Positions 1 to 64,000 of a stretch of DNA of 64,000 nucleotides are shown in pieces (the stretch's first letter is position 1; each line of letters opens with the position of its first letter). The DNA lies in the NCBI RefSeq assembly GCF_030845195.1, contig NZ_CP132543.1, positions 62,001 to 126,000 on the forward strand, given 5' to 3'. Both the position numbers and the translations under genes were made by a program. This DNA is from Sanyastnella coralliicola. GTDB lineage: Bacteria; Bacteroidota; Bacteroidia; Flavobacteriales_D; Sanyastnellaceae. The notes beneath the pieces were generated by a model. It was given only the letters and a program-made list of their open reading frames with translations, made no database searches and was not told the origin of the DNA.

Positions 1-2
1 AG

Positions 3-1148
3 AGCATTAACCTCCGCGCGAACTTGGAACCGATCAAGCACTTCAAGATTGAGTTGACAGCAACTCGTCAGGAGTCACGTAGTCAGAACAGCTTCTTCCG
101 TTTCGATGAAGAGCTAGGAGACTTCGAATTCCAGTCGCCATTGGAGACAGGGAACTTCACAGCGTCGATCATTACGTGGGCAACCGCGTTTGAACAGGAT
201 GATGAAGACTTCAATAACCCAGTCTTTGATCAATTCTTGTTGAATCGCCTGTCTGTATCGGAGCGTTTGAATGATGAAACTTACCAGTTCACAGATCCTG
301 AAGACAACGGATACTACTCTGGTTGGGGACCAACTTCACAAGACGTGACGATTGCGGCATTCATTGCAGCATACACAGGTCAGGATGTGAACGAGGTAGA
401 GCTTGATCCATTCAAGACGAAAATGGCGCCGAACTGGCGTGTGACGTACGACGGATTGAGCAAGCTGCCAGCCTTTAAGAAGCGCTTTAAGCAGTTCAAC
501 CTGACGCACACATACCGCTCGACGATTTCGACAAGCTACGTGACGAACTTGAACTATGAAGAAGATCCGAACACAGGTTTGCCTGTTGCGGTTGACCAGA
601 GTGATTTTGGAAACTTCATTGCACAACGTCAGATCAGCAGTGTAACGATCAGCGAACAGTTGTCTCCACTTATCGGATTCGACATGACGCTGAAGACCTC
701 TGGTAAAAACGATCCTCAGATCCGCTTGGAGATGGGACGTGACCGTAACATGAACTTCGCATTGACGAACCTTCAGATCACTGAAACACGCAGTAACTCG
801 ATTGTAATGGGAGTTGGATACCGCTTCACTGAGGTGCCAAACCCATTCTACCGTCGTCGTGGTAAACTGCCGGTACAAGTGTTGGAAGACACGCAGCTTT
901 CATTGCGTGCTGACCTCACTATCCGTGACAACGTAACAGTGATTCGTAAGGTGGAAGAGCGTCAGAATCAGCCAACCGCCGGACAGCGAATTCTATCATT
1001 GAAAACCACAGCTGACCTTGAGGTTTCTCGTAAGTTGACGCTGCGTTTCTTCTACGATCACCAGATTACACGTCCGAAGATTTCTACGGCATTCCCGACG
1101 TCGAATATCAATTCGGGTATTACGTTGCGATTCCAGCTTACACAATAA
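3..1148 (+). CDS. sprA: T9SS outer-membrane translocon SprA, C-terminal part
   Basis: The frame is open to the left edge, so only the last ~380 codons of a much larger gene are here. SprA (Sov in Porphyromonas) is the giant outer-membrane barrel that forms the type IX secretion pore. The visible part is beta-rich, with alternating polar/aromatic strands (for example SIVMGVGYRF) and ends in a terminal strand-like segment (GITLRFQLTQ), as expected for the last strands of a barrel. The assignment rests on the C-terminal sequence character and on the order sprA-gcvH-vanZ, which is usual in Flavobacteriia. The TTG at 24 is not a real start; codons continue upstream. Fairly sure of family; the N-terminus cannot be examined. 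Confidence 0.85.
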   Translation, partial: SINLRANLEPIKHFKIELTATRQESRSQNSFFRFDEELGDFEFQSPLETGNFTASIITWATAFEQDDEDFNNPVFDQFLLNRLSVSERLNDETYQFTDPEDNGYYSGWGPTSQDVTIAAFIAAYTGQDVNEVELDPFKTKMAPNWRVTYDGLSKLPAFKKRFKQFNLTHTYRSTISTSYVTNLNYEEDPNTGLPVAVDQSDFGNFIAQRQISSVTISEQLSPLIGFDMTLKTSGKNDPQIRLEMGRDRNMNFALTNLQITETRSNSIVMGVGYRFTEVPNPFYRRRGKLPVQVLEDTQLSLRADLTIRDNVTVIRKVEERQNQPTAGQRILSLKTTADLEVSRKLTLRFFYDHQITRPKISTAFPTSNINSGITLRFQLTQ

Positions 1149-1172
1149 GCTTTTACAGAAGGTCAAAAAGTA

Positions 1173-1180
1173 TATTTTTG
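1173..1180 (+). promoter_or_regulatory. -7 box upstream of gcvH
   Basis: TATTTTTG matches the Bacteroidota -7 consensus TAnnTTTG and lies 17 bases before the gcvH ATG. No clear TTG is seen at the -33 position, so strength is uncertain. It suggests gcvH can be transcribed separately from sprA. Confidence 0.5.
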
Positions 1181-1197
1181 TCGCAAAAGGAATTGAA

Positions 1198-1575
1198 ATG
1201 AACACTCCAAAGGACCTGCGCTACACAAAAGATCACGAATGGGTTCGCCTAGAAGGCGACGTAGCGGTGATCGGAATTACTGACTACGCTCAAGGAGAGC
1301 TTGGTGACATCGTTTTCGTTGAAGTGGAAACTGAGGGAGAAGAACTCGATGCAGAAGAGGTTTTCGGTACAGTAGAAGCAGTGAAGACGGTTTCTGACCT
1401 ATTTATGCCAGTAGCAGGAGAAGTAATCGAAGTGAATGAAGCGATTGCAGATGATCCAGCATTGGTAAACTCTGATCCGTACGGAGAAGGTTGGATGATC
1501 AAGATCAAATTGGCTGACGCAGGTTCTGTAGCAGAATTGCTTGACGCTGAAGCGTACGAAGCTCTGATCGCTTAA
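1198..1575 (+). CDS. gcvH: Glycine cleavage system H protein
   Basis: A 125-residue H protein, the lipoyl carrier that shuttles the aminomethyl group between the P, T and L proteins of the glycine cleavage system. The lipoylation motif is present (GTVEAVKTVSDL, with the modified lysine at residue 63), as is the conserved N-terminus (YTKDHEWV) and the C-terminal GWMIKIK segment. Length is normal. It sits between sprA and a VanZ-like gene that starts 2 bases after its stop, an arrangement common in this phylum although the products are functionally unrelated. The P and T proteins are not in the window. Confidence 0.98.
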   Translation: MNTPKDLRYTKDHEWVRLEGDVAVIGITDYAQGELGDIVFVEVETEGEELDAEEVFGTVEAVKTVSDLFMPVAGEVIEVNEAIADDPALVNSDPYGEGWMIKIKLADAGSVAELLDAEAYEALIA

Positions 1576-1577
1576 GG

Positions 1578-1955
1578 ATGTTCATGAGGCATATGATATG
1601 GTCGATCCTATGGGCCATGGTCATTGCTTCCGTGTACTTTCTTCCCGGTAAAGACCTACCTATTGTTAGTTTTTGGGACCTGCTCCAGTTCGATAAAGTG
1701 GGGCACTTCTTGGTTTTCTGTGTGTTCACATTGATCCTGAAGACTGGACTCAAACGACAAGTTAGATTCTCTACCATCCAACAACGTTCTACCCTGAGTG
1801 CACTCGTTTTTGCGATCCCTTACGGGGGGATTTTGGAGTATTTGCAAGGTGCAGTTTCTCCTGATCGCAATAGTGACCTCATGGATTTCGTTGCTAATGT
1901 AGCCGGCTGTTTAGTCGGGATTGTGATTTTTCAACTTATTTATGGAAGAGAATAA
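1578..1955 (+). CDS. VanZ-like small membrane protein
   Basis: A 125-residue protein with about four hydrophobic segments (roughly residues 4-20, 38-55, 72-90 and 103-122) and the VanZ-family pattern: an early DLLQFDKVGHFLVFCVFT segment with D-K-x-x-H-F, and a central acidic GGILEYLQ motif followed by a RNSDLMDFVANVAG segment. VanZ proteins are membrane proteins whose founding member raises teicoplanin tolerance; the role of the short bacteroidotal forms is unknown. It starts 2 bases after the gcvH stop, so it is probably co-transcribed. Several ATGs are close together (residues 1, 3 and 5), so the exact start is uncertain. Confidence 0.85.
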   Translation: MFMRHMIWSILWAMVIASVYFLPGKDLPIVSFWDLLQFDKVGHFLVFCVFTLILKTGLKRQVRFSTIQQRSTLSALVFAIPYGGILEYLQGAVSPDRNSDLMDFVANVAGCLVGIVIFQLIYGRE

Positions 1956-2004
1956 ATGGCCGGTTGGTTGTTTTTGTATCTTTCGACACTGATCAAACTA
2001 TAGC

Positions 2005-2712
2005 ATGGAATCACGTAAAACAGACGAAGCGAATATCGAGAAGAGCCGCATGACGTGGCGAGTTCTTGGTTTTGCCGGTGCCCTGGCCCTGATCCTCGCG
2101 GCGTTGGCTTGGACTTCTTATGACATCAATGTCATTCGTGAGTTCGATTTCGACACTGATCTTCTTGAAGATGAGGAGATCCCAGTGAATATCGTTCAGC
2201 CACCACCACCTCCTCCACCACCACAGCAGACTACGGTGATTGAGATCGTTGATGACGAAGAAGAAATCGAAGAAGAGCTAGAGGTTGAAGACCTTGAGCT
2301 TGACGAAGACACTGAAATCGAAATCATCGAGGAAGTATACGAGGAAGAAGAAGAAGACGATACTCCATTCATGATCGTAGAGCACATGCCTGCGATGGGA
2401 GATTGTAAGAAGCTTCGTGGTGATGAACGTCACCAGTGTACGCAGCTCGAGATCATCAAATTCGTAACACAGAACACGAAATACCCACAGATCGCTAAAG
2501 ATGCGGGTATCCAAGGAACTGTATTCGTTTACTTCGTAGTTGGTAAAGACGGAGGAGTAAAAGATGCGAAAGTACTTCGTGAAGTAGATCCACGTCTTGA
2601 CAAAGAGGCATTGCGTGTGATCAACATGCTACCGAAGTTTGAGCCGGGTGAACAGCGTGGTAAGCCTGTACCGGTTCAGTACACTATTCCAGTGAAATTC
2701 ATTATCCGATAA
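2005..2712 (+). CDS. tonB: Energy transducer TonB
   Basis: A 235-residue TonB-type protein that couples the inner-membrane proton motive force to outer-membrane receptors. Order of parts: cytoplasmic leader (1-18), one membrane helix (about 19-38), a short proline run (66-73), a strongly acidic stretch of Glu/Asp (about 83-119), and a C-terminal TonB domain (150-235) with the typical YPQIAKDAGIQGTVFVYFVV and GKPVPVQYTIPVKF segments. The acidic linker replaces the Pro-Lys spacer of the classical protein. No ExbB/ExbD is adjacent. A near-promoter TATCTTTC lies 23 bases before the ATG; a terminator follows. The start is the first ATG after that. Confidence 0.95.
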   Translation: MESRKTDEANIEKSRMTWRVLGFAGALALILAALAWTSYDINVIREFDFDTDLLEDEEIPVNIVQPPPPPPPPQQTTVIEIVDDEEEIEEELEVEDLELDEDTEIEIIEEVYEEEEEDDTPFMIVEHMPAMGDCKKLRGDERHQCTQLEIIKFVTQNTKYPQIAKDAGIQGTVFVYFVVGKDGGVKDAKVLREVDPRLDKEALRVINMLPKFEPGEQRGKPVPVQYTIPVKFIIR

Positions 2713-2738
2713 GGGTAATCAATATAGAATTGAAGAAG

Positions 2739-2762
2739 GGGGAGCGTTAGCTTCCCTTTTTT
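2739..2762 (+). terminator. Rho-independent terminator after tonB
   Basis: Stem GGGGAGC / GCTTCCC (one G-T pair) with a 4-base loop GTTA, followed by six T. The stop codon of the convergent kinase gene (TAA, bases 2747-2749) is formed by loop bases, so the two 3' ends are interleaved. Confidence 0.8.
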
Positions 2763-3253
2763 GTTGCCTTTAAAACTGCCTGAACGGCCTTTGCTGAGCG
2801 TTCAGGGCCATCGCCGTCGATGATGGTGTACGAGGCCTTCCATGACTTCAATACGGCCTCGTATTGCTTGAAGAGCTGTTCCCGAGAGAATTCATCCTCT
2901 CTTAAAGGGTCGTAGGTCCACGGCAGGTCTGGTTTGCACAGAAGATAATGCGTGATCTCTTGATGCGCCTTTTCCGCTATCGCGCGAAGATGAGATGAAC
3001 CGAGCTTCACTTCTTCCCAAATCTGAAGGGTCAAGAAGTCACTGTCTAGAAACCGGAGTGGGGATGGCGTTGCCAGTAAGTTCTTCATCTCTTCAGCATA
3101 GCTCTTTAGTTCTGCCAATCCGTAGTTGCCGTCTTTCTCTTGCAAATCAAATCGTGCCAACTCAGGAATATAGACGGTCTCGAAATGCTTCGAAAGTTCG
3201 ATAGCTAGGGTGGTCTTGCCACTACTTTCCGGACCAGTAATCGCGATGATCAT
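2747..3253 (-). CDS. NadR-type nucleoside kinase (AAA ATPase)
   Basis: A 168-residue P-loop kinase resembling the ribosylnicotinamide kinase domain of NadR. Walker A is GPESSGKTT at residues 7-15; a DSDFLTLQIW segment and LLCKPDLPWTYDPLREDE fit the NadR kinase pattern. I use the ATG at 3253 (MIIAITG) rather than an upstream one at 3277, because it overlaps the pnuC stop as TGATG, a coupling arrangement. Its family phosphorylates nicotinamide riboside to NMN and so traps what PnuC imports. Because a thiamine-binding-like gene lies two genes upstream in the same operon, the substrate could instead be thiamine; the sequence alone does not decide. Confidence 0.85.
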   Translation of the reverse strand: MIIAITGPESSGKTTLAIELSKHFETVYIPELARFDLQEKDGNYGLAELKSYAEEMKNLLATPSPLRFLDSDFLTLQIWEEVKLGSSHLRAIAEKAHQEITHYLLCKPDLPWTYDPLREDEFSREQLFKQYEAVLKSWKASYTIIDGDGPERSAKAVQAVLKATKKGS

Positions 3254-3810
3254 CAGAAGATGGTGATTTGCTCCCAATAACCGTCAATAGCCATGACCAG
3301 GTAGATGACAAACAGAGCAGCCCCGAAATAGAGCTGGCGCTGGTAATACAAGAAGATGGCAACTGCGTCAATAATGATCCAATACAACCAATTTTCGTGG
3401 ATGAAATTGACCATGAGCCAAGTAGCTATCAAGCTGAAAACTGTAGTGAAGGCATCTAGATACGGACGTTCGGCATCTGTGAATCGTTGAAGGGCGAAGC
3501 CCGTTCCGGCTACGCCGAAAATACCTAAGGCGAGATAGGGAATGTGCTCAGCTAGACCCCAGTGCTCAATCCGCCATTCACCTACGGCTTGAAAGTAACC
3601 GTAAACGGCCATGCCAACATAAAACAGTTGCAAGGCGCTTTCGGCGTAAATCTTCCTGTTCCAGCAAAGTACTACGAATATTCCGCCTCCAAAAAACGCG
3701 GGAATAAAGGCCATTGGAAGTAATTCTTTGAGGTACATGTAGGTGTACAGCAAAGAGAAAATTACGGCTAGAAACTCCGCAGCACGATTAATGAATACTC
3801 GGGTCGGCAA
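3253..3810 (-). CDS. pnuC: PnuC-family vitamin transporter
   Basis: A 185-residue polytopic protein of the PnuC family, facilitators that take up nicotinamide riboside or, in the PnuT branch, thiamine. About seven hydrophobic segments are visible, and the diagnostic WxxW motif (WLYW, residues 141-144) is followed by the family pattern DAVAIFLYYQRQLYFGAALF. The frame begins with a TTG and overlaps the preceding gene by 23 bases; no ATG is available near the expected N-terminus, so a non-ATG start is likely. The stop overlaps the kinase start by one base. Transport followed by phosphorylation is the usual way this family makes uptake irreversible. Confidence 0.9.
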   Translation of the reverse strand: MPTRVFINRAAEFLAVIFSLLYTYMYLKELLPMAFIPAFFGGGIFVVLCWNRKIYAESALQLFYVGMAVYGYFQAVGEWRIEHWGLAEHIPYLALGIFGVAGTGFALQRFTDAERPYLDAFTTVFSLIATWLMVNFIHENWLYWIIIDAVAIFLYYQRQLYFGAALFVIYLVMAIDGYWEQITIF

Positions 3811-4060
3811 ACGCGTCGCGGTTTAGGAATTTGACAACCAATATCTGAGTTTCAGCATCTGCGAAGTATTTCCGCGTTAGCGAAGAAAGTGCATTGAAAA
3901 CATCATCATGCGAACCGCTAATCATGGAACTCATTCCACCGATTTTGCATTGAAGGTTGGGAATCGCTCGAAGTTCCTTGACAAAGTCAATGACACGTTG
4001 TTCGTAGGCTTCAGTAAGGGGATAAAAACTCAGTTCTGCAGTAAGGGTCATGTTACTCAT
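3788..4060 (-). CDS. Thiamine-binding-like protein (YkoF/DUF77-type)
   Basis: About 90 residues with a ferredoxin-like beta-alpha-beta pattern: LTAELSFYPL, a helix with VIDFVKELRAIPNLQCK, a GGMSSMISG turn, and a helix before ILVVKFLN. This resembles the thiamine/hydroxymethylpyrimidine-binding family (YkoF, MTH1187/DUF77). The start is taken at the ATG at 4060; another in-frame ATG is at 4051. It overlaps the LRR gene end by a few bases and the pnuC start by 23. Found beside pnuC and a kinase it hints that the operon handles thiamine rather than nicotinamide riboside. The gene carries one copy of the dispersed 13-base word (3870-3882). Confidence 0.7.
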   Translation of the reverse strand: MSNMTLTAELSFYPLTEAYEQRVIDFVKELRAIPNLQCKIGGMSSMISGSHDDVFNALSSLTRKYFADAETQILVVKFLNRDAFADPSIH

Positions 4061-4658
4061 CTTCGTCGTCAAAGGTACAATCGCAGGGCGGAGAAAGTTT
4101 AAGATCGATCTCAGGAAGCAAGTTCTTGAGTCGTTCTTGCTCAGCGTCGCTCATCTCATTGTGCAGCAAATCAAGCACTTTGAGGTTGTCGAGACGCATC
4201 AATGTGGTTGGGTAATATCCGATGACGTTGCTCCAAAGAATCAACTCCTCCAATTTGTAAAGTCGATGAATTTCGTCTGGGATTTCATCGATGAAATTAT
4301 CCGACAAATCGAGACGAGTAAGGTTCCTCAAATTGCAAATAGCTGGAGGGAAACTCTCCAAATCATTCTTAGAAATCGAGAGGCGCTGAAGCTGTTGCAG
4401 CTTATTGATATCAGCAGGAATCTCCTTGAGTTTGTTGCGATCTAAAATCAGTTCATGCAAGTCTTTCAATTCATACAGCTCCGCTGGAAGCTCTTTGATC
4501 TTCTGCTTGGTGAGATCCAATCTGTAAACTGGAGTGCTGGCAGCAAGGGCTTTTTCAAGGCTCGTATACACCTTGCACGAATCGAGCTGCTCAGGAGTGA
4601 GCTGCGCCGACGAATGCAGAGTCGCCAAGATGAATATGATTAAAGCCAATGCTCTCAT
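4053..4658 (-). CDS. Secreted leucine-rich-repeat protein
   Basis: A 201-residue protein with a signal peptide (about residues 1-19, ending HSSAQ) and roughly five leucine-rich repeats of about 23 residues between residues 55 and 175, each of the form LxxLxLxxNxLxxIPxxI (bacterial type, with RLDLSDNFIDEIPDEI a clear unit). It ends with a short acidic tail after a CDC motif. The start ATG overlaps the ribF stop as ATGA, so it is translated with ribF. LRRs usually mediate protein binding; nothing links this one to flavin or vitamin metabolism except position. No T9SS sorting domain is seen. Confidence 0.8.
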   Translation of the reverse strand: MRALALIIFILATLHSSAQLTPEQLDSCKVYTSLEKALAASTPVYRLDLTKQKIKELPAELYELKDLHELILDRNKLKEIPADINKLQQLQRLSISKNDLESFPPAICNLRNLTRLDLSDNFIDEIPDEIHRLYKLEELILWSNVIGYYPTTLMRLDNLKVLDLLHNEMSDAEQERLKNLLPEIDLKLSPPCDCTFDDEDE

Positions 4659-5584
4659 GAGAGTCTTGCTAGTACTTTTTCTTTGTCGTTTTGTAATTGT
4701 GCCACCAACGCGTCTAGTCCGTCAAAGCGCTGTTCATCACGAATTCGGTCAATCAGCTCGAGCGCAATAGATTGACCATAAAGGTTCTGCTCAGCATCAA
4801 GAAGGTGCACTTCAATGCGCAACTCTTCGCTCTTGGTGACGGTGGGTCTGACGCCAATATTGAGCATTCCTTTGAACGTGCCTTGATCGGTATGAACGAG
4901 AACAGCATACACTCCTTTGGCAGGAATCAGTTTGTTCTTGTCGTGGATCTGCACGTTCGCTGTAGGAAAACCAAGGTCTTTCCCAATACCATCCCCTTCA
5001 ATAACGATGCCACGGAGCGGATAGTTGTATCGGAGGTATTCATTTGCCTTGTGAACATCACCTTCTGATAGTGCGGAACGGATCTTTGTGCTACTCACAT
5101 TCACCTCCTCCAGCATTTGTGCTGGAATCTCCTCCACCCTGAATTGAAACATCTCTCCGAATTGCTGTAAGCTAGAGAAATCGCCTTCACGATGCCTTCC
5201 GAAACGGTGGTCATAACCAACGACCATGGTGTTGACCCCAACAGCATCGACTAAGATTTGCTTGACATATTCCAATGGAGTGAGTCGGGCAAATTCTTTT
5301 GAAAAGGGATGAATAATCAGGTGGTCCAGTCCGCATGCCTCCAGTCTTTCGATTTTTTCTTCCCTCGAATTCAGCAGTTGCAATCCATGATCATCCGGGA
5401 AGAGCACCATTCGGGGATGGGGGTCGAAGGTGAAGAGTACACTTTCGCCATCCACTTCGGAAGCTACGTCAGTCAGGCGTTCCAGGATTTTTTGATGTCC
5501 GAAATGGACACCGTCAAAGGTGCCGGTGGTCATGACCGGACGCTTGGCATGTTGGAAGGATTGGAGGCTTTCGTAGACTTTCAA
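4655..5584 (-). CDS. ribF: Bifunctional riboflavin kinase / FAD synthetase
   Basis: Makes FMN from riboflavin and FAD from FMN. The N-terminal adenylyltransferase domain shows TGTFDGVHFGHQKIL with the HxGH-type motif, and DHRFGRHREGD; the C-terminal riboflavin kinase domain has GDGIGKDLGFPTANV. The frame extends to an ATG at 5671, but I start it at the TTG at 5584 (KVYESLQSF follows), which gives the usual ~310 residues and lies 21 bases after a TATCTTTG promoter box; the longer form would begin upstream of that promoter. First gene of a five-gene overlapping operon on cofactor uptake. Confidence 0.95.
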   Translation of the reverse strand: MKVYESLQSFQHAKRPVMTTGTFDGVHFGHQKILERLTDVASEVDGESVLFTFDPHPRMVLFPDDHGLQLLNSREEKIERLEACGLDHLIIHPFSKEFARLTPLEYVKQILVDAVGVNTMVVGYDHRFGRHREGDFSSLQQFGEMFQFRVEEIPAQMLEEVNVSSTKIRSALSEGDVHKANEYLRYNYPLRGIVIEGDGIGKDLGFPTANVQIHDKNKLIPAKGVYAVLVHTDQGTFKGMLNIGVRPTVTKSEELRIEVHLLDAEQNLYGQSIALELIDRIRDEQRFDGLDALVAQLQNDKEKVLARLS

Positions 5585-5605
5585 ATTTCGTTGCGCTGGC
5601 TCGAA

Positions 5606-5613
5606 CAAAGATA
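5606..5613 (-). promoter_or_regulatory. -7 box of the ribF operon
   Basis: TATCTTTG on the minus strand, a perfect TAnnTTTG, 21 bases before the TTG start chosen for ribF. It argues against the upstream ATG at 5671. No convincing -33 TTG is seen. I see no FMN or TPP riboswitch in the short leader. Confidence 0.6.
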
Positions 5614-5674
5614 GCTGAATTGATAGGGTCGGAGGTTGAATTGGGTCTGGATGTTCACTTTTTTTGAACATTCA

Positions 5675-5705
5675 TTGTTTAACCGTTTGAATCACCTTAC
5701 TTTTG
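5675..5705 (+). promoter_or_regulatory. Promoter of atpD
   Basis: TTG (5675-5677) is followed after 20 bases by TACTTTTG (5698-5705), close to the Bacteroidota consensus TTG-N19/20-TAnnTTTG. The atpD ATG lies 36 bases downstream. Confidence 0.65.
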
Positions 5706-5726
5706 CACGCGATTTTAGACCCATAA

Positions 5727-7253
<1,527 letters not shown>

Positions 7254-7255
7254 TT

Positions 7256-7489
7256 ATGAAAGTGGAGATCCTTTCACCCGAAAAGAACATCTTCGAAGGA
7301 GAAGCGAGCTACGTTGGCCTCCCAGGAACGGATGGTAGTCTTGGTATCTTGAATAACCACGCACCACTCATCACAACCTTGGCTAAAGGACAGGTTCGCA
7401 TCAAGACCGATAGCGGAGAACAGACCTTCGAAGTGAATGGGGGAACCGTTGAAGTATTGAACAACAAGGTGACGATCCTCGCAGGATAA
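7256..7489 (+). CDS. atpC: F1 ATP synthase subunit epsilon (short form)
   Basis: Only 77 residues: the N-terminal beta-sandwich (EILSPEKNIFEGEASYVGLPGTDGSLGIL, then NNHAPLITTL) is complete, but the C-terminal helical hairpin that acts as an inhibitory switch in longer epsilon subunits is missing. Short epsilon subunits are common in Bacteroidota, so this is not a truncation. It follows atpD by 2 bases and is followed by a strong terminator. Confidence 0.96.
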   Translation: MKVEILSPEKNIFEGEASYVGLPGTDGSLGILNNHAPLITTLAKGQVRIKTDSGEQTFEVNGGTVEVLNNKVTILAG

Positions 7490-7511
7490 TCACTCGACTA
7501 TAACATTAGAA

Positions 7512-7536
7512 AGGCGCTCATCGAGCGCCTTTTTTG
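7512..7536 (+). terminator. Rho-independent terminator after atpC
   Basis: Perfect 8-bp stem AGGCGCTC / GAGCGCCT, 3-base loop ATC, followed by a T run. It lies exactly between convergent atpC and the membrane-protein gene ending at 7537, so it may serve both, though the T run favours the plus strand. Confidence 0.9.
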
Positions 7537-8925
7537 TTACCTCATAATTTTAAATCGCCGACGTTCATTCCGAATTTTCACGCCCTTGAGATGTCCGTGC
7601 ATGACGATGATCGACGCCATGTAAAGTGGAATCAACGGGATCTTAAATCGCACCAAGGCACCGAAGTTAGACGTCGTCACCCCGATCATAAAGGCGAAGA
7701 GAATCGCAAACACGAAGCTGTACAAGATCACCGGATATTGCTTGATTAACTGCCGGAGCCGTTTGAACTTCATTCGGAAAAGCACCGCCAGCGTGAAGAA
7801 AAGGATGAAGAGATTCTCTAATCCTGATAACAACATCACTGCATTCCGACTTTCCCACAGAAAAGGGCGATATAAACCAGCCGATACCGCTAGCGGAAAT
7901 TTCGACGCGATGCTCAGCGGCGTAGCCTCCAAGGTTCCAATATCGAAGCTCGCTCCGTCGTAATAGTCTTGTTTGAGGTCGTTCTGAATCACCACGGCAG
8001 TCTGAAGCGCTCGTTCTGGGGCGAATTTCCCTAGGCTATCTCCGAGTACCACCAGCATGGCGTAGCTCCCACCTAGGATGATCACATAGATGAAAGGAAC
8101 CATGATGTAGCGGAAGTAGGCATTCTTGATCAACTTAATGCGGTCATAGAAGTACCAAACGAAGGTTCCTGGCAGCAAAATGATCAAGATGTAAGGCTTA
8201 ATAGAGATAATAACCGCACCTGCAACCACTATAGTGAACCAATGAAGCCACTTGCGTTGATGTCGATTGATCAATGCATTGGTAGCGACAATGAAATAGC
8301 AGGTTGCCGCCAAGGTGAAACTATCTTTCAGAATTCCGGATCCCCAGAAGATTACTGAAGGCATAAATAAGACCGCATAAGCCAAGTTCTTGTACATGTG
8401 AGGGAAATAGCTCACGAACATGCGATAGAGCCTCCAGAGGCCTCCATAAGTGGCCAGGGCAAGTAATACGGTAGAGACGAAGTAGCTCTTGGCGCCCAGG
8501 AATACAAAGGGGATACAGAGTTTGAATACTGTACGTGTCTTTTCATCAAAGAACATATAGCCTAGCGGCGAACCGGTTTCCTGAGTGAAGAGGCTTTTGA
8601 TTTCGATGGTTCCTCCTCCAAAGAGGGCTTCGAAGAAACTCAGCGGACTATGATAAAAGAGGTTGACAAAAGCCAAGGCACATTCGTAGTAGCTCGTGGT
8701 GTCTCCTCCGTCGTAGTAGAGGGTGTAAATCAATCCAAAGAAGATACCTCCACCCACTTTGAACCACATGCCCGGTAGAAAGTACCGCCAACTCGGATCG
8801 AATTTGACATTCTTACGCACCTTATATGAACCCGCAACGGAGATGATAATCATGATGAACACGATCATCAGGAACTCCCAGAATTCAACGGGAATCTTAC
8901 CGAAGGTGAACGTGGGGATACTCAT
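7537..8925 (-). CDS. Polytopic membrane protein of unknown function
   Basis: A 462-residue protein with roughly ten membrane segments, spread from residue 15 to 450, and few soluble parts. Segments such as MPSVIFWGSGILKDSFTLA and the C-terminal FGALVRFKIPLIPLYMASII resemble multi-pass proteins found in surface polysaccharide loci (polymerase or glycosyltransferase-like), but I do not recognise a defined family. It overlaps rlmH by 4 bases (ATGA), so the two are co-translated. The C-terminus is very basic (RNERRRFKIMR). Function not assigned. Confidence 0.75.
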   Translation of the reverse strand: MSIPTFTFGKIPVEFWEFLMIVFIMIIISVAGSYKVRKNVKFDPSWRYFLPGMWFKVGGGIFFGLIYTLYYDGGDTTSYYECALAFVNLFYHSPLSFFEALFGGGTIEIKSLFTQETGSPLGYMFFDEKTRTVFKLCIPFVFLGAKSYFVSTVLLALATYGGLWRLYRMFVSYFPHMYKNLAYAVLFMPSVIFWGSGILKDSFTLAATCYFIVATNALINRHQRKWLHWFTIVVAGAVIISIKPYILIILLPGTFVWYFYDRIKLIKNAYFRYIMVPFIYVIILGGSYAMLVVLGDSLGKFAPERALQTAVVIQNDLKQDYYDGASFDIGTLEATPLSIASKFPLAVSAGLYRPFLWESRNAVMLLSGLENLFILFFTLAVLFRMKFKRLRQLIKQYPVILYSFVFAILFAFMIGVTTSNFGALVRFKIPLIPLYMASIIVMHGHLKGVKIRNERRRFKIMR

Positions 8926-9398
8926 TCGTGGTGGTAAGGTTCGCCTTTCAGAATAGTGTGAGCGCGATAAATCTGCTCAATCGCAAAAACACGTACCATC
9001 TGATGACTAAAAGTGAGTTTAGAAAGGGAGAGTTTTCCGCTGGCACGTTGCTTCAATTCGTCATTGAATCCATACGGACCTCCGATGAGCAATACCACGC
9101 GTTTCAGTCCGCTAATCTGCTTTTTTTGCACCCAATCGGCCAACTGCAAAGAGGTGAGGTCTTTGCCGCGTTCATCAAACAATATCAAGTGGTCTCCCGG
9201 TTGTAGCAGTTTGGTTACCTTTTCCGCTTCGGCGTTAGCCACAGCTTGAGGCGTCATCTTCGCTCCGCGAATACGAACGTCGTCTGTTTCGATGTATTCA
9301 AAGCTTCCGTAGCGACGTAAGCGATGCTCATAAATGGAAATGGCTTCTGTCAGCCAGCTTTCCGTAGATTTACCGATGGCGATGAGTACGATCTTCAT
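8922..9398 (-). CDS. rlmH: 23S rRNA pseudouridine-1915 N3-methyltransferase
   Basis: A 158-residue SPOUT methyltransferase that methylates the pseudouridine at 1915 in helix 69 of 23S rRNA. It opens with MKIVLIAIGKS and has the knotted SAM-binding region: DHLILFDERGKDLTS, VVLLIGGPYGF and the C-terminal LSKLTFSHQMVRVFAIEQIYRAHTI, all typical of RlmH (YbeA). Length is normal. Its start codon lies only 12 bases from the start of the divergent gene at 9411. Confidence 0.98.
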   Translation of the reverse strand: MKIVLIAIGKSTESWLTEAISIYEHRLRRYGSFEYIETDDVRIRGAKMTPQAVANAEAEKVTKLLQPGDHLILFDERGKDLTSLQLADWVQKKQISGLKRVVLLIGGPYGFNDELKQRASGKLSLSKLTFSHQMVRVFAIEQIYRAHTILKGEPYHHE

Positions 9399-9410
9399 TG
9401 TTAGAAACGA

Positions 9411-10520
9411 ATGGCAACAAGCATTTCAGGAAAACGAAAACTAACGAAAAAACTGTGGTTTCCCGCTGTAGATAGACTTCGTTTGCTCTTTTTCATTCAG
9501 CTTGCCTTAGCTGGTTGTTACGGTTTACATGTTGATAGTATCTATGAACCTACTGGACTCACATATGATTGCTTTTGGGATCCCACTGTATGGAAATACT
9601 ATGCATTCCACGCCTACCTTCCATTCTTTGTGCTCACCGGATTCTTGTCGACCTACAGCCTATCGGCCGAAAAACGTCAATACGGTTCGTTCCATATCAT
9701 CTATTATTTCTGGAGAAGAGCGATTGATTTGTTGCCATACTACTTGGTATTGGCAGTAGTAGCAGTCGGCTATGCTTTGTTCAGCGCTAATGATGCGTCG
9801 TTGAGTATTTGGGCATTACTTCCGGTGACCTCGGCTTGGCATGCCTCTATTGAGTGGCTTCCGACGAGCCCTGTGGTGTGGGCATTTGTTCCTTTAGGCA
9901 TCTTATTTCTCTTTCACCTGATTTGGCCCATCTGCATGTGGCTCATCCCTTCACGAGGGCATTTGTGGTTAGAAATCTTTCTGATCACTTTGAGTTTGTT
10001 ATTCCGTGCTGGCTTCTTTACCGAAGATCTTCCAGCGCCGTGGCATCCTCTGAGTGCGGCCTTCCCTCTGATGCTAGGAGCGTTGTTAGGACAACAATTG
10101 CTTTTGCATCCATCATCTTTTATGCGTTTTCGGAACTACCGGAAGCCGATTCGCTTGATTGTGATCCCTGGAAGCTTGATTTGTTTGTTTTACCTATTGA
10201 TCATCCCTGATTTCAGCCACATTCATGTGATGTTGGAGCTGGTCTTTTGTTCTGCTGCCCTATTACTGATAGCAATTGAGGCAAGTTCCTTTGAAGAAAC
10301 AGAGGGTGGACGAAGCTTTTGGAAAAGTGGTCGATGGATCTTACCAGCCACTGTTGGCTTCGCTATTGCCGTGGAATTGACCTATCGATCAATGCTGTAT
10401 TACTATGTCCTTCTCCTCGGTTTAGCGGGTGCCATTCTTTGTGTATTCGCTGTGAAAAGCCTGTCATACAGTCATTTCAATGCGTGGAAGGAAAAGTATA
10501 CCTTTAGGCTAAGGAAATGA
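9411..10520 (+). CDS. Acyltransferase-3-like membrane protein, degenerate
   Basis: A 369-residue protein with about ten membrane segments. Its layout recalls the acyltransferase-3 (OafA/YrhL) family, which acetylates or acylates sugars: an N-terminal VDRLRLLFFIQLALAG helix, YLPFFVLTGFLSTYSL, and WRRAIDLLPYYLVLAVV match the family's first three landmarks. The conserved histidine expected 11 residues after the RxR-type arginine of helix one is a glycine here (G35), so acyl transfer by the normal mechanism is doubtful. The only plausible start is the ATG at 9411, 12 bases from the divergent rlmH start. Family assignment is tentative. Confidence 0.6.
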   Translation: MATSISGKRKLTKKLWFPAVDRLRLLFFIQLALAGCYGLHVDSIYEPTGLTYDCFWDPTVWKYYAFHAYLPFFVLTGFLSTYSLSAEKRQYGSFHIIYYFWRRAIDLLPYYLVLAVVAVGYALFSANDASLSIWALLPVTSAWHASIEWLPTSPVVWAFVPLGILFLFHLIWPICMWLIPSRGHLWLEIFLITLSLLFRAGFFTEDLPAPWHPLSAAFPLMLGALLGQQLLLHPSSFMRFRNYRKPIRLIVIPGSLICLFYLLIIPDFSHIHVMLELVFCSAALLLIAIEASSFEETEGGRSFWKSGRWILPATVGFAIAVELTYRSMLYYYVLLLGLAGAILCVFAVKSLSYSHFNAWKEKYTFRLRK

Positions 10521-10563
10521 GCTTTTGGCTCGAATGTTGCATAACCTAAGCAAAACCTGATTC

Positions 10564-10950
10564 ATGAAATCATTAATGACATTCTTCTTATTGCTCGCTA
10601 CCGTGGTAGTCAGTGCTCAAAGTGATGCCTCTGGCAAGATCGCGAAAGCCCTGGGCGCCGGAGATGCCGAAACGATCGGTCAACACCTGGTCGCCAACGT
10701 GGATTTGACCATCCTCGATGATGAAGACATGTATCCACGTGACGTCGTAGTGAAGAAGCTAAATGCCTTTTTCTCTGAGAATAAGCCAACGAAGTTTGAG
10801 ATTAAACATAAAGGACAATCGAAATTGGACGACCATTACCGCATTGGTGATTTGGTGACGGCCAATGGGAAATTCCGGGTCACTTTCTTTATGAAGAAAG
10901 GAGATAACAAGATGTTGATCAAACAACTACGAATAGAACGATACGAATGA
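10564..10950 (+). CDS. Secreted DUF4783 protein
   Basis: A 128-residue protein with a signal peptide (MKSLMTFFLLLATVVVSAQ) and a compact alpha+beta domain resembling the NTF2-like fold: KIAKALGAGDAETIGQHL, then NVDLTI, VVVKKLNAFFSENKPTKF and a final LIKQLRIERYE. This matches the bacteroidotal family DUF4783, commonly found just upstream of nadC as here. Function unknown. A terminator follows directly after the stop. Confidence 0.85.
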   Translation: MKSLMTFFLLLATVVVSAQSDASGKIAKALGAGDAETIGQHLVANVDLTILDDEDMYPRDVVVKKLNAFFSENKPTKFEIKHKGQSKLDDHYRIGDLVTANGKFRVTFFMKKGDNKMLIKQLRIERYE

Positions 10951-10954
10951 GATG

Positions 10955-10980
10955 AGCCCCGCTAGCTGCGGGGCTTTTTC
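10955..10980 (+). terminator. Rho-independent terminator after the DUF4783 gene
   Basis: Perfect 8-bp stem AGCCCCGC / GCGGGGCT with 5-base loop TAGCT and a T run. It ends 4 bases before the -7 box of nadC. Confidence 0.9.
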
Positions 10981-10984
10981 GTAA

Positions 10985-10992
10985 TACCTTTG
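10985..10992 (+). promoter_or_regulatory. -7 box of nadC, close to the start codon
   Basis: TACCTTTG, a perfect TAnnTTTG, with only 5 bases (ACCCC) between it and the nadC ATG. Since transcription starts a few bases after this box, the mRNA would begin at or next to the ATG. No clear -33 element; the preceding terminator occupies that region. Confidence 0.6.
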
Positions 10993-10997
10993 ACCCC

Positions 10998-11840
10998 ATG
11001 GAAGACTACGATATCATAGCCTTTATTCGTGCGGCCCTCGAAGAGGATGTGCGCGACGGTGACCACTCTTCACTTTCTTGTATTCCGGCTGATGCTGAGC
11101 GTCAAGCCAGGTTGATAGTTAAAGATAATGGGGTGTTGGCTGGTGTCGCTATCGCGGAATTGGTATTCCGTGAAGTGGACGCTTCACTGACAATGGAAAC
11201 CTTCATTCAAGATGGTGAACGCGTAAAGTTTGGAGACATTGCATTCCACGTGAAAGGAAGCGCACGCTCGATCCTTACAGCTGAACGTCTGGTATTGAAT
11301 CTGATGCAACGCATGAGTGGAATCGCAACACGCACACGCTCTGTTGTTGATTTGATTGACGGAACAGGGGCGAAGGTGCTTGATACCCGCAAAACCACGC
11401 CATTACTACGCTACTTCGAAAAGCGTGCTGTAAAGATTGGGGGAGGAGAGAACCACCGATTCGGACTCTACGATATGATCATGCTCAAAGACAACCACGT
11501 TGATTACGCTGGAGGAATTGAAGCTGCTGTGCGTCGTACCATGGATTACCTCAAAGAGAAAGGCCTGAACATTCCTGTAGAGGTAGAGACACGTAACATG
11601 GACGAAGTACGCGAGGCACTCAATGCCCCTGGTGTAGATCGCATCATGCTCGATAACTTCACGCCAGATCAGGTAAGAGAGGCGGTGAAGTTCATCAATG
11701 GTCGTGTTGAAACAGAAGCTTCTGGTGGAATCACCTTAGATACCATTCGAGGGTATGCAGAAACAGGAGTTGATTATATTTCGATGGGCGCACTCACGCA
11801 CAGCGTGAAAAGCCTTGATATGAGCCTCAAAGCTTTCTAG
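10998..11840 (+). CDS. nadC: Nicotinate-nucleotide pyrophosphorylase (carboxylating)
   Basis: A 280-residue quinolinate phosphoribosyltransferase, the step from quinolinate to nicotinate mononucleotide in de novo NAD synthesis. Visible landmarks are EEDVRDGDHSS, ERLVLNLMQRMSGIAT, the KVLDTRKTTPLLR active-site segment, KIGGGENHRFGLYDMIMLKDNH, VEVETRN, and near the C-terminus EASGGITLDTIRGYAETGVDYISMGALTHS. Length and order are normal. The start is firm because the N-terminus matches the family and a promoter box sits just before it. One copy of the dispersed 13-base word is at 11147-11159. Confidence 0.98.
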   Translation: MEDYDIIAFIRAALEEDVRDGDHSSLSCIPADAERQARLIVKDNGVLAGVAIAELVFREVDASLTMETFIQDGERVKFGDIAFHVKGSARSILTAERLVLNLMQRMSGIATRTRSVVDLIDGTGAKVLDTRKTTPLLRYFEKRAVKIGGGENHRFGLYDMIMLKDNHVDYAGGIEAAVRRTMDYLKEKGLNIPVEVETRNMDEVREALNAPGVDRIMLDNFTPDQVREAVKFINGRVETEASGGITLDTIRGYAETGVDYISMGALTHSVKSLDMSLKAF

Positions 11841-11846
11841 AAATAC

Positions 11847-12773
11847 ATGTTCAAACGTTGGTTAGATCGGTTTCTCGCTTCTCAATTGGTAGAGAACACC
11901 CTCAACCTAGCGCGGAGAATTCACCCGCCTGGATTTGAGGGACTGAGCTTTTATGCCGTGGCCCGCTTCTTCTTTGAAGGGGTGCAGAAGGGAGCCCTAA
12001 CTACACGTGCAGCTGCCATTTCGTTCCGTTTTTTCTTGGCAGTGTTCCCAGTGATCATCATGTTGCTTTCGTTGATTCCAATCATTCCAATTGAGAACTT
12101 TCAAGAAAGTCTCTTTGCTGCCATTCAAGGTTTCTTCCCAGGAGACACCTTCACCTTGGTGGAAGACACGATTGAAGATTTGGTCATCAAGAGTCACAAC
12201 ACTGTTTTCTCGATCGGTTTTATCCTTTCGGTGATCTATGCGAGCAATAGTGTCAACGCCATTCTTTTAGGTTTCAATGGATCCTATAATCTCGAATCAC
12301 GGGGTAACCCCATGGTGATACGTTTGGTGAGTTTGGTACTCATGTTGATTCTCGGACTCTTCGTAATTATTGCCACCTCCGTCATCATCTTCTCAGGCGT
12401 CGTCTTCGAAGAATTAATAGCGCTGGGAATCCTGGTAGAAGACAATGTATGGATGCTAAACATCGCCAAGTACATCTTGAGTTTCTTGCTCATTTACGGT
12501 ACGATCACCATCTTGTATAACATCGGCGATTTCAAGATTAGGCAATGGAAGACCCTCAGTGCAGGGGCTACCTTGACTACCGTCTTGATCGTGTTGACCT
12601 CCTTAGGATTCGCCTGGTTCGTGAACAATTTCAGTTCATTTAACCGCCTGTACGGATCTTTGGGTACATTTTTGATACTGTTGATCTGGATCAACGTGAA
12701 CAGTACGATCTTGTTGATCGGATTTGAATTGAACACGAGCATCGCCAAAGCGAAAAGCGATCTCGAAAAATGA
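11847..12773 (+). CDS. YihY/BrkB-family membrane protein
   Basis: A 308-residue polytopic protein of the YihY (formerly RNase BN-annotated) family. After a soluble N-terminus (1-50) it shows the family motif TRAAAISFRFFLAVFPVIIMLLSLIP, then ASNSVNAILLGFN, and three or four further membrane segments, ending in FLILLIWINVNSTILLIGFELN. It begins 6 bases after the nadC stop and overlaps the next gene by 4 bases (ATGA). YihY proteins have no settled function; the old RNase label is wrong. Confidence 0.92.
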   Translation: MFKRWLDRFLASQLVENTLNLARRIHPPGFEGLSFYAVARFFFEGVQKGALTTRAAAISFRFFLAVFPVIIMLLSLIPIIPIENFQESLFAAIQGFFPGDTFTLVEDTIEDLVIKSHNTVFSIGFILSVIYASNSVNAILLGFNGSYNLESRGNPMVIRLVSLVLMLILGLFVIIATSVIIFSGVVFEELIALGILVEDNVWMLNIAKYILSFLLIYGTITILYNIGDFKIRQWKTLSAGATLTTVLIVLTSLGFAWFVNNFSSFNRLYGSLGTFLILLIWINVNSTILLIGFELNTSIAKAKSDLEK

Positions 12774-13207
12774 CAACTATGAAGTATTTGATGGTACTAT
12801 GCATGCTATGTGCTGCAGTAGTAGTAAACGGACAATCAGTTCTTGGAAAGTGGAAGACCATTGACGACGAAACCGGGAAACCAAAGTCTATCGTTGAGAT
12901 TACGGAACGCGATGGCAAACTCTACGGAACCATTGTAGAGCTTTTCCGCGAGCCGAACGAGGTACAAGACCCGTACTGCGACAAGTGTGAAGATGACCGC
13001 AAAGACAAGCGCATCCTCGGCATGGAGATCATTCGCGACATGGAGAAAGACGATGATGAGTACGATGACGGAACCATCTGTGATCCAAAAACAGGGAAGA
13101 TCTACGATTGTAAATTCTGGATTGATGAAGACAATCCAAACGTGTTGAATGTACGTGGCTACGTAGCCTTCTTCTTCCGTACCCAGACTTGGGAGCGCGT
13201 GAAGTAA
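12770..13207 (+). CDS. Secreted DUF2147 protein
   Basis: A 145-residue protein with a signal peptide (ending VVVNGQ) and the DUF2147 pattern: SVLGKWKTIDDETGKPKSIVEI, DGKLYGTIVELF, a Cys pair in YCDKCEDDRKDKRILGMEII, and DGTICDPKTGKIYDCKFWI followed by the C-terminal AFFFRTQTWERVK. The fold is a lipocalin-like barrel; the four cysteines could form disulphides. The first ATG overlaps the yihY stop; the next one (12779) is equally possible. It ends directly against the convergent flippase gene, with no terminator between. Confidence 0.88.
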   Translation: MTTMKYLMVLCMLCAAVVVNGQSVLGKWKTIDDETGKPKSIVEITERDGKLYGTIVELFREPNEVQDPYCDKCEDDRKDKRILGMEIIRDMEKDDDEYDDGTICDPKTGKIYDCKFWIDEDNPNVLNVRGYVAFFFRTQTWERVK

Positions 13208-14671
13208 TTACTTCCGCTTCAGCAGATTCATCATTTCCGGTGCCAGGTTCAAGCCAAAGACAGCACCGAGGAATACAGAACAGCTCACCACACATTTTAA
13301 GATAATCGCTGCAAAAGGCATGTCAGGCATTGGTTCCCAAAAGACCAATGTCGACATGGCTGCAGTCATCAGGATGACCATCGTGTACGCACGCGTAACT
13401 GGGGTCAATCCAAAATAGCGCTTCACATAGTGGAGCTTCATCACGTTGTAGACAAAGAAGGTAATGGCAGTAGCTAAGGCCGCTCCTTCAATTCCCAAGT
13501 TTCCATAGCTCTTATGGATGAGGAAGTAGTTAGTGAGTCCCGTCAAGACGATCAACACAATGTTCAGACGGAAATTCATCTTGAAATACTTCGAGTACAC
13601 CAAGATGCCCCCTGAAACGCCCGTTGCCATATTGAAAAGCTTGCTCAAGCCAATCCAGAAAACCACCCATTTGCCGCCCTGGAATTTCTCTGGCAGCAAG
13701 ACCATGATTTCATCAATCGAGACCCATACACAGAGAAAGATCAATCCGCCAAATACCATTTGAAGCAAAGAGCTCAAGCGATAGATATGCGTAAGGTCAG
13801 CGCGGTCTTCATTAATGATCGCTTTTGAGGTCAGCGGATTGGCGATGGCCATGATCGATTTCTGTGGGATCATGGTCACGGCCCCAATGTAAAAGGCCAA
13901 GGTGTAGAAGGCGACCTCGTCAAGTCCGATCAACAGCCCCACCATAATGATATCGAGGTTGCTCACGATAATACCGGCACCACGGTCAAGAATGGAGTAG
14001 GCGCTGTATTCGGTGAGTTCCTTCTTGTCAACCGGATTTGGACCTCGCTCAAAACGGAACCCATGGCGTATGCTGAAGAGCAGAAGCACGATGGTCGCGG
14101 TGAAGTACCCTCCGAGGTAAAGCAAGAGTAACTGGTCAAATTCAATCTTGCCTCCCATATAGAAGAGCACAATCACCAAATACCAGCCCTTCAAGAAGGT
14201 CTCATTCAGAAACTGAAAGAAGGTGGTTTTTAAGATCGCTGAGACAAAGCCATTGAGAGCGTAGAAGAAGATCAATGCCGTGGAAAGGGCAAAGAGCTTC
14301 CCAAAGTTTCCTTCGAGTAGTACGGCATCGTTGGCGTTCACCAATTGCATGACTTCCGGACCTGCAGCGGCCATGATTAAGCCGAGTAGGACGCTTCCAA
14401 TCAGCGGTATGGTAAAGACAATGCGTAAGAAGCGGCCTTGTTCTGCTTCCGCTAAACGCGGGAAAAAGCGAATGATGGCATTGGGAATACCGCCGTGAAA
14501 GAGCTGAGCAAAAATGAGGGCGTAAGCCGTCAAGACTTTGATGAGCCCCCAACCTTCTTCGAAGCCTTCAAAAGCCCTCGGCAAGACAAGGATGGTGTTC
14601 ACCGCACCAAAGAGGGTCCCGAGGATGATCGAGACCATATTTCTAGAAGCTTGTTTCGCTACAATACCCAA
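13208..14671 (-). CDS. Oligosaccharide flippase (Wzx-like, MOP superfamily)
   Basis: A 487-residue protein with about 14 membrane segments in the pattern of polysaccharide flippases, which move undecaprenyl-linked sugar units across the inner membrane. It opens with MGIVAKQASRNMVSIILGT, a conserved opening for this group, read from a TTG start; the first ATG is 11 codons further in and would cut that conserved part. The first helices contain the usual Arg/Glu-rich FPRLAEAEQGRF linker. It stands alone beside a methyltransferase on the opposite strand. Confidence 0.88.
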   Translation of the reverse strand: MGIVAKQASRNMVSIILGTLFGAVNTILVLPRAFEGFEEGWGLIKVLTAYALIFAQLFHGGIPNAIIRFFPRLAEAEQGRFLRIVFTIPLIGSVLLGLIMAAAGPEVMQLVNANDAVLLEGNFGKLFALSTALIFFYALNGFVSAILKTTFFQFLNETFLKGWYLVIVLFYMGGKIEFDQLLLLYLGGYFTATIVLLLFSIRHGFRFERGPNPVDKKELTEYSAYSILDRGAGIIVSNLDIIMVGLLIGLDEVAFYTLAFYIGAVTMIPQKSIMAIANPLTSKAIINEDRADLTHIYRLSSLLQMVFGGLIFLCVWVSIDEIMVLLPEKFQGGKWVVFWIGLSKLFNMATGVSGGILVYSKYFKMNFRLNIVLIVLTGLTNYFLIHKSYGNLGIEGAALATAITFFVYNVMKLHYVKRYFGLTPVTRAYTMVILMTAAMSTLVFWEPMPDMPFAAIILKCVVSCSVFLGAVFGLNLAPEMMNLLKRK

Positions 14672-14674
14672 GCG

Positions 14675-14695
14675 GCAAATTTTCTCCTAATTTGC
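14675..14695. promoter_or_regulatory. Inverted repeat between divergent flippase and methyltransferase genes
   Basis: GCAAATT, 7 bases, AATTTGC: a perfect 7-bp inverted repeat lying in the 60-base space between the two divergent starts, 4 bases from the flippase start. It could be an operator or paired promoter elements; it has no T run. Confidence 0.4.
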
Positions 14696-14731
14696 GTCGA
14701 ATTTTGGAAACGCACACAGGCCCCCGCACCG

Positions 14732-15259
14732 ATGTATAAAAAGACCCCTGTTCGCAGATACGAACTCACCCTCGCTTTTCTTCAGCAAAACCTCCCGGCA
14801 CCCGCGAAGGTCTTAGATTTGGGCGTACGCAATCCCTTCAGTGAATGGATGGAAGAAGCCGGCTATGAAGTGGTGAATACCGAAGGCGAAGACCTCGATT
14901 TTGTACGTGATGCGGTCAAACAGGGAGGTTTTGACGCTGTGACCGCGTTTGAAATTCTAGAGCACGTACTCAATCCACTCCCACTCTTAAGCGAAATTGA
15001 AGCACCCAAACTCATCGCGACCATCCCGATGCGCCTCTGGTTTGCCCCAGCCTACCAAAGCAAAACCGACCCTTGGGATCGCCACTACCATGAATTTGAA
15101 GACTGGCAATTTGATTGGCTGCTAGAAAAAGCCGGTTGGGAGGTCAAAGACCGCCAGAAATGGACCAGCCCTTCTCCACATCCTTTTGGCATTCGTCCGT
15201 TGTTACGTCAGTTTACGCCGAGGTATTATGGGGTCGCTTGTGAGAGGTCACCGAATTAG
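14732..15259 (+). CDS. SAM-dependent class I methyltransferase
   Basis: A 175-residue protein. Motif I appears as KVLDLGVRNPFSEWM (an unusual DLGVRN in place of DxGxGxG), an acidic EGEDLDFV stretch follows, and the FDAVTAFEILEHVLNPLPLL segment is the usual motif II of sugar/lipid methyltransferases. The open frame begins upstream inside the flippase gene, but the ATG at 14732 (MYKKTPVRRYE) is the sensible start. The substrate is not evident; proximity to a flippase suggests a sugar or lipid-linked intermediate. Its last 12 bases overlap the convergent T9SS cargo gene. Confidence 0.8.
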   Translation: MYKKTPVRRYELTLAFLQQNLPAPAKVLDLGVRNPFSEWMEEAGYEVVNTEGEDLDFVRDAVKQGGFDAVTAFEILEHVLNPLPLLSEIEAPKLIATIPMRLWFAPAYQSKTDPWDRHYHEFEDWQFDWLLEKAGWEVKDRQKWTSPSPHPFGIRPLLRQFTPRYYGVACERSPN

Positions 15260-17500
15260 GTTTACATGACCTCGTATCGTGTCTTCTTCTAGCTTCATTA
15301 CCCATGTGTATACACCATTCGGTGCGAAATAATCACCGGAGTTCACAGATCCATTCCAATAGTCATCTACGGAGCTGGTTTTAAATATTTGCTCTCCCCA
15401 TCGATTGTAAATAGCCAGTTCATAATTCTCTAAATCGCAACTGATGGAAGGGGCGAAGCTGTCGTTCAGTCCATCGTTGTTCGGACTGAAAGCATTGGGC
15501 ACGTAGTACTCAAGATGACATGTGTTGCACAAGTTTGGATCGTAATAGGGAGCATCAATTAGAAATTCACCTGAACAGCCTGTGAGGGTGTCTTCGACAA
15601 TAACCGTGATATCATGCACGAGAGTGTAGGTAGAGTCTAGAACAGAAAAGTCATGCTCTAAATAGGCATTATGTTGTGCTGACGCATCTATTGAAAGCAC
15701 GGCTGGATGGCATTCAGAGTCCTGAGTCACAGAGTAATCTAACCATAGACCATTGGAAGGGAAATAGACTTCAACTACAGAGGTCTCACATTCATTCTCC
15801 AACATTACAGATACCGAATCACTCGGAGAGATTGAGAAGGGAAGAGAAGGGTACGAAGTATCGAATTCCTGATGAAAGAACGTCTCATTGACCGTTACTT
15901 CTGTATCACAAGAAAAAATGGTGAATGAACTATCTGTTAATGCAGCGGGGAAGTCAGATAAGAACACCAGTGTAGTGTCATAGAGGCACATACCTTCAAT
16001 CACATTGAGGGATAATGCGGTGGAGTCATTGCTCCCGAATTCGATAGATGACGCATCGATAGAACTTTCGTCGGGAAAGGTCCATATTGTGTTTTCGAAT
16101 TCCCCGTTGATCGAAACATAACTGAGTTCACCAGGACATTCACCTAGATTCAAGTCGAAATCGAGCTCTTCATCGCACTCGATTTGACAAGTGATACTCG
16201 AGGTCATTTCAAATGGGGCTGACTCCAATTCATAAGAAATAAGCGGTGTCCATGCTTCGTCTGCAAAGTCAGTGATCTGGATTTCACCTGATAGATATTC
16301 AATCGGGGGTGTGAAAGGAACGAAGCTACATTCATCTGTGAGTTGATGAATAGGTCTCTTGGTAATGAAGTTGCTTTCGAAAAGTCCAATTGACTGTATA
16401 GAACATAAGTAGAGGTGGTTATTCGCAATACATGCGGCTCCAGTAACTTCTTCGACGGTGTTCTCTTCGTCAAGGGAATAAAGGAATGAATCTAAGATGT
16501 CACCTGAGTCTTTGTGGAGTTGGGTGATAAGCACTGATTCGTCGCCTCCTTGAAAGCTCTTGGTGTTACAAACGACGTTAACTTTATCATCTGTAACAAT
16601 GAGATCTGTGCAAGAATCATCAAAACCTCCGGTAAAGGCGAAATTCCATTCAAGAACACCTTCCGTGTCGAGTTTACAGATCCAAATATCCCTTGCGTTG
16701 GGTAGTGTTGATCGCGTGTATCCTGCCAGGAAGAGGTTTCCGACTTCGTCCATGTCGCAAGTGAAGAAGAGCTCCAAGTGGGTATTTACAATAGCCTTTT
16801 GATTAATAATCTCTCCTTCTTGATTCAAGGTGACGATGAAACCATGGTGAATACCGTTGAGTGATTCGGAGTTGCCTGCAAGATGGATGAGATCATTATG
16901 AACCTCAATGGTGTAGAAGTGATCATCATTATTGCCGCCAATGTGCTTAGACCAAAGCTGTTCTCCTTCGGCCGATAGTTTTACGACAAATCCATCAGTC
17001 TCCCCAAAGGAGTTACTTATCGTTGATCCACACCAAATGATACTTCCGTCTTCCTGCTCAAAAATATCTCTAGGAGAATCATGCTGCTCCGATTCTTCTG
17101 GAGTCACTGACCAAATCAGTTCACCATCCTCTGTGAATCTTGCAACGAATGCATGACGGTTGGGTGACGGATAATCGATCCAGTAGCCTGAGATGAGGAT
17201 GTCTGAATTCATGAGTCGGCGAACAATGATATTTCGACCGGATTCTTCATCCTCAGATCCAATTACGAAGGAAGAGATAATCTCTCCTGAGTCATTAAAG
17301 CGGGTGATGCTGATGTCCTTCTCTCCAAATGGGCCGAAGTATACATCACATGCTGCGATGATCTCATCATGGCCGAAATCGATACTGTGAGCTTTAGTGA
17401 AATATGAAGAGTTGAAGTGGGATGTCCAGTTATCAGTTTCTTGCGCCGAAATGAAGAACACACATAATACCCCGAAAAGGGTTAGAGGAAGGCGTAGCAT
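15248..17500 (-). CDS. T9SS type B cargo with repeat beta-propeller-like region
   Basis: A 750-residue secreted protein: signal peptide (1-19, ending ISAQ), then repeated units of the form GGNNDDHFYTIEVHNDLIHLAGNS and WICKLDTEGVLEWNFAFTGG (about 60-400), typical of SBBP-like propellers that report on logged data, an all-beta middle region with several cysteines (430-660), and a type B (gliding-associated, CHU_C) C-terminal domain from about residue 665: EYYVPNAFSPNNDGLNDSF, YELAIYNRWGEQIF, NGVYTWVMKL. It would be exported by the T9SS and held at or released from the surface. Its end overlaps a convergent gene by 12 bases. Confidence 0.9.
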   Translation of the reverse strand: MLRLPLTLFGVLCVFFISAQETDNWTSHFNSSYFTKAHSIDFGHDEIIAACDVYFGPFGEKDISITRFNDSGEIISSFVIGSEDEESGRNIIVRRLMNSDILISGYWIDYPSPNRHAFVARFTEDGELIWSVTPEESEQHDSPRDIFEQEDGSIIWCGSTISNSFGETDGFVVKLSAEGEQLWSKHIGGNNDDHFYTIEVHNDLIHLAGNSESLNGIHHGFIVTLNQEGEIINQKAIVNTHLELFFTCDMDEVGNLFLAGYTRSTLPNARDIWICKLDTEGVLEWNFAFTGGFDDSCTDLIVTDDKVNVVCNTKSFQGGDESVLITQLHKDSGDILDSFLYSLDEENTVEEVTGAACIANNHLYLCSIQSIGLFESNFITKRPIHQLTDECSFVPFTPPIEYLSGEIQITDFADEAWTPLISYELESAPFEMTSSITCQIECDEELDFDLNLGECPGELSYVSINGEFENTIWTFPDESSIDASSIEFGSNDSTALSLNVIEGMCLYDTTLVFLSDFPAALTDSSFTIFSCDTEVTVNETFFHQEFDTSYPSLPFSISPSDSVSVMLENECETSVVEVYFPSNGLWLDYSVTQDSECHPAVLSIDASAQHNAYLEHDFSVLDSTYTLVHDITVIVEDTLTGCSGEFLIDAPYYDPNLCNTCHLEYYVPNAFSPNNDGLNDSFAPSISCDLENYELAIYNRWGEQIFKTSSVDDYWNGSVNSGDYFAPNGVYTWVMKLEEDTIRGHVNLIR

Positions 17501-17610
17501 AGTAGTTCGTTGTTAATGTTGGCCGAAAGATATGCATTTAAATGAAATACGTTCCCAACGAGTTGGTGGCGAGTGATTTGAGAGCGGGGTGTAAAGTGCA
17601 GACAAACAAA

Positions 17611-17634
17611 AAAGGCCGTCAATCGACGGCCTTT
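17611..17634 (-). terminator. Rho-independent terminator after ppiD
   Basis: Perfect 10-bp stem AAAGGCCGTC / GACGGCCTTT with loop AATC on the plus strand; read on the minus strand, it is followed by a seven-T run, so it ends the ppiD operon. Confidence 0.92.
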
Positions 17635-17657
17635 TCCATTTCAAATAGTCTGATTTC

Positions 17658-19742
17658 TTACTGACGATCATCGCTGAGGTCAGCACCTTCTTTCATGGCG
17701 TTGAACAAACGGTTCGCAGCACCTGAGCGCATGCGTGTTGTTGTTTGATCTTGCTCATCAAGGTAGTTGTCTTTTTCTTCTGCGGCGATGATGTCGCTTG
17801 TTGGAGCGATGACCCAAACACCCGCTTCACCTTTGATCGGGAGTGACATGCTTCCTGAAGGAATCGCAAAGGCCAATCCTGCTACCTGTGGCTCTTGAGA
17901 AGCTCCTGAACCAGGTACCGTTGCATTCTTCAATGAGATGTTTCGTCCTGTCTTCACTTCTACACCAGCAATCTGTGCCGCCTCATCTAGGTTTGCTGCC
18001 TCTGCCAGCTTCTCTAGGTAGTATTCAGCCTTCGCTTCTTTGGTAGCTTCTTCACGCATTTCCTCTTCTACGTTTTCGAACGGAGGTGTTCCTGGCTCCA
18101 TCACTTTGCTCAAGGCAGCGATCACGTATTCGTTCCCAATCAAGATTGGGTTCGATACTTCACCAAGTTCTGATTGGAATGCCCAACCTACCACTTCTGA
18201 TGCGTTACGTAGCGTAGAGATGTTTGATGCTCCTTGACGAAGGTTGTTCGCTTCAGTTACAGCGTAACCCATCGTATCAGCTGCAGCTCGGAATGCTTCC
18301 AAGTTGTTGAAGTTGATCGTGAAGTCACTTGCAGAGTTGTATGCTCCTTTCTTTGTTGCTGTGCTAGCTTCAACTGGTACGCTTATTTCAGCGATCTGCG
18401 CTGTAGAGCTTGTCCACTGCTGACCAGTTACCTCGATCAAGTGGATACCGTAGTTTGTTTCTACTGCACCGATGCTTCCTACTGGGTTATCAAAACAGTA
18501 GTTCTCGAATGGCTTCACCATTTGTCCGCGTGGGAAGTTTTCATAAACCCCACCGTTGCTTGCAGATCCTGGGTCTTCGCTGAAACGCTTACATAGATCA
18601 TCCCAATCTTCACCTGCTTTGTAACGACGCTTGATGCTGTCAGCTCGTGCTGTCAACATTTCGATCTCCGCTGCATCGTTTTTATTCTCAGACTTCAAAA
18701 GGATGTGACGACAGCTTACTGTCGAATCAGGAAGCTCTTCGATACGAACAATCTTAGCTACTTTAGATACACCACCATCTTCGTAAGGTCCAACAACGTT
18801 CCCAACGCCTGCAGCGAAGAGTGCCTTGTCACCTTCAGTGAGTGCATCTTTCTCTTTCATTGAACGAGCGATGTAACGACCAGCTTGACCAGCAACCCAT
18901 GCTGAATCATCTTCTAGTGTTCTCCACTCATCAGCAACTGCTTGCTGAGTAGCGTTGATGGCATCGATATCAGCCTGTGAAGCTTCCACAGGAATCTTGA
19001 TGAACTCGATGTTACGTCCTTTCTGCTGGCGGTACTCCGGATCATCTTTGTGCTGGTTGTAGTACGCACGTACGTCGCTGTCACTCACCGTTACCACTGA
19101 ATCAGGAATAGCATCGTACTTCACGAATACGTAATCGATGTTCACCTTCTCTTGTCCTGAAGTATGCTCGTACTTCGCTTCGAGTGTATTCGCGTAGATA
19201 CCACGCTCTACCAACGTGTTGTACTTCTCACGTAGACGCTTTGCAACGATGACGTTCGCGTATCCTTCGTAGTTCTTACGTCCAGGACCCACTTCATCGT
19301 TGTACATCTGTGAGAATGTGTTACGCCAGTTTTCTTTCGCTTCTGGTGTGACACCTCCCTGGTAGAAAGTACGTTGCATGTATGGAGAGATGTGTTCTCC
19401 AAAACGAATTTCGTCAAACTCCTCCTGGTTTACGTCTAGGCCAAGAGCCATGTAGTCGTCTGTCAGGATGTTTTTCTCGATAAGGTCATTCCATACCTCT
19501 GTTTCGAGCGACTGGTTGTTCGTGTAGTTGAATAGATCTCTACGCGTTTGAAGTGCAGTTTGGTAGTCAACTACGCTGATTGACGTTCCGTCAACCTCAC
19601 CTACACTTTGGCTGTTACCTTGTCCTAAAAGCGCTTGTACCGCGTCAAAAGGAACCAAGAAACCAATCATACCAATACCGAGAAGAACAAGGGCTAAGAA
19701 TAATAACCACTGAACAGAACGGATTTTTTCGAGCACTGCCAT
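17658..19742 (-). CDS. ppiD: PpiD-like periplasmic peptidyl-prolyl isomerase / chaperone
   Basis: A 694-residue protein anchored by one N-terminal helix (about 9-30). A SurA-like N-terminal chaperone region follows, then a parvulin domain (about 340-445: SCRHILLKSENKND, FSEDPGSASNGGVYENF, GIHLIEVTG). The C-terminal region (450-690) has a second, divergent parvulin-like segment. Such proteins help fold outer-membrane proteins in the periplasm. Last gene of the coaX-to-ppiD series; a strong terminator follows. Confidence 0.93.
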   Translation of the reverse strand: MAVLEKIRSVQWLLFLALVLLGIGMIGFLVPFDAVQALLGQGNSQSVGEVDGTSISVVDYQTALQTRRDLFNYTNNQSLETEVWNDLIEKNILTDDYMALGLDVNQEEFDEIRFGEHISPYMQRTFYQGGVTPEAKENWRNTFSQMYNDEVGPGRKNYEGYANVIVAKRLREKYNTLVERGIYANTLEAKYEHTSGQEKVNIDYVFVKYDAIPDSVVTVSDSDVRAYYNQHKDDPEYRQQKGRNIEFIKIPVEASQADIDAINATQQAVADEWRTLEDDSAWVAGQAGRYIARSMKEKDALTEGDKALFAAGVGNVVGPYEDGGVSKVAKIVRIEELPDSTVSCRHILLKSENKNDAAEIEMLTARADSIKRRYKAGEDWDDLCKRFSEDPGSASNGGVYENFPRGQMVKPFENYCFDNPVGSIGAVETNYGIHLIEVTGQQWTSSTAQIAEISVPVEASTATKKGAYNSASDFTINFNNLEAFRAAADTMGYAVTEANNLRQGASNISTLRNASEVVGWAFQSELGEVSNPILIGNEYVIAALSKVMEPGTPPFENVEEEMREEATKEAKAEYYLEKLAEAANLDEAAQIAGVEVKTGRNISLKNATVPGSGASQEPQVAGLAFAIPSGSMSLPIKGEAGVWVIAPTSDIIAAEEKDNYLDEQDQTTTRMRSGAANRLFNAMKEGADLSDDRQ

Positions 19743-19801
19743 GTTTACAGCTTTAAATTTTTAGAGCCGCGAATATACGGAAACACCGTGACTTATGAAA
19801 G

Positions 19802-21088
19802 TCAGTCGTCTACTTCAAAACGAAGCTCTACGAGCTCGATGCGTGCTTGGTTGACGCGAACTACGCGAATCGAATAATCATCGACAGTGATCATGTCGTT
19901 CACGTTCGGGATATCCTCGGTGTGATGGATGATCAAACCACCAAGGGTGTCGTAGTCGTCGTGCTCAGGAAGCTTGAAGTCGTATTCTTCATTGAGGTAG
20001 TCAATCTCAAGACGTGCACTGAGCTGATAATGACCAGGTCCGAGGTTTTTCTCGACCAGTTCTTCTTTATCGTGCTCGTCTTCGATTTCTCCGAAGATCT
20101 CCTCTACAATGTCTTCAATGGTGATGATCCCAGAGGTGCCTCCAAACTCATCCACAACAACAGCCAGATTGTGCTTCTTCTTGATGAAGTTTTCGAGAAT
20201 GTCATTCGCCGGCATAGGTTCCGGTATGATGAATACGGGCATCAAGATCTTGGTGATGTGCTCAGGTTTCTTGAACAAGTCGCGCACGTGCACATAACCA
20301 ATGATGTTATCTATGCTATCGCGGAATACCACCACTTTCGATAACCCTGTCTCGATGAACTTCGCTCGCAGGTCAAGCAGGTCTTCTTCCACATCCACCG
20401 CAATGATCTCATTGCGGGGAATCAGACAGTCACGTGCTTTCAACTGACCAAAGTCGAGGGCATTCTGAAGAATCTGGATCTCATTCTCTAAGTCCTCATC
20501 AGGATCCATGTTCTGAGTGATCTCTTTGAGGTAATGGTCGAGGTCAACGGCACCATAAACCGCTTCTTCGTTTTCGGTGTTCGCTTTGAACACGCTACGC
20601 AAGAAGATCTTACTCAACCCCGTCACAAACCACGCAGGAATGAAAAGGATATAGAACAAGAGCAACAGCGGTACACAGAACACATTCAACCAACCATTCG
20701 GATTGATTCGGAAGATGGATTTCGGTAGGAATTCGGCTGTGATAAGGATGATGATAGTGGTAATGATGGTCTGAACCGCCAACACGAGGTACGGACTCAC
20801 CGTGGTGGCCATGCTCCAATCTTCTACGCCAAAGATGAGTTGTGCGGTGGTGGCTCCAGCCTCGATACCATAGAATACCAGGGCGAGGTTGTTCCCCACG
20901 AGCATCGCTCCAATAAACAGTTTCGGACGTTTAAAGAAGATACTTAGGATCCGTGCGGTCCATTTGCCTTGCTTATTGTCAAGCTCAACCTTCAGCTTAT
21001 TCGCTGACACGAAGGCGATCTCCATACCGGAGAAAAAGGCGGAAAAGAGAAGGGAAAGGGCAATGATAACCCAACTGTCATAGTCCAT
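19802..21088 (-). CDS. CNNM/CorC-family transporter (HlyC-like), CBS domains
   Basis: A 428-residue protein: N-terminal DUF21 membrane domain with four hydrophobic segments (1-180) opening with LSLLFSAFFSGMEIAFVSANK, a CBS pair (about 205-330: CLIPRNEIIAVDVEEDLLDL and FGGTSGIITIEDIVEEIFGEIEDEHD), and a CorC_HlyC C-terminal domain (about 345-428). The family is linked to magnesium or cobalt efflux and was once labelled hemolysin. GldE in this window (26128) is a paralogue with the same plan. A one-mismatch copy of the dispersed 13-base word lies at 20314-20326. Confidence 0.93.
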   Translation of the reverse strand: MDYDSWVIIALSLLFSAFFSGMEIAFVSANKLKVELDNKQGKWTARILSIFFKRPKLFIGAMLVGNNLALVFYGIEAGATTAQLIFGVEDWSMATTVSPYLVLAVQTIITTIIILITAEFLPKSIFRINPNGWLNVFCVPLLLLFYILFIPAWFVTGLSKIFLRSVFKANTENEEAVYGAVDLDHYLKEITQNMDPDEDLENEIQILQNALDFGQLKARDCLIPRNEIIAVDVEEDLLDLRAKFIETGLSKVVVFRDSIDNIIGYVHVRDLFKKPEHITKILMPVFIIPEPMPANDILENFIKKKHNLAVVVDEFGGTSGIITIEDIVEEIFGEIEDEHDKEELVEKNLGPGHYQLSARLEIDYLNEEYDFKLPEHDDYDTLGGLIIHHTEDIPNVNDMITVDDYSIRVVRVNQARIELVELRFEVDD

Positions 21089-21131
21089 TCAGCACGGGGA
21101 ATGATTCAACAACAAATTAACTAAAAACATC

Positions 21132-21377
21132 TTATTCGTCGGTACCCAATGTGCGCTCTAAACGACGGCGCACGTTTCTACGCAGGAAGTACCACAACAA
21201 AGCAATGGCTGGCATGACCAATCCAACCTTGCGCTCAGCAAGCTCACCGGTATACCACCAGTACGCTGTAATCGCTAGGGTCACAATCACTACAATCAAC
21301 CAAAAGACTTCCGCAATCTTGTGGATGCGCATCACGGCATTGTTCTTTTCACGTTCGAGATTCGGGTCTTGGCTCAT
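21132..21377 (-). CDS. Small two-helix membrane protein
   Basis: 81 residues with two membrane segments (about 22-42 and 50-65) between charged ends (N-terminal NLEREKNNAV; C-terminal RRNVRRRLERTLG). I do not recognise a named family; similar short proteins are seen next to lptC in this phylum. Its start codon is only 7 bases from the first unit of the heptad array at 21385. Confidence 0.65.
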   Translation of the reverse strand: MSQDPNLEREKNNAVMRIHKIAEVFWLIVVIVTLAITAYWWYTGELAERKVGLVMPAIALLWYFLRRNVRRRLERTLGTDE

Positions 21378-21384
21378 GGGGATG

Positions 21385-21447
21385 GGTTCGTGGTTCGTGG
21401 TTCGTGGTTCGTAGTTCGTAGTGCGTGGTACGTGGTACGTGGTACGT
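21385..21447 (+). repeat. Heptanucleotide array, GGTTCGT class
   Basis: Nine tandem 7-mers: four GGTTCGT, then AGTTCGT, AGTGCGT, then three GGTACGT. Sits in the 113 bases between lptC and the 81-residue gene, inside what looks like one operon. The same GGTTCGT unit recurs at 48712-48732. Confidence 0.95.
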
Positions 21448-21457
21448 GGTTTTCTGG

Positions 21458-21536
21458 TTCTAAATCTAACTCTTATTCTAATTCTCCTTGTTATTCTGTC
21501 TCTCCTTCTTCCTCTAATTCTAACTCTTCGTCTTCT
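21458..21536 (-). repeat. Degenerate T-rich hexamer array overlapping the lptC end
   Basis: Thirteen successive degenerate hexamers of the type TCTAAT, TCTAAC, TCTCCT, TCTTCT on the plus strand. The array starts just after the heptad array and runs across the lptC stop codon (21491-21493) into its coding end, where it encodes the Glu-rich tail. Confidence 0.8.
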
Positions 21537-22078
21537 ATGTACATCGTTCCGCTCACTTCCTTCATCTCGCGTTTCTTGAACCTGCTGTCTGTGATGAGGC
21601 CTTTTCCTCGGATGACGCTTTCTTCGGTGGTGATAACAACGTGTTTGTCTGTGTAGACGAGGTCGCTGTCTTGCACCCAGATGAGTTCTTCGGTGGCGAG
21701 TTTGTCTCCGTCTACATTGGTGAGGATGACGTTTTCGCGGGCGATTAATCGACCTTCCGTGTCCCAGAAGGTTCCGGTTTGAGCTACCATGGTAGCTTCT
21801 ACTTGTTCGAGGCTATCGTAAATAGTGAGGGTGAAGCCACCGCTGACCTCAATGCGTGGGTCAGTGGTTTCAAAACGTTCGAGAACTGCGGCTTCCAGTT
21901 TATTTGAAAGCACCCCTTCACTGGTGTAGAAGTAGGTGCCGTTCTCAACCGTTTGCACCGCGAGATCTTGGTCTTCAGTAAGGGCCTTGATCTCGTCGAT
22001 GTCATTACTACAAGAAACAAAGATTCCGGCCGCCAAGGCAACCGGAATCAAGTATTTCAATGTAAATGAGCTATTCAT
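21491..22078 (-). CDS. lptC: LPS export ABC transporter periplasmic protein LptC
   Basis: A 195-residue lipoprotein of the LptC family, which passes lipopolysaccharide from the LptBFG exporter to LptA. A lipoprotein signal ends at Cys (GIFVSCSND). The LptC jellyroll follows: ENGTYFYTSEGVLSNKLEA, a GGFTLTIYDS strand, FWDTEGRLIARENVILTN, and KHVVITTEESVIRGKGLITDSRFKK. The start is placed at the ATG at 22078, which overlaps the upstream stop as TAATG and gives a proper signal; the frame's earlier ATG is 12 codons up. The last ~13 residues (ELELEEEGETE) are encoded by a hexamer repeat. Confidence 0.9.
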   Translation of the reverse strand: MNSSFTLKYLIPVALAAGIFVSCSNDIDEIKALTEDQDLAVQTVENGTYFYTSEGVLSNKLEAAVLERFETTDPRIEVSGGFTLTIYDSLEQVEATMVAQTGTFWDTEGRLIARENVILTNVDGDKLATEELIWVQDSDLVYTDKHVVITTEESVIRGKGLITDSRFKKREMKEVSGTMYIEDEELELEEEGETE

Positions 22079-23442
22079 TAACGAATTCGGATCGTTGTAG
22101 ATTCTCCAAGGCAAGTCGTGAATGACTGTCCTTCTTTCTTACCTACGGTGAAGATGTCTTCCTTCGAAGGGAATTGTTTCTTCATCTGAGCCATTTTCTT
22201 GTTCGCTGCGTCAGCTACTGAAGAGTCTTTGCTCTTCGCACGAGCGTAGTAATCGTACGCCAAGCTGTATACCATTCGTGATCCGATCGCGCCGTCATCG
22301 CACTGGCTAGCCATTCCCGCGATAGCGTCTCCGTGAAGGAGGTAAGCTGCACCGCTGTTCGGGTTGATCTGAAGTACTTTATTCGCGTAAGAACGAGCCT
22401 TCGATCCTTGCTTCAATGAGCTGGCAACTTGTCCTGCTTTCAACAGGTAGTTCTCCTTGTCCGAACAATCTCCACACTGCTCAACTGCTTCTTCTAAGTA
22501 TTTCAGTCCTTCTCGCATATCTCCACCTTTCACAGATCCGATACCGATAGCATATGCGGCTGGAGCTGATGGCTCTTGTGCGTATACTTCTTTCGCAATT
22601 GGAAGGAAGATGTCGTTGTCTGTACAGTCCTTCTTATTCATCAAACGAAGCACTTTCTTCTTCAGCTCGAAATTGTCAGGCTCTGCTTCAATTTTCGCTT
22701 TCAATACAGGAACCATCTGATCACACTGTGCTACGAGAACAAAGATTTCGTCAACGTTTCCTTTCACTTTTCTGTACTGCTCCAAGATCTTCTCGTTCTC
22801 TTCACGCTTCAAACTAGCGTCGATGTAATCTTGTAGCATCAAGTAGTCAGTCAAGATATCTGACAAGTACTGATCTTGTTGTTCTTCAGAAGCCATCTTC
22901 GATACTTCGAACAGTGAACGGTAGTAACCGTCAATGGCAGAAGCTGGTGTTTGCTCACCCATGCAATCAAGTACTTCCTTGAACATAGCATAGGCTTCTT
23001 GGTGCTTGTTCTTGTAAAGCTTGTAGAAATCACCCGCTTTACGTGAAAGAACTTCACAACCATTCAATGGCTTCTTCTTTGTTTCTGGGTATAGCTCTCT
23101 CCACTTGTCGTAGTTCGCGAAAAGTGAATCAACCAATACTTTCTTGCGCTCTTTGTCTTCCTTTTCGTTTTTCAACTCATTCTTAATGAAAGTTGAACCG
23201 TGGCCGTAAAGGTTCTGGCTTACTTTAGGAGGACATACCTCACATGCTTCTTGCCATGCTGGGTAAGCGTCTTCGTAATTCTTTTGCTTTTTGAAGCTCT
23301 TGTAAACACTCAAAGCTTCCTTACAACGGATTTGCTGCTCTTCCGTTTCTCCGTATTTCGAATCGTCTTGCGCTTGAACTGCAGTGAATGCAGTCATCAT
23401 CATCAAGGTTAAAAGTCCGGCAATGCGTTTCATTGATCTCAA
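22078..23442 (-). CDS. Secreted tetratricopeptide-repeat protein
   Basis: About 450 residues with a signal peptide (AFTAVQAQ cleavage region; the ATG three codons in, at 23433, is an alternative start). TPR-like helical pairs fill the mature protein, clearest near the end: GDMREGLKYLEEAVEQCGDCSDKENYLL, SKARSYANKVLQINPNSGAAYLLHGD and YDYYARAKSKDSSVADAA. Five or more cysteines could form disulphides. It lies between an outer-membrane barrel gene and lptC in a conserved order; role unknown, possibly envelope assembly. Confidence 0.85.
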   Translation of the reverse strand: MRSMKRIAGLLTLMMMTAFTAVQAQDDSKYGETEEQQIRCKEALSVYKSFKKQKNYEDAYPAWQEACEVCPPKVSQNLYGHGSTFIKNELKNEKEDKERKKVLVDSLFANYDKWRELYPETKKKPLNGCEVLSRKAGDFYKLYKNKHQEAYAMFKEVLDCMGEQTPASAIDGYYRSLFEVSKMASEEQQDQYLSDILTDYLMLQDYIDASLKREENEKILEQYRKVKGNVDEIFVLVAQCDQMVPVLKAKIEAEPDNFELKKKVLRLMNKKDCTDNDIFLPIAKEVYAQEPSAPAAYAIGIGSVKGGDMREGLKYLEEAVEQCGDCSDKENYLLKAGQVASSLKQGSKARSYANKVLQINPNSGAAYLLHGDAIAGMASQCDDGAIGSRMVYSLAYDYYARAKSKDSSVADAANKKMAQMKKQFPSKEDIFTVGKKEGQSFTTCLGESTTIRIR

Positions 23443-23448
23443 TTTTTC

Positions 23449-24846
23449 TTAGTCGTATTTTCTCTGTACGAACCAGGCGTTTCTGAAGTAAGGAGTAAGT
23501 GTTACTCCGATCATTATGTTCAAATAGTCTTCTTTCAATAGTACACCGTCGTTCACCCCTCTAGTTCCAAACTCCATGCCAAAATGGAATTTGCTTGCAG
23601 AGCGTGAACTAATCATCGGCATCGAGAAACCGAGCGATACCGCTTGATCGGTAATTTGCTCGTTGTTTACCACGTAATAGGTGTCTGCAGTGCGCATTCC
23701 TATGCGGTATTGGGTCTTCGCCAAAACATTGGCCTCGTCATCAATTTGACGAGGTGTAAAAGAGAAGCCAAAGGTCAACTCTGAACTATTGGCCAACTCT
23801 GGGGTGATTTCTTCATCATCAATCACCGTACGGTAGCTGCTCCAATCGCGCTGCTCGAAGTCAGCGTAAGCAGCGAAGGTGCGTCCTTCCGGACTTAGGT
23901 ATTCATACCCCAAGCCATAACGCAGACGATCAGGGATCTCAGAGATACCGCGTCCTTCGATAGCTAAGCTTGTATCCAACGGGAAGATCACGCCTGAGTT
24001 GGTGATGGTCTGCTCGATTGTTTCCTCCAAGCGTGTGTTCATCTCAATACTCGGAGAGTAAGTCAAACCTGCTTTAACCTTGCTTCTTGAGATCAAGCGC
24101 TTGTCCTTATCGTAGGTTGCCTTGAGTGTTCCTTCGTAGTATGCTCCAATCTCTACTCCGGCATCTGAAAGTCGTGTGTTGCGAATGGCGCGCGTGTCGA
24201 TGAAAGTCACATCATCGTAGTCCACAATACGTGTCTGGCTGATGTTTCCGAAGAAGTAGTTCACGTTGGCTCCGAAACCAAAGGAATGCTTCACCACTTT
24301 AAGACTATCGTAAGCCACACCGGTGTTGTCTCTCCAGTAGCGGTATTCGTAAATGTCAAATTTACGTCCAGCACCTACGAATGCCTTATTGATACCACCA
24401 TTGCCTTCGTAGCTGTAGGTAATATCACCAATGTCATCTGTGATCTCAGAAGAGATGCTGTAGCCACTTGTAGAATACGGCGTTACTCCCAACACAAATC
24501 CGGTCTTAGCATTTCCACGTTTGAAGCCGATGAGGAACTGGTCTAGGTTACCACCACTCAATTCTTGAGTAGCGTCGCCTTGTGTTAAACGCAATTGTTG
24601 AATACGAGCTGAAGCTTGGAAGGTGGTGTTGAACAGGTAACCGTAGGTTGCTGGGTTGTCTCCATTGATCATGTAGCGATCATTGAAGGCCGTTCGGCTG
24701 CCACCTAGGCTAAAGGTACCCACGTTTCCTCCTTGGTAGAGGTCACCCAATCCAAAGCGTGAATATGGCGACAGGTTAGAGAGCTGAGCCTCCGCGAATA
24801 GCGAGCTGAGCATCAGTACAAGTAGGAGTGCAAGTTTACTTCGCAT
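23449..24846 (-). CDS. Outer-membrane beta-barrel protein
   Basis: 465 residues. The frame extends upstream, but the ATG at 24846 (MRSKLALLLVLMLSS, signal ending AEAQ) is the real start; it overlaps the coaX end by 11 bases. The mature protein opens with LSNLSPYSRFGLGDL and continues with repeated amphipathic strands ending in aromatic residues, for example FGFSFTPRQ and IGMRTADTYYV, and a C-terminal FRNAWFVQRKYD. It resembles the FadL/OmpP1-type barrels commonly downstream of coaX in Bacteroidota. Substrate unknown. Confidence 0.82.
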   Translation of the reverse strand: MRSKLALLLVLMLSSLFAEAQLSNLSPYSRFGLGDLYQGGNVGTFSLGGSRTAFNDRYMINGDNPATYGYLFNTTFQASARIQQLRLTQGDATQELSGGNLDQFLIGFKRGNAKTGFVLGVTPYSTSGYSISSEITDDIGDITYSYEGNGGINKAFVGAGRKFDIYEYRYWRDNTGVAYDSLKVVKHSFGFGANVNYFFGNISQTRIVDYDDVTFIDTRAIRNTRLSDAGVEIGAYYEGTLKATYDKDKRLISRSKVKAGLTYSPSIEMNTRLEETIEQTITNSGVIFPLDTSLAIEGRGISEIPDRLRYGLGYEYLSPEGRTFAAYADFEQRDWSSYRTVIDDEEITPELANSSELTFGFSFTPRQIDDEANVLAKTQYRIGMRTADTYYVVNNEQITDQAVSLGFSMPMISSRSASKFHFGMEFGTRGVNDGVLLKEDYLNIMIGVTLTPYFRNAWFVQRKYD

Positions 24847-25564
24847 TGAAGCGTAAAATTTCGTGGTATCCCTTAAGTGTCCAATAAGGGTCTGCAAAAA
24901 TGGGACTTTTTGCACCTTGGTCAAAATGAACAACATCACCACCTGTAAATACCTTGAATAAAGGGCCCAATTCATCTTCATAAGCTTGAGTCATTGCGTT
25001 AATCTCTTGAATCCAACCGTTCAGCGTGCCACTTTGCAACGCTTTTTGGGTGGAGTCACCGATCAAAGCAACCTCTTCTGGAATGTCAACCTCTGGTAAA
25101 CGGGCGGTCATTTGGTTCATTGCCTTGGTTCTCATCAACAATCCCGGAGAAATTGCACCTCCAATGAAGGTGTTCTCATGTAAGATGTCGTAAGTCACGC
25201 ATGTACCCATGTCTACCACCAAAGCATTTCCTTCGCTAGCCACTGCTGCCATCACCACATTCGCGAGGCGATCGCTTCCAACAGTAGCGCGTGAGTCATA
25301 ATGCACTTCGATCGGCAATGGTGTGACGGCGTCAAAGACCAAGACGTTACACTCAGCCTTCAATTCATTGATAAAAGCTTCGTTAAAATGTCCTGAAGCA
25401 GCATAGAAAACGTGCTCGATGTCATCCAGCGAGTAGCTTTCTTCTACTGTTTCAATAGATAGATTCGCCTCATTACTGATTTCCATAAGGTCCACAAGGG
25501 AATTGGATTCGTCGAAGAAGGCGAGTTTGACGCGTGTATTGCCGTGGTCGATCACCAGATTCAT
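24836..25564 (-). CDS. coaX: Type III pantothenate kinase
   Basis: A 242-residue CoaX, the first enzyme of coenzyme A synthesis. The ASKHA-fold phosphate loop is LVIDHGNTRVKLAFFDE, followed by GSDRLANVVMA, the second loop VVDMGTCVTYDILHENTFIGGAISPGL, and the adenosine motif FTGGDV. Length is normal. It starts one base before the gldD stop region ends (spacing 1 base) and overlaps the next barrel gene by 11 bases. Confidence 0.96.
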   Translation of the reverse strand: MNLVIDHGNTRVKLAFFDESNSLVDLMEISNEANLSIETVEESYSLDDIEHVFYAASGHFNEAFINELKAECNVLVFDAVTPLPIEVHYDSRATVGSDRLANVVMAAVASEGNALVVDMGTCVTYDILHENTFIGGAISPGLLMRTKAMNQMTARLPEVDIPEEVALIGDSTQKALQSGTLNGWIQEINAMTQAYEDELGPLFKVFTGGDVVHFDQGAKSPIFADPYWTLKGYHEILRFNAK

Positions 25565-25565
25565 A

Positions 25566-26138
25566 TCACTGCCATTTGACGGTTTCCATCATGTGCGTGA
25601 TGTCGCGGCGTATGAAGTCAACCACTGGTGCCAATGAATCGGCATTGGGAGCATGGTCAAAATAGAGTGAGCCACGCAGGAAGTGGTTGGTGCTATCGGT
25701 AACATAGAACTGTACCGGTGATGCGACATCTCCTTGGAGGTCATACACCATCCCGTGAACACGTGTTGAATCAACATGTAGTTCTGTTCGAGCGATGGCT
25801 TCAGCCTTCATCTCATGCTTGAATGCAAACTTGTAGGCATCGTCAATCATCAAATGGATGTCTTGGTCTACCGTCAGGTAGGTGCAATACAAGCGGGCAT
25901 TATAGCGCGGCATCACGATGTTGAACCAGCAGGTGTCGTTACCTGCATCTAAGATCTCGACCTTGCTGTAAACAGGTATCTCTGTCGTTAACGGACAACG
26001 CGTAGTATATACGTCATACGTTTTCTCGGGGAAGTCAATACGGAAATACCCACGTGGACGAGGCGTATAGTTCTCTTCGCAAGAAGTCAAGGTGGCGATC
26101 AATGCGAGCAAGCAAAGAATGAGGATGTTATTCTTCAT
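25566..26138 (-). CDS. gldD: Gliding motility lipoprotein GldD
   Basis: A 190-residue lipoprotein (signal ending LTSCEE) with the GldD pattern: YTPRPRGYFRIDFPEKTYDVY, then CPLTTEIPVYS, NIVMPRYNARLYCTYL and the C-terminal FLRGSLYFDHAPNADSLAPVVDFIRRDI. GldD is required for gliding and for T9SS function in Flavobacterium. The ATG at 26138 is preferred over one 4 codons earlier; both overlap the gldE end. It follows gldE, as in other gliding Bacteroidota. Confidence 0.95.
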   Translation of the reverse strand: MKNNILILCLLALIATLTSCEENYTPRPRGYFRIDFPEKTYDVYTTRCPLTTEIPVYSKVEILDAGNDTCWFNIVMPRYNARLYCTYLTVDQDIHLMIDDAYKFAFKHEMKAEAIARTELHVDSTRVHGMVYDLQGDVASPVQFYVTDSTNHFLRGSLYFDHAPNADSLAPVVDFIRRDITHMMETVKWQ

Positions 26139-27471
26139 CAGGGAGTTCAACTTTGGTCACCTTCACGCGCTTTACTTTTCTTCTATCTGATGCATCAACG
26201 GTGAATTGGAGACAATCAAACTCAAAACGCTCACCTTTCAAAGGTATTTTACCAGCCTGCTCAATTACGAAACCGGCAAGGGTATCGCTATCGCCTTTGG
26301 CCGCCTCAAACGGGTCACCATCGATGTCGAGCAATCGATAAATGTCTATCAGGGCTGTCTTTCCTTCGAAGATGTAATTATTTTCATCGAGCTTTGAGTA
26401 GTTGATGTCTTCTTCATCAAACTCATCGGTAATCTCACCAACGATTTCCTCGATGACGTCTTCTAAGGTCACGATTCCAGAGGTTCCTCCGTATTCGTCA
26501 ACGACTACAGCCAGGTGAATCTTCTTCTCTTGGAATTCGCGCAACAGATCATCAATCTTCTTATTCTCTGGAACGAAGAATGGACTGCGAAGCAACACAT
26601 TCCAGTTTTCTGGCTCTTTCTCAAAATGAGGGAGAAGGTCTTTCACGTACAGGATGCCAGCGATCTCGTCAATACTGTCTTTATATACCGGAATACGGGA
26701 GTGTCCGCTGTCAATCACATCATTGAATAAGTCAGCCCAGTTGGTATTAATGTTGAAGCCAGTGACATCGGTTCGTGGCGTCATTATTTGTTTCACATCT
26801 TTCGAGCCAAAACTGACGATTCCTTCGAGAATCTTCTTTTCTTCTTCACTCCGTCCTTCGGTGTCAGTTAGTTCCAAGGCGTGTTCCAGTTCTTCTACAG
26901 AAACAGAGGCAGTAGAATTGTTCGGAAAACGATTTTGAATGGCGCTACCCATCCAAACCAGCGGTCGCCAGAAAGGGAAGAAGATACGTTCGCTCACTTG
27001 CAATGGCATAGCCATGAAACGAGCGAGCTGCAGGTTATAGTTGGTCGCATAAACCTTTGGAATGACCTCACCGAAGAGGACAATCAGAAAGGTAATTCCT
27101 GCTACGTTGATCAAGATTTCCGCGATAGCGCTTAAGCTACCTGGAGGAAAAATTTGCCCCATCACCACAGTAGATAGGAGAATGATCAGGATGTTGATGA
27201 AGTTGTTGAGCACAAGAATGGTGGCCAACAAGTTGCGAGGCCCCGTTTCAATGTCTGGGGCTTCAATCAAATTCAAAATACGTTCAGAGGAGGTCGACTC
27301 TTCTTCTCTTAGAGAAGCCAGTTCACTTGGGCCGATGGAAAAGAAGGCGACTTCTGAACCAGATACCAAGGCACTACACACCAGTAGCAAAAGCATGACA
27401 AGCGTGGGCACAATAAATGCAGTGCTTAATAAGGAAGAGAATATGAAGAGAAGTTCACTCGGAGGTTCCAA
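26128..27471 (-). CDS. gldE: Gliding motility-associated protein GldE (CNNM/CorC family)
   Basis: A 447-residue protein: DUF21 membrane domain (about 20-200) opening with LVCSALVSGSEVAFFSIGPSEL, a CBS pair (about 220-340: IMTPRTDVTGFN and VVDEYGGTSGIVTLEDVIEEIVGEITDEFDEE), then a CorC_HlyC domain. GldE acts with GldD, though its molecular function is unknown. The serine/glycine-rich first helix and the immediate overlap with gldD support the GldE rather than a generic HlyC call. Contains one 13-base word copy (27118-27130). Confidence 0.93.
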   Translation of the reverse strand: MEPPSELLFIFSSLLSTAFIVPTLVMLLLLVCSALVSGSEVAFFSIGPSELASLREEESTSSERILNLIEAPDIETGPRNLLATILVLNNFINILIILLSTVVMGQIFPPGSLSAIAEILINVAGITFLIVLFGEVIPKVYATNYNLQLARFMAMPLQVSERIFFPFWRPLVWMGSAIQNRFPNNSTASVSVEELEHALELTDTEGRSEEEKKILEGIVSFGSKDVKQIMTPRTDVTGFNINTNWADLFNDVIDSGHSRIPVYKDSIDEIAGILYVKDLLPHFEKEPENWNVLLRSPFFVPENKKIDDLLREFQEKKIHLAVVVDEYGGTSGIVTLEDVIEEIVGEITDEFDEEDINYSKLDENNYIFEGKTALIDIYRLLDIDGDPFEAAKGDSDTLAGFVIEQAGKIPLKGERFEFDCLQFTVDASDRRKVKRVKVTKVELPDEE

Positions 27472-27492
27472 ACTCTAAAGATTCGTTCAACA

Positions 27493-27948
27493 TCAGAACG
27501 GGAGGTCGTCTGCCCCTTCGTCCATTTGACCAACTTGCGTTGTCTGTGCTGCTTGAGCTGGCTGAGCCGCTTGCGCTGGATGTGGCGCCTGCGCCTGGCG
27601 GTTGTCTTGTCCTTCAGGACGGCCAAGCAACTGCATAACGTCACCAACTACTTCGGTAGTGTAACGCTTCTGTCCGCTTTCATCTTCCCAAGAACGTGTG
27701 CGAATCTTTCCTTCGATGTACACCTGAGAACCTTTGTGTAGGTATTTTTCTGCAGTTTCAGCCAAACGACGCCACAGCACAACATTGTGCCATTCTGTTT
27801 GGGTACGCTTCTCGCCAGAGTTGCGATCAGTGTATGTTTCTGAAGTTGCGATTGGGAATGAGCATACTGCTACTCCACTTTGTGTATGTCTGAGCTCAGG
27901 GTCTTTTCCGAGATTCCCTAAGAGGATTACTTTGTTTATACCTGCCAT
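27493..27948 (-). CDS. ssb: Single-stranded DNA-binding protein
   Basis: A 151-residue SSB: OB fold (1-105) with [56 protein letters not shown], then a Gln/Ala/Pro-rich linker (about 110-142) and the acidic tip DDLPF that binds partner proteins. It binds ssDNA in replication and repair. mutY is upstream and gldE downstream. A -7 box ends 4 bases before its ATG. Confidence 0.97.
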
Positions 27949-27952
27949 AGAA

Positions 27953-27960
27953 CAAAGGTA
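27953..27960 (-). promoter_or_regulatory. -7 box of ssb, close to the start codon
   Basis: TACCTTTG on the minus strand, with 4 bases (TTCT) before the ssb ATG. This spacing predicts an mRNA that starts at or near the ATG. No good -33 TTG is seen. Confidence 0.55.
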
Positions 27961-28000
27961 GCAATATATAAGGCAGTTTATGCCCCCGTGGAAAACTCTT

Positions 28001-29047
28001 CTAGGGGGTCCAGAAGAGGTCTTGTGCTTTGTCTATCAAGCGAGGAATTGGCAAGTTGTCAAAGGCACCTTTCGCTACCCAAGATTCATCATTCTTGGGC
28101 TCAATTTTTTGATCTGTTGAAGCAATGATGAAACGCGCTTGAATCTTCCGATGGGAGAGGATGTGCTTAAAGCTCTCTGAAATGTGGGCTACGTTGAAGC
28201 TTTTCCCCAAAGCCGTTTGTAGTTGGGTGATGGCTTCTTCTTCAGTGATGGCTTTCGGATGTTCGATACTCGGAAAGTCATACATGTTGGCCCAAATACC
28301 CTTCGCTGGCCGTTTTCTCACTAACAGTTCATCTCGATGTTTAAGTACTATATAATAGGTGTGTACTGCTTTGGTTTTCGTTTTCTTCTCTTTGAACGGA
28401 ATGCGGTCGAAGCTTTGGTCTTTATTCGCCTGGCAATCATCTTGCCACGGACAGCTGCTACAAAGCGGGTTTTGGGGTTTGCATACCAAGGCACCGAGTT
28501 CCATGACGCTTTGGTTGAAGTCGCCAGGGTGGGAGTTAGGTAAGATCTTGGTCATGGTTTCGCGTACTTTTTTCTCGCCTTTGGCGGAATTGATCGCGTC
28601 TTCCATGCCAATCAATCGCGAAATCACGCGAAGTACATTTCCATCGACAACAGGGATGGCTTCATTGTAAGCGATGGAAGCAATGGCTGCTGCGGTGTAC
28701 GGACCAATTCCCTTTAAGCTGCGTAACCCTTCCGCGCTAGCGGGAAAAACACCATCATGCTCATTTACCACTTGTTTGGCAGCAAAAAGCAGGTTGCGCG
28801 CACGAGAATAGTAGCCTAGTCCTTGCCAGAGCTTTAAAACCTCTTCTTCTTCCGCGCTAGCGAGGTCATGAACGGTAGAAAAACGGTCAGTAAATTTCAG
28901 GTAATAGGCCGTCCCTTGATCCACCCGAGTCTGCTGAAGAATAATCTCTGAAAGCCAGATCTTGAAGGGGTTAGCGTCTTCGCGCCAAGGTAGCTGACGC
29001 TTATTTTGCTGGTACCATTCGAGGATCTTTTCCGCTAATACTTCCAT
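28001..29047 (-). CDS. mutY: A/G-specific adenine DNA glycosylase
   Basis: A 348-residue MutY, which removes adenine mispaired with 8-oxoguanine. It has the N-terminal glycosylase domain ([24 protein letters not shown]; helix-hairpin-helix [17 protein letters not shown] with the catalytic Asp in VVDGNVLRV), the [4Fe-4S] cysteines in [18 protein letters not shown], and a NUDIX-like C-terminal domain that reads 8-oxoG (from about 220). The ATG at 29047 is chosen; the frame's earlier start is a TTG. Two exact copies of the 13-base word lie in it. Confidence 0.97.
28730..28862 (-). repeat. Dispersed 13-base word CGCTANCGCGGAA (two of at least 11 copies)
   Basis: Two exact copies of CGCTAGCGCGGAA (minus strand) at 28730-28742 and 28850-28862 in mutY. 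Further exact copies: 44077-44089 (+), 48277-48289 (+), 49825-49837 (+), 51210-51222 (-). With T at the variable place: 11147-11159 (+), 27118-27130 (-), 39833-39845 (+). With A: 3870-3882 (-), 40559-40571 (+). One-mismatch copies: 20314-20326 (+), 50233-50245 (+). All are inside genes. It reads as ASAE, AIAE or ANAE in eight, but in other frames or the opposite strand in the rest. Confidence 0.85.
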
Positions 29048-29120
29048 CTGCTTGTAACACAAGGGATTGTTAATTGTTAAAAATGACGGAGCACTATTTT
29101 AGTTTTCAATGAAATAGGAC

Positions 29121-29128
29121 TATCTTTG
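29121..29128 (+). promoter_or_regulatory. -7 box of the HU gene
   Basis: TATCTTTG, a perfect TAnnTTTG, 36 bases before the HU ATG. A T-rich stretch (TTTTAG) lies near the expected -33 region. Confidence 0.6.
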
Positions 29129-29164
29129 CGCTCCGTTTTTTGAGAACCACAAATAGAAGAAATT

Positions 29165-29455
29165 ATGACGAAGGCGGATATCGTGAACGAGATCGCAGAC
29201 AAGACTGGAATTGAGAAAGCTGACGTGCAGACTACCATCGAAGCATTTATGGCAACTGTAAAGGGGTCATTGGAAAAAGGTGAAAATGTGTACCTACGCG
29301 GATTCGGAAGCTTTGTGATCAAAACACGCGCTAAGAAGACTGGACGTAACATCTTGAAGAACACAACGATCGTTATTCCAGCACATAATATTCCTTCATT
29401 CAAGCCTGCGAAAACATTCGTAGACGGGGTGAAGAACAAGGTCTCTGTTAAGTAA
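29165..29455 (+). CDS. HU/IHF-family DNA-binding protein
   Basis: A 96-residue histone-like protein: MTKADIVNEIADKTGIEKADVQTTIEAFM dimerisation helices, GENVYLRGFGSFVIKTRAKKTGRNI arm base, and the DNA-intercalating arm region with NTTIVIPAHNIPSFKPAKTF, typical of HU/IHF including the Pro at the arm tip. It would compact and bend DNA. Its stop overlaps the next start as TAATG, an odd coupling between a nucleoid protein and a TPR protein. Confidence 0.96.
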   Translation: MTKADIVNEIADKTGIEKADVQTTIEAFMATVKGSLEKGENVYLRGFGSFVIKTRAKKTGRNILKNTTIVIPAHNIPSFKPAKTFVDGVKNKVSVK

Positions 29456-30054
29456 TGAGCGGTAAGACCGCCAAACTTGCAGTTGTACTAGGCGCAATAG
29501 CCCTGATCGTTCTTTTTATGGTAATGCCTCGCCAACCGGAATCGGTGGTCGAGGAAGTAGGTGAACAAAAGCCTGCATCGGCAGCTGAGATTGAACTCAT
29601 GGCAGCCGTGGAGCAAGTCCAAAATGGGGGAAACCCTATGGAAGGGATTATGCGCATCAGAGCACTGCTAGAAGAAGATTCTACGTATGCCGATGCACAC
29701 CTTTGGTTGGGCTTCTTCAGCTTGCAGTCTGGGCAAACCGACAAAGCAGTGAGTCGCTTCAATAAAGTGAAGCAACTTGACCCACTCAACCCAGAGCCAT
29801 TTTGGCAATTGGGAATGATGCACATCGACAAGGAAGACTATCGATCTGCGATTCCTGAGCTGGAACAAGCAGTGGTGAGAGATTCAGCTTATGTGAATGG
29901 CATGTTCTTCATGGCGCGATGCTACGAAGAGCTACAAATGCCAGACAGCGCTTTGTTCTACTACGAAAGTTACCTGCCTTTCGCACCCGATACTGTGGTG
30001 ACGAATCGCGTGAACGACTTTATAACAAATTTGAAAGAAGAAATAAACCGATAA
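29455..30054 (+). CDS. Membrane-anchored TPR protein
   Basis: 199 residues with an N-terminal membrane helix (about 6-24) and three TPR units: AHLWLGFFSLQSGQTDKAVSRFNKV (75-105), PFWQLGMMHIDKEDYRSAIPELEQAV (110-145) and GMFFMARCYEELQMPDSALFYYESYL (147-175). Such proteins act as scaffolds; the partner is unknown. The start overlaps the HU stop by one base. It is the usual gene between hup and rng in this phylum. Confidence 0.85.
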   Translation: MSGKTAKLAVVLGAIALIVLFMVMPRQPESVVEEVGEQKPASAAEIELMAAVEQVQNGGNPMEGIMRIRALLEEDSTYADAHLWLGFFSLQSGQTDKAVSRFNKVKQLDPLNPEPFWQLGMMHIDKEDYRSAIPELEQAVVRDSAYVNGMFFMARCYEELQMPDSALFYYESYLPFAPDTVVTNRVNDFITNLKEEINR

Positions 30055-30057
30055 GCT

Positions 30058-30150
30058 ATGCCAAGCGGAAAGAAAAGAAAGCGTCATAAGATGTCGACGC
30101 ACAAGCGCAAGAAGAGGCTTCGTAAGAACAGACACAAGAAGAAGAAGTAA
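30058..30150 (+). CDS. Tiny basic protein, AURKAIP1/COX24 (mS38)-like
   Basis: A 30-residue protein, MPSGKKRKRHKMSTHKRKKR then LRKNRHKKKK, with about two thirds basic residues. It starts 4 bases after the TPR gene stop and is followed by a terminator. The sequence matches the short bacteroidotal proteins labelled AURKAIP1/COX24 domain, homologous to the C-terminal tail of mitochondrial ribosomal protein mS38, so it is probably a small ribosomal subunit component. Too short for most gene finders, but the sequence pattern and its place directly before rng leave little doubt that it is real. Confidence 0.85.
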   Translation: MPSGKKRKRHKMSTHKRKKRLRKNRHKKKK

Positions 30151-30156
30151 TCTGTT

Positions 30157-30190
30157 CGGGTGCTATTTAGCACCCGCAACTTTCTTTTTC
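30157..30190 (+). terminator. Terminator after the small basic protein
   Basis: Perfect 9-bp stem CGGGTGCTA / TAGCACCCG with a TT loop, then a pyrimidine-rich, T-rich tail rather than a clean T run. Good stem, moderate tail. Confidence 0.7.
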
Positions 30191-30227
30191 TTATTGTTCT
30201 AATGAAGTAACGTTTAATGCGCAGCAT

Positions 30228-31781
30228 GTGAATGTAGAACTGGTCATAAATTCTACGAAAGAAGGCACTGAAATAGCCTTGCTTCATGACCGGACGCTGG
30301 TTGAATTGCACAAAGAGCATGTCAACCAAGAATATGCTGTAGGAGACCTATACGTAGGTAAGGTTCGCAAAGTATTGCCGAGCCTTAATGCAGCATTTGT
30401 GGATGTTGGATACGAGAGAGATGCGTTTTTGCATTACCTCGATCTAGGTCCGCAGTTTGCCTCGATGAAATTGTACGCGAGGCGCGTTATGACGGGAAAA
30501 CAGCAGTCCTCTAGTCTGGCAGACTTCCGAAAGTTGCCTGACATTGATAAGGGGGGTAAGATCAAAGATCAGCTGTCGAGCAGCCAGCAAGTGCTGGTGC
30601 AAGTCGCAAAAGAGCCTATTTCAGCCAAAGGTCCGCGCCTGACAACGGAAGTAACGTTGCCGGGTCGCTTCATTGTGCTCGTGCCTTTTTCTACAAAAAT
30701 CTCCCTTTCACAACGTATCCAGAACGAAGAAGAACGTACGCGTCTTCGTCGTCTGATGCAGAGTATCAAGCCGCCTAACTTCGGTGTGATCGTACGTACG
30801 GTTGCCGAAAATAAGGGAGCGGCTGAACTGCACGCTGACTTGTCTGAGCAAGTAAAGCGTTGGGAGCAGCTGTATGACAACCTCAAGAAGAACAAGAAAC
30901 CACCTCACCGTGTCTTAGGTGAGATTGGTAAAACCAACGCGCTGTTGCGCGATATTCTGACACCGAATTTCTCTGCTATTCACGTCAACGACGAAGGCAT
31001 TGCGAATGAGGTGAAAGATTTCCTTCGCTCCATTGCTCCTGATAAAGAAGGGGTGGTGAAGCTGTCGAAAGGAAAAGACCTCTTTGATACCTTCCACATC
31101 CACAAACAGATCAAAGCAACCTTCGGGAAGCAGGTAAATCTAAAGAGCGGTGCGTACTTGATTATCGAGCATACGGAGGCCATGCACGTGATTGACGTGA
31201 ACAGTGGTGGACGTAAAGGCGGTGTCAAGAATCAAGAGGAAAACGCACTCCAGACCAACCTCGAATGTGCACGCGAAATTGCTCGCATCTTGCGCCTTCG
31301 TGATATGGGTGGAATCATTTGTATCGACTTCATCGATATGGGTGACCGTGCGAACCAGAAGAAACTATTCGAAGAGCTGAAAAAAGCCATGTCAACCGAC
31401 AAGGCGAAGCACAACATTCTTCCTCCAAGTCGTTTCGGAGTGGTAGAAATCACTCGCCAGCGTGTTCGCGAGGTAACTGATATTACTACGGCTGAGAAAT
31501 GTCCTTCTTGTGGAGGTAAGGGAGTAGTGGAAGCTCCGATCCTATTCACAGATACCATCGAAAATAACTTGCGCTACCTGCGTGAGGATAAGAAGATGAC
31601 CAATGTTCGTTTGGTAGTGCACCCAATGGTGGAGGCTTACCTGACGAAAGGACTCTGGAATAGCACCATCAAGAAGTGGCGTAAGCAGTACAAGATGAAG
31701 ATTGCGCTTGAAGCGAATTCATCACTCCAATTCCTGGAGCATCATTTCTACGATAGTAAAGACGAAGAGATCACCCTCTGA
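30228..31781 (+). CDS. rng: Ribonuclease G/E family endoribonuclease
   Basis: A 517-residue RNase G/E. N-terminal S1 RNA-binding domain (about 37-130: VGDLYVGKVRKVLPSLNAAFVDVGYERDAFLHYLDL), DNase-I-like catalytic domain with the metal-binding aspartates in HVIDVNSGGRKGG and CIDFIDMGD, then the zinc-link motif CPSCGGKG. No long disordered C-terminal scaffold as in E. coli RNase E, hence RNase G-like. It starts at a GTG; an ATG two bases upstream is out of frame. It cleaves mRNA and rRNA precursors. Confidence 0.95.
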   Translation: MNVELVINSTKEGTEIALLHDRTLVELHKEHVNQEYAVGDLYVGKVRKVLPSLNAAFVDVGYERDAFLHYLDLGPQFASMKLYARRVMTGKQQSSSLADFRKLPDIDKGGKIKDQLSSSQQVLVQVAKEPISAKGPRLTTEVTLPGRFIVLVPFSTKISLSQRIQNEEERTRLRRLMQSIKPPNFGVIVRTVAENKGAAELHADLSEQVKRWEQLYDNLKKNKKPPHRVLGEIGKTNALLRDILTPNFSAIHVNDEGIANEVKDFLRSIAPDKEGVVKLSKGKDLFDTFHIHKQIKATFGKQVNLKSGAYLIIEHTEAMHVIDVNSGGRKGGVKNQEENALQTNLECAREIARILRLRDMGGIICIDFIDMGDRANQKKLFEELKKAMSTDKAKHNILPPSRFGVVEITRQRVREVTDITTAEKCPSCGGKGVVEAPILFTDTIENNLRYLREDKKMTNVRLVVHPMVEAYLTKGLWNSTIKKWRKQYKMKIALEANSSLQFLEHHFYDSKDEEITL

Positions 31782-33008
31782 TCATCTTACCTCACTCGGA
31801 AAGGCTATGAAATGCTTGAGTACCGGTTGGCTTAATGTTGACAGGTTCAAGTGGTCACTTGCTTCGGCTACATCTTTTGTGGTGCCATCCTTGAACAAGA
31901 TCTTGATCTCGTTAGCGGCGGAACTGTACGCACGGTTGTCGATAGACTCCTGAATCAAGAAGTATGAAGCTTCGTGGTCGTTCAAGTTGAAGGTATTCTT
32001 GATGCGCTCAATCTTCTCATGAACTTCAGCCTCTGAGAACTCTTCTTTTCGAAGATCAATCTTGAATAGCTCACGTGATGACAGGCGCTTACAAAGCTCA
32101 GCTAGTACAGTGTCTTCGTGATCTTGCCATACTTTGATGGAGCTCAAAATATCGTAATCATCTAAACGACAGAAGGTGCTCAATACATCTGGATTACTCA
32201 AGAATTCTTCTCGAGTAAAGTCGTTGTTGAGGAAAGTCATTAACGCCGGTGAAGCAAAGAGTTCTACTCCTTCTCGGCTTAGTTCTTTCGCTCGTTTTAG
32301 AATATTCACCAGCATGAACTCAGCAGAAAGTACTGTCTTGTGAAGGTAAACCTGCCAGTACATCAGGCGACGGGCAACGATGAACTTCTCAATTGAATAG
32401 ATTCCTTTCTCTTCTACCACCAATTGATCATCCACCACATTCAACATCTTAATAATGCGGTCTGATCCTACTTGTCCTTCAGTGACTCCCGAGTAGAAAC
32501 TGTCACGGCGCAAGTAGTCAAGTCGATCCATGTCGAGCTGACTAGATACAAGCTGGTGTAGGAAGTGCTTTGGATAGTGATTGTTGAAGATCTCAATCGT
32601 CATATCGAGCTCACCATTCAACTCTTCGTTGAGGTAGTTCATGATGAAGACTGAGATGTCTTCGTGGCTAATCCCCTTCACCAAGGTGTGCTCTAGTGCA
32701 TGCGAGAACGGACCATGGCCAATGTCGTGCAACAAAATAGCAGTGCAGACCGCCTTTGCTTCTTCCTCCGTGATTTCGTGTCCTTTTTGACGGATCTCTT
32801 CTATGGCTCCTTGCATCAAATGCATGGCACCAATGGCATGATGAAAACGGTTGTGCGTCGCTCCCGGATACACCAAGTGAGATAAGCCCAATTGAGAAAT
32901 TCGACGTAAGCGTTGGAAGTAAGGATGGTCAATGAGATCTAAGAGACGTTCGTAGCGCAAAGTGATAAAGCCATAGACCGGGTCGTTCAGGATCTTACGT
33001 TTGTTCAT
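31782..33008 (-). CDS. HD-domain phosphohydrolase (dNTPase-like)
   Basis: A 408-residue HD-superfamily protein. The metal-binding residues are visible: NRFHHAIGAMHLM (first His), ILLHDIGHGPFSHALEH (HD pair), and SSQLDMDRLDYLRRDSFYSG (final Asp). This pattern belongs to SAMHD1/dGTPase-like hydrolases. The frame extends to 33374 upstream, but I start at the ATG at 33008 (MNKRKILNDPVYGFI), 79 bases after a TATATTTG promoter box. It is divergent from porX. The role could be dNTP control or nucleotide signalling. Confidence 0.9.
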   Translation of the reverse strand: MNKRKILNDPVYGFITLRYERLLDLIDHPYFQRLRRISQLGLSHLVYPGATHNRFHHAIGAMHLMQGAIEEIRQKGHEITEEEAKAVCTAILLHDIGHGPFSHALEHTLVKGISHEDISVFIMNYLNEELNGELDMTIEIFNNHYPKHFLHQLVSSQLDMDRLDYLRRDSFYSGVTEGQVGSDRIIKMLNVVDDQLVVEEKGIYSIEKFIVARRLMYWQVYLHKTVLSAEFMLVNILKRAKELSREGVELFASPALMTFLNNDFTREEFLSNPDVLSTFCRLDDYDILSSIKVWQDHEDTVLAELCKRLSSRELFKIDLRKEEFSEAEVHEKIERIKNTFNLNDHEASYFLIQESIDNRAYSSAANEIKILFKDGTTKDVAEASDHLNLSTLSQPVLKHFIAFPSEVR

Positions 33009-33087
33009 GTGTTCTTGAATCTCACTGCGCAGGGCACGAAACTGCGCTACTTTGCGTTTCTTTGTGGTAGTGGCGAAATCGCCGCTC

Positions 33088-33095
33088 CAAATATA
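33088..33095 (-). promoter_or_regulatory. -7 box of the HD hydrolase gene
   Basis: TATATTTG on the minus strand, a perfect TAnnTTTG in the 140-base space between the divergent HD gene and porX. Predicted leader about 70 bases. On the plus strand only a one-base-short TACTTTG (around 33049) is seen for porX. Confidence 0.5.
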
Positions 33096-33148
33096 GCCAA
33101 AGCACCGCGGTAAGAAGGTGTCTGGCATAAATTCAGAAGCTACACTAC

Positions 33149-34705
33149 ATGTCACAAGTACGGATCCTTTGGGCAGATGACGAGATCGACCTGCTAAAAC
33201 CCCACGTTCTCTTTCTTGAACAAAAAGGCTACGAGGTCGTTGCCGTGAACAATGGTGCCGAGGCAGTAGAGTTGGCCGAGGAACAACACTTCGATATCGT
33301 GTTCCTCGATGAGAACATGCCTGGATTGAGTGGCTTGGAGACCCTTCAGAAGATGAAGGAAAATGATGCGACACTTCCGATCATTATGATCACCAAAAGT
33401 GAAGAGGAGCACATCATGGAAGAGGCCATTGGTTCCAAGATTTCTGACTACCTGATCAAGCCGGTGAATCCAAATCAGATTCTTCTTTCAATCAAAAAGA
33501 ATCTAGATAAGAATCGCTTGGTGAGTGAGCGCACTACTTCTGGATATCAACGACAGTTCCAGCAGATTGGAATGCAGTTGAACGATCGATTAGACTATCA
33601 TGATTGGACTGAACTCTACAAGAAACTTGTTTACTGGGATCTGGAATTAGAAGATTCACAAGACAAGGGTATGAGTGAGGTTTTCCGCATGCAACAGATC
33701 GATGCGAACAACCAATTCGTTCGCTTTATCAAAGAGAATTATGAGGATTGGCTCAACGGAATTGAAGAAGCTCCGGTGATGTCGCACAACCTCTTTCAGA
33801 ATAAGGTGAAGCCGATCATCGAGTCTACGGGTGACAAGCCTGTTTTCCTCTTCTTGATCGACAACCTTCGTTACGATCAGTGGAAGACTCTTCAACCGCG
33901 CATCAGCGAATTCCTTCGCGTGGAGGATGAAGAGATGTTCTATTCGATCTTGCCTACAGCTACGCATTATGCTCGTAACGCGATTTTCGCGGGCTTGATG
34001 CCTTCTGAAATTGCACGTCGTTTCCCTGACATGTGGAAGACAGAAAACGATGAAGGCGGGAAGAACAATCACGAAGCAGACTTTTTGGCGAGCAACCTGA
34101 AGCGCATGGGAATGGATATCTCATGGAGCTACAACAAGATCACCAACTTGAACGCCGGGAAGCGATTGGCCGACTCATTCTTCGAGCTGAAGGACAACAA
34201 GCTAAATGTGATCGTCTACAACTTCGTAGATATGCTTTCGCATGCCCGCACTGAGATGGAGGTGATTAAGGAGCTTGCTGATGATTCACCAGCTTACCGA
34301 TCACTGACGCAGTCATGGTTCGATCATAGTCCGTTGATTGAAATGATGCAGAAGGCAGCCGAAATGGGTGGTCACTTCATCATTACAACCGATCACGGAA
34401 CGGTACGAGTAGAAGACCCAGTGAAGATTGTGGGAGATCGCAACACCAATACGAATCTTCGTTACAAGGCAGGGCGAAACCTCAACTACAACGAGAAAGA
34501 AGTTTACGAGGTACGTGATCCAGACGATGTCTTCTTGCCGAAATACAATGTATCAACTCACTATGTCTTCGCGACGAAGGATGATTTCTTTGTTTACCCG
34601 AACAACTACAATCACTTCGTGAAGTACTATCGCCATACTTTCCAGCACGGAGGGGTATCCATGGAAGAGATGTTGATTCCATTTATCTCATTGTCTACGA
34701 AGTAA
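33149..34705 (+). CDS. porX: T9SS regulator PorX (response regulator with PglZ-type phosphatase domain)
   Basis: A 518-residue protein: receiver domain (about 1-120) with phosphoacceptor Asp in FLDENMPGLSG, the MITKSEEE lysine and ISDYLIKPVNP; a helical linker; then a PglZ/alkaline-phosphatase-like domain (about 205-518) with metal-binding segments FLFLIDNLRYDQW, FVDMLSHARTEM, ITTDHGTVRV and NTNLRYKAGRNL. PorX pairs with the kinase PorY and the sigma factor SigP to control T9SS genes. The genes for its partners are not in the window. It is followed by tsaE and alanine dehydrogenase, as usual. Confidence 0.97.
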   Translation: MSQVRILWADDEIDLLKPHVLFLEQKGYEVVAVNNGAEAVELAEEQHFDIVFLDENMPGLSGLETLQKMKENDATLPIIMITKSEEEHIMEEAIGSKISDYLIKPVNPNQILLSIKKNLDKNRLVSERTTSGYQRQFQQIGMQLNDRLDYHDWTELYKKLVYWDLELEDSQDKGMSEVFRMQQIDANNQFVRFIKENYEDWLNGIEEAPVMSHNLFQNKVKPIIESTGDKPVFLFLIDNLRYDQWKTLQPRISEFLRVEDEEMFYSILPTATHYARNAIFAGLMPSEIARRFPDMWKTENDEGGKNNHEADFLASNLKRMGMDISWSYNKITNLNAGKRLADSFFELKDNKLNVIVYNFVDMLSHARTEMEVIKELADDSPAYRSLTQSWFDHSPLIEMMQKAAEMGGHFIITTDHGTVRVEDPVKIVGDRNTNTNLRYKAGRNLNYNEKEVYEVRDPDDVFLPKYNVSTHYVFATKDDFFVYPNNYNHFVKYYRHTFQHGGVSMEEMLIPFISLSTK

Positions 34706-34706
34706 G

Positions 34707-35126
34707 ATGAACTTTCGCGCACCTGATCTGCCAGCCATGGAGGAAGTGGCGAAGCAGTTGATTGACTTGTTACCCGACGATGGAATCATCGTGGTAGAAG
34801 GCGAAATGGGTGCGGGAAAAACTACCTTGATTACTCAATTGTGTGCGGCACTTGGAGTAGAAGACAAGGTGAGTAGTCCGACATTTTCATTGGTCAATGA
34901 ATACCGAACGTCAGATGATGATTTGATCTTCCATTTTGATTTGTACCGACTCGAAGATCCGGAAGAAGCCCTTGATTTTGGAATCGAAGAGTACTTCGAT
35001 CAAGGCGCTCGTTGTTTCATTGAATGGGCTGATCGATTGGGGTCATACCTTCCCGAAACCCACTATGTGATATCAATTGAAGACCAAGAAGGGACGCGCT
35101 CCATCACATTTACCAAGAATCAATAG
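34707..35126 (+). CDS. tsaE: tRNA threonylcarbamoyl-adenosine ATPase TsaE
   Basis: A 139-residue P-loop ATPase of the t6A37 tRNA modification complex. Walker A is GEMGAGKTTL, with SSPTFSLVNEY, the HFDLYRLEDPEEALDFGIEEYF segment and FIEWADRLGSYLP, all hallmarks of TsaE. It starts one base after the porX stop region. TsaB of the same complex is at 49741 in this window. Confidence 0.98.
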   Translation: MNFRAPDLPAMEEVAKQLIDLLPDDGIIVVEGEMGAGKTTLITQLCAALGVEDKVSSPTFSLVNEYRTSDDDLIFHFDLYRLEDPEEALDFGIEEYFDQGARCFIEWADRLGSYLPETHYVISIEDQEGTRSITFTKNQ

Positions 35127-35206
35127 TTGATCCTTCGCAGAGTTTTGAGAGCTAAACAAGCCTCCCAATTCCGTATCTTCGAGAACTAAGCTTAACATCC
35201 CGGTCG

Positions 35207-36427
35207 ATGGATTCAAAAAAAGATGCGATCAGGGCACTTGCCCAAGAAGCTGCCCTCCTTCCACAGGAGGAAATGTTGGAGGTTGGAAAACGCCATCAGC
35301 GGCTAACCATCGGAATTCCGAAAGAAACTTCTTTCCAGGAAAAACGAGTGGCTCTTGTGCCAGAAGCAGTAGCGATGCTTACTGCTCATGGTCATGAAGT
35401 GATCGTTGAAACCAATGCCGGACGTGACGCTTCGTTCCAAGACAAGGATTATTCTGAAGCTGGAGCGAAGATTGTCTACGATACCAAAGAAGTATTCCAA
35501 AGCAACATCATTCTGAAAGTAGCTCCTCCGTCATTGGAAGAGGTGAAAATGATGCCTGGAAAACAGACATTGCTATCAGCCCTTCAGCTGACGGTGCAGC
35601 CTGTGGATTCTTTGAAGATGTTGATTAGCAAGAAAATCACGGCCATTGCTTGGGATTATGTGCGCGATGAAACAGGGATTTTCCCAGTGGTGCGTTCGAT
35701 GGGTGAAATCGCAGGAAATACTTCGGTATTGATTGCGGCAGAACACCTCTCCAATGTGAACCAAGGGCAAGGACTTATGTTCGGAGGAATCTCTGGGGTT
35801 CGTCCAACGGAGGTAGTGATTCTTGGAGCTGGAACCGTCGGAGAATTTGCGGCCAGAGCAGCCATTGGTTTGGGAGCAAGCGTGAAGCTGTTCGATAATA
35901 GCATGTACAAACTCCGTCGTATTCAGAATGACCTCGGTCAGCGTTTATGGACCTCTACGATCCAGCCTTCTGTGTTGGAAGAAGCACTATCGAAAGCTGA
36001 TGTAGCGATTGGAGCTTTGCGCGCACCATTCGGTCGCACTCCATGTGTTGTGACGGAGAATATGGTGAGCCAAATGAAATACGGTTCTGTAATCGTTGAC
36101 ATCTCGATTGATCAAGGAGGATGCTTCGAAACGAGCCGCGTGACCAATCATGATACGCCAACCTTTAAGGAGTACGGAGTAGTTCACTATTGTGTACCGA
36201 ACGTTGCGAGTCGAGTAAGCCGAACGGCTAGTTCTGCCTTGAGCAACATCTTCGCACCAATTCTTGTGAATGTTGGGAGTGATGGCGGTTGGACTTCAGC
36301 GATCAAACGTCACCCTGGATTGCGAGATGGAGTTTACCTGTTCAATGGGTCATTGGTAAATGAGATCATTGGAGAGGCATTCAACCTCCCTTACAAGCGT
36401 TTGGATCTCTTGCTTGCTGCACTCTAA
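35207..36427 (+). CDS. ald: Alanine dehydrogenase
   Basis: A 406-residue NAD-dependent alanine dehydrogenase, interconverting L-alanine and pyruvate plus ammonia. Key parts: RLTIGIPKETSFQEKRVALVPEAV (N-terminal catalytic domain; the substrate Arg/Lys region), the NAD-binding fold VVILGAGTVGEFAARAAIGLGASVKLFDN, DISIDQGGCFETSR, and YCVPNVASRVSRTASSALSN. A 32-residue N-terminal extension before RLTIGIPKE is longer than in classical enzymes but common in Bacteroidota. A weak box TATCTTCG lies in the 80-base gap upstream. Confidence 0.95.
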   Translation: MDSKKDAIRALAQEAALLPQEEMLEVGKRHQRLTIGIPKETSFQEKRVALVPEAVAMLTAHGHEVIVETNAGRDASFQDKDYSEAGAKIVYDTKEVFQSNIILKVAPPSLEEVKMMPGKQTLLSALQLTVQPVDSLKMLISKKITAIAWDYVRDETGIFPVVRSMGEIAGNTSVLIAAEHLSNVNQGQGLMFGGISGVRPTEVVILGAGTVGEFAARAAIGLGASVKLFDNSMYKLRRIQNDLGQRLWTSTIQPSVLEEALSKADVAIGALRAPFGRTPCVVTENMVSQMKYGSVIVDISIDQGGCFETSRVTNHDTPTFKEYGVVHYCVPNVASRVSRTASSALSNIFAPILVNVGSDGGWTSAIKRHPGLRDGVYLFNGSLVNEIIGEAFNLPYKRLDLLLAAL

Positions 36428-36451
36428 TGGTGAAGTGAGAATCGCCGCCGA

Positions 36452-37660
36452 TTAATCAACAATAGACTTTAGGAAAGCCGCCATTTCTGCGGCTTGAGAA
36501 GAACGCATCCATTGATCAATATTGCGTTCGTGTTTTTGACCGCGTCTTTCATAGCTTGCTTTCAGCGCTTGATAAACGTCTTCAGGAGTATCAGCTACCG
36601 TGCACCCAGGATGTTGATTCAAGAGTTCTTCAAGCACATCGTGGTCATTAGGAGTGAGTAGAATTTCACTTTCGGAAGCGAGGTATTCGAAAATCTTGCT
36701 GGAGTAAACTCCTTTCATTCCATAGTGCGCAGGGAAAAGCAAAACATCGGCGCCCTGTTGTGCAGCAAACGCTTCTTCTCTTGGACCACGCGGGATACTT
36801 TGAAATGTAACCTTCGGTGCGTATTCAGCGATGGATTCTTTGACGTGTTTGTCGATGTGAATCGTGCTTCCCCAAAATACAAGATCTGTCTCTGGGAATT
36901 CAGATATGAAACGCTCAAAGCCTTTTAAGAAAACATCTAACCGTTGCGTGTGATACATAGTACCACAATGCATAACTGTGAATCGATCGAAGACACGCGG
37001 AGCGGGACGTTCCGCCAATGGCGAAAAACCATTGTGTATCACCTTACCTTCGCTACCAAACCAAGAAGTCAACACGTCAGCCAAGGGTTGTGAAACGGTA
37101 GTCCATGATGCGGCGTTCTTCATCCATCGCTTCCAATACCTCAACGTGATGTTGTCGAGGACCTTTTTACTAAAGGGGGTAATGTGATCGTTGTCGACCA
37201 GGTAACGGTTGTTGAGCAGGTCACGGAAATCAATCACGAAGGGTATCCCAAAAGTCTTTTCAATACGATGAGCATGGTGAATATGAAAGTGCGGACTGAA
37301 CACCCCTAACACCAAATCGTATGAATGGGTTTTCAAGTGATCGCAAAGGAAATCCCACATGCGATTTTCGTCGGCCTTCAATTGATACTCAGGCCTTCCT
37401 TTGAGGTACGACCACAAGGTGGCCAATGATCGAATTCCTGGGATGCGATATACGGCTGGAAGTTCCCCAGGAGTTTTGATCGTTTCCGCCGGTAGGCGAA
37501 AAACTTCATAACCCTCATCATCAGAAACGCCCTCCCAATCATAGGTTACCACCGAAACATCAATGCCGTGTTTAGGAAGAAACCTTGCCCACGCCAAAGC
37601 ACGTTGACTGGCCGTGACATTCAAGGGAGGAAAGTGATATGAGAGCAAAAGCAATCGCAC
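36452..37660 (-). CDS. Glycosyltransferase family 4
   Basis: About 402 residues with the GT-B plan: N-terminal domain opening with RLLLLSYHFPPLNVTASQRALAWARFLPKHG and a C-terminal nucleotide-sugar domain with VMHCGTMYHTQRLDVFLKGF, DLVFWGS, and the E-x7-E-like region ADVLLFPAHYGMKGVYSSKIFEYLASESEILL. It probably adds a sugar to a surface glycan. The frame begins at an ATG at 37714, inside the flippase gene, but the GTG at 37660 matches the family's usual start. The donor and acceptor cannot be read. Confidence 0.88.
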   Translation of the reverse strand: MRLLLLSYHFPPLNVTASQRALAWARFLPKHGIDVSVVTYDWEGVSDDEGYEVFRLPAETIKTPGELPAVYRIPGIRSLATLWSYLKGRPEYQLKADENRMWDFLCDHLKTHSYDLVLGVFSPHFHIHHAHRIEKTFGIPFVIDFRDLLNNRYLVDNDHITPFSKKVLDNITLRYWKRWMKNAASWTTVSQPLADVLTSWFGSEGKVIHNGFSPLAERPAPRVFDRFTVMHCGTMYHTQRLDVFLKGFERFISEFPETDLVFWGSTIHIDKHVKESIAEYAPKVTFQSIPRGPREEAFAAQQGADVLLFPAHYGMKGVYSSKIFEYLASESEILLTPNDHDVLEELLNQHPGCTVADTPEDVYQALKASYERRGQKHERNIDQWMRSSQAAEMAAFLKSIVD

Positions 37661-37673
37661 GGAGCGAAGATAA

Positions 37674-39035
37674 TCAAGGAGAGAGGATGAACTGAATCCC
37701 GAAGGCAAGTGCACAAGATGCGATGAACAGAGCTAGCGTAATGAATGCGGGCTTCCATAATGAGAGGCCAGTGAGCTTCAATGGCCACAAGCCAAAGATG
37801 AAGGTGACGGCAGCTGTAAGTACACTGTAAAAGAAGATGATATCCAGGAATGCCCACCCGAGGTACGCAGGAATCGCAATTCCGAGCAAACGCGAGAGGA
37901 ATAATAAGGCTTGGAAAATGAATAGCTCGCGCTCTTTGGCCGTTGTCAAGAATAAACTTGAGAGTGGCATTCCCGCGTAGCGGAAGAAATAAGAAAGGAC
38001 CAAGAACGACGCTGCAGCGCCAGCCTCAGCCCACTGTTCAGAGAAGACGATGGCGTAAATCTCTTCACCAGCACCTCCAATAACCACAACGACACCAGCT
38101 GCGATTAATAACAATCGGTAGTAGAGTTTTAGCGTGCGTTCTTGCAATGCCTCCGGCTGATCAGGCCATAGTTCTGTGCTACGTTGAAGAAACACGGAAG
38201 CGATTCCGCTACTCAGCAAACGCACCGGAAGATCAAGCACAATCAAGGCGTAGGTGAAGAAGCCGGCATAACTCGTATTGCCCGTCATGGCGGGAAGGAG
38301 TAGCACGGGAACATAGCTGGAAGCCGTGTTCAATAGACCACTGGTTAAGATGTAGCGTGGATAATTGGCAAATTTCTCTTTGGCTGCCTGCAAAGACTCT
38401 TGACTGATGGCATGTGTCATGCGCTTCCATCCATTGTCAATTAACCCCGTTACGAAGAGCAAAAATCGACCACCATACATAATGGCGCTGGTCAAGATAA
38501 GCCCGTCAGCTTGCGCACTGATAAATTTTCCGTAACCCACGTTAAACAGCTTTGAACCGAGAGCCAGCGGAATCTCTACCAATGAAACTTTCTTGAAGAG
38601 TTTCTCACGAATACTCCATTGAACCCCGATTTGATCCAAGGCCAGCAGGATAGCCAGTACCGGAATAGAGTACACCCAATAGCCTGCGTAAGTCGCATTC
38701 ATCAACTCAAGGAAGAGATCTCCAAAGGCAACGGTAATGAGAAAAAGCACCACGCTAGTCCAGACCAAGCTGCGTAGACACAGACGCAGTAAGGCTTGCA
38801 GCATGTTTTCTTCTTTTGCCAGAACGATGGCACGTGTGTACCCCAAAGTCAAAACAGTTCCGGTAATCATGACCGCAGAGTTGATGACGCTAAAGGTTCC
38901 GTAAGCCTCTGGATCGTAGATTCTTGCGAGGATGGGAAAGAAGATGATCTGAATCCCCATGTTCCACAAGCTTGACATGCTCATGAAGGCAACGTTCTGC
39001 AGGAATGAATTCCGCGAACGCAGGCTTTGTAACAT
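37674..39035 (-). CDS. Polysaccharide flippase (Wzx-like)
   Basis: About 453 residues with 12-14 membrane segments; opens MLQSLRSRNSFLQNVAFMSM, then IIFFPILARIYDPEAYGTFSVINSAVMI, the typical N-terminal pattern of oligosaccharide flippases. A longer start at 39095 exists, but the ATG at 39035 fits better. It precedes the glycosyltransferase, so the two probably act on one glycan. The window holds another, more distantly related flippase at 13208. Confidence 0.85.
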   Translation of the reverse strand: MLQSLRSRNSFLQNVAFMSMSSLWNMGIQIIFFPILARIYDPEAYGTFSVINSAVMITGTVLTLGYTRAIVLAKEENMLQALLRLCLRSLVWTSVVLFLITVAFGDLFLELMNATYAGYWVYSIPVLAILLALDQIGVQWSIREKLFKKVSLVEIPLALGSKLFNVGYGKFISAQADGLILTSAIMYGGRFLLFVTGLIDNGWKRMTHAISQESLQAAKEKFANYPRYILTSGLLNTASSYVPVLLLPAMTGNTSYAGFFTYALIVLDLPVRLLSSGIASVFLQRSTELWPDQPEALQERTLKLYYRLLLIAAGVVVVIGGAGEEIYAIVFSEQWAEAGAAASFLVLSYFFRYAGMPLSSLFLTTAKERELFIFQALLFLSRLLGIAIPAYLGWAFLDIIFFYSVLTAAVTFIFGLWPLKLTGLSLWKPAFITLALFIASCALAFGIQFILSP

Positions 39036-39140
39036 TGTTCTGATCTTCTCGTTCACCTTCTTAGGTCTATCAACGGTGAGAAGATAGTATTTCACTGGTG
39101 GCTAGCAATACGCTACGATGGGCTTTTGTAACTTTCAACC

Positions 39141-42100
39141 ATGCGAAAAGCGATACTCACCCTTATCCTCTCGCTGCCTCTGTACCTCCTTGCGCAGTTG
39201 CCTCTTGAATTGGAGGGACTCGAATTGTGGGTTCGAGCTGATAGCTCGATGGAGCTGAACATCGACCGAGTAATCACTTGGTACGACCTGTCTGAGAATG
39301 CTCGAGACCTTTCCCAAAACATCAATAATTTCCGCCCGGTAGTACTCGAAGATCAGTTGGCCGGACATCGCACGGTCTACTTTAATGGGATCAATAATCG
39401 CTTGGTGTTTGATGAGGTGCCCAATGCACGTAGCATCTTTTGGGTGCTTAAGGAAGACGATGACGCCACAGGAGCTCGTCCGCTGCTGGGGCATAGCTCT
39501 TCCTTCCCGTTTTTCAGGGGAGAGAACCAAGAGGTATGGCACCCAACTTTCGCTGATGAAGCGGTTCGTGATGGAGTGACTCGAGTGGGATTTGAAGCCA
39601 TTGATGGTGATGTGGATCCACTACCAGATGGGTATCAAATTGTGAGTTTGACGACCACGGGCGACGTGGTTACTGACCAATTAGGTCAAGATCGAAATAC
39701 CAACAACTTCTGGAAAGGGGAGGTCGCTGAGCTCCTTGTCTTTTCTACTGAATTGACTGCCGAACAAGTGGAAGCGGTAGAGAATTTCCTAGCCGATCAT
39801 TATTCCGTTTCGCTCAATTTGGGTGATGACATCGCTATCGCGGAAGGGTTTTGTCCTACTACCTTGAGTGCCACTCCAGGTTTCTTGAGCTATGATTGGA
39901 ACACAGGTGACACAGGACCTACAATCGACGTCAATAACTCTGGAATCTACGTTTGCGAAGCACTCGATGCCTTCGGACGAATTCAAGTAGATAGCATCGA
40001 AGTGACTTATCCTGGGAATACGATTCAGCAGGAACAAGGACTGATCTGTTTCGGCGACAGCCTGCAGTGGAACCTTGAGCTAGATGAAGAACTCTATACC
40101 ATCGAATGGAATGATGGTGAACCGGGAGCCAATCGCTGGTTCCACGAAGGAGGTGAGTTCTTTGCAACCATTACCGACAACAACTTGTGCGTACTTGAGA
40201 CGCCCGTGTTGGTTATTCAAGTAGACAGCTTTCCTTTAGAAGCCACGCTCGGTCCAGATGTTGAACTCTGTTCTGGGAACTTTATTTCACTGGATCCTGC
40301 CGGCGCTGAAATCACTTCCTACCTCTGGATGGAGAGTGTGGAAGATGAGCAATTGGAGATTCTAGAGACCGGTGAATACTTTGTTGAAGCTGAGAATACG
40401 AACGGCTGCCAGGTCTTTGATACCATCATGATCGAGATTGTTGGGCAGAGTCCGGAGGTGGTCATTTTGCAACCACCGTTCACTTGCCAAAACGTAGCAA
40501 ATACCTTCCAAGCCTCGGCTTCGGCTGACGGCTTTATTACTTCATTTGAATGGAATTTCGCTAACGCGGAAACGGGTAGCGGACAAATTGTAGAATGGAC
40601 TCCTGACTTCTTCGGGTTTGCTGAAGTGAGTGTTTTGGTCACCGTTGAAACCGGTTGTACGGCTGAGGTGAGTGTGGAGCTGAATGTGAATGCACAACCT
40701 GAGGCTACTATTGGAGTGGGACAAGCATGTGCCAATAGTGAGATTCTGTTCTCCACGAATCCTACGGTGGAAGAAGGTCTGATTAGTTCAATTGATTGGG
40801 TCTTTGAAGGGGCTAGCGCCGAAGGGGACATCGTATCATTTGAGACACAAGAGGCAGGTTTTTCTACTGTTTCGCTGACAGTCGACGCTACAAATGGGTG
40901 TTCGTTGTCACTTGAACAAGTCATCAACGTACTACCTTCTCCTGAGATTACAATCATCAATGAACCAGTATGTTTTGGAGAACTCAGTGCCTTTGAGCTC
41001 GATATCCAAGGAGGAGCCGGAAACATCGCAAGCTATGATTGGCTCTTTGGCGACGGTGCTACTTCAAGCCAGGATAGTCCGCAGCACTTCTACACTCAAC
41101 CGGGAGGTTACGTAGTAAGCGCTGAGGTGATCGCCGAAAACGGATGCCGTGGAGACAATGCTTTAACGACGCAAGTACTGTCATTACCTGAAGCAGACTT
41201 TCCAGTGGGGAATGCCTGTATCGGTGAACCATATTTGATTGTAGATACCTCTGTATCCTTCGATGATATTGATACTTGGGAGTGGGAAATTGACGGACTC
41301 GGAAGTTTTGAAGGGGAGACCATCTCACCCACCTTTGAATCACTCGGCTTCCAAGAAGTTACCTTGTTTGTGACCACAATTCAAGGGTGCAGTGATGAGA
41401 TCACCAAACAAATCCCTGTCTTCGAATTACCCGTAGCTGATTTTAGTTTTGATCCTGTCATCGGTCTACCTCCTCTCGAGGTTGACTTCATCAATGAGAG
41501 CGAAGGAGCAACTGAATTCGTTTGGAACTTTGGAACAGGTGATATCAGTGAAGAGGCCGAACCGACCTTCGTATACAATGAAGAAGGAAGCTTCGAGATC
41601 AATCTTTCTGCCACGAATGTCTTTGGCTGTCGTGCGAACGCCAATGCTATTATCGACGTCACGGAACCAATCCTTGACCTTCGCATGGAGGCCTTAGATC
41701 ATATAACTACGGACTTCGGCTATCAAGTGAGTGCGCTCATAGTCAATAGCGGAAACTTTAGGTTGGACAGCGTGGCTTGTGTGTTGACTCCTGGTAATGG
41801 AAACACCCTCGTTGAATGGTTGAATGAGCCGCTAGACGTTGGCGAAAGCAGAATCTTTACCTGGCAGAGTACCGTGCAATTAAATGCGTCTTCGTACCCA
41901 TACTATTGCGCAGAAACCATTGCCTACTCTGAATTGGCAAGTGAACGTACTCCTGAAGACAACAACCAATGCGGAAGCTTCACTGTAGAGTTTGAACTCA
42001 CGCCGCTCTTCCCGAACCCGGCAAGGGCTGATGAGTTGCTCACCATCCGCGTGATTGGAGCTACGTATGAGGAAGTGCAATTCCGTGTGATTGATTTAGC

Positions 42101-42254
42101 TGGCCGTGAAGTGATTCGCAGTCAAACGATCGCGATCAACCCAGGGTTCAATCAATACCAACTTGACCTCACTGGACTCAGTGAAGGGCAATACCTATTC
42201 TTTGTTGAGGGAGTTCAGGGCGAACAAGTTCAAACCCTGATGATCTGGGACTAA
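39141..42254 (+). CDS. T9SS type A cargo with LamG-like and PKD domains
   Basis: A 1037-residue secreted protein: signal peptide (ending YLLAQ), concanavalin/LamG-like domain (about 20-230: LWVRADSSMEL, TVYFNGINNRLVF, GEVAELLVFSTELTAEQVEAVENFL), several Ig/PKD-like modules (about 240-850, for example FDPVIGLPPLEVDFINES and EFVWNFGTGDISEEAEPTFVY), a CARDB-like stretch (about 850-950) and a type A sorting domain (last ~80: LFPNPARADELLTI, IDLAGREVIRS, GLSEGQYLFFVEG). It should be a surface or secreted adhesin-like protein. Carries two copies of the 13-base word. Confidence 0.92.
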   Translation: MRKAILTLILSLPLYLLAQLPLELEGLELWVRADSSMELNIDRVITWYDLSENARDLSQNINNFRPVVLEDQLAGHRTVYFNGINNRLVFDEVPNARSIFWVLKEDDDATGARPLLGHSSSFPFFRGENQEVWHPTFADEAVRDGVTRVGFEAIDGDVDPLPDGYQIVSLTTTGDVVTDQLGQDRNTNNFWKGEVAELLVFSTELTAEQVEAVENFLADHYSVSLNLGDDIAIAEGFCPTTLSATPGFLSYDWNTGDTGPTIDVNNSGIYVCEALDAFGRIQVDSIEVTYPGNTIQQEQGLICFGDSLQWNLELDEELYTIEWNDGEPGANRWFHEGGEFFATITDNNLCVLETPVLVIQVDSFPLEATLGPDVELCSGNFISLDPAGAEITSYLWMESVEDEQLEILETGEYFVEAENTNGCQVFDTIMIEIVGQSPEVVILQPPFTCQNVANTFQASASADGFITSFEWNFANAETGSGQIVEWTPDFFGFAEVSVLVTVETGCTAEVSVELNVNAQPEATIGVGQACANSEILFSTNPTVEEGLISSIDWVFEGASAEGDIVSFETQEAGFSTVSLTVDATNGCSLSLEQVINVLPSPEITIINEPVCFGELSAFELDIQGGAGNIASYDWLFGDGATSSQDSPQHFYTQPGGYVVSAEVIAENGCRGDNALTTQVLSLPEADFPVGNACIGEPYLIVDTSVSFDDIDTWEWEIDGLGSFEGETISPTFESLGFQEVTLFVTTIQGCSDEITKQIPVFELPVADFSFDPVIGLPPLEVDFINESEGATEFVWNFGTGDISEEAEPTFVYNEEGSFEINLSATNVFGCRANANAIIDVTEPILDLRMEALDHITTDFGYQVSALIVNSGNFRLDSVACVLTPGNGNTLVEWLNEPLDVGESRIFTWQSTVQLNASSYPYYCAETIAYSELASERTPEDNNQCGSFTVEFELTPLFPNPARADELLTIRVIGATYEEVQFRVIDLAGREVIRSQTIAINPGFNQYQLDLTGLSEGQYLFFVEGVQGEQVQTLMIWD

Positions 42255-43343
42255 TTACTCGTTGTAGTTCAATACTTTGAATCCACCGTCAAGCAAGTGC
42301 TTGTCTTTCGCAAACAGGCGAAGGTCAGCTTGCATCATTTCTTTAACGAGTTCTTCAAGCGTTACTTCGTGTTTCCAGCCAAGTTCTTCGTTCGCACGTG
42401 TTGGGTCACCTACCAAGAGGTCAACCTCCGTAGGGCGGAAGTAACGAGGGTCAACTTCGATCAGAACTTTTCCGTCTGCCTTATTGATTCCTTTTTCGTT
42501 CACTCCTTCGCCTTTCCATTCGAGCTCGATATTGACTTCTTTGAAGGCCAATTCTGCGAATGAACGAATGCTGTGTGTTTCACCGGTTGCAAGAACGTAG
42601 TCGTCAGCTTTGTCTTGCTGAAGCATGAGCCACATTCCCTTGATGTAGTCGCGGGCGTGTCCCCAGTCACGCTGAGCGTCTAGGTTACCTAGGTACAACT
42701 TGTCTTGTAGACCAAGGCTGATACGCGCAGCGGCACGTGTGATTTTTCGTGTAACGAAGGTTTCACCACGCAAAGGGCTCTCGTGGTTGAAGAGGATACC
42801 GTTACATGCGTACATGTTGTATGCTTCACGGTAGTTCTTCGTGATCCAGAATCCGTACAACTTCGCTACACCATATGGTGAACGTGGGTAGAACGGAGTG
42901 CTTTCTTTTTGAGGTACTTCTTGCACCAATCCGTACAACTCTGAAGTTGAGGCTTGGTAGAAGCGTGTTTTTTCGGTGAGGCCAAGAATTCGAATCGCTT
43001 CAAGGATACGGAGTGTACCCAAAGCATCTGAATTAGCAGTGTATTCAGGTGTTTCGAAAGAAACTTTTACGTGTGACTGTGCTGCCAGGTTGTAGATCTC
43101 ATCTGGTTCAGTTTCTTGAACCAAGCGGATGAGGTTGGTACTGTCAGTGAGGTCACCGTAGTGAAGGAAGAAGTTCACATTCTTCTCGTGTTGATCTTGG
43201 TAGAGGTGGTCTACACGATCAGTATTGAACAAGGAAGAACGACGCTTTACGCCGTGTACTTCGTATCCTTTCTTCAACAGGAATTCTGCGAGGTAGGCCC
43301 CGTCTTGTCCTGTCACGCCTGTAATAAGAGCTTTCTTTGCCAT
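42255..43343 (-). CDS. gmd: GDP-mannose 4,6-dehydratase
   Basis: A 362-residue short-chain dehydrogenase that makes GDP-4-keto-6-deoxymannose, the first step to GDP-L-fucose. NAD motif [14 protein letters not shown], the catalytic [12 protein letters not shown] (YxxxK), [19 protein letters not shown], and [13 protein letters not shown] are typical. The ATG at 43343 is the start; the frame's ATG at 43361 lies inside the promoter box. The partner GDP-L-fucose synthase is at the right edge of the window, 20 kb away. Confidence 0.98.
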
Positions 43344-43358
43344 AGTGCCGAATTGGGA

Positions 43359-43366
43359 CAAATGTA
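43359..43366 (-). promoter_or_regulatory. -7 box of gmd
   Basis: TACATTTG on the minus strand, a perfect TAnnTTTG, 15 bases before the ATG at 43343. It rules out the ATG at 43361. Confidence 0.6.
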
Positions 43367-43423
43367 CACAAATGGCACAGTGGCTTTGTCAGAGAGTGCC
43401 CTACATTTTGAACACTGTATAGC

Positions 43424-45250
43424 TTAAGAAACGAGCTGACTCTGAAGTTCAACCAATCCGCGGTAAACCCCCTTCTCGATGGTGATGAGTTCTTCGTGTT
43501 TTCCTTCCTCTACTTTCTTACCGCCATCCAAGACAATGATTTTATCAGCACTGCGGATGGTAGAAAGGCGGTGAGCGATCACCACAGAGGTTCTTCCCTT
43601 CATCAATTTATCGAGGGCATCTTGTACCAAACGTTCTGACTCACTATCAAGCGAACTTGTCGCCTCATCGAGAATCAAGATGGTCGGATTCTTCAACACG
43701 GCACGGGCAATGGCGATGCGTTGACGTTGTCCACCCGAGAGTTGAATACCTCGTTCTCCAACGATGGTGTCCATACCGTCAGGGAATTGGTCAATGAACT
43801 GGAGTGCATTCGCCTGGGCTGCTGCTTGGTGAATCTCTTCATCGCTTGCTTCTGGGTTGCCGTAGGCAATGTTTTCCTTAATGCTACCGCCGAATAGGAT
43901 CACCTCTTGTGGTACAAAGGCCATCTGAGAGCGTAGCTCGGTCAGGTCATATTCACTGGCGTCTATCCCATCGAATTGCACCTTTCCTGCCTTAGGCAGA
44001 TAGAACTGCAAGATCAACGAAGCAATCGTAGACTTACCAGCTCCTGACGGACCAACAATTGCCACATGGTCTCCAGCGCTAGCGCGGAAACTCAAGTTAT
44101 TGATCACTTGAATCTCTTTGCGCGAGTCGTAGTGGAACTGCAGTCCTTGGAATTCGATTTCTCCTTTCAACGGCTGCTGCTTGAAGTTTGGCGATTCAAT
44201 TACGACTGGCTCAGGATCCAACTCAAGGATGTCCATCACGTTTTCAATGGCTCCAATTCCACGCTGTAGTTGAGCGAATTGTGCAGCAATACCACCGATA
44301 GATCCTGCGACGAGTCCGGTCATAAGTAGGAAGGAGAAGAAGTATTCGCTATCCAATTCTCCCGTGGCCATCAGGTCGGCTCCCTTGAAAATCACCAAAG
44401 AGATGGCTCCGAAGATGAAGAGAATGATGAATGAGCTAAACGATGCTCTCCACCATGCCCCTTTCAGGGCGAATTTCTTGATTTCAGTGATATTCCCCAT
44501 GTAACGAGTTACCTCTAATAACTCATTGGCGAAGCTTTTCACATTGACAATACCCGTCAGTGTTTCTTGCACCACCACATTCGACTCTGCCACTTGGTCT
44601 TGCGTCTTCTTGCTCAGCTTACGAATGAATCGTCCGAAAATCACCGCAATGATGATCACCACAGGAAGGGTGCTCAACATGATAAAGGTGAGGGTAGGAG
44701 AGAAGAAGAGCAACGCAGCAATACCTCCAACAATAACGATGAGCTGTCGGAGTAACTCCGCGAGGGTAGTCGTAAAGACATCTTGAATCGAAGTGATATC
44801 TGCTGAAATACGTGAGTTCAGATCACCCACTCTCTGCTCGTTAAAGTACTGCATCGGCATGCGAATGATCTTCTGGTAGGTATCTTTTCGCAAGGCCAAC
44901 ATCATGTTCTCTGTAATCCGCGCAAAGAGAATCACACGCGTAAAACTCATGATGGCTTGAATCACCAAAACCGCAAAGATGATCACTGCCAAACTTCCGA
45001 GATCAGAGAAGTTAAACTCAAAATCAAAGTAAGAGCGGATATCGTCTTGTTCAGGCTGTTGAACTCCAACACCTCCGAGCTGTCCCCAAAGGCGAGTCAC
45101 CAACAGCGTAAACACCCCAGACAAGGAAATCAAGACAATACCAAAGGCAAACTGCCAACGGTACGGCTTGACATATTTAAAGATGCGCATCGCCTGCTTC
45201 AAGCTCGCTTTCGACAAACGCTTTTTCTTTTCTTCTTTCTTCTCGCTCAA
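43424..45250 (-). CDS. MsbA-like ABC transporter, fused permease and ATPase
   Basis: A 608-residue half-transporter: Lys-rich N-terminus, six membrane segments (about 30-330), and a nucleotide-binding domain with Walker A VGPSGAGKST, signature QLSGGQRQRIAIARAVLKNP, Walker B TILILDEATSSLDSES and the switch IAHRLSTI. Overall layout and the MRIFKYVKPYRWQFAFG opening resemble lipid A/lipid exporters of the MsbA group. The substrate is not certain. The 13-base word occurs antisense at 44077-44089, within the ATPase domain. Confidence 0.93.
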   Translation of the reverse strand: MSEKKEEKKKRLSKASLKQAMRIFKYVKPYRWQFAFGIVLISLSGVFTLLVTRLWGQLGGVGVQQPEQDDIRSYFDFEFNFSDLGSLAVIIFAVLVIQAIMSFTRVILFARITENMMLALRKDTYQKIIRMPMQYFNEQRVGDLNSRISADITSIQDVFTTTLAELLRQLIVIVGGIAALLFFSPTLTFIMLSTLPVVIIIAVIFGRFIRKLSKKTQDQVAESNVVVQETLTGIVNVKSFANELLEVTRYMGNITEIKKFALKGAWWRASFSSFIILFIFGAISLVIFKGADLMATGELDSEYFFSFLLMTGLVAGSIGGIAAQFAQLQRGIGAIENVMDILELDPEPVVIESPNFKQQPLKGEIEFQGLQFHYDSRKEIQVINNLSFRASAGDHVAIVGPSGAGKSTIASLILQFYLPKAGKVQFDGIDASEYDLTELRSQMAFVPQEVILFGGSIKENIAYGNPEASDEEIHQAAAQANALQFIDQFPDGMDTIVGERGIQLSGGQRQRIAIARAVLKNPTILILDEATSSLDSESERLVQDALDKLMKGRTSVVIAHRLSTIRSADKIIVLDGGKKVEEGKHEELITIEKGVYRGLVELQSQLVS

Positions 45251-45333
45251 GGGAATTCAATTGCAGAACGCAAAGGTCGGAGATAGATCATGGATAACCT
45301 AACGGGGGGTGTCATGGCAGTGTCATTTCTTTC

Positions 45334-45361
45334 TCTGGGCATAGGGCTTAAGGCGTATGGC
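45334..45361 (-). repeat. Heptanucleotide array, GCC-NNNN class
   Basis: Four 7-mers on the minus strand: GCCATAC, GCCTTAA, GCCCTAT, GCCCAGA. On the plus strand GGC recurs every 7 bases. Same class as the GCCTAAC/GCCTAAA units at 46511, 48846 and 49279. Here it follows (minus strand) the 24-bp palindrome and the TGGACGG array. Confidence 0.7.
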
Positions 45362-45367
45362 TTAAGA

Positions 45368-45391
45368 TAGGGGCACGCATGCGTGCCCCTA
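45368..45391. repeat. 24-bp perfect palindrome
   Basis: A perfect 24-bp palindrome with core GGGGCACGCATGCGTGCCCC flanked by TA on each side, between two heptad arrays. No loop. It resembles short GC-rich intergenic palindromes of the REP kind. Confidence 0.9.
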
Positions 45392-45407
45392 ACAATTTGT
45401 GTTGTTT

Positions 45408-45466
45408 CCGTCCACCGTCCACCGTCCACCGTCCACCGTCCACCGTCCACCGTCCACCGTCCACCG
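45408..45466 (-). repeat. Heptanucleotide array, GGTGGAC class, eight perfect units
   Basis: Eight perfect copies of CCGTCCA on the plus strand (TGGACGG on the minus) plus a partial unit, between divergent ABC transporter and DUF5996 genes. Same unit class as the arrays at 46463, 48768 and 49242, but in the opposite orientation. The 293 bases between the two genes (45251-45543) hold this array, the palindrome, the GCC array, and a weak promoter. Confidence 0.97.
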
Positions 45467-45499
45467 AAAAACCCCTACACCTGTATCTTTAGATTTTCC

Positions 45500-45568
45500 A
45501 TGAAAAATGCCCGAACTTGGCTTGAAACAAACGGCATTAACCCATGGATATTCCTTCTACTACCGTAG
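45500..45568 (+). other. Possible 22-codon upstream ORF overlapping the DUF5996 start
   Basis: An ATG (45500) opens a 22-residue frame ending in TAG at 45566-45568, 25 bases past the DUF5996 ATG and in another frame. A near-promoter TATCTTTA lies at 45484-45491. It could affect translation of the downstream gene, or be chance. Confidence 0.25.
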
Positions 45569-46467
45569 GTCACGACTGGCCTGTTCTCGAATTTGATAAG
45601 CTTCAAGATACCCTCGAAACGCTGCACCAATGGCTGCAAATTGTGGGGAAGATTCGTTTGAGAACCATGCCTTGGCAGAACCACTCTTGGCACACAGCCT
45701 TGTATGTTTCTCCACATGGCTATACCACGCAGAGCATCCCTTATGGCGATAAGATCTTTGAAATTGAGTTCGACTTCGTGAAGCACGAGCTATCCTTGGA
45801 ATGCACGGGAGAGCAGGCGCAAGTCTTGCCGTTGACATCCATGACAGTCGCTGAATTTCATGATAAGGTGTTCGAGATGCTCGCGAATGCAGGAATTAAG
45901 GTAGAGATTCACGGTGCGCCGAATGAAATGGAACCAGCGATTCCGTTTAGAGAGAATACCATCAATAAGACCTACGACCCAGCACAGGCGAACAACCTAT
46001 GGAAAGCCATGCTCAAGGCCAACGTAGTTTTCCATCGTTTCCGTAGTGAGTTCATTGGGAAGTGCAGCCCTGTGCATTTGTTCTGGGGAGCATTTGACCT
46101 CGCTGTCACCCGCTTCTCTGGCGCAGACGCTCCACTTCATCAAGGTGGAATGCCCAACATGCCACTTGAGGTCATGCAGGAGGCCTACTCCAAAGAAGTC
46201 AGCAGCGCAGGTTTCTGGCCAGGCTCTAAAGATGCTCCAATGCCGGCTTTCTATGCTTACGCTTACCCAAGTGATGCGTCTTTCGGCGAACAGCCAGTAG
46301 AACCCAAAGAAGCCTTTTGGAGCCAAGATATGGGCGAGTTCTTCCTCAAATACGAAGACGTCCAACGCTCCAACAACCCAGAAGAAATGCTCTACAAGTT
46401 CCTACAGACTACGTACGAAGCAGCAGCCAACACATCGGGCTGGAATCGCACCCTCCTTGAAAGGTAG
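45544..46467 (+). CDS. DUF5996 family protein
   Basis: A 307-residue cytoplasmic protein of the DUF5996 family. Conserved parts: HQWLQIVGKIRLRTMPWQNHSWHTALYV near the N-terminus, EIEFDFVKHELSLEC, FRENTINKTYDP, FHRFRSEFIGKCSPVHLFWGAFDLAVTRFSG, and the terminal FLQTTYEAAANTSGW. Function unknown. Its TAG stop (46465-46467) is formed by the first unit of the adjacent heptad array. It has no obvious operon partner. Confidence 0.88.
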   Translation: MDIPSTTVGHDWPVLEFDKLQDTLETLHQWLQIVGKIRLRTMPWQNHSWHTALYVSPHGYTTQSIPYGDKIFEIEFDFVKHELSLECTGEQAQVLPLTSMTVAEFHDKVFEMLANAGIKVEIHGAPNEMEPAIPFRENTINKTYDPAQANNLWKAMLKANVVFHRFRSEFIGKCSPVHLFWGAFDLAVTRFSGADAPLHQGGMPNMPLEVMQEAYSKEVSSAGFWPGSKDAPMPAFYAYAYPSDASFGEQPVEPKEAFWSQDMGEFFLKYEDVQRSNNPEEMLYKFLQTTYEAAANTSGWNRTLLER

Positions 46468-46557
46468 ACGGTAGACGGTGGACGGTGGACGGTAGACAGG
46501 GCTTACTAACGCCTAACGCCTAAAGCCTCCCGAAAACCGCGTTCCGCAACCCGCGAT
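46463..46557 (+). repeat. Composite heptad array: GGTRGAC, GCCTAAM and CCGCNNN blocks
   Basis: Five GGTAGAC/GGTGGAC units (46463-46497), then GCCTAAC, GCCTAAA, GCCTCCC (46511-46531), then CCGCGTT, CCGCAAC, CCGCGAT (46537-46557), ending just before the ahcY terminator. The order matches the array at 48768-48905. The first unit contains the DUF5996 stop codon. Confidence 0.93.
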
Positions 46558-46564
46558 CCTATGC

Positions 46565-46594
46565 AAAAAAAAGCCCCGCTAACGCAGGGCTTTT
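46565..46594 (-). terminator. Terminator after ahcY
   Basis: On the minus strand a stem AAGCCC / GGGCTT with an inner GC/GC pair and a loop, followed by a run of eight T. Located 20 bases after the ahcY stop. Confidence 0.85.
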
Positions 46595-46613
46595 CAACTT
46601 TATAAAAGGCTTC

Positions 46614-47933
46614 TTAGTATCGGTAGTGCTCTGGCTTGTATGGCCCTTCTACTTCTACTCCGATGTACTTCGCTTGCTCATTTGTAAGCGTTTCAAGCTC
46701 TACACCAATTTTACCAAGGTGCAGACGAGCTACCTTTTCATCAAGGTGCTTCGGAAGAATGTATACATCGTTTTCGTAGTTCGAGTGGTTCTGCCATAGC
46801 TCGATCTGTGCCAGGGTCTGGTTTGTGAAGCTGTTAGACATCACAAATGATGGGTGACCTGTTGCACATCCAAGGTTTACAAGACGTCCTTCAGCAAGTA
46901 GGATCAAATCCTTCCCGTTGATTGTGTACTTGTCTACCTGTGGCTTGATCGTGTCTTTAGAAGCACCGTGGTTGTTGTTCAACCATGCTACGTCGATCTC
47001 GTTATCGAAGTGACCGATATTACAAACGATCGCTTTGTCTTTCATGTTTTCGAAGTGACGACCAACAAGGATGTCCTTGTTACCTGTTGCAGTTACAACA
47101 ATATCACCTTCTGTAACAGCGTCATCCATCTTCTTCACTTCGTACCCGTCCATAGCGGCTTGAAGCGCACAGATTGGATCGATTTCCGTTACAATCACAC
47201 GACATCCAGCGTTACGTAGAGATTCAGCAGAACCTTTACCTACGTCACCGTATCCAGCCACAACAGCTACTTTACCAGCCATCATGATGTCAGTCGCACG
47301 ACGGATTGCATCTACACAAGATTCTCGACATCCGTACTTGTTATCGAATTTCGACTTTGTTACTGAGTCATTAACGTTAATCGCAGGCATTGGCAATGTT
47401 CCAGCCTTCACACGATCGTACAGACGAAGTACACCAGTAGTCGTCTCTTCCGAGATTCCTTTGATGTCAGATGCCAACTCAGGGTACTTATCAAGTACTA
47501 CGTTTGTTAGGTCACCTCCGTCATCAAGGATCATGTTCAATGGCTTGCGGTCAGCTCCAAAATGAAGCGTCTGCTCGATACACCACTCGTACTCCTCTTC
47601 TGTCATGCCTTTCCATGCGTAAACAGGGATACCAGCAGCAGCGATCGCCGCCGCAGCGTGATCTTGAGTTGAGAAGATGTTACAAGAAGACCACTGTACA
47701 TCAGCACCAAGCTCAATCAATGTCTCAATAAGTACTGCTGTCTGGATCGTCATGTGAAGACACCCGGAAATACGTGAACCTGCAAGAGGCTTCGACGCTC
47801 CGAATTCTTCACGAAGTGACATCAAACCTGGCATCTCTGCCTCTGCTAATTTGATCTCTTTACGTCCCCAATCGGCAAGAGTAATATCTTTTACCTTGTA
47901 TGGAAGGACTTCATTCTGTGTGGGTACACTCAT
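46614..47933 (-). CDS. ahcY: Adenosylhomocysteinase
   Basis: A 439-residue S-adenosylhomocysteine hydrolase, splitting SAH into adenosine and homocysteine and so sustaining methylation. Key regions: [55 protein letters not shown] (active-site Lys/Asp), NAD fold [20 protein letters not shown], and [13 protein letters not shown], with the C-terminal YKPEHYRY that closes over NAD. Length and order are normal. It has its own promoter and terminator. Confidence 0.99.
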
Positions 47934-47968
47934 TTGATTACCTTGTATTTACGTTGTAATTCTGACTG

Positions 47969-47976
47969 CAAAGATA
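47969..47976 (-). promoter_or_regulatory. -7 box of ahcY
   Basis: TATCTTTG on the minus strand, 35 bases before the ATG. No clear -33 TTG. The 131-base gap up to 48064 otherwise shows nothing I can name; no SAM or SAH riboswitch is evident. Confidence 0.55.
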
Positions 47977-48072
47977 CGATTTTCTAAGGAGAGCGTTCCT
48001 CACGAAATGGTCAATATCTGATCAGTTGTCAACTGCATGACAAGCAACTAGGTACTTTGTTCACTTGAAGTT

Positions 48073-48080
48073 TACCTTTG
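48073..48080 (+). promoter_or_regulatory. -7 box of the phosphopantetheinyl transferase gene, close to the start
   Basis: TACCTTTG, with 5 bases (CGCTT) before the ATG at 48086. The frame's TTG at 48065 is upstream of it and so unlikely to be the start. A second ATG is at 48095. Confidence 0.5.
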
Positions 48081-48085
48081 CGCTT

Positions 48086-48703
48086 ATGCCGTTAATGCTC
48101 CATTTGAGACATAGTGATGACTTTCAGATTGCCTTTTGGCACCTCGAAGAGACCCTGGAAGAGCTTCAAAGAACTTGTACACTCACTCCCGCTGACGAGG
48201 CTGAATTCGTCAAACTCAACCATGAAAAGCGGAAACGAGAGTGGTTGGCTTCTCGTGCGGCTTTGCGTATTGGTCTCGCTAGCGCGGAATCGGTGCAGTA
48301 TGCACCCACCGGCAAACCGAAATTGGAAAGCTCTGAAATGAGCCTCTCCCACTGTCTCCCTATCGCCGGAGCCCTCATTCATCCCACTCATGCGGGTATG
48401 GATATTCAGATTCCCGATGAAAAAATCGGCCGCATTCGAACCAAATTCGCTCACCCCGAAGAACTCGAAGCCGCAGAACGAAGCGATCGTGAGCTAGACT
48501 ACCTCACCATTCTCTGGTCTGCCAAAGAAGCCCTCTTCAAGGTATACGGGCAAGGTCTCCATTTCGCAGAGCAATTACGTATCGATCCATTCAAGGTAGG
48601 CCAACGAGAACTCACCGCCACTGTACATAGAGAAGGAGAATCCATCCAACACAAACTCAGCTGTTTTCAGCTGATGGGACATTGGGTGGTGTACGTTATC
48701 TAG
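48086..48703 (+). CDS. 4'-phosphopantetheinyl transferase superfamily protein
   Basis: A 205-residue Sfp-type transferase, which moves phosphopantetheine from CoA to carrier proteins. It has the KRKREWLASRAALRIGL stretch, GMDIQIPDEKIGRI (the GxD magnesium motif) and TILWSAKEALFKVYG (the WxxKEAxxK motif with catalytic Glu and Lys). Bacteroidota Sfp genes are commonly next to ahcY, as here. The start at 48086 fits the promoter. An exact 13-base word lies at 48277-48289. Confidence 0.92.
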   Translation: MPLMLHLRHSDDFQIAFWHLEETLEELQRTCTLTPADEAEFVKLNHEKRKREWLASRAALRIGLASAESVQYAPTGKPKLESSEMSLSHCLPIAGALIHPTHAGMDIQIPDEKIGRIRTKFAHPEELEAAERSDRELDYLTILWSAKEALFKVYGQGLHFAEQLRIDPFKVGQRELTATVHREGESIQHKLSCFQLMGHWVVYVI

Positions 48704-48711
48704 GAGATGGT

Positions 48712-48905
48712 GGTTCGTGGTTCGTGGTTCGTGGAAACGTACTGGTTAATCTGAGTATACCGTTTTCGGTGGACGGTAGACGGTGGACGGTAGACGGTGG
48801 ACGGTAGACGGTTGAGTGTTGATGGTTGACGAGGAATCTACTAACGCCTAAAGCCTATAGCCTAACGCCTCCCAGAACCGTGTTCCGCAATCCGCAACCC
48901 GCGTT
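48712..48905 (+). repeat. Longest composite heptad array: four unit classes in order
   Basis: Three GGTTCGT units (48712-48732); a 35-base non-repeat spacer; nine units of GGTGGAC/GGTAGAC in alternation, then GGTTGAG, TGTTGAT, GGTTGAC (48768-48830); GCCTAAA, GCCTATA, GCCTAAC, GCCTCCC (48846-48873); CCGTGTT, CCGCAAT, CCGCAAC, CCGCGTT (48878-48905). It fills nearly all of the gap between the transferase stop and the rpmH terminator. Confidence 0.95.
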
Positions 48906-48911
48906 CCGAGC

Positions 48912-48940
48912 AAAAAAAAAGCCCCGCAAATGCGAGGCTT
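48912..48940 (-). terminator. Terminator after rpmH
   Basis: On the minus strand a stem AGCC-TCGCA / TGCG-GGCT (one mismatch) followed by a run of nine T. Ends about 20 bases after the rpmH stop. Confidence 0.85.
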
Positions 48941-48960
48941 CCAATATCGTAGGATCGTTA

Positions 48961-49128
48961 TTAACGTTCGATTCCTTTGTGACGGCGCTCATCAGAAACT
49001 GAAAGACGCTTACGTCCTTTCTTACGACGTGAAGAAAGTACGCGACGACCGTTAGCTGTAGCCATACGACTACGGAATCCGTGCTTGTTACGACGCTTGC
49101 GCTTTGATGGTTGGAATGTTCTTTTCAT
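48961..49128 (-). CDS. rpmH: 50S ribosomal protein L34
   Basis: A 55-residue basic protein opening [19 protein letters not shown] then [20 protein letters not shown], the L34 signature. It ends with a short extension ([13 protein letters not shown]) longer than the ~46 residues of enterobacterial L34, as usual in Bacteroidota. It is not followed by rnpA here, unlike many bacteria; rpmH stands alone with its own promoter and terminator. Confidence 0.98.
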
Positions 49129-49164
49129 CGTTTCTTCTTTTACCGCCTTTTCTCAAAGGGAGTG

Positions 49165-49195
49165 CAAAGATAGTACATTCATTCAATGGTACAAA
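49165..49195 (-). promoter_or_regulatory. Promoter of rpmH
   Basis: On the minus strand TTTG (49192-49195), 19 bases, TATCTTTG (49165-49172): the best match in the window to the Bacteroidota consensus TTTG-N19-TAnnTTTG. Predicted leader about 32 bases. Confidence 0.85.
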
Positions 49196-49241
49196 AGTGG
49201 AAAGCACTTTTTTTCAAGTACGAAGATAGGGATTAGTAGAC

Positions 49242-49312
49242 TGTGGACCGTGGACGGTAGACGGCATACCATACTAACGCCTAAAGCCTAAAGCCTATTA
49301 GCCAAAGGCTAA
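49242..49312 (+). repeat. Short composite heptad array upstream of rpmH
   Basis: TGTGGAC, CGTGGAC, GGTAGAC (49242-49262), a short spacer, then GCCTAAA, GCCTAAA, GCCTATT (49279-49299) running into a small hairpin TTAGCC-AAA-GGCTAA (49298-49312) that contains the TAG stop of the Rieske-fold-like gene on the minus strand. The CCGC block is absent. Confidence 0.88.
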
Positions 49313-49725
49313 TTAGTAACAGTCAACACCGGCGGTGACCAAATCGTATTGTATTGATGAAGTCCTCTTCCTGCAGGGCCATTGGCTACGGAGCCGTCGA
49401 TGATGACCCATTGGGATTCGGAGCAAGGATCTGAGATGAGGGTGTTATCGTCGTCTACGGTGACTTGGCAGCCGTCGTCTATGTTGTAGGTGCTGTGGCG
49501 ATCAAAGACCAAGAACTCGTCTTGGTTTTTGCGATAAATGATGAGGCCGCGCGACCCGCCTGAAGTGTACACCCATCCTGAGGGTGCGGTAATGTCAATG
49601 TAGGCAGGTAGATTGGTGTCGATCTGGAAATTTACCTGAACGAACGGGATCTGGTTTTCTTCATTGCATCTTGATCCACTGAGGGCGAGCACGATAAGAA
49701 AGAGTATTGACAATCGCTTAAGCAT
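49309..49725 (-). CDS. Rieske-fold-like protein lacking cluster ligands
   Basis: A 138-residue exported protein (signal about 1-20, Cys at 20 in SGSRCNEE is a poor lipobox because of the Arg before it). The layout recalls bacteroidotal Rieske-like proteins: PAYIDITAPSGWVYTSGGSRGLIIYRKNQDEFLVFDRHSTY, then two cysteines (DGCQVTV, SDPCSESQWVIIDGS) and NGPAGRGLHQYNT. The CxH and CxxH pairs that hold a 2Fe-2S cluster are not present, so it may keep the fold without the cluster. Follows tsaB with a gap of 15 bases. Function unknown. Confidence 0.6.
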   Translation of the reverse strand: MLKRLSILFLIVLALSGSRCNEENQIPFVQVNFQIDTNLPAYIDITAPSGWVYTSGGSRGLIIYRKNQDEFLVFDRHSTYNIDDGCQVTVDDDNTLISDPCSESQWVIIDGSVANGPAGRGLHQYNTIWSPPVLTVTN

Positions 49726-49740
49726 ACTACAAAGTAACGA

Positions 49741-50412
49741 TCAAAGCAGCGATTTTGGTTTCCCTGCGACGAATTCTTTCAAATAGTAAGGTTCAAAGTA
49801 TGCTGGGTCTACAGTTTCTTTATTCGCTAGCGCGGAATGGGCTAGTAGCGACATCCCCTTTGCGGAAGGGAGGAATGAAGAATTGAATTCCATAGACGGG
49901 TGCTGAAGGAATCCCTCGCATTTGCCTGCTCCATCTCCAAATGTCAGCACCGTACCCGAAAGATGATTGAAACTCTCTTTTGCAAGTTCCAAAGCTTGTA
50001 CTTCTTGTAGCGTGTTGCCAGCAGAATCAATAGTAGCGGTGTAGACCTCCATGCGACGTGCGTCTATCATAGGGAGGTAATGATCAAACCCCGGATGTTC
50101 TTCCCGAGCTTGGGCCGCCATATGCTCCAATGTTGAAAGTGCAATCAACGGTAGATCTAATGCGAAACACAATCCTTTGGCGGCAGCGGTTCCAATGCGC
50201 AAACCAGTATATGATCCTGGTCCTTTACTGATTGCTATCGCGGAAAGGTCTTTGGAACGATTACCAATAACCTCTTTGATTAATACATGCAGTCGCTCAG
50301 CGTGGATGTACTTTTCGCTGTGTTCCTCTTTCAAGCTGATCAGACCACTTTCATCCGAAAGGGCAACTGAGCAGTTCTTGGTGGCACTTTCAATACTGAG
50401 GATTAGACTCAT
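49741..50412 (-). CDS. tsaB: tRNA threonylcarbamoyl-adenosine complex protein TsaB
   Basis: A 223-residue TsaB, the ASKHA-fold partner of TsaD in making the t6A base at tRNA position 37. Motifs: LILSIESATKNCSVAL, AIAISKGPGSYTGLRIGTAAAKGL, PLIALSTLEHMAAQAR and PMIDARRMEVYTA. Length is normal. It overlaps the adaptor gene by 4 bases (ATGA), a strange operon partner. Two 13-base word copies (one exact, one with a mismatch) occur in it, both antisense. Confidence 0.96.
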   Translation of the reverse strand: MSLILSIESATKNCSVALSDESGLISLKEEHSEKYIHAERLHVLIKEVIGNRSKDLSAIAISKGPGSYTGLRIGTAAAKGLCFALDLPLIALSTLEHMAAQAREEHPGFDHYLPMIDARRMEVYTATIDSAGNTLQEVQALELAKESFNHLSGTVLTFGDGAGKCEGFLQHPSMEFNSSFLPSAKGMSLLAHSALANKETVDPAYFEPYYLKEFVAGKPKSLL

Positions 50413-51758
50413 TCTTCAGACTCTTCGTCTTTTGCATCACTGTCTTTCACCTTCACGCGCTTTCCGTTCTTAAGGTTTTCAGAAACCTCTTTATACGGTC
50501 CGCTGATGACGACATCGCCGTCTTCTAATCCATTAATGATCTCGATGTACTTACTGTCTTGAAGTCCGGTCTCAACCACACGAATCATGGATTGGCCGTT
50601 CTCCAAAACGAACACACAAGTAAGGTCTTCCTTGTCTTCGTCATCGTCAGAATCGTCATTGCCACCGTTGATGTATTGGCTGTACGCGTTCGATGCTGTA
50701 TCTGAACGGGTAGTCACCGCTTTGATAGGAATCGCGAGAACATCTTCTGCTTTATCGGTCATGATTTCCACCGTTGCCGACATGCCCGGACGGAAAGGCG
50801 AGAGGTGCTCTTCACCTTCCTTCATCAAGTGTTTATAGCTCGATGGAAGAATACGCACCTTCACAGAGAAGTTGGTTACTTGATCCATGCTTAGCGCTGA
50901 TGAAGTCAAGGAATTCAATGCAGTATTGCTGATCTCAGTAACCACGCCTTTGAATTCTTCGTCGATGTAAGCATCAACTTCAACGATGGCTGTATCACCC
51001 AAAGAGACGAGAACAATGTCGCTTTCGTTGACTTCTACATTCACTTCCATGCTGCTGAGGTCAGATACCTTCATGATCGTCTCTCCTTGCATCATGCTGG
51101 TTCCGAGAACGGCTTCACCTACTTCCTTGGTCAACGCTGTCACTGTTCCTCCCATTGGAGCTTTGAGTTCTGTTCGTTTAAGGTTATCCGCCGCTTCACG
51201 GTATGACGCTTCCGCGCTAGCGATAGAAAACTGAGCCGATTTAATACTCTGTTCAGCTGCTTCAACTTCAGCCTTGCTCACTTCAAAGTTCGAAAGTGCT
51301 TGGTCGTAGTCTGCTTGAGAAATGGCCCCTTGTTCGAACAGTTGTTGGCTACGCTCAAAAGAACGTTCAGCAGCAAGGAACTGCGCCTCAGATTGAAGCT
51401 TGCGTGCCTTCGAAGACGCCAGTGTAGAGCGAGAGGTATTCACCGCCGCCTGCGCACGGCCCAAAGCCGATTGGTAAATGTCAGGGTTGATGCCGACCAA
51501 AAGGTCACCAGGACCAACCAAATCACCTTCTTTCACTGGAAGGTCAAGGATCAGTCCGCTTACTTCAGCAGAGATCATCACCTCCACTTCTGGTTGGATC
51601 TTACCGCTGGCAGAAACGGTTTCAGTAATCGTACGAATCGATGTGTTATCTGTTGAGACTTCTACTCCTTTGCGTTTCCCACCAAAAACAGCAGCGAGTA
51701 CAGCAATAAGTATGATCACCCCAAGAGAGATCAGAATGATTTTGACTGTTTTAGACAT
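50409..51758 (-). CDS. Efflux periplasmic adaptor (HlyD/MacA-like)
   Basis: A 449-residue membrane fusion protein: N-terminal helix (about 7-25), lipoyl half (EVEVMISAEVSGLILDLPVKEGDLVGPGDLLV), a long coiled-coil hairpin (about 105-200), second lipoyl half (APMGGTVTALTKEVGEAVLG), beta-barrel, and a C-terminal membrane-proximal domain. An acidic NGGNDDSDDDEDKED loop and an acidic tail are unusual additions. It should join an inner-membrane pump to TolC; its start overlaps the tolC stop as TAATG. No pump gene follows: tsaB is next. Confidence 0.92.
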   Translation of the reverse strand: MSKTVKIILISLGVIILIAVLAAVFGGKRKGVEVSTDNTSIRTITETVSASGKIQPEVEVMISAEVSGLILDLPVKEGDLVGPGDLLVGINPDIYQSALGRAQAAVNTSRSTLASSKARKLQSEAQFLAAERSFERSQQLFEQGAISQADYDQALSNFEVSKAEVEAAEQSIKSAQFSIASAEASYREAADNLKRTELKAPMGGTVTALTKEVGEAVLGTSMMQGETIMKVSDLSSMEVNVEVNESDIVLVSLGDTAIVEVDAYIDEEFKGVVTEISNTALNSLTSSALSMDQVTNFSVKVRILPSSYKHLMKEGEEHLSPFRPGMSATVEIMTDKAEDVLAIPIKAVTTRSDTASNAYSQYINGGNDDSDDDEDKEDLTCVFVLENGQSMIRVVETGLQDSKYIEIINGLEDGDVVISGPYKEVSENLKNGKRVKVKDSDAKDEESEE

Positions 51759-53191
51759 TAGCGTAGCGTTATAGGTTGTCCCATGTAGAATTCAACCACT
51801 TTGACTCTAAACAGGTAGTCGTATTTGTTACGGATCAGGTCTGCACGTGCATTGTCTAGACGCACGCGAGAAGCAGTGAACTCCACAATGGTAGAAGCTC
51901 CTTCTTCGAAACGAACTGTTGCATATTCCATCGCTTTTTCTGCAGCGCTCACACTGAGCTCAGCAGCTCGGTAGTTATTTAAGGCAGCGAGTGCATCTGC
52001 ATATGCCGACTCTACATTTTGTGTCAAGGTCAACTTTGCTTGCTCAAGGTTGAGCTCAGCAGTTTCCATGTTGATCTGGGCACGTTGCATGTTTCCGTGC
52101 GTTGAGAAGCCGTTGAAAATTGGAATAGACAGACTGAAGAAGAGACTAGAGTTTACGTTGTCTCTGATCTGATCATTGAATGCTTTTGTTTCGAATCCAT
52201 CAGTGTAAGTGAAGTCTTGAGTGACAACGAGGTCACCGCTGCCTTCTACAAATCCAATAGGAATGGTTCCAGCAGGCACCAATTCACCTTGGGGAACAGA
52301 TGTTGCTCCTGAGTAACCTGAACCGTAAGAGTAGCTCGCTGATAAGTTAGGAGACATACCACCTTTGGCAATTTGAACACCTGTTTGGGCGCTGGCCACT
52401 GACGCTTCTGCGCTCTTGATTTCAGGGAAACTGTTTACAGCCATGTTTGTGGCAGTTTCGGCCGATCCAGGGAGAGTCAATGTGCCAAGGTCGCCTAAGT
52501 CTGGCGCGACAATGCTGAATGATCCGGCTTCTTCGCTTGGAACCAAGATTAGCTGGCGCAGCGAGAGGTACGCGAGATTACGGTTATTCTCAGCAGTAAT
52601 GACACTTGCTTGATCACTTGAATATTGCGCTTGGATATCGAGAAGATCGCCTTCAGGAGCGGCACCTACTTCAACCAATTTCTGGATACGATCAAGTTGT
52701 TGTTCCGTTGACTGAAGGTTGCTCTGTGCAATCTTTAAGAACTCCTCTTGGAACAACACATTGAGGTAGGTATTCGCCACATTCAAAGCGATGTCGTTCT
52801 GCATGCGCAAGAGATTCTGTTTCTGCGCTTCAAAATCTTGTGTGCTTTGCTTGTAGCGATTTAGGTTCTGGAAACCATTGAAAATAGTGAGCCGTGTACT
52901 CAATCCAAGGCTATTGCTTCGGATACGTTCAGAGGCGAACTGGTTGGTGAACGGGTCAATGGTTTGACCCCAGTTGTATCCGTGAGACGCAGATGCGTTC
53001 AACGACGGTAGCATTGTACCGAAGTTTTGAAGCTTGTTGACCGCATTCAGTTCAAGCTGTAGTTCGCTTTGCTTGATTGAGATATTGTTCGCGAAGGCGT
53101 GATCAATACAACGCTTCAAAGACCACGGTTCCTGCGCCTGCAAAGAGACTGCGAGGAATAGGCCGAGAGAAAGAGTTAGAATTTTGGACAT
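51758..53191 (-). CDS. TolC-family outer-membrane efflux protein
   Basis: About 477 residues: signal peptide (ending SLQAQ), then two OEP repeats with PWSLKRCIDHAFANNISIKQSELQLELN (first) and SFPEIKSAEASVASAQTGVQIAKGGMSPNLSASYSYG (second), coiled-coil helices and a final NKYDYLFRVKVVEFYMGQPI. The start is the ATG at 53191, since the frame's ATG at 53212 lies within the promoter. It forms an export channel with the adaptor. Confidence 0.95.
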   Translation of the reverse strand: MSKILTLSLGLFLAVSLQAQEPWSLKRCIDHAFANNISIKQSELQLELNAVNKLQNFGTMLPSLNASASHGYNWGQTIDPFTNQFASERIRSNSLGLSTRLTIFNGFQNLNRYKQSTQDFEAQKQNLLRMQNDIALNVANTYLNVLFQEEFLKIAQSNLQSTEQQLDRIQKLVEVGAAPEGDLLDIQAQYSSDQASVITAENNRNLAYLSLRQLILVPSEEAGSFSIVAPDLGDLGTLTLPGSAETATNMAVNSFPEIKSAEASVASAQTGVQIAKGGMSPNLSASYSYGSGYSGATSVPQGELVPAGTIPIGFVEGSGDLVVTQDFTYTDGFETKAFNDQIRDNVNSSLFFSLSIPIFNGFSTHGNMQRAQINMETAELNLEQAKLTLTQNVESAYADALAALNNYRAAELSVSAAEKAMEYATVRFEEGASTIVEFTASRVRLDNARADLIRNKYDYLFRVKVVEFYMGQPITLR

Positions 53192-53209
53192 GGCAATTGT
53201 GTTCAATGA

Positions 53210-53217
53210 CAAACATA
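53210..53217 (-). promoter_or_regulatory. -7 box of the tolC operon
   Basis: TATGTTTG on the minus strand, a perfect TAnnTTTG, 18 bases before the ATG at 53191. Confidence 0.6.
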
Positions 53218-53227
53218 GCCATATCCT

Positions 53228-53246
53228 ATGCCCTGCATGTGGGCAT
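53228..53246. promoter_or_regulatory. Inverted repeat upstream of the tolC -7 box
   Basis: ATGCCC, 7 bases, GGGCAT: a 6-bp inverted repeat 10 bases upstream of the -7 box, over the -20 to -35 region. A regulator bound here would block the promoter. No partner gene for such a regulator is nearby. Confidence 0.45.
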
Positions 53247-53301
53247 TATTATGAACGATTGTTAATCAGGGGCGAACGGCAAGAGCCTGCCGTTTAGCGT
53301 A

Positions 53302-54027
53302 TCAGATCGCGATGAGCTCGATCTCAATACGGCGGTTAGCCTCATTTTGCCAGTCAGTAACTGGGTCTGGGTAGATCATTTCTGTGTTTCCAGCTCCCTT
53401 AGTAGTGATACGAGATTCTTCGATACCACGACTAATCAAGTAATCGCGCACGGCTGCAGCGCGAGACTCACTTGCCTTGAAATAGAAACGCTGACTTTTC
53501 TTGTTGTCAGGACCATTAACGTGTCCGATCACAGCAATCTTAATCGTTGGATTGATCTTCATGAATTCTACCAATTCTTCAAGAGCAGGCTTGCTCTTGT
53601 GGTAGATTTCAGTCTTATCACCTAGGAAAGTAATGTCACGCACGTCAGTCTTTTGACCAACAGCCAAGGGACGAAGTGCAACATCTTGCTTGTGGATCTT
53701 TACTTCTTCTGGCCAGAACTTCTCTGAGTAGTACATGTATCCTTTCTTGACACATGAAACAGTGTAGAGTCGGTAATTACGGATTTCGAAAGTGGTGTCT
53801 TCCACTGCTTTCATTGTGACCCCTTTGCGTGGGTTGAGTCCGTATATATTGACATCGGCTGTCATTGATTCGCGTGAATCCGCGTCAAAAACAGTCAATT
53901 CCATTTGCTGTTGTTGGATAGAACGCTCGTTGTTCTCGATACTACGTTCTTGAACAAATTGAGCATGAAGTAAGCTTGGAGCTAACGCTCCCATGAGCAA
54001 AGTAAGAGTGAGGATAACCTTATTCAT
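53302..54027 (-). CDS. OmpA-family outer-membrane lipid/peptidoglycan-binding protein
   Basis: A 241-residue exported protein (signal ending SLLHAQ). The C-terminal OmpA domain (about 125-241) shows KTDVRDITFLGDKTEIYHKSKPALEELVEFMKINPTIKIAVIGHVNG, a DYLISRGIEESRITTKGAG segment and NRRIEIEL, which bind peptidoglycan. The N-terminal part (25-120) is a beta-sandwich-like domain with no name I know. Only signal sequences and this fold can be supported. An inverted repeat lies upstream. Confidence 0.92.
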   Translation of the reverse strand: MNKVILTLTLLMGALAPSLLHAQFVQERSIENNERSIQQQQMELTVFDADSRESMTADVNIYGLNPRKGVTMKAVEDTTFEIRNYRLYTVSCVKKGYMYYSEKFWPEEVKIHKQDVALRPLAVGQKTDVRDITFLGDKTEIYHKSKPALEELVEFMKINPTIKIAVIGHVNGPDNKKSQRFYFKASESRAAAVRDYLISRGIEESRITTKGAGNTEMIYPDPVTDWQNEANRRIEIELIAI

Positions 54028-54077
54028 AACACACCGTTGTACTGCTTTCCCGTCTTAAAGGTTAGCGTTTTAATGAA

Positions 54078-54105
54078 ATATTTGTAGGACAGTACTTACA
54101 AATAT
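54078..54105. promoter_or_regulatory. 9-bp inverted repeat upstream of the ompA-like gene
   Basis: ATATTTGTA, 10 bases (ggacagtact), TACAAATAT: a perfect 9-bp inverted repeat, 51 bases upstream of the ompA-like start, in the gap before the 75-residue gene. It looks like an operator for a dimeric regulator, and has no T run that would make it a terminator of the upstream gene. Confidence 0.5.
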
Positions 54106-54123
54106 GTTGCCCAAATAGGATGC

Positions 54124-54351
54124 TTACGCTTTCAAGGTAGGTTTTTTTCGATAAAAAGCGACAAAGCCAATCACCATCAAAAGGTATGGAATCCCCATCA
54201 GATAAAGGATTCCAGAGTTTAGTCCTTTACCAATGCCTCCTGAATCTGCAGAATCTTCCGCCACTGCTTTGCACATAACACACTGAGCTTCCGAAAATTC
54301 CGGAATTGAGACAAAGAGTATCACGATGATAAGAATGACCCATCTTTTCAT
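54124..54351 (-). CDS. Small exported/membrane protein with CxxC
   Basis: 75 residues: signal peptide or anchor (1-23, ending FSEAQ), then CVMCKAVAEDSADSGGIGKGLN, a membrane helix (about 44-66) and a basic tail. The Cys pair directly after the signal, facing the periplasm, may bind metal or heme. Homologous small proteins (QCxMCK then NSGILYLM-) are found near cytochrome oxidase assembly genes in Bacteroidota; function not known. The ATG at 54351 is preferred over the frame's earlier start because a promoter box ends 4 bases before it. Confidence 0.75.
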   Translation of the reverse strand: MKRWVILIIVILFVSIPEFSEAQCVMCKAVAEDSADSGGIGKGLNSGILYLMGIPYLLMVIGFVAFYRKKPTLKA

Positions 54352-54355
54352 AGAG

Positions 54356-54363
54356 CAAAGATA
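54356..54363 (-). promoter_or_regulatory. -7 box close to the start of the small CxxC gene
   Basis: TATCTTTG on the minus strand, 4 bases (CTCT) before the ATG at 54351; it starts 2 bases after the DUF420 stop, so the gene may be expressed both from this promoter and by read-through. Confidence 0.55.
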
Positions 54364-54365
54364 AC

Positions 54366-54929
54366 TTAGAACGGTGAGAATGGATAGAAGGGAGAAATCA
54401 TAAAGTAGACGATCACTCCGGTCAAGGTCACGTATAACCAAAGAGGGAAAGTGTACTTCACAATTTTGCGGTGCTTATCGATTCTTCCTGCCAAGGCATG
54501 AGTGAAGGCGAAGAGTACAAGAGGTACGATCACCGCAGACAACACAATGTGCGAGAACAAGATGAAGTAGTAGATCGTTTTCACGGTTCCTTCCCCACCG
54601 TATGGTGTATGGCTAGTGGTAGCGTGAAAGATCACATAAGAAACCAGGAAGAGCGCCGAGAAAGTCATGCCCAACGTGGTTAGTTTACGGTGAGCTTCCA
54701 CGTTCTTGTTCTTAATCGCGACCAAGGCAGCGATCAACAAAAGGAAGGTACTCCCATTCAATAGAGCGTTCAACATAGGTAGGAAGTACAGGGTAGACTT
54801 CGTTCCCTCTTCGAATTCAGGAGTTGGGATGTAACGCAACACCGTCACTACAATCGGGATGACTAGGCTGATAGCGATGACAAACTTACGAGCCGTACGC
54901 TCGTTTTGAATGAATGCAGGTGCGTTCAT
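54366..54929 (-). CDS. DUF420 membrane protein (cytochrome oxidase-associated)
   Basis: A 187-residue protein with five membrane segments (about 14-30, 46-65, 83-103, 119-143, 160-180) and three conserved histidines: HRKL in the third loop, HATTSHTPYGGEG, and HIVLSAVIV. DUF420 proteins resemble the heme-binding CtaM/CtaG-like assembly factors of oxidases. It overlaps the SCO gene by 4 bases and is last of the oxidase series. Confidence 0.88.
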   Translation of the reverse strand: MNAPAFIQNERTARKFVIAISLVIPIVVTVLRYIPTPEFEEGTKSTLYFLPMLNALLNGSTFLLLIAALVAIKNKNVEAHRKLTTLGMTFSALFLVSYVIFHATTSHTPYGGEGTVKTIYYFILFSHIVLSAVIVPLVLFAFTHALAGRIDKHRKIVKYTFPLWLYVTLTGVIVYFMISPFYPFSPF

Positions 54930-55591
54930 GGTTCTTGTAATAAGCGCTTGATATCAATAAACAGTTGATCTACCTCGGATGTTGACGTTCCGTCATAATA
55001 TCCTCGGATGTGTTTATTCTCGTCGATCAAAGCAAAAGTGTCTGAGTGAAAGAATCCGCCAGCAGCGGTATCTGATTCCAGTGCAGTGAGATAGTACCCG
55101 AAGCGTGCTTGGTCATAGATGTCATTCTTATCTCCAGTGGCAAACTTCCAGTAAGTGGTGTCTGCACCCATGCGTGCAGCATACGCATCTAGAATCTCTG
55201 GTGAGTCATACTCAGGGTTGACGCTATGCGATAAAATGCGAATCTCACCCCACATCCCCTCGTTTTTTAATTTGTCTTGCAAACGTGAAAGCTGGGAGGA
55301 CATCACTGGGCAGATGGTCGGGCAGGTCGTGAAGAAGAAGTCAGCTACGTATATGTGGCCGTCGTAATTCTTGTGAGACACTTCTTTTCCTGATTGATCT
55401 GTGAAAGCAAAAGGAGGAACCTCAAAGTAAACGGTATCGGCTAACATCGAACCATCATCTTGCTTAACGAGCTGGATGTCGTGATTCCCAAAGTAGGGCA
55501 GGGGCTGTTGTTTTGCTGAGTCTTGAACGTCTGCTTCGCAGGAAGCGAGGACTAGACTAATTCCCAGAATCAGCGCGCTTCCTTTCTTCAT
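54926..55591 (-). CDS. SCO1/SenC family copper chaperone
   Basis: A 221-residue lipoprotein (SCEADVQD) of the SCO family, which delivers copper to the CuA centre of cytochrome c oxidase. The thioredoxin-like fold shows the copper ligands: CxxxC in ADFFFTTCPTICPVMSSQL and a histidine in GGFFHSDTFALID. ILSHSVNPEYDSPEILDAYAARMGAD is the conserved middle. It follows a degenerate paralogue (55557) with which it shares 35 bases and precedes DUF420. Confidence 0.95.
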   Translation of the reverse strand: MKKGSALILGISLVLASCEADVQDSAKQQPLPYFGNHDIQLVKQDDGSMLADTVYFEVPPFAFTDQSGKEVSHKNYDGHIYVADFFFTTCPTICPVMSSQLSRLQDKLKNEGMWGEIRILSHSVNPEYDSPEILDAYAARMGADTTYWKFATGDKNDIYDQARFGYYLTALESDTAAGGFFHSDTFALIDENKHIRGYYDGTSTSEVDQLFIDIKRLLQEP

Positions 55592-56246
55592 ACGCTTCGA
55601 TATCTATCTCTTTCTTTAGAAGGGCGATGTCTTCAATAGCATCCTTGATCTGTTCTTCTAGGTTACCATCATATACACCTCGAATGTGTCCCTCGGTATC
55701 GACTAATTTGAACTTAGCTGTGTGAGTAGGGTCGGGAATCAGAAAACCATCTGTAACAATCTCATTAATCACCTCTTGATCTCCGGTCAGGAATTGCCAC
55801 TTACCATCGTAGTCATTGTACTGTTCCATCTGGTCGACGTACTCCTTTAATACCTCTGGTGTGTCGTGTTCCGCGTCGAGCGTAAAACAAACCAAGTAGA
55901 TATCAGACTCATGACGGTACCGGAAGTTCGGCCAAAGTAAACGACTCGTGATTTTGCGGATGTATGGGGAGTTGGTTCCATAGAACGCAGCCAACCACAC
56001 CTTGCCTTTTAAAGAGTCAAGTGTAACAATTTCACCTTCCTGATTCGTCAGGCTGAAGTCAGGGAGTCGGTGATATATTGTGTCGCCTACAACAGTGGTG
56101 TCTACAGTCTTCGGACCGTAGTATGGTAATGTGTTGAAGTGATGCGAGCCAGCCTTTCCAAAGAAAAGGAGCAATGCGAGGGGAAACAAAAAAAGTACAC
56201 CTGTGAGTAAGATGTACTTTTTCCAATCAATTTTTTTCTGTGCCAT
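55557..56246 (-). CDS. SCO-like protein without copper-binding cysteines
   Basis: A 229-residue membrane-anchored protein (helix about 11-29) with the SCO fold: LPDFSLTNQEGEIVTLDSLKGKVWLAAFYGTNSPYIRKITSRLL, then CFTLDAEHDTPEVLKEYVDQM and DPTHTAKFKLVDTEGHIRGVYDG. The CxxxC copper motif is replaced by TNSPYI; only the histidine (HTAKF) is kept. It may be a paralogue that no longer carries copper. Tandem with the true SCO gene. Confidence 0.85.
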   Translation of the reverse strand: MAQKKIDWKKYILLTGVLFLFPLALLLFFGKAGSHHFNTLPYYGPKTVDTTVVGDTIYHRLPDFSLTNQEGEIVTLDSLKGKVWLAAFYGTNSPYIRKITSRLLWPNFRYRHESDIYLVCFTLDAEHDTPEVLKEYVDQMEQYNDYDGKWQFLTGDQEVINEIVTDGFLIPDPTHTAKFKLVDTEGHIRGVYDGNLEEQIKDAIEDIALLKKEIDIEAYEERKRADSGN

Positions 56247-56624
56247 TTATTTCCAAACGTCCCAAAGGTCAAAGTGGGAGATTCCTTCGGTGAGTGCGAT
56301 AAAGATCAAGTACGCGATAAAGATCACATACGGAACTAGAATCACACGACGAAGGTTCTTACGCTCATCGCCTAGGTGCATGAATGACATTACGATGTAT
56401 CCAGCTTTGAATAGCGTCAAGATGATGAATGACCACTTGATCGCCGTCCACGTGAATGTTTCGCTTCTCTTGAAGATGATACCCATGGCTACCTCTGCAA
56501 CAGTAATTGCAGTGAGGATAGCAGTAACCTTCCATACATTCTTTCGGATCTTCTTACCTGCTTCCTCACTGTGGTGAGCCTGCATTGAGTAAGAATCATT
56601 TACAATTAGATCGTCTCTTTCCAT
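56247..56624 (-). CDS. Cytochrome c oxidase subunit IV-like protein
   Basis: 125 residues with three membrane segments (about 33-52, 63-85, 94-112), and KAGYIVMSFMHLGDERKNLRRVILVPY, the typical motif of the bacterial subunit IV (CyoD-like) family. It stabilises the oxidase. The ATG 13 codons in (MQAHHSEEAGKKI) is another possible start. It follows the two subunit III genes. Confidence 0.9.
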   Translation of the reverse strand: MERDDLIVNDSYSMQAHHSEEAGKKIRKNVWKVTAILTAITVAEVAMGIIFKRSETFTWTAIKWSFIILTLFKAGYIVMSFMHLGDERKNLRRVILVPYVIFIAYLIFIALTEGISHFDLWDVWK

Positions 56625-56642
56625 GACAAGTAGGTTCTAGGA

Positions 56643-57638
56643 TCAAACAAGGTAGAAGAAGGTGAATACGAATACCCATACAAGGTCTACGAAGTGCCAG
56701 TAAAGACCAATCTTCTCAACCATCTCGTAGTGTCCACGCTTTTCGTAAACGCCTTGGATTACGAGAAGCCAGATGATGATGTTAATCACCACACCAGAGA
56801 ATACGTGGAATCCGTGGAAACCAGTAATGAAGAAGAAGAAGTTGCTGTACTGTTGTTGCACACCGTACTCATTCTCTGAAAGATTCGCACCGAAGACGAA
56901 CTGATCGGAACTACGAGCGTTCCAAAGTTTCATCATTTCAGCGCCTTCTACTGTTGCTCTGTTTTCAATGTACTTGTTCACTGTCAAGTACTCTAGCGTT
57001 GCTTCGTGGCTGTGAGCACCAAGAGACATAGCCGTTACTGAACCACCAGCCGTGGTAACAGATACGTTTGGCGCGCCTTCAACGTACTCTTCCATGATGT
57101 TTCCGAAGTGGTGATCCATGTAAACACGGTCTCCAGCTAACATGTCAAATTGCATAGTCTCTCCATTGGCCAATGTACCTGTCACGGTAACATTTTCAGA
57201 AAGCTGGAATGCTCCACCTGAACCATGAATGAAGTGTGACCACTCCCAAGCCTGTGATCCTAGGAAGATGAATCCTCCAACGATCGTCCAGCCGAGCCAC
57301 TTGATAACCCCTTTTTTGTCGTTACGGTGACCAGCTTCTACCCCGAGAACCATCGTTACAGATGATACAATGAGGATAAAGGTCATCAAGGCCACGTAAG
57401 CCAACGGATACTGTCCTTCAAGACCAGGAAGTGCTTCGAACACTTGTTCACCGATTGGCCACGGGCTCTCAGAACCGTGACGGATAAAACCGTAAGCAGT
57501 GAGGAGTCCTCCGAATGTCAGTGCATCTGACACTAGGAAGTACCACATCATCATCTTACCGTAACTTACACTGAAAGGTGAACGTCCGCCACCCCACAGT
57601 ACTTCTTTTGGAATTTCTTTTGTCGCTTCGCCTGCCAT
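56643..57638 (-). CDS. Cytochrome c oxidase subunit III (with large soluble insert)
   Basis: A 331-residue subunit III of a heme-copper oxidase. Membrane segments and the final HFVDLVWVFVFTFFYLV are clear, with EVLWGGGRSPFSVSYGKMMMWYFLVSDALTFGGLL near the start. Between the fourth and fifth segments there is a long soluble part (about 140-265), with several His residues (HHFGNIMEEY; GAHSHEATLEY), which the 200-residue typical subunit III lacks. Subunits I and II are not in the window. Confidence 0.92.
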   Translation of the reverse strand: MAGEATKEIPKEVLWGGGRSPFSVSYGKMMMWYFLVSDALTFGGLLTAYGFIRHGSESPWPIGEQVFEALPGLEGQYPLAYVALMTFILIVSSVTMVLGVEAGHRNDKKGVIKWLGWTIVGGFIFLGSQAWEWSHFIHGSGGAFQLSENVTVTGTLANGETMQFDMLAGDRVYMDHHFGNIMEEYVEGAPNVSVTTAGGSVTAMSLGAHSHEATLEYLTVNKYIENRATVEGAEMMKLWNARSSDQFVFGANLSENEYGVQQQYSNFFFFITGFHGFHVFSGVVINIIIWLLVIQGVYEKRGHYEMVEKIGLYWHFVDLVWVFVFTFFYLV

Positions 57639-57660
57639 AGCCAGGAAATTTGCCGCAATT

Positions 57661-58455
57661 TTAATGAATTAAGAACAAAAAGACGAACAAATACAGCCAT
57701 AATATGCCCAAGAAATGCCAGTACATTCCATTGGTGTATAGACTAATCGTTTCGTTCTGATTGATTTTGCCCTTACTAATTCGCACAATGTTAATCACAA
57801 GGTATACAAATCCGAACACAAGGTGCAGGATGTGAATACCAATCAATGCCCAAATGTATGAACCGTTTGAGTTCGTTTGTTTGTGCACCTTTTTGGTGAT
57901 TGGCTCAGCTTGAAGCACGTCATCTGACGCGTAAAACTCGCCATCATCATAGATCAATTTCTTTCCGTCTTTGTGTACGTAGTAGTCCACTCCGTACTCG
58001 CCACTTACCTTATCAAGACTGTTCCAGCGGTAAGCTTCAAGACCTTGACCGTTTTGAGCCACAGTCCATCCCATTCCTTTTGAATGGAGTTCGTCCCAAG
58101 CAGCTTTTTGGGTGAGCGTGAAAGCCACACCCAGAACCAAGGTGGCGACCATCATGGCCATCGAAAGTCCTTTATTCCCAGACTTCATTGCTCGAAGTGC
58201 CAACCAAATGGTCAGACTCGAGATGATGATGATCACATTACTGATCCAAAGTGAGGTAGGTGGGTTGATATGAACCCAGAACTCACCCATGCTGCTTACG
58301 ATGTAAGCTGAAGTGAATCCTCCGAATAACATGACGATAGCGAAGATGATGAAGTACATCAACATCTTTTTCGTCCTCACTTTTACGTCAGGATCGAAAT
58401 CTGCGAATACGTCTTTCTTGTTACGGGGCTGTTGGTTTGAAGAATCTTCGTTCAT
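57661..58455 (-). CDS. Second cytochrome c oxidase subunit III-like protein
   Basis: A 264-residue paralogue of the previous gene: RTKKMLMYFIIFAIVMLFGGFTSAYIVS, then a helix with PTSLWISNVIIIISSLTIWLAL, an inserted soluble part (about 125-200) and the ending YTNGMYWHFLGILWLYLFVFLFLIH. Pairs of subunit III genes are normal in Bacteroidota caa3-type oxidases. It lies 3 bases after cyoE and 22 bases before the first copy. Confidence 0.92.
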   Translation of the reverse strand: MNEDSSNQQPRNKKDVFADFDPDVKVRTKKMLMYFIIFAIVMLFGGFTSAYIVSSMGEFWVHINPPTSLWISNVIIIISSLTIWLALRAMKSGNKGLSMAMMVATLVLGVAFTLTQKAAWDELHSKGMGWTVAQNGQGLEAYRWNSLDKVSGEYGVDYYVHKDGKKLIYDDGEFYASDDVLQAEPITKKVHKQTNSNGSYIWALIGIHILHLVFGFVYLVINIVRISKGKINQNETISLYTNGMYWHFLGILWLYLFVFLFLIH

Positions 58456-58458
58456 TCT

Positions 58459-59370
58459 TTAGAGTTTGTCAATGACATACATTATTTGAACGATCGGAAG
58501 GTAGATGAATGAAGCAAACATCAAGATTTTGGCGTCTTTGGTGTCGGTGCTCTTGTAAAGCTTCCATGCGTACCATGCGAAGATGGCACCACAAATAGCT
58601 ACAACAGCTGCTCCCCAGTTACCAATCATTGGTGCTTCGGCAGGCAAAGCCCAAGGAAGTAAACTCACAGGGATAAGAACCATGCTATATAGGAAGATCT
58701 GGAAAGCAGATGATTTGGTACGCCCTCCATTAAATGGAAGAAGCTTGTACCCAGCCTTCGTGTAGTCTTCGTGCGCAACCCAAGCAATGGCCCAGAAGTG
58801 AGGGAATTGCCACATGAACTGCGTAGCGAACAAGGTTCCTGGTTCAACATTGAAGTCTCCTGTTGCGGCAACGTATCCAAGCATTGGTGGAATAGCTCCA
58901 GGGAACGCTCCGATAAATACAGCAAGTGGACTGCGTTGTTTCATCGGCGTGTACAAGAACACGTAGAAGAAGATAGCAATGGCTCCAAGAAGACCACTCA
59001 AAGGATTTAGGAATTGCCAAAGAATCAGGATTCCAGCGAGGCCGCTGACAGTAGCCAAGGTAATGCCCTCTGCTACACCCATTCTTCCAGTTGGAAGCGG
59101 ACGATTCTGTGTGCGTTTCATCAAGCGGTCAAGGTCTCTCTCCCAAACTTGATTCAATCCGTTACTTGCTCCAGTGAGTAGGAATCCACCAACAACGAGG
59201 GCTGAAACAGCAAACCAACTGACTTGCTCAGCTCCCATGAGGTAGCCTAAGAATGATGACAGAACAACGATAAGCGTCAGGCGCACCTTGAAAAAGGCCG
59301 CAATATCCTTCATGCGATCTCCGAAGGAGTAGCTACGAGAAATTGACTCAGCTGACTTTAGGTTCTCCAT
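58459..59370 (-). CDS. cyoE: Protoheme IX farnesyltransferase (heme O synthase)
   Basis: A 303-residue UbiA-type prenyltransferase that makes heme O from protoheme. The allylic diphosphate motif is GASNGLNQVWERDLDRLMKRTQNRPLP, with a second at DYTKAGYKLLPF, in a nine-helix layout. The ATG at 59370 is chosen because a TAACTTTG box lies between it and the frame's earlier ATG at 59382. First gene of the oxidase operon. Confidence 0.97.
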   Translation of the reverse strand: MENLKSAESISRSYSFGDRMKDIAAFFKVRLTLIVVLSSFLGYLMGAEQVSWFAVSALVVGGFLLTGASNGLNQVWERDLDRLMKRTQNRPLPTGRMGVAEGITLATVSGLAGILILWQFLNPLSGLLGAIAIFFYVFLYTPMKQRSPLAVFIGAFPGAIPPMLGYVAATGDFNVEPGTLFATQFMWQFPHFWAIAWVAHEDYTKAGYKLLPFNGGRTKSSAFQIFLYSMVLIPVSLLPWALPAEAPMIGNWGAAVVAICGAIFAWYAWKLYKSTDTKDAKILMFASFIYLPIVQIMYVIDKL

Positions 59371-59379
59371 AATCGGGGG

Positions 59380-59387
59380 CAAAGTTA
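59380..59387 (-). promoter_or_regulatory. -7 box of the oxidase operon
   Basis: TAACTTTG on the minus strand, 9 bases before the ATG at 59370, giving a very short leader. It fixes the cyoE start. Confidence 0.55.
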
Positions 59388-59425
59388 CTTATAAAAACCA
59401 TCTATTCCCCCGGATGTTGAATAAA

Positions 59426-60931
59426 TCAAATATCTCGGTATGGACGTACCAAACTCGTCCTTACACCGACCATTAACCATGCATCAAATGGTGAATCCAG
59501 TGAGTTGAAGACTTTTCGAACGCCGATGCCACCGACGGCTGAAAGGCCATAGAAGTCGAGCGGACGTTCGTATTCTCCAATGAACTGCAGGAGGGTGTTC
59601 TTTTCTCCCTGCGCAATGCGATTGTCATAGGCTTGCCATGGATCTGCATAGGAAGTGAAGACATCACCTCCATAGTTCAGTCCTTCTTTATCGCGTCCAA
59701 AGCTTCCAAGAATGAAGGTGCCATGAAGTGTTTCGTTTTCTCGAATCCATTTCGCTCGCGTTACCCATTCTATAAAGTTCGTTTCAAGCGGGTGTGCCAA
59801 TGATTGATTCAAATGGCCATAGCTCTGTACCTCACTTCCGTGAGTATAGGTGAACGGACGAACCAAGTTGAACTCTGTTTGAAGCATGAGACTGTCTGTG
59901 AACAGGTCCCAACTTTTCGCACCAATTTGCCATGCGAACTTGTTGCCCCACCAACCTGCTCCGCGTCGCAGTTCTGCCATGAGAAACTCATCGAAATACA
60001 ACTGCGTGTACAGCTGAACTTCCGTAGTAATCTCAATGCGCATCTCGAGACCTAGCAGTGCATTGTCTGCTGAACCTTGAGCAAACTCCACCGGACGATA
60101 GAATATGAAGGGGTTCAAATACGCTGGTTCGAATCCGCGTTGAGAAAGTGTGTCTTGAGCTTGCCATACAACTGCCTCGTATAATGTTAAGTTGACGCGG
60201 TGATTGATGTTCCAGCTCAATGAGTGCAGGGCCATATACTTGCGACGTCGCTCTTGGGTGAGCTCGTCGAGGTTGTCCATGCCGGTGAAAAGATTCGTGT
60301 ATTTGATCTTCCACACTTTAGTGGTGAAACGTCCGTAGTAATAGGGAGCGGCGTTGTTGCTGAGAATCATGGAACGGTATCCATTTCCCCAGAAGTGCTT
60401 GTCTCGGCCGATGTCTAGATTGAAGTACTTTCCAATTCGCATGCCCGCAGAGGCTGTCCAGTAATGCGCTCCAAAGGCATCTCCAATAGGTGTGACTTCA
60501 CCCAACCCTGGAAGTGTTCGCTTTTGCTTTGCGAATAATTGCAGGTGGTCGGGGAAGTACAAGTATCCAAACTGATAACCTGTATTGAGGTAAAAGCGAT
60601 CGTTGAATACGCCAGTGAAGTGAGCTCCGAGTGATCCAAACCCTGCAACGCCGAAGCTTGGGCTGGCAGAACCTCCTCCCATTAGATCGGCAACAGGTTT
60701 GATGGTGTATCTTAATCCGTCACCTTTCAGGAGGCTTGAGTCTGCTGTTAATGTCACTAGCGTGGAATCAAGGAACGGACTCAGCGGACGAATGTGCGTG
60801 TGGTGAGGTTTGCTCGTATGAATACGATGCTCTGTTTCGCTCAGATTCTCCCAGTGCTGATAACCAGTAGGGATTTGCGATTCCGCGATCAGCGAAAAAA
60901 GAAGAAAGGCTAAAAGGATGCCGTATCTCAT
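59426..60931 (-). CDS. Wzi-like outer-membrane barrel (first copy)
   Basis: A 501-residue outer-membrane protein with a signal peptide (ending AESQ). The region GRDKHFWGNGYRSMILSNNAAPYYYGRFTTKVWKIKY is a recognisable Wzi-family signature, and the rest shows alternating strands. Wzi anchors capsular polysaccharide at the surface in E. coli; in Flavobacteriia similar genes are called RemB-like or Wzi-like. It overlaps the WecA-like gene by 4 bases. A second copy is at 62137. Confidence 0.85.
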   Translation of the reverse strand: MRYGILLAFLLFSLIAESQIPTGYQHWENLSETEHRIHTSKPHHTHIRPLSPFLDSTLVTLTADSSLLKGDGLRYTIKPVADLMGGGSASPSFGVAGFGSLGAHFTGVFNDRFYLNTGYQFGYLYFPDHLQLFAKQKRTLPGLGEVTPIGDAFGAHYWTASAGMRIGKYFNLDIGRDKHFWGNGYRSMILSNNAAPYYYGRFTTKVWKIKYTNLFTGMDNLDELTQERRRKYMALHSLSWNINHRVNLTLYEAVVWQAQDTLSQRGFEPAYLNPFIFYRPVEFAQGSADNALLGLEMRIEITTEVQLYTQLYFDEFLMAELRRGAGWWGNKFAWQIGAKSWDLFTDSLMLQTEFNLVRPFTYTHGSEVQSYGHLNQSLAHPLETNFIEWVTRAKWIRENETLHGTFILGSFGRDKEGLNYGGDVFTSYADPWQAYDNRIAQGEKNTLLQFIGEYERPLDFYGLSAVGGIGVRKVFNSLDSPFDAWLMVGVRTSLVRPYRDI

Positions 60932-62046
60932 GCCGCTTGCTCTCCGATTTTTGCTTTCATCTTCTTTTCCTCCTTCGTTGGGATGAAGAAGATTCCTTGA
61001 GCTAATGCCAATGCCACACCTCCAACAATTAGGAAGCTAATATTCGGACGATTCGCAGGCATCAAGAAAGCCAAGACGATAATGAATGCAGTGTAACCAT
61101 AAAGACACAATACCGTCTGGCGATGGTTCAAGCCCAAGGCGAGAAGGCGGTGGTGGATATGGTTCTTGTCAGCACTAAAAGGTGAGCGACCTTGAATAGT
61201 GCGAATAAAGAATACACGGATGGTGTCAATCAATGGGTAGGCTAGAATAGCCATAGCTAGTACCGGCTTCGATACCCCACGAATTCCTGCTGGAAGACGG
61301 TCGACAGGGAAATCGATCATCTGTGTAGCTAAGACATATATGACCACACCGATGGTCAGGGAGCCGGAGTCTCCCATGAATATTCGGGCGGGATTGAAGT
61401 TGAAGACCAGGAAGCCCAACAATGCTCCTCCAAGACCAGCTGCTAGCAAGGCCAACGGAAGGTCCATGGTTTGGTAGAACCAGTAGGCGAAAGTGAAACT
61501 AGCGATCAGTCCAATTCCTCCTGCAAGACCGTCAACCCCATCGATCAAGTTGATTGCATTGACAATGACGATGTAAACAAAGACAGAGAAGAGGTAGCTG
61601 ATGTAATCAGGCATATCGTTGATTCCGAAGAGTCCACAGAAATCACGGATTCGGATATCGGCCATAAATACGAGGATGGCACCTACAACCATATGAACCA
61701 TGAGTTTCTTACTCGGGCTCACACCAATAATGTCATCTTTCAACCCGAGGAAGAATAAGATGAACATGCTGGCTACAAGGAATTTGAATTCATGCAGTGC
61801 GCGCAGTGGATCGTAAACCATTCCTAGTTCGTAGGCGCTAGAAGAAGGGAACCACAAACTGAACCCAAGAATAGTTCCGGCGAAAATGAGGATACCTCCA
61901 ATCGTCGGTACACTTCGTCGGTGAAGCTTACGCTTGTCACCAGGTTCATCAACAAGGTGCTTGAGTTTCGCCACCTTGATCAATGAAGGCATGGCGATGA
62001 TCACCAAGAAAAGTGCGGTCAGGAAGCCAAGTGCGATCTCTTTCAC
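60928..62046 (-). CDS. MraY/WecA-family glycosyl-1-phosphate transferase
   Basis: A 372-residue membrane enzyme that moves a sugar phosphate to undecaprenyl phosphate, the first step of many glycans. Eleven hydrophobic segments, and the motifs KLKHLVDEPGDKRKLH, FLGLKDDIIG, AINLIDGVDGLAGGIGL, FNPARIFMGDSGSLTIG and KNHIHHRLL are all present. WecA-like rather than MraY-like by motif order. It starts at a GTG, 16 bases after a TAATTTTG box. The flanking Wzi barrels support a surface polysaccharide. Confidence 0.94.
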   Translation of the reverse strand: MKEIALGFLTALFLVIIAMPSLIKVAKLKHLVDEPGDKRKLHRRSVPTIGGILIFAGTILGFSLWFPSSSAYELGMVYDPLRALHEFKFLVASMFILFFLGLKDDIIGVSPSKKLMVHMVVGAILVFMADIRIRDFCGLFGINDMPDYISYLFSVFVYIVIVNAINLIDGVDGLAGGIGLIASFTFAYWFYQTMDLPLALLAAGLGGALLGFLVFNFNPARIFMGDSGSLTIGVVIYVLATQMIDFPVDRLPAGIRGVSKPVLAMAILAYPLIDTIRVFFIRTIQGRSPFSADKNHIHHRLLALGLNHRQTVLCLYGYTAFIIVLAFLMPANRPNISFLIVGGVALALAQGIFFIPTKEEKKMKAKIGEQAA

Positions 62047-62062
62047 GATTGTACGCTTTGTT

Positions 62063-62070
62063 CAAAATTA
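62063..62070 (-). promoter_or_regulatory. -7 box upstream of the WecA-like gene
   Basis: TAATTTTG on the minus strand, 16 bases before the GTG start. The gap 62047-62136 (90 bases) shows no other feature I can name. Confidence 0.5.
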
Positions 62071-62136
62071 GGCAAACCCCAATGGAATGCCGTGTAAGTA
62101 TTTCCCACTATTCCATGTAAGCTATGTCGTAAGTGC

Positions 62137-63690
62137 TTAAATGTCATAGTATCTATTAAAGAGAGCTAGGCGGAATTGCATGTAGTAGTATGAGCTATTC
62201 AGAGCACCTGTCTCTGTCTCTCTACTTCGCCAACTCCACCCGAGTATCATATTCAAATTGGTTGTTGGGTTCATCAGGTATCCAAAGCGTAAATCGCTCA
62301 AGAGGGTCGTCCCTGGTTCGTGCAATGATGAAAGCACGATGTCAGGAGTCACCGCAATGTTCCCTCGGTTTCCACCGTCGTGAATCTGATACACACCCTT
62401 CCATTCTGACCACAAACGCTTCACACCGTGACGCAGAATCACCACGTATTCCTTGAAGTTCGTGCCGAGTGGGTGTGCCAACCCTTGATTCATATGAGAG
62501 TACGATTGCAACGGATTGCGGTGAGTAAAGATGCCTTGGCCGCCTTCGTTGTACTCAAACTGCAAGCTCATATTGCGGAAAGGAAACTCTCTCCAATGAA
62601 AGCCAGCTTGGAAGCCAGTAAATCGCAGCTCTTCTTGATCGGCAACTCCTTGACCGTACACATACAGGTTGTCTGTAATCTTCGCTTTCAGGTTCACCCC
62701 AACCACTGAATTCTGTAGACTGTCGAGACCATAGATTCCGGTAGCGGCAAATGGTACGGGAATAAAGAACGGCGCTGGATAGGCCTTTGTACCCGTGGAG
62801 TCCCAACGCTGCCAAATCACCCCTTCATACAAGCCGATCTCAAAACGAGGGTGTGGGATAATGTTCAAATAGCGGAAAGTGAACCCCTTTTTCTTGAAGA
62901 GTGATTCCGGAACTTCCCCCAAGGGCAATCGCTCGAGGTTGTTCAACTCCGCATTGACCGAGGTGAATTGAATTCTGTTTTTCCAAAAAGTTCCCTGCAG
63001 ACGTAAGAACGGATAGTTAAATGCAACATCCGAGAGAAGCATTGAACGATAACCATTCCCGATGAAGTGCTTGCCTTGTCCGAAATGTACTTGAAGCCAG
63101 TCAGTAGCTTTCACACTCACTACTCCCGTTGCAGAGTTGTAGTCTCTAGCATTCGACTCCAATTCTTTAAATCGACCTTGCCCAGGGATAACCGCAAGGG
63201 AATCAGTCAAATTGAACATCCAGTTTCTGAACTGGGTCTGGTTTTCAAAAACGGTGGCATGTATGCCCACACGATCTCCAATTTGACCGTAGAAGGCGAG
63301 GCCTCGGGTGTTATTGAAGATTTGAACCGTGTCTTGCCAAGATGAGGTGTCGCCGAAATCGCGACCGAGGTCGAGATCAAGAACGATATCCATGTAGAAC
63401 TGAAAGTCGTCTTCTTCAATTTGGATGAGGTGGTCGCGGTGGAATTTAACCTCTGCATTATTGAAGTAACGACGATCACAAACGTCGAAGCGCGGTACAC
63501 TGTCCCAGGTGAATTGGTCGTAGTGAAACGGCTTCATTGAAGTGTGTAGCGTAGTGTCTGTACCAGAAATTGACCACTCAATAGCCGTGGTCATGTGTCG
63601 CTCCAATGGGGTTTGAAAGATCTGGGCTGAAACAGAAGTTCCAACCAAAAGGGTGCATAGGGTGAGTGCGTACGTCAAGCTCCGAATCAC
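62137..63690 (-). CDS. Wzi-like outer-membrane barrel (second copy)
   Basis: A 517-residue exported protein (signal ending VSAQI), similar to the 59426 copy throughout: GQGKHFIGNGYRSMLLSDVAFNYPFLRLQGTFWKNRI and the terminal LAHPLGTNFKEYVVILRHGVKRL match the first copy's segments. It overlaps the end of the GDP-fucose synthase gene by 4 bases, so the surface attachment gene is co-translated with nucleotide-sugar synthesis. Confidence 0.85.
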   Translation of the reverse strand: MIRSLTYALTLCTLLVGTSVSAQIFQTPLERHMTTAIEWSISGTDTTLHTSMKPFHYDQFTWDSVPRFDVCDRRYFNNAEVKFHRDHLIQIEEDDFQFYMDIVLDLDLGRDFGDTSSWQDTVQIFNNTRGLAFYGQIGDRVGIHATVFENQTQFRNWMFNLTDSLAVIPGQGRFKELESNARDYNSATGVVSVKATDWLQVHFGQGKHFIGNGYRSMLLSDVAFNYPFLRLQGTFWKNRIQFTSVNAELNNLERLPLGEVPESLFKKKGFTFRYLNIIPHPRFEIGLYEGVIWQRWDSTGTKAYPAPFFIPVPFAATGIYGLDSLQNSVVGVNLKAKITDNLYVYGQGVADQEELRFTGFQAGFHWREFPFRNMSLQFEYNEGGQGIFTHRNPLQSYSHMNQGLAHPLGTNFKEYVVILRHGVKRLWSEWKGVYQIHDGGNRGNIAVTPDIVLSSLHEPGTTLLSDLRFGYLMNPTTNLNMILGWSWRSRETETGALNSSYYYMQFRLALFNRYYDI

Positions 63691-64000
63691 GCGAAGTCGA
63701 GTTGCTTAAAGTCTTCGTACACCATAGCAATACCTTCCTTCAGATCAATTTCGTGCTTCCAGCCCATGCCGTTAATCAATCCAACGTTCATGAGTTTACG
63801 CGGTGTTCCGTCAGGCTTGGTTGCATCCCATGCAATTTCGCCTTCAAAACCAACGGTTTCCTTAATGGTTTCTGCGAGTTCTTTGATGGTTACATCAACA
63901 CCGGTTCCGATGTTGACGAAAAGTTTTTCGTTGTAATTCTTCATCAAGAACATGCACGCCTTTGCCAGGTCGTTCACATGTAAGAATTCACGTTTTGGTG
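63687..64000 (-). CDS. fcl: GDP-L-fucose synthase, C-terminal part
   Basis: The frame runs off the right edge; the last ~100 residues show KREFLHVNDLAKACMFLM, NEKLFVNIGTGVDVTIKELAETIKETVGF, WDATKPDGTPRKLMNV and INGMGWKHEIDLKEGI, typical for the C-terminal half of GDP-4-keto-6-deoxy-mannose epimerase/reductase. With gmd at 42255 it gives GDP-L-fucose. The N-terminal NADP domain is outside the window. Confidence 0.95.
   Translation of the reverse strand, partial: PKREFLHVNDLAKACMFLMKNYNEKLFVNIGTGVDVTIKELAETIKETVGFEGEIAWDATKPDGTPRKLMNVGLINGMGWKHEIDLKEGIAMVYEDFKQLDFA

Follow-up and report, generated by a model that had tools for sequence, protein, structure and literature searches.

Canonical SCO1/SenC proteins, such as Bacillus subtilis YpmQ (BsSco), ScoI and human SCO1, share with the protein described here, which we call pSCO, the family PF02630, a thioredoxin-like fold, one membrane anchor and the oxidase operon. 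pSCO differs from them in that it lacks the CxxxC motif, has an unconserved copper-site histidine, and is always paired or fused with a canonical SCO. Two paralogues share the work on CuA in human (SCO1/SCO2), Paracoccus (ScoA/ScoB) and yeast (Sco1/Sco2), as pSCO and SCO probably do. In all three pairs, however, both members carry CxxxC and the His, and there is no division into a copper-carrying and a copper-free partner.

The closest analogue is Arabidopsis HCC2 (AtSco2), which has an SCO fold without the Cys and His residues and exists beside a functional paralogue, HCC1. Loss of HCC2 leaves oxidase activity intact and renders the plants sensitive to UV-B (PMC3971200); in yeast, the protein rescues a stress phenotype (PMC6307045). 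A review calls a working SCO devoid of copper ligands, namely plant HCC2, surprising, notes that it implies a role beyond thioredoxin or metallochaperone activity, and requests more research on the function (PMC6696091). The same combination of fold and missing Cys/His ligands is found in the pSCO family as a whole, the His being kept by the copy in the window (the entire 64,000-nucleotide stretch of Sanyastnella coralliicola DNA analysed). Unlike pSCO, HCC2 is eukaryotic and encoded by a separate nuclear gene, neither operonic nor fused. A limited search of open-licence PMC papers, which does not prove absence, found no bacterial Cys-less SCO described as a tandem or fusion partner of SCO.

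The pSCO gene (positions 55557–56246, minus strand, as are all features given below for the window) encodes a Cys-less SCO1/SenC paralogue of 229 residues. It is composed of a transmembrane helix (residues 8–32, 56151–56225, from the AlphaFold helix and hydropathy), a membrane-proximal neck His35-x-Phe37 (56136–56144), a thioredoxin-like SCO domain and a long C-terminal helix. The neighbouring gene (54926–55591) encodes a canonical SCO with intact CPTIC and FHSD and the lipoprotein signal LASC. The two reading frames share 35 nt (55557–55591), exactly as the original prediction had it, and a similar overlap occurs in most relatives with unfused pSCO and SCO. The complete 4.1 Mb source genome has no SCO-family genes besides these two. 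Against PF02630 (curated cut-off 22.8 bits) pSCO scores 44 bits and its neighbour 93.9 bits; the two proteins are 30% identical, and the closest solved structures to pSCO by sequence are those of B. subtilis YpmQ/Sco1. The AlphaFold model of the window's pSCO (pLDDT 92.8, pTM 0.82) consists of the transmembrane helix 8–32, the SCO fold and the C-terminal helix 197–227. The best PDB matches found with Foldseek (E 2.6e-13) are all SCO proteins, i.e., BsSco, B. anthracis SCO, ScoI and human SCO1, in agreement with a thioredoxin-like fold. Helix 8–32 provides the single membrane anchor, and the topology, with the domain facing the periplasm, is inferred. Judged by sequence, pSCO is an SCO1/SenC protein by descent that lacks the copper site by which the function is defined.

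The alignment pairs CPTIC of SCO with SPYIR of pSCO, so that the first Cys corresponds to Ser93 (codon 55968–55970) and the second to Arg97 (55956–55958). The equation of TCPTICP with TNSPYIR made earlier was thus right about the loss of the cysteines and off by one in its frame. The sole Cys of the window's protein, residue 120 (LVCFT), lies outside the motif. A sample of 88 pSCO and 85 partner SCO sequences was drawn from the window's own family (f1). No pSCO in it has a Cys at either motif column, whereas both are present in 85/85 partner SCOs; 14 of the 88 pSCO sequences have no Cys anywhere. The loss is therefore real. The suspicion that a local indel had merely misplaced the cysteines was pursued with the same alignment of homologues, and misalignment is ruled out by the absence of both from all 88 relatives and their presence in all 85 SCOs. 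The histidine, described earlier as intact, fared differently. His175 (55722–55724) does align with the copper His, which is retained in 83/85 partner SCOs (the other two being gaps). Among pSCO sequences, however, this column holds Asn in 74/88 and His in six, the window's copy included, and is therefore not under selection as a ligand. As for the suggested "redox-inactive chaperone", the residues present make it certain that the motif is redox-inactive. Service as a copper chaperone is unlikely, given that the family has lost all three ligands.

pSCO turned out to be widespread and constrained. Of 101 genomes searched in the family, 93 contain it, and the remaining eight, which lack a strong match, are mostly incomplete assemblies. 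Its frame is open in independent assemblies, one of them a single-contig genome. Its dN/dS of 0.02–0.10 (Nei–Gojobori NG86, close pairs) is in the same range as for SCO. In the columns inspected, H35, F37, T100, L104, N107, R189 and Y192 are invariant in all 88 sequences, and the conserved residues T100, L104, N107, Y110 and R111 fall in the helix that follows what was once the Cys loop. pSCO is under firm purifying constraint. A search of 396 genomes of the class with a pSCO profile revealed no orthologue outside the order: matches there reach at most 132 bits vs. 345 or more for members of the family, and the 20 leading ones, once fetched, all have CxxxC. A contig search with the single pSCO protein yielded no more than two close relatives plus a canonical SCO from Algoriphagus.

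The pair is embedded in an oxidase operon. It is preceded by genes for the haem O synthase CtaB (58459–59382, assigned by sequence reading rather than a family scan), two CoxIII-type proteins (56643–57638 and 57661–58455, together 56643–58455, identified from their place in the operon and from reading the sequence rather than by a family scan) and a COX4-type oxidase subunit IV (56247–56624). Downstream it is adjoined by a DUF420 membrane protein (54366–54929), and the operon ends with a small membrane protein bearing a CVMCK motif (54124–54360). The order ctaB-coxIII-coxIII-COX4-[pSCO-SCO]-DUF420 is constant in the fetched loci of the family, apart from some that are truncated where the contig stops and one with a rearrangement upstream, and pSCO stands between COX4 and SCO-DUF420 in every complete locus. 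In families f2 and f4–f8 the same slot is occupied by one SCO, which is canonical apart from one f4 species. One CoxII was found in the source genome, with its CuA motif intact (CNKVCGAAHFNM); PCuAC, sought as an alternative copper donor, was not found there.

Three sister families (f3, f10 and f12) have a comparable arrangement. Their first copies resemble pSCO in occupying the operon slot with a transmembrane anchor ahead of a lipoprotein SCO, and in some f3 genera the two are fused. Unlike pSCO, in which the loss is complete, most of these first copies retain two cysteines, in many cases at a changed distance (three to six residues between them). Both cysteines have gone in f3 genus g32 and f10 genus g36. 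Universal loss of the cysteines in tandem pairs of Flavobacteriales thus holds throughout the window's family and fails in these three. The loci concerned (L156–L185 in f3, L146–L148 in f10 and L083 in f12) range from CxxxC to CxxxxxxC, which resembles a stepwise decay of the copper site. A separate case is an f4 species whose sole oxidase-operon SCO (L067:3985-4693) lacks the motif (FTRSSTNGPIM) and keeps the His; another SCO-family match lies elsewhere in its genome. This is an independent loss of ligands without a tandem partner.

In a tree of 88 rows (IQ-TREE, LG+C20), which included no plant sequence, pSCO groups with the Flavobacteriales tandem duplication by descent. pSCO of the window's family forms a single clade (100/99), as do the first copies of f3, f10 and f12 (100/99), and together they are split from all 61 canonical SCOs with a branch support of 89/77. 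The partner copies of all four families cluster as well (97/95). This fits one old tandem duplication, although the branch support is moderate, both branches are long and long-branch attraction is possible. Since the first copies of the sister families mostly keep their Cys pair, the decay of the ligands postdates the duplication.

The anchors of the two proteins are complementary. All 88 pSCO sequences have an N-terminal transmembrane helix without a lipobox, followed by the H-x-F neck, and in all 40 separate active SCOs a hydrophobic stretch is followed by a lipobox-like Cys (as scored by a lenient script). In the order, the neck recurs in most single-copy SCOs; those of f2 and f4–f8 possess the transmembrane helix and the H-x-F neck, as do many SCOs at the class level, and those of f9 are likewise anchored by a transmembrane helix. 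Helix and neck are therefore likely to be the ancestral form. The simplest reading is duplication, degeneration and complementation, in which an ancestral SCO had both the helix with its neck and the copper site, and each copy kept one of them. On this simplest reading, fusions reunite the two halves, anchor and copper site.

Such in-frame pSCO-SCO fusions occur in 43 genomes of the window's family, belonging to six genera (g3, g5, g10, g11, g13 and g14). Each is one ORF of about 413 residues in which the pSCO domain is followed by an active SCO domain without a signal peptide or lipoprotein signal. AlphaFold predicts both domains of a natural fusion well (pLDDT 87.7), and the pTM of 0.66 makes their mutual placement uncertain. 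The sister family f3 has fusions of its own, joining a first-copy SCO to an active SCO. Both families also hold separate pairs, which implies either two or more origins of the fusion or repeated losses of it. Genus g11 has six fused and two separate pairs, so fusion there was repeated or is reversible; in one of the separate pairs the genes meet at ATGA and SCO begins with a lipoprotein signal. The fusion partner is repeatedly SCO rather than COX4 or DUF420.

Fusion, the divided anchor and the grouping in the tree together argue for a partner role of pSCO. We consider it probable that a tandem-duplicated SCO has split into a membrane-anchored copper-free pSCO and a copper-carrying SCO which jointly serve CuA assembly. 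The starting points are observations, namely the loss of ligands, the constraint, the obligate pairing, the complementary anchors and the repeated fusion; we infer from them that pSCO contacts SCO physically, docks on the oxidase and is needed for CuA assembly. In the proposed course of events, the SCO gene of the oxidase operon would have been duplicated in tandem in an ancestor of the Flavobacteriales. The first copy would have retained the transmembrane anchor and neck, with the loss of all three copper ligands coming later, and the second would have retained the CxxxC and His copper site and turned into a lipoprotein. Produced together from overlapping genes, pSCO and SCO would most likely function as a pseudo-heterodimer, in which pSCO would hold and position the active SCO at the membrane beside nascent CoxII and the oxidase, and SCO would carry out the thiol and copper reactions that serve CuA. 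The original prediction of a heterodimer partner or scaffold gains backing from the fusions in two families, the obligate adjacency and the complementary anchors.

The relic or artefact interpretation deserves least credence. The copper ligands are indeed gone, as expected of a degenerating relic or of an annotation or assembly error, but the presence in 93/101 genomes, the open frame in independent assemblies and the seven invariant residues in the columns inspected speak against both. With dN/dS of 0.02–0.10, pSCO is no relic, and together with the distribution this refutes a pseudogene; we regard this possibility as hardly credible. The most serious competitor is a membrane-anchored oxidase subunit or scaffold (for CoxII, CoxIII, COX4 or DUF420) that lies beside SCO by operon order without touching it. 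It would explain why pSCO, anchored by a transmembrane helix, comes directly behind COX4 in every complete locus and why it has conserved residues of its own (T100, L104, N107, Y110 and R111) after the former Cys loop. Neighbouring overlapping genes can, moreover, fuse without protein contact, which counts against a contact reading. We nevertheless hold this competitor to be unlikely, since the repeated in-frame fusions join SCO and not COX4 or DUF420, and the residual rate correlations of pSCO with the latter two are negative. For pSCO and SCO the rate correlation exceeds that with operon neighbours (partial r of 0.40, falling to 0.19 without one fast genus). This agrees with contact but is weak and only suggestive, and such a modest excess was rejected as proof of contact.

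By analogy with the role proposed for plant HCC2, pSCO may have left copper work for membrane redox or stress signalling. HCC2 also lacks Cys and His, its knock-outs are UV-B sensitive with oxidase activity kept (PMC3971200), and it relieves yeast stress (PMC6307045). pSCO, however, differs from HCC2 in being tied to the oxidase operon and to an active SCO, with which it can even share a polypeptide, and it has no redox-active Cys pair, 14/88 sequences being free of Cys altogether, which makes signalling improbable. Binding of copper or another metal through a different set of residues appears very improbable. Position 95 in the former loop is His in 61/88 sequences and the window keeps His175, but the window's protein has Tyr at position 95 and other sequences have Asn or Phe there, the His175 column is mostly Asn, and the columns inspected contain no conserved set of three ligands.

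Returning to pSCO as the partner of SCO, a Cys-less copy so firmly conserved beside or fused to SCO suggests a two-part machine, one half of which is dedicated to a role without copper. It is quite possible, and we put it forward tentatively, that SCO here works as an obligate two-domain machine, with its copper-free half serving as a membrane docking platform for CuA assembly, independent of the chemistry and genetically separable from it. If this is true, the role of SCO in oxidase assembly includes a docking function that does not depend on chemistry. The role of a copper-free SCO would here have been split off by evolution into a conserved protein of its own, tied to the copper-carrying SCO by operon and fusion, which opens the question to direct tests on a pair of small proteins or on a single natural fusion.

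Other members of the oxidase loci also merit mention. DUF420 immediately follows SCO in nearly all fetched loci, fused or unfused, and may be part of the same assembly step as SCO. A long His- and acid-rich insert (HEGSHDPHHGNDEGEDHGEEHDDHHHG), possibly a metal-binding stretch, precedes the CuA domain of the CoxII at L145:445-1911. The CVMCK protein at 54124–54360 (minus strand), after DUF420, reads QCVMCKAVAEDSA..GLNSGILYLMGIPY and has no Pfam or NCBIfam match. Of the 52 oxidase loci fetched across Bacteroidia, some of which are the same genome fetched repeatedly, 32 contain a comparable CxMC[KR] protein according to a pattern search, and the protein is a candidate oxidase-assembly or thiol/copper factor.
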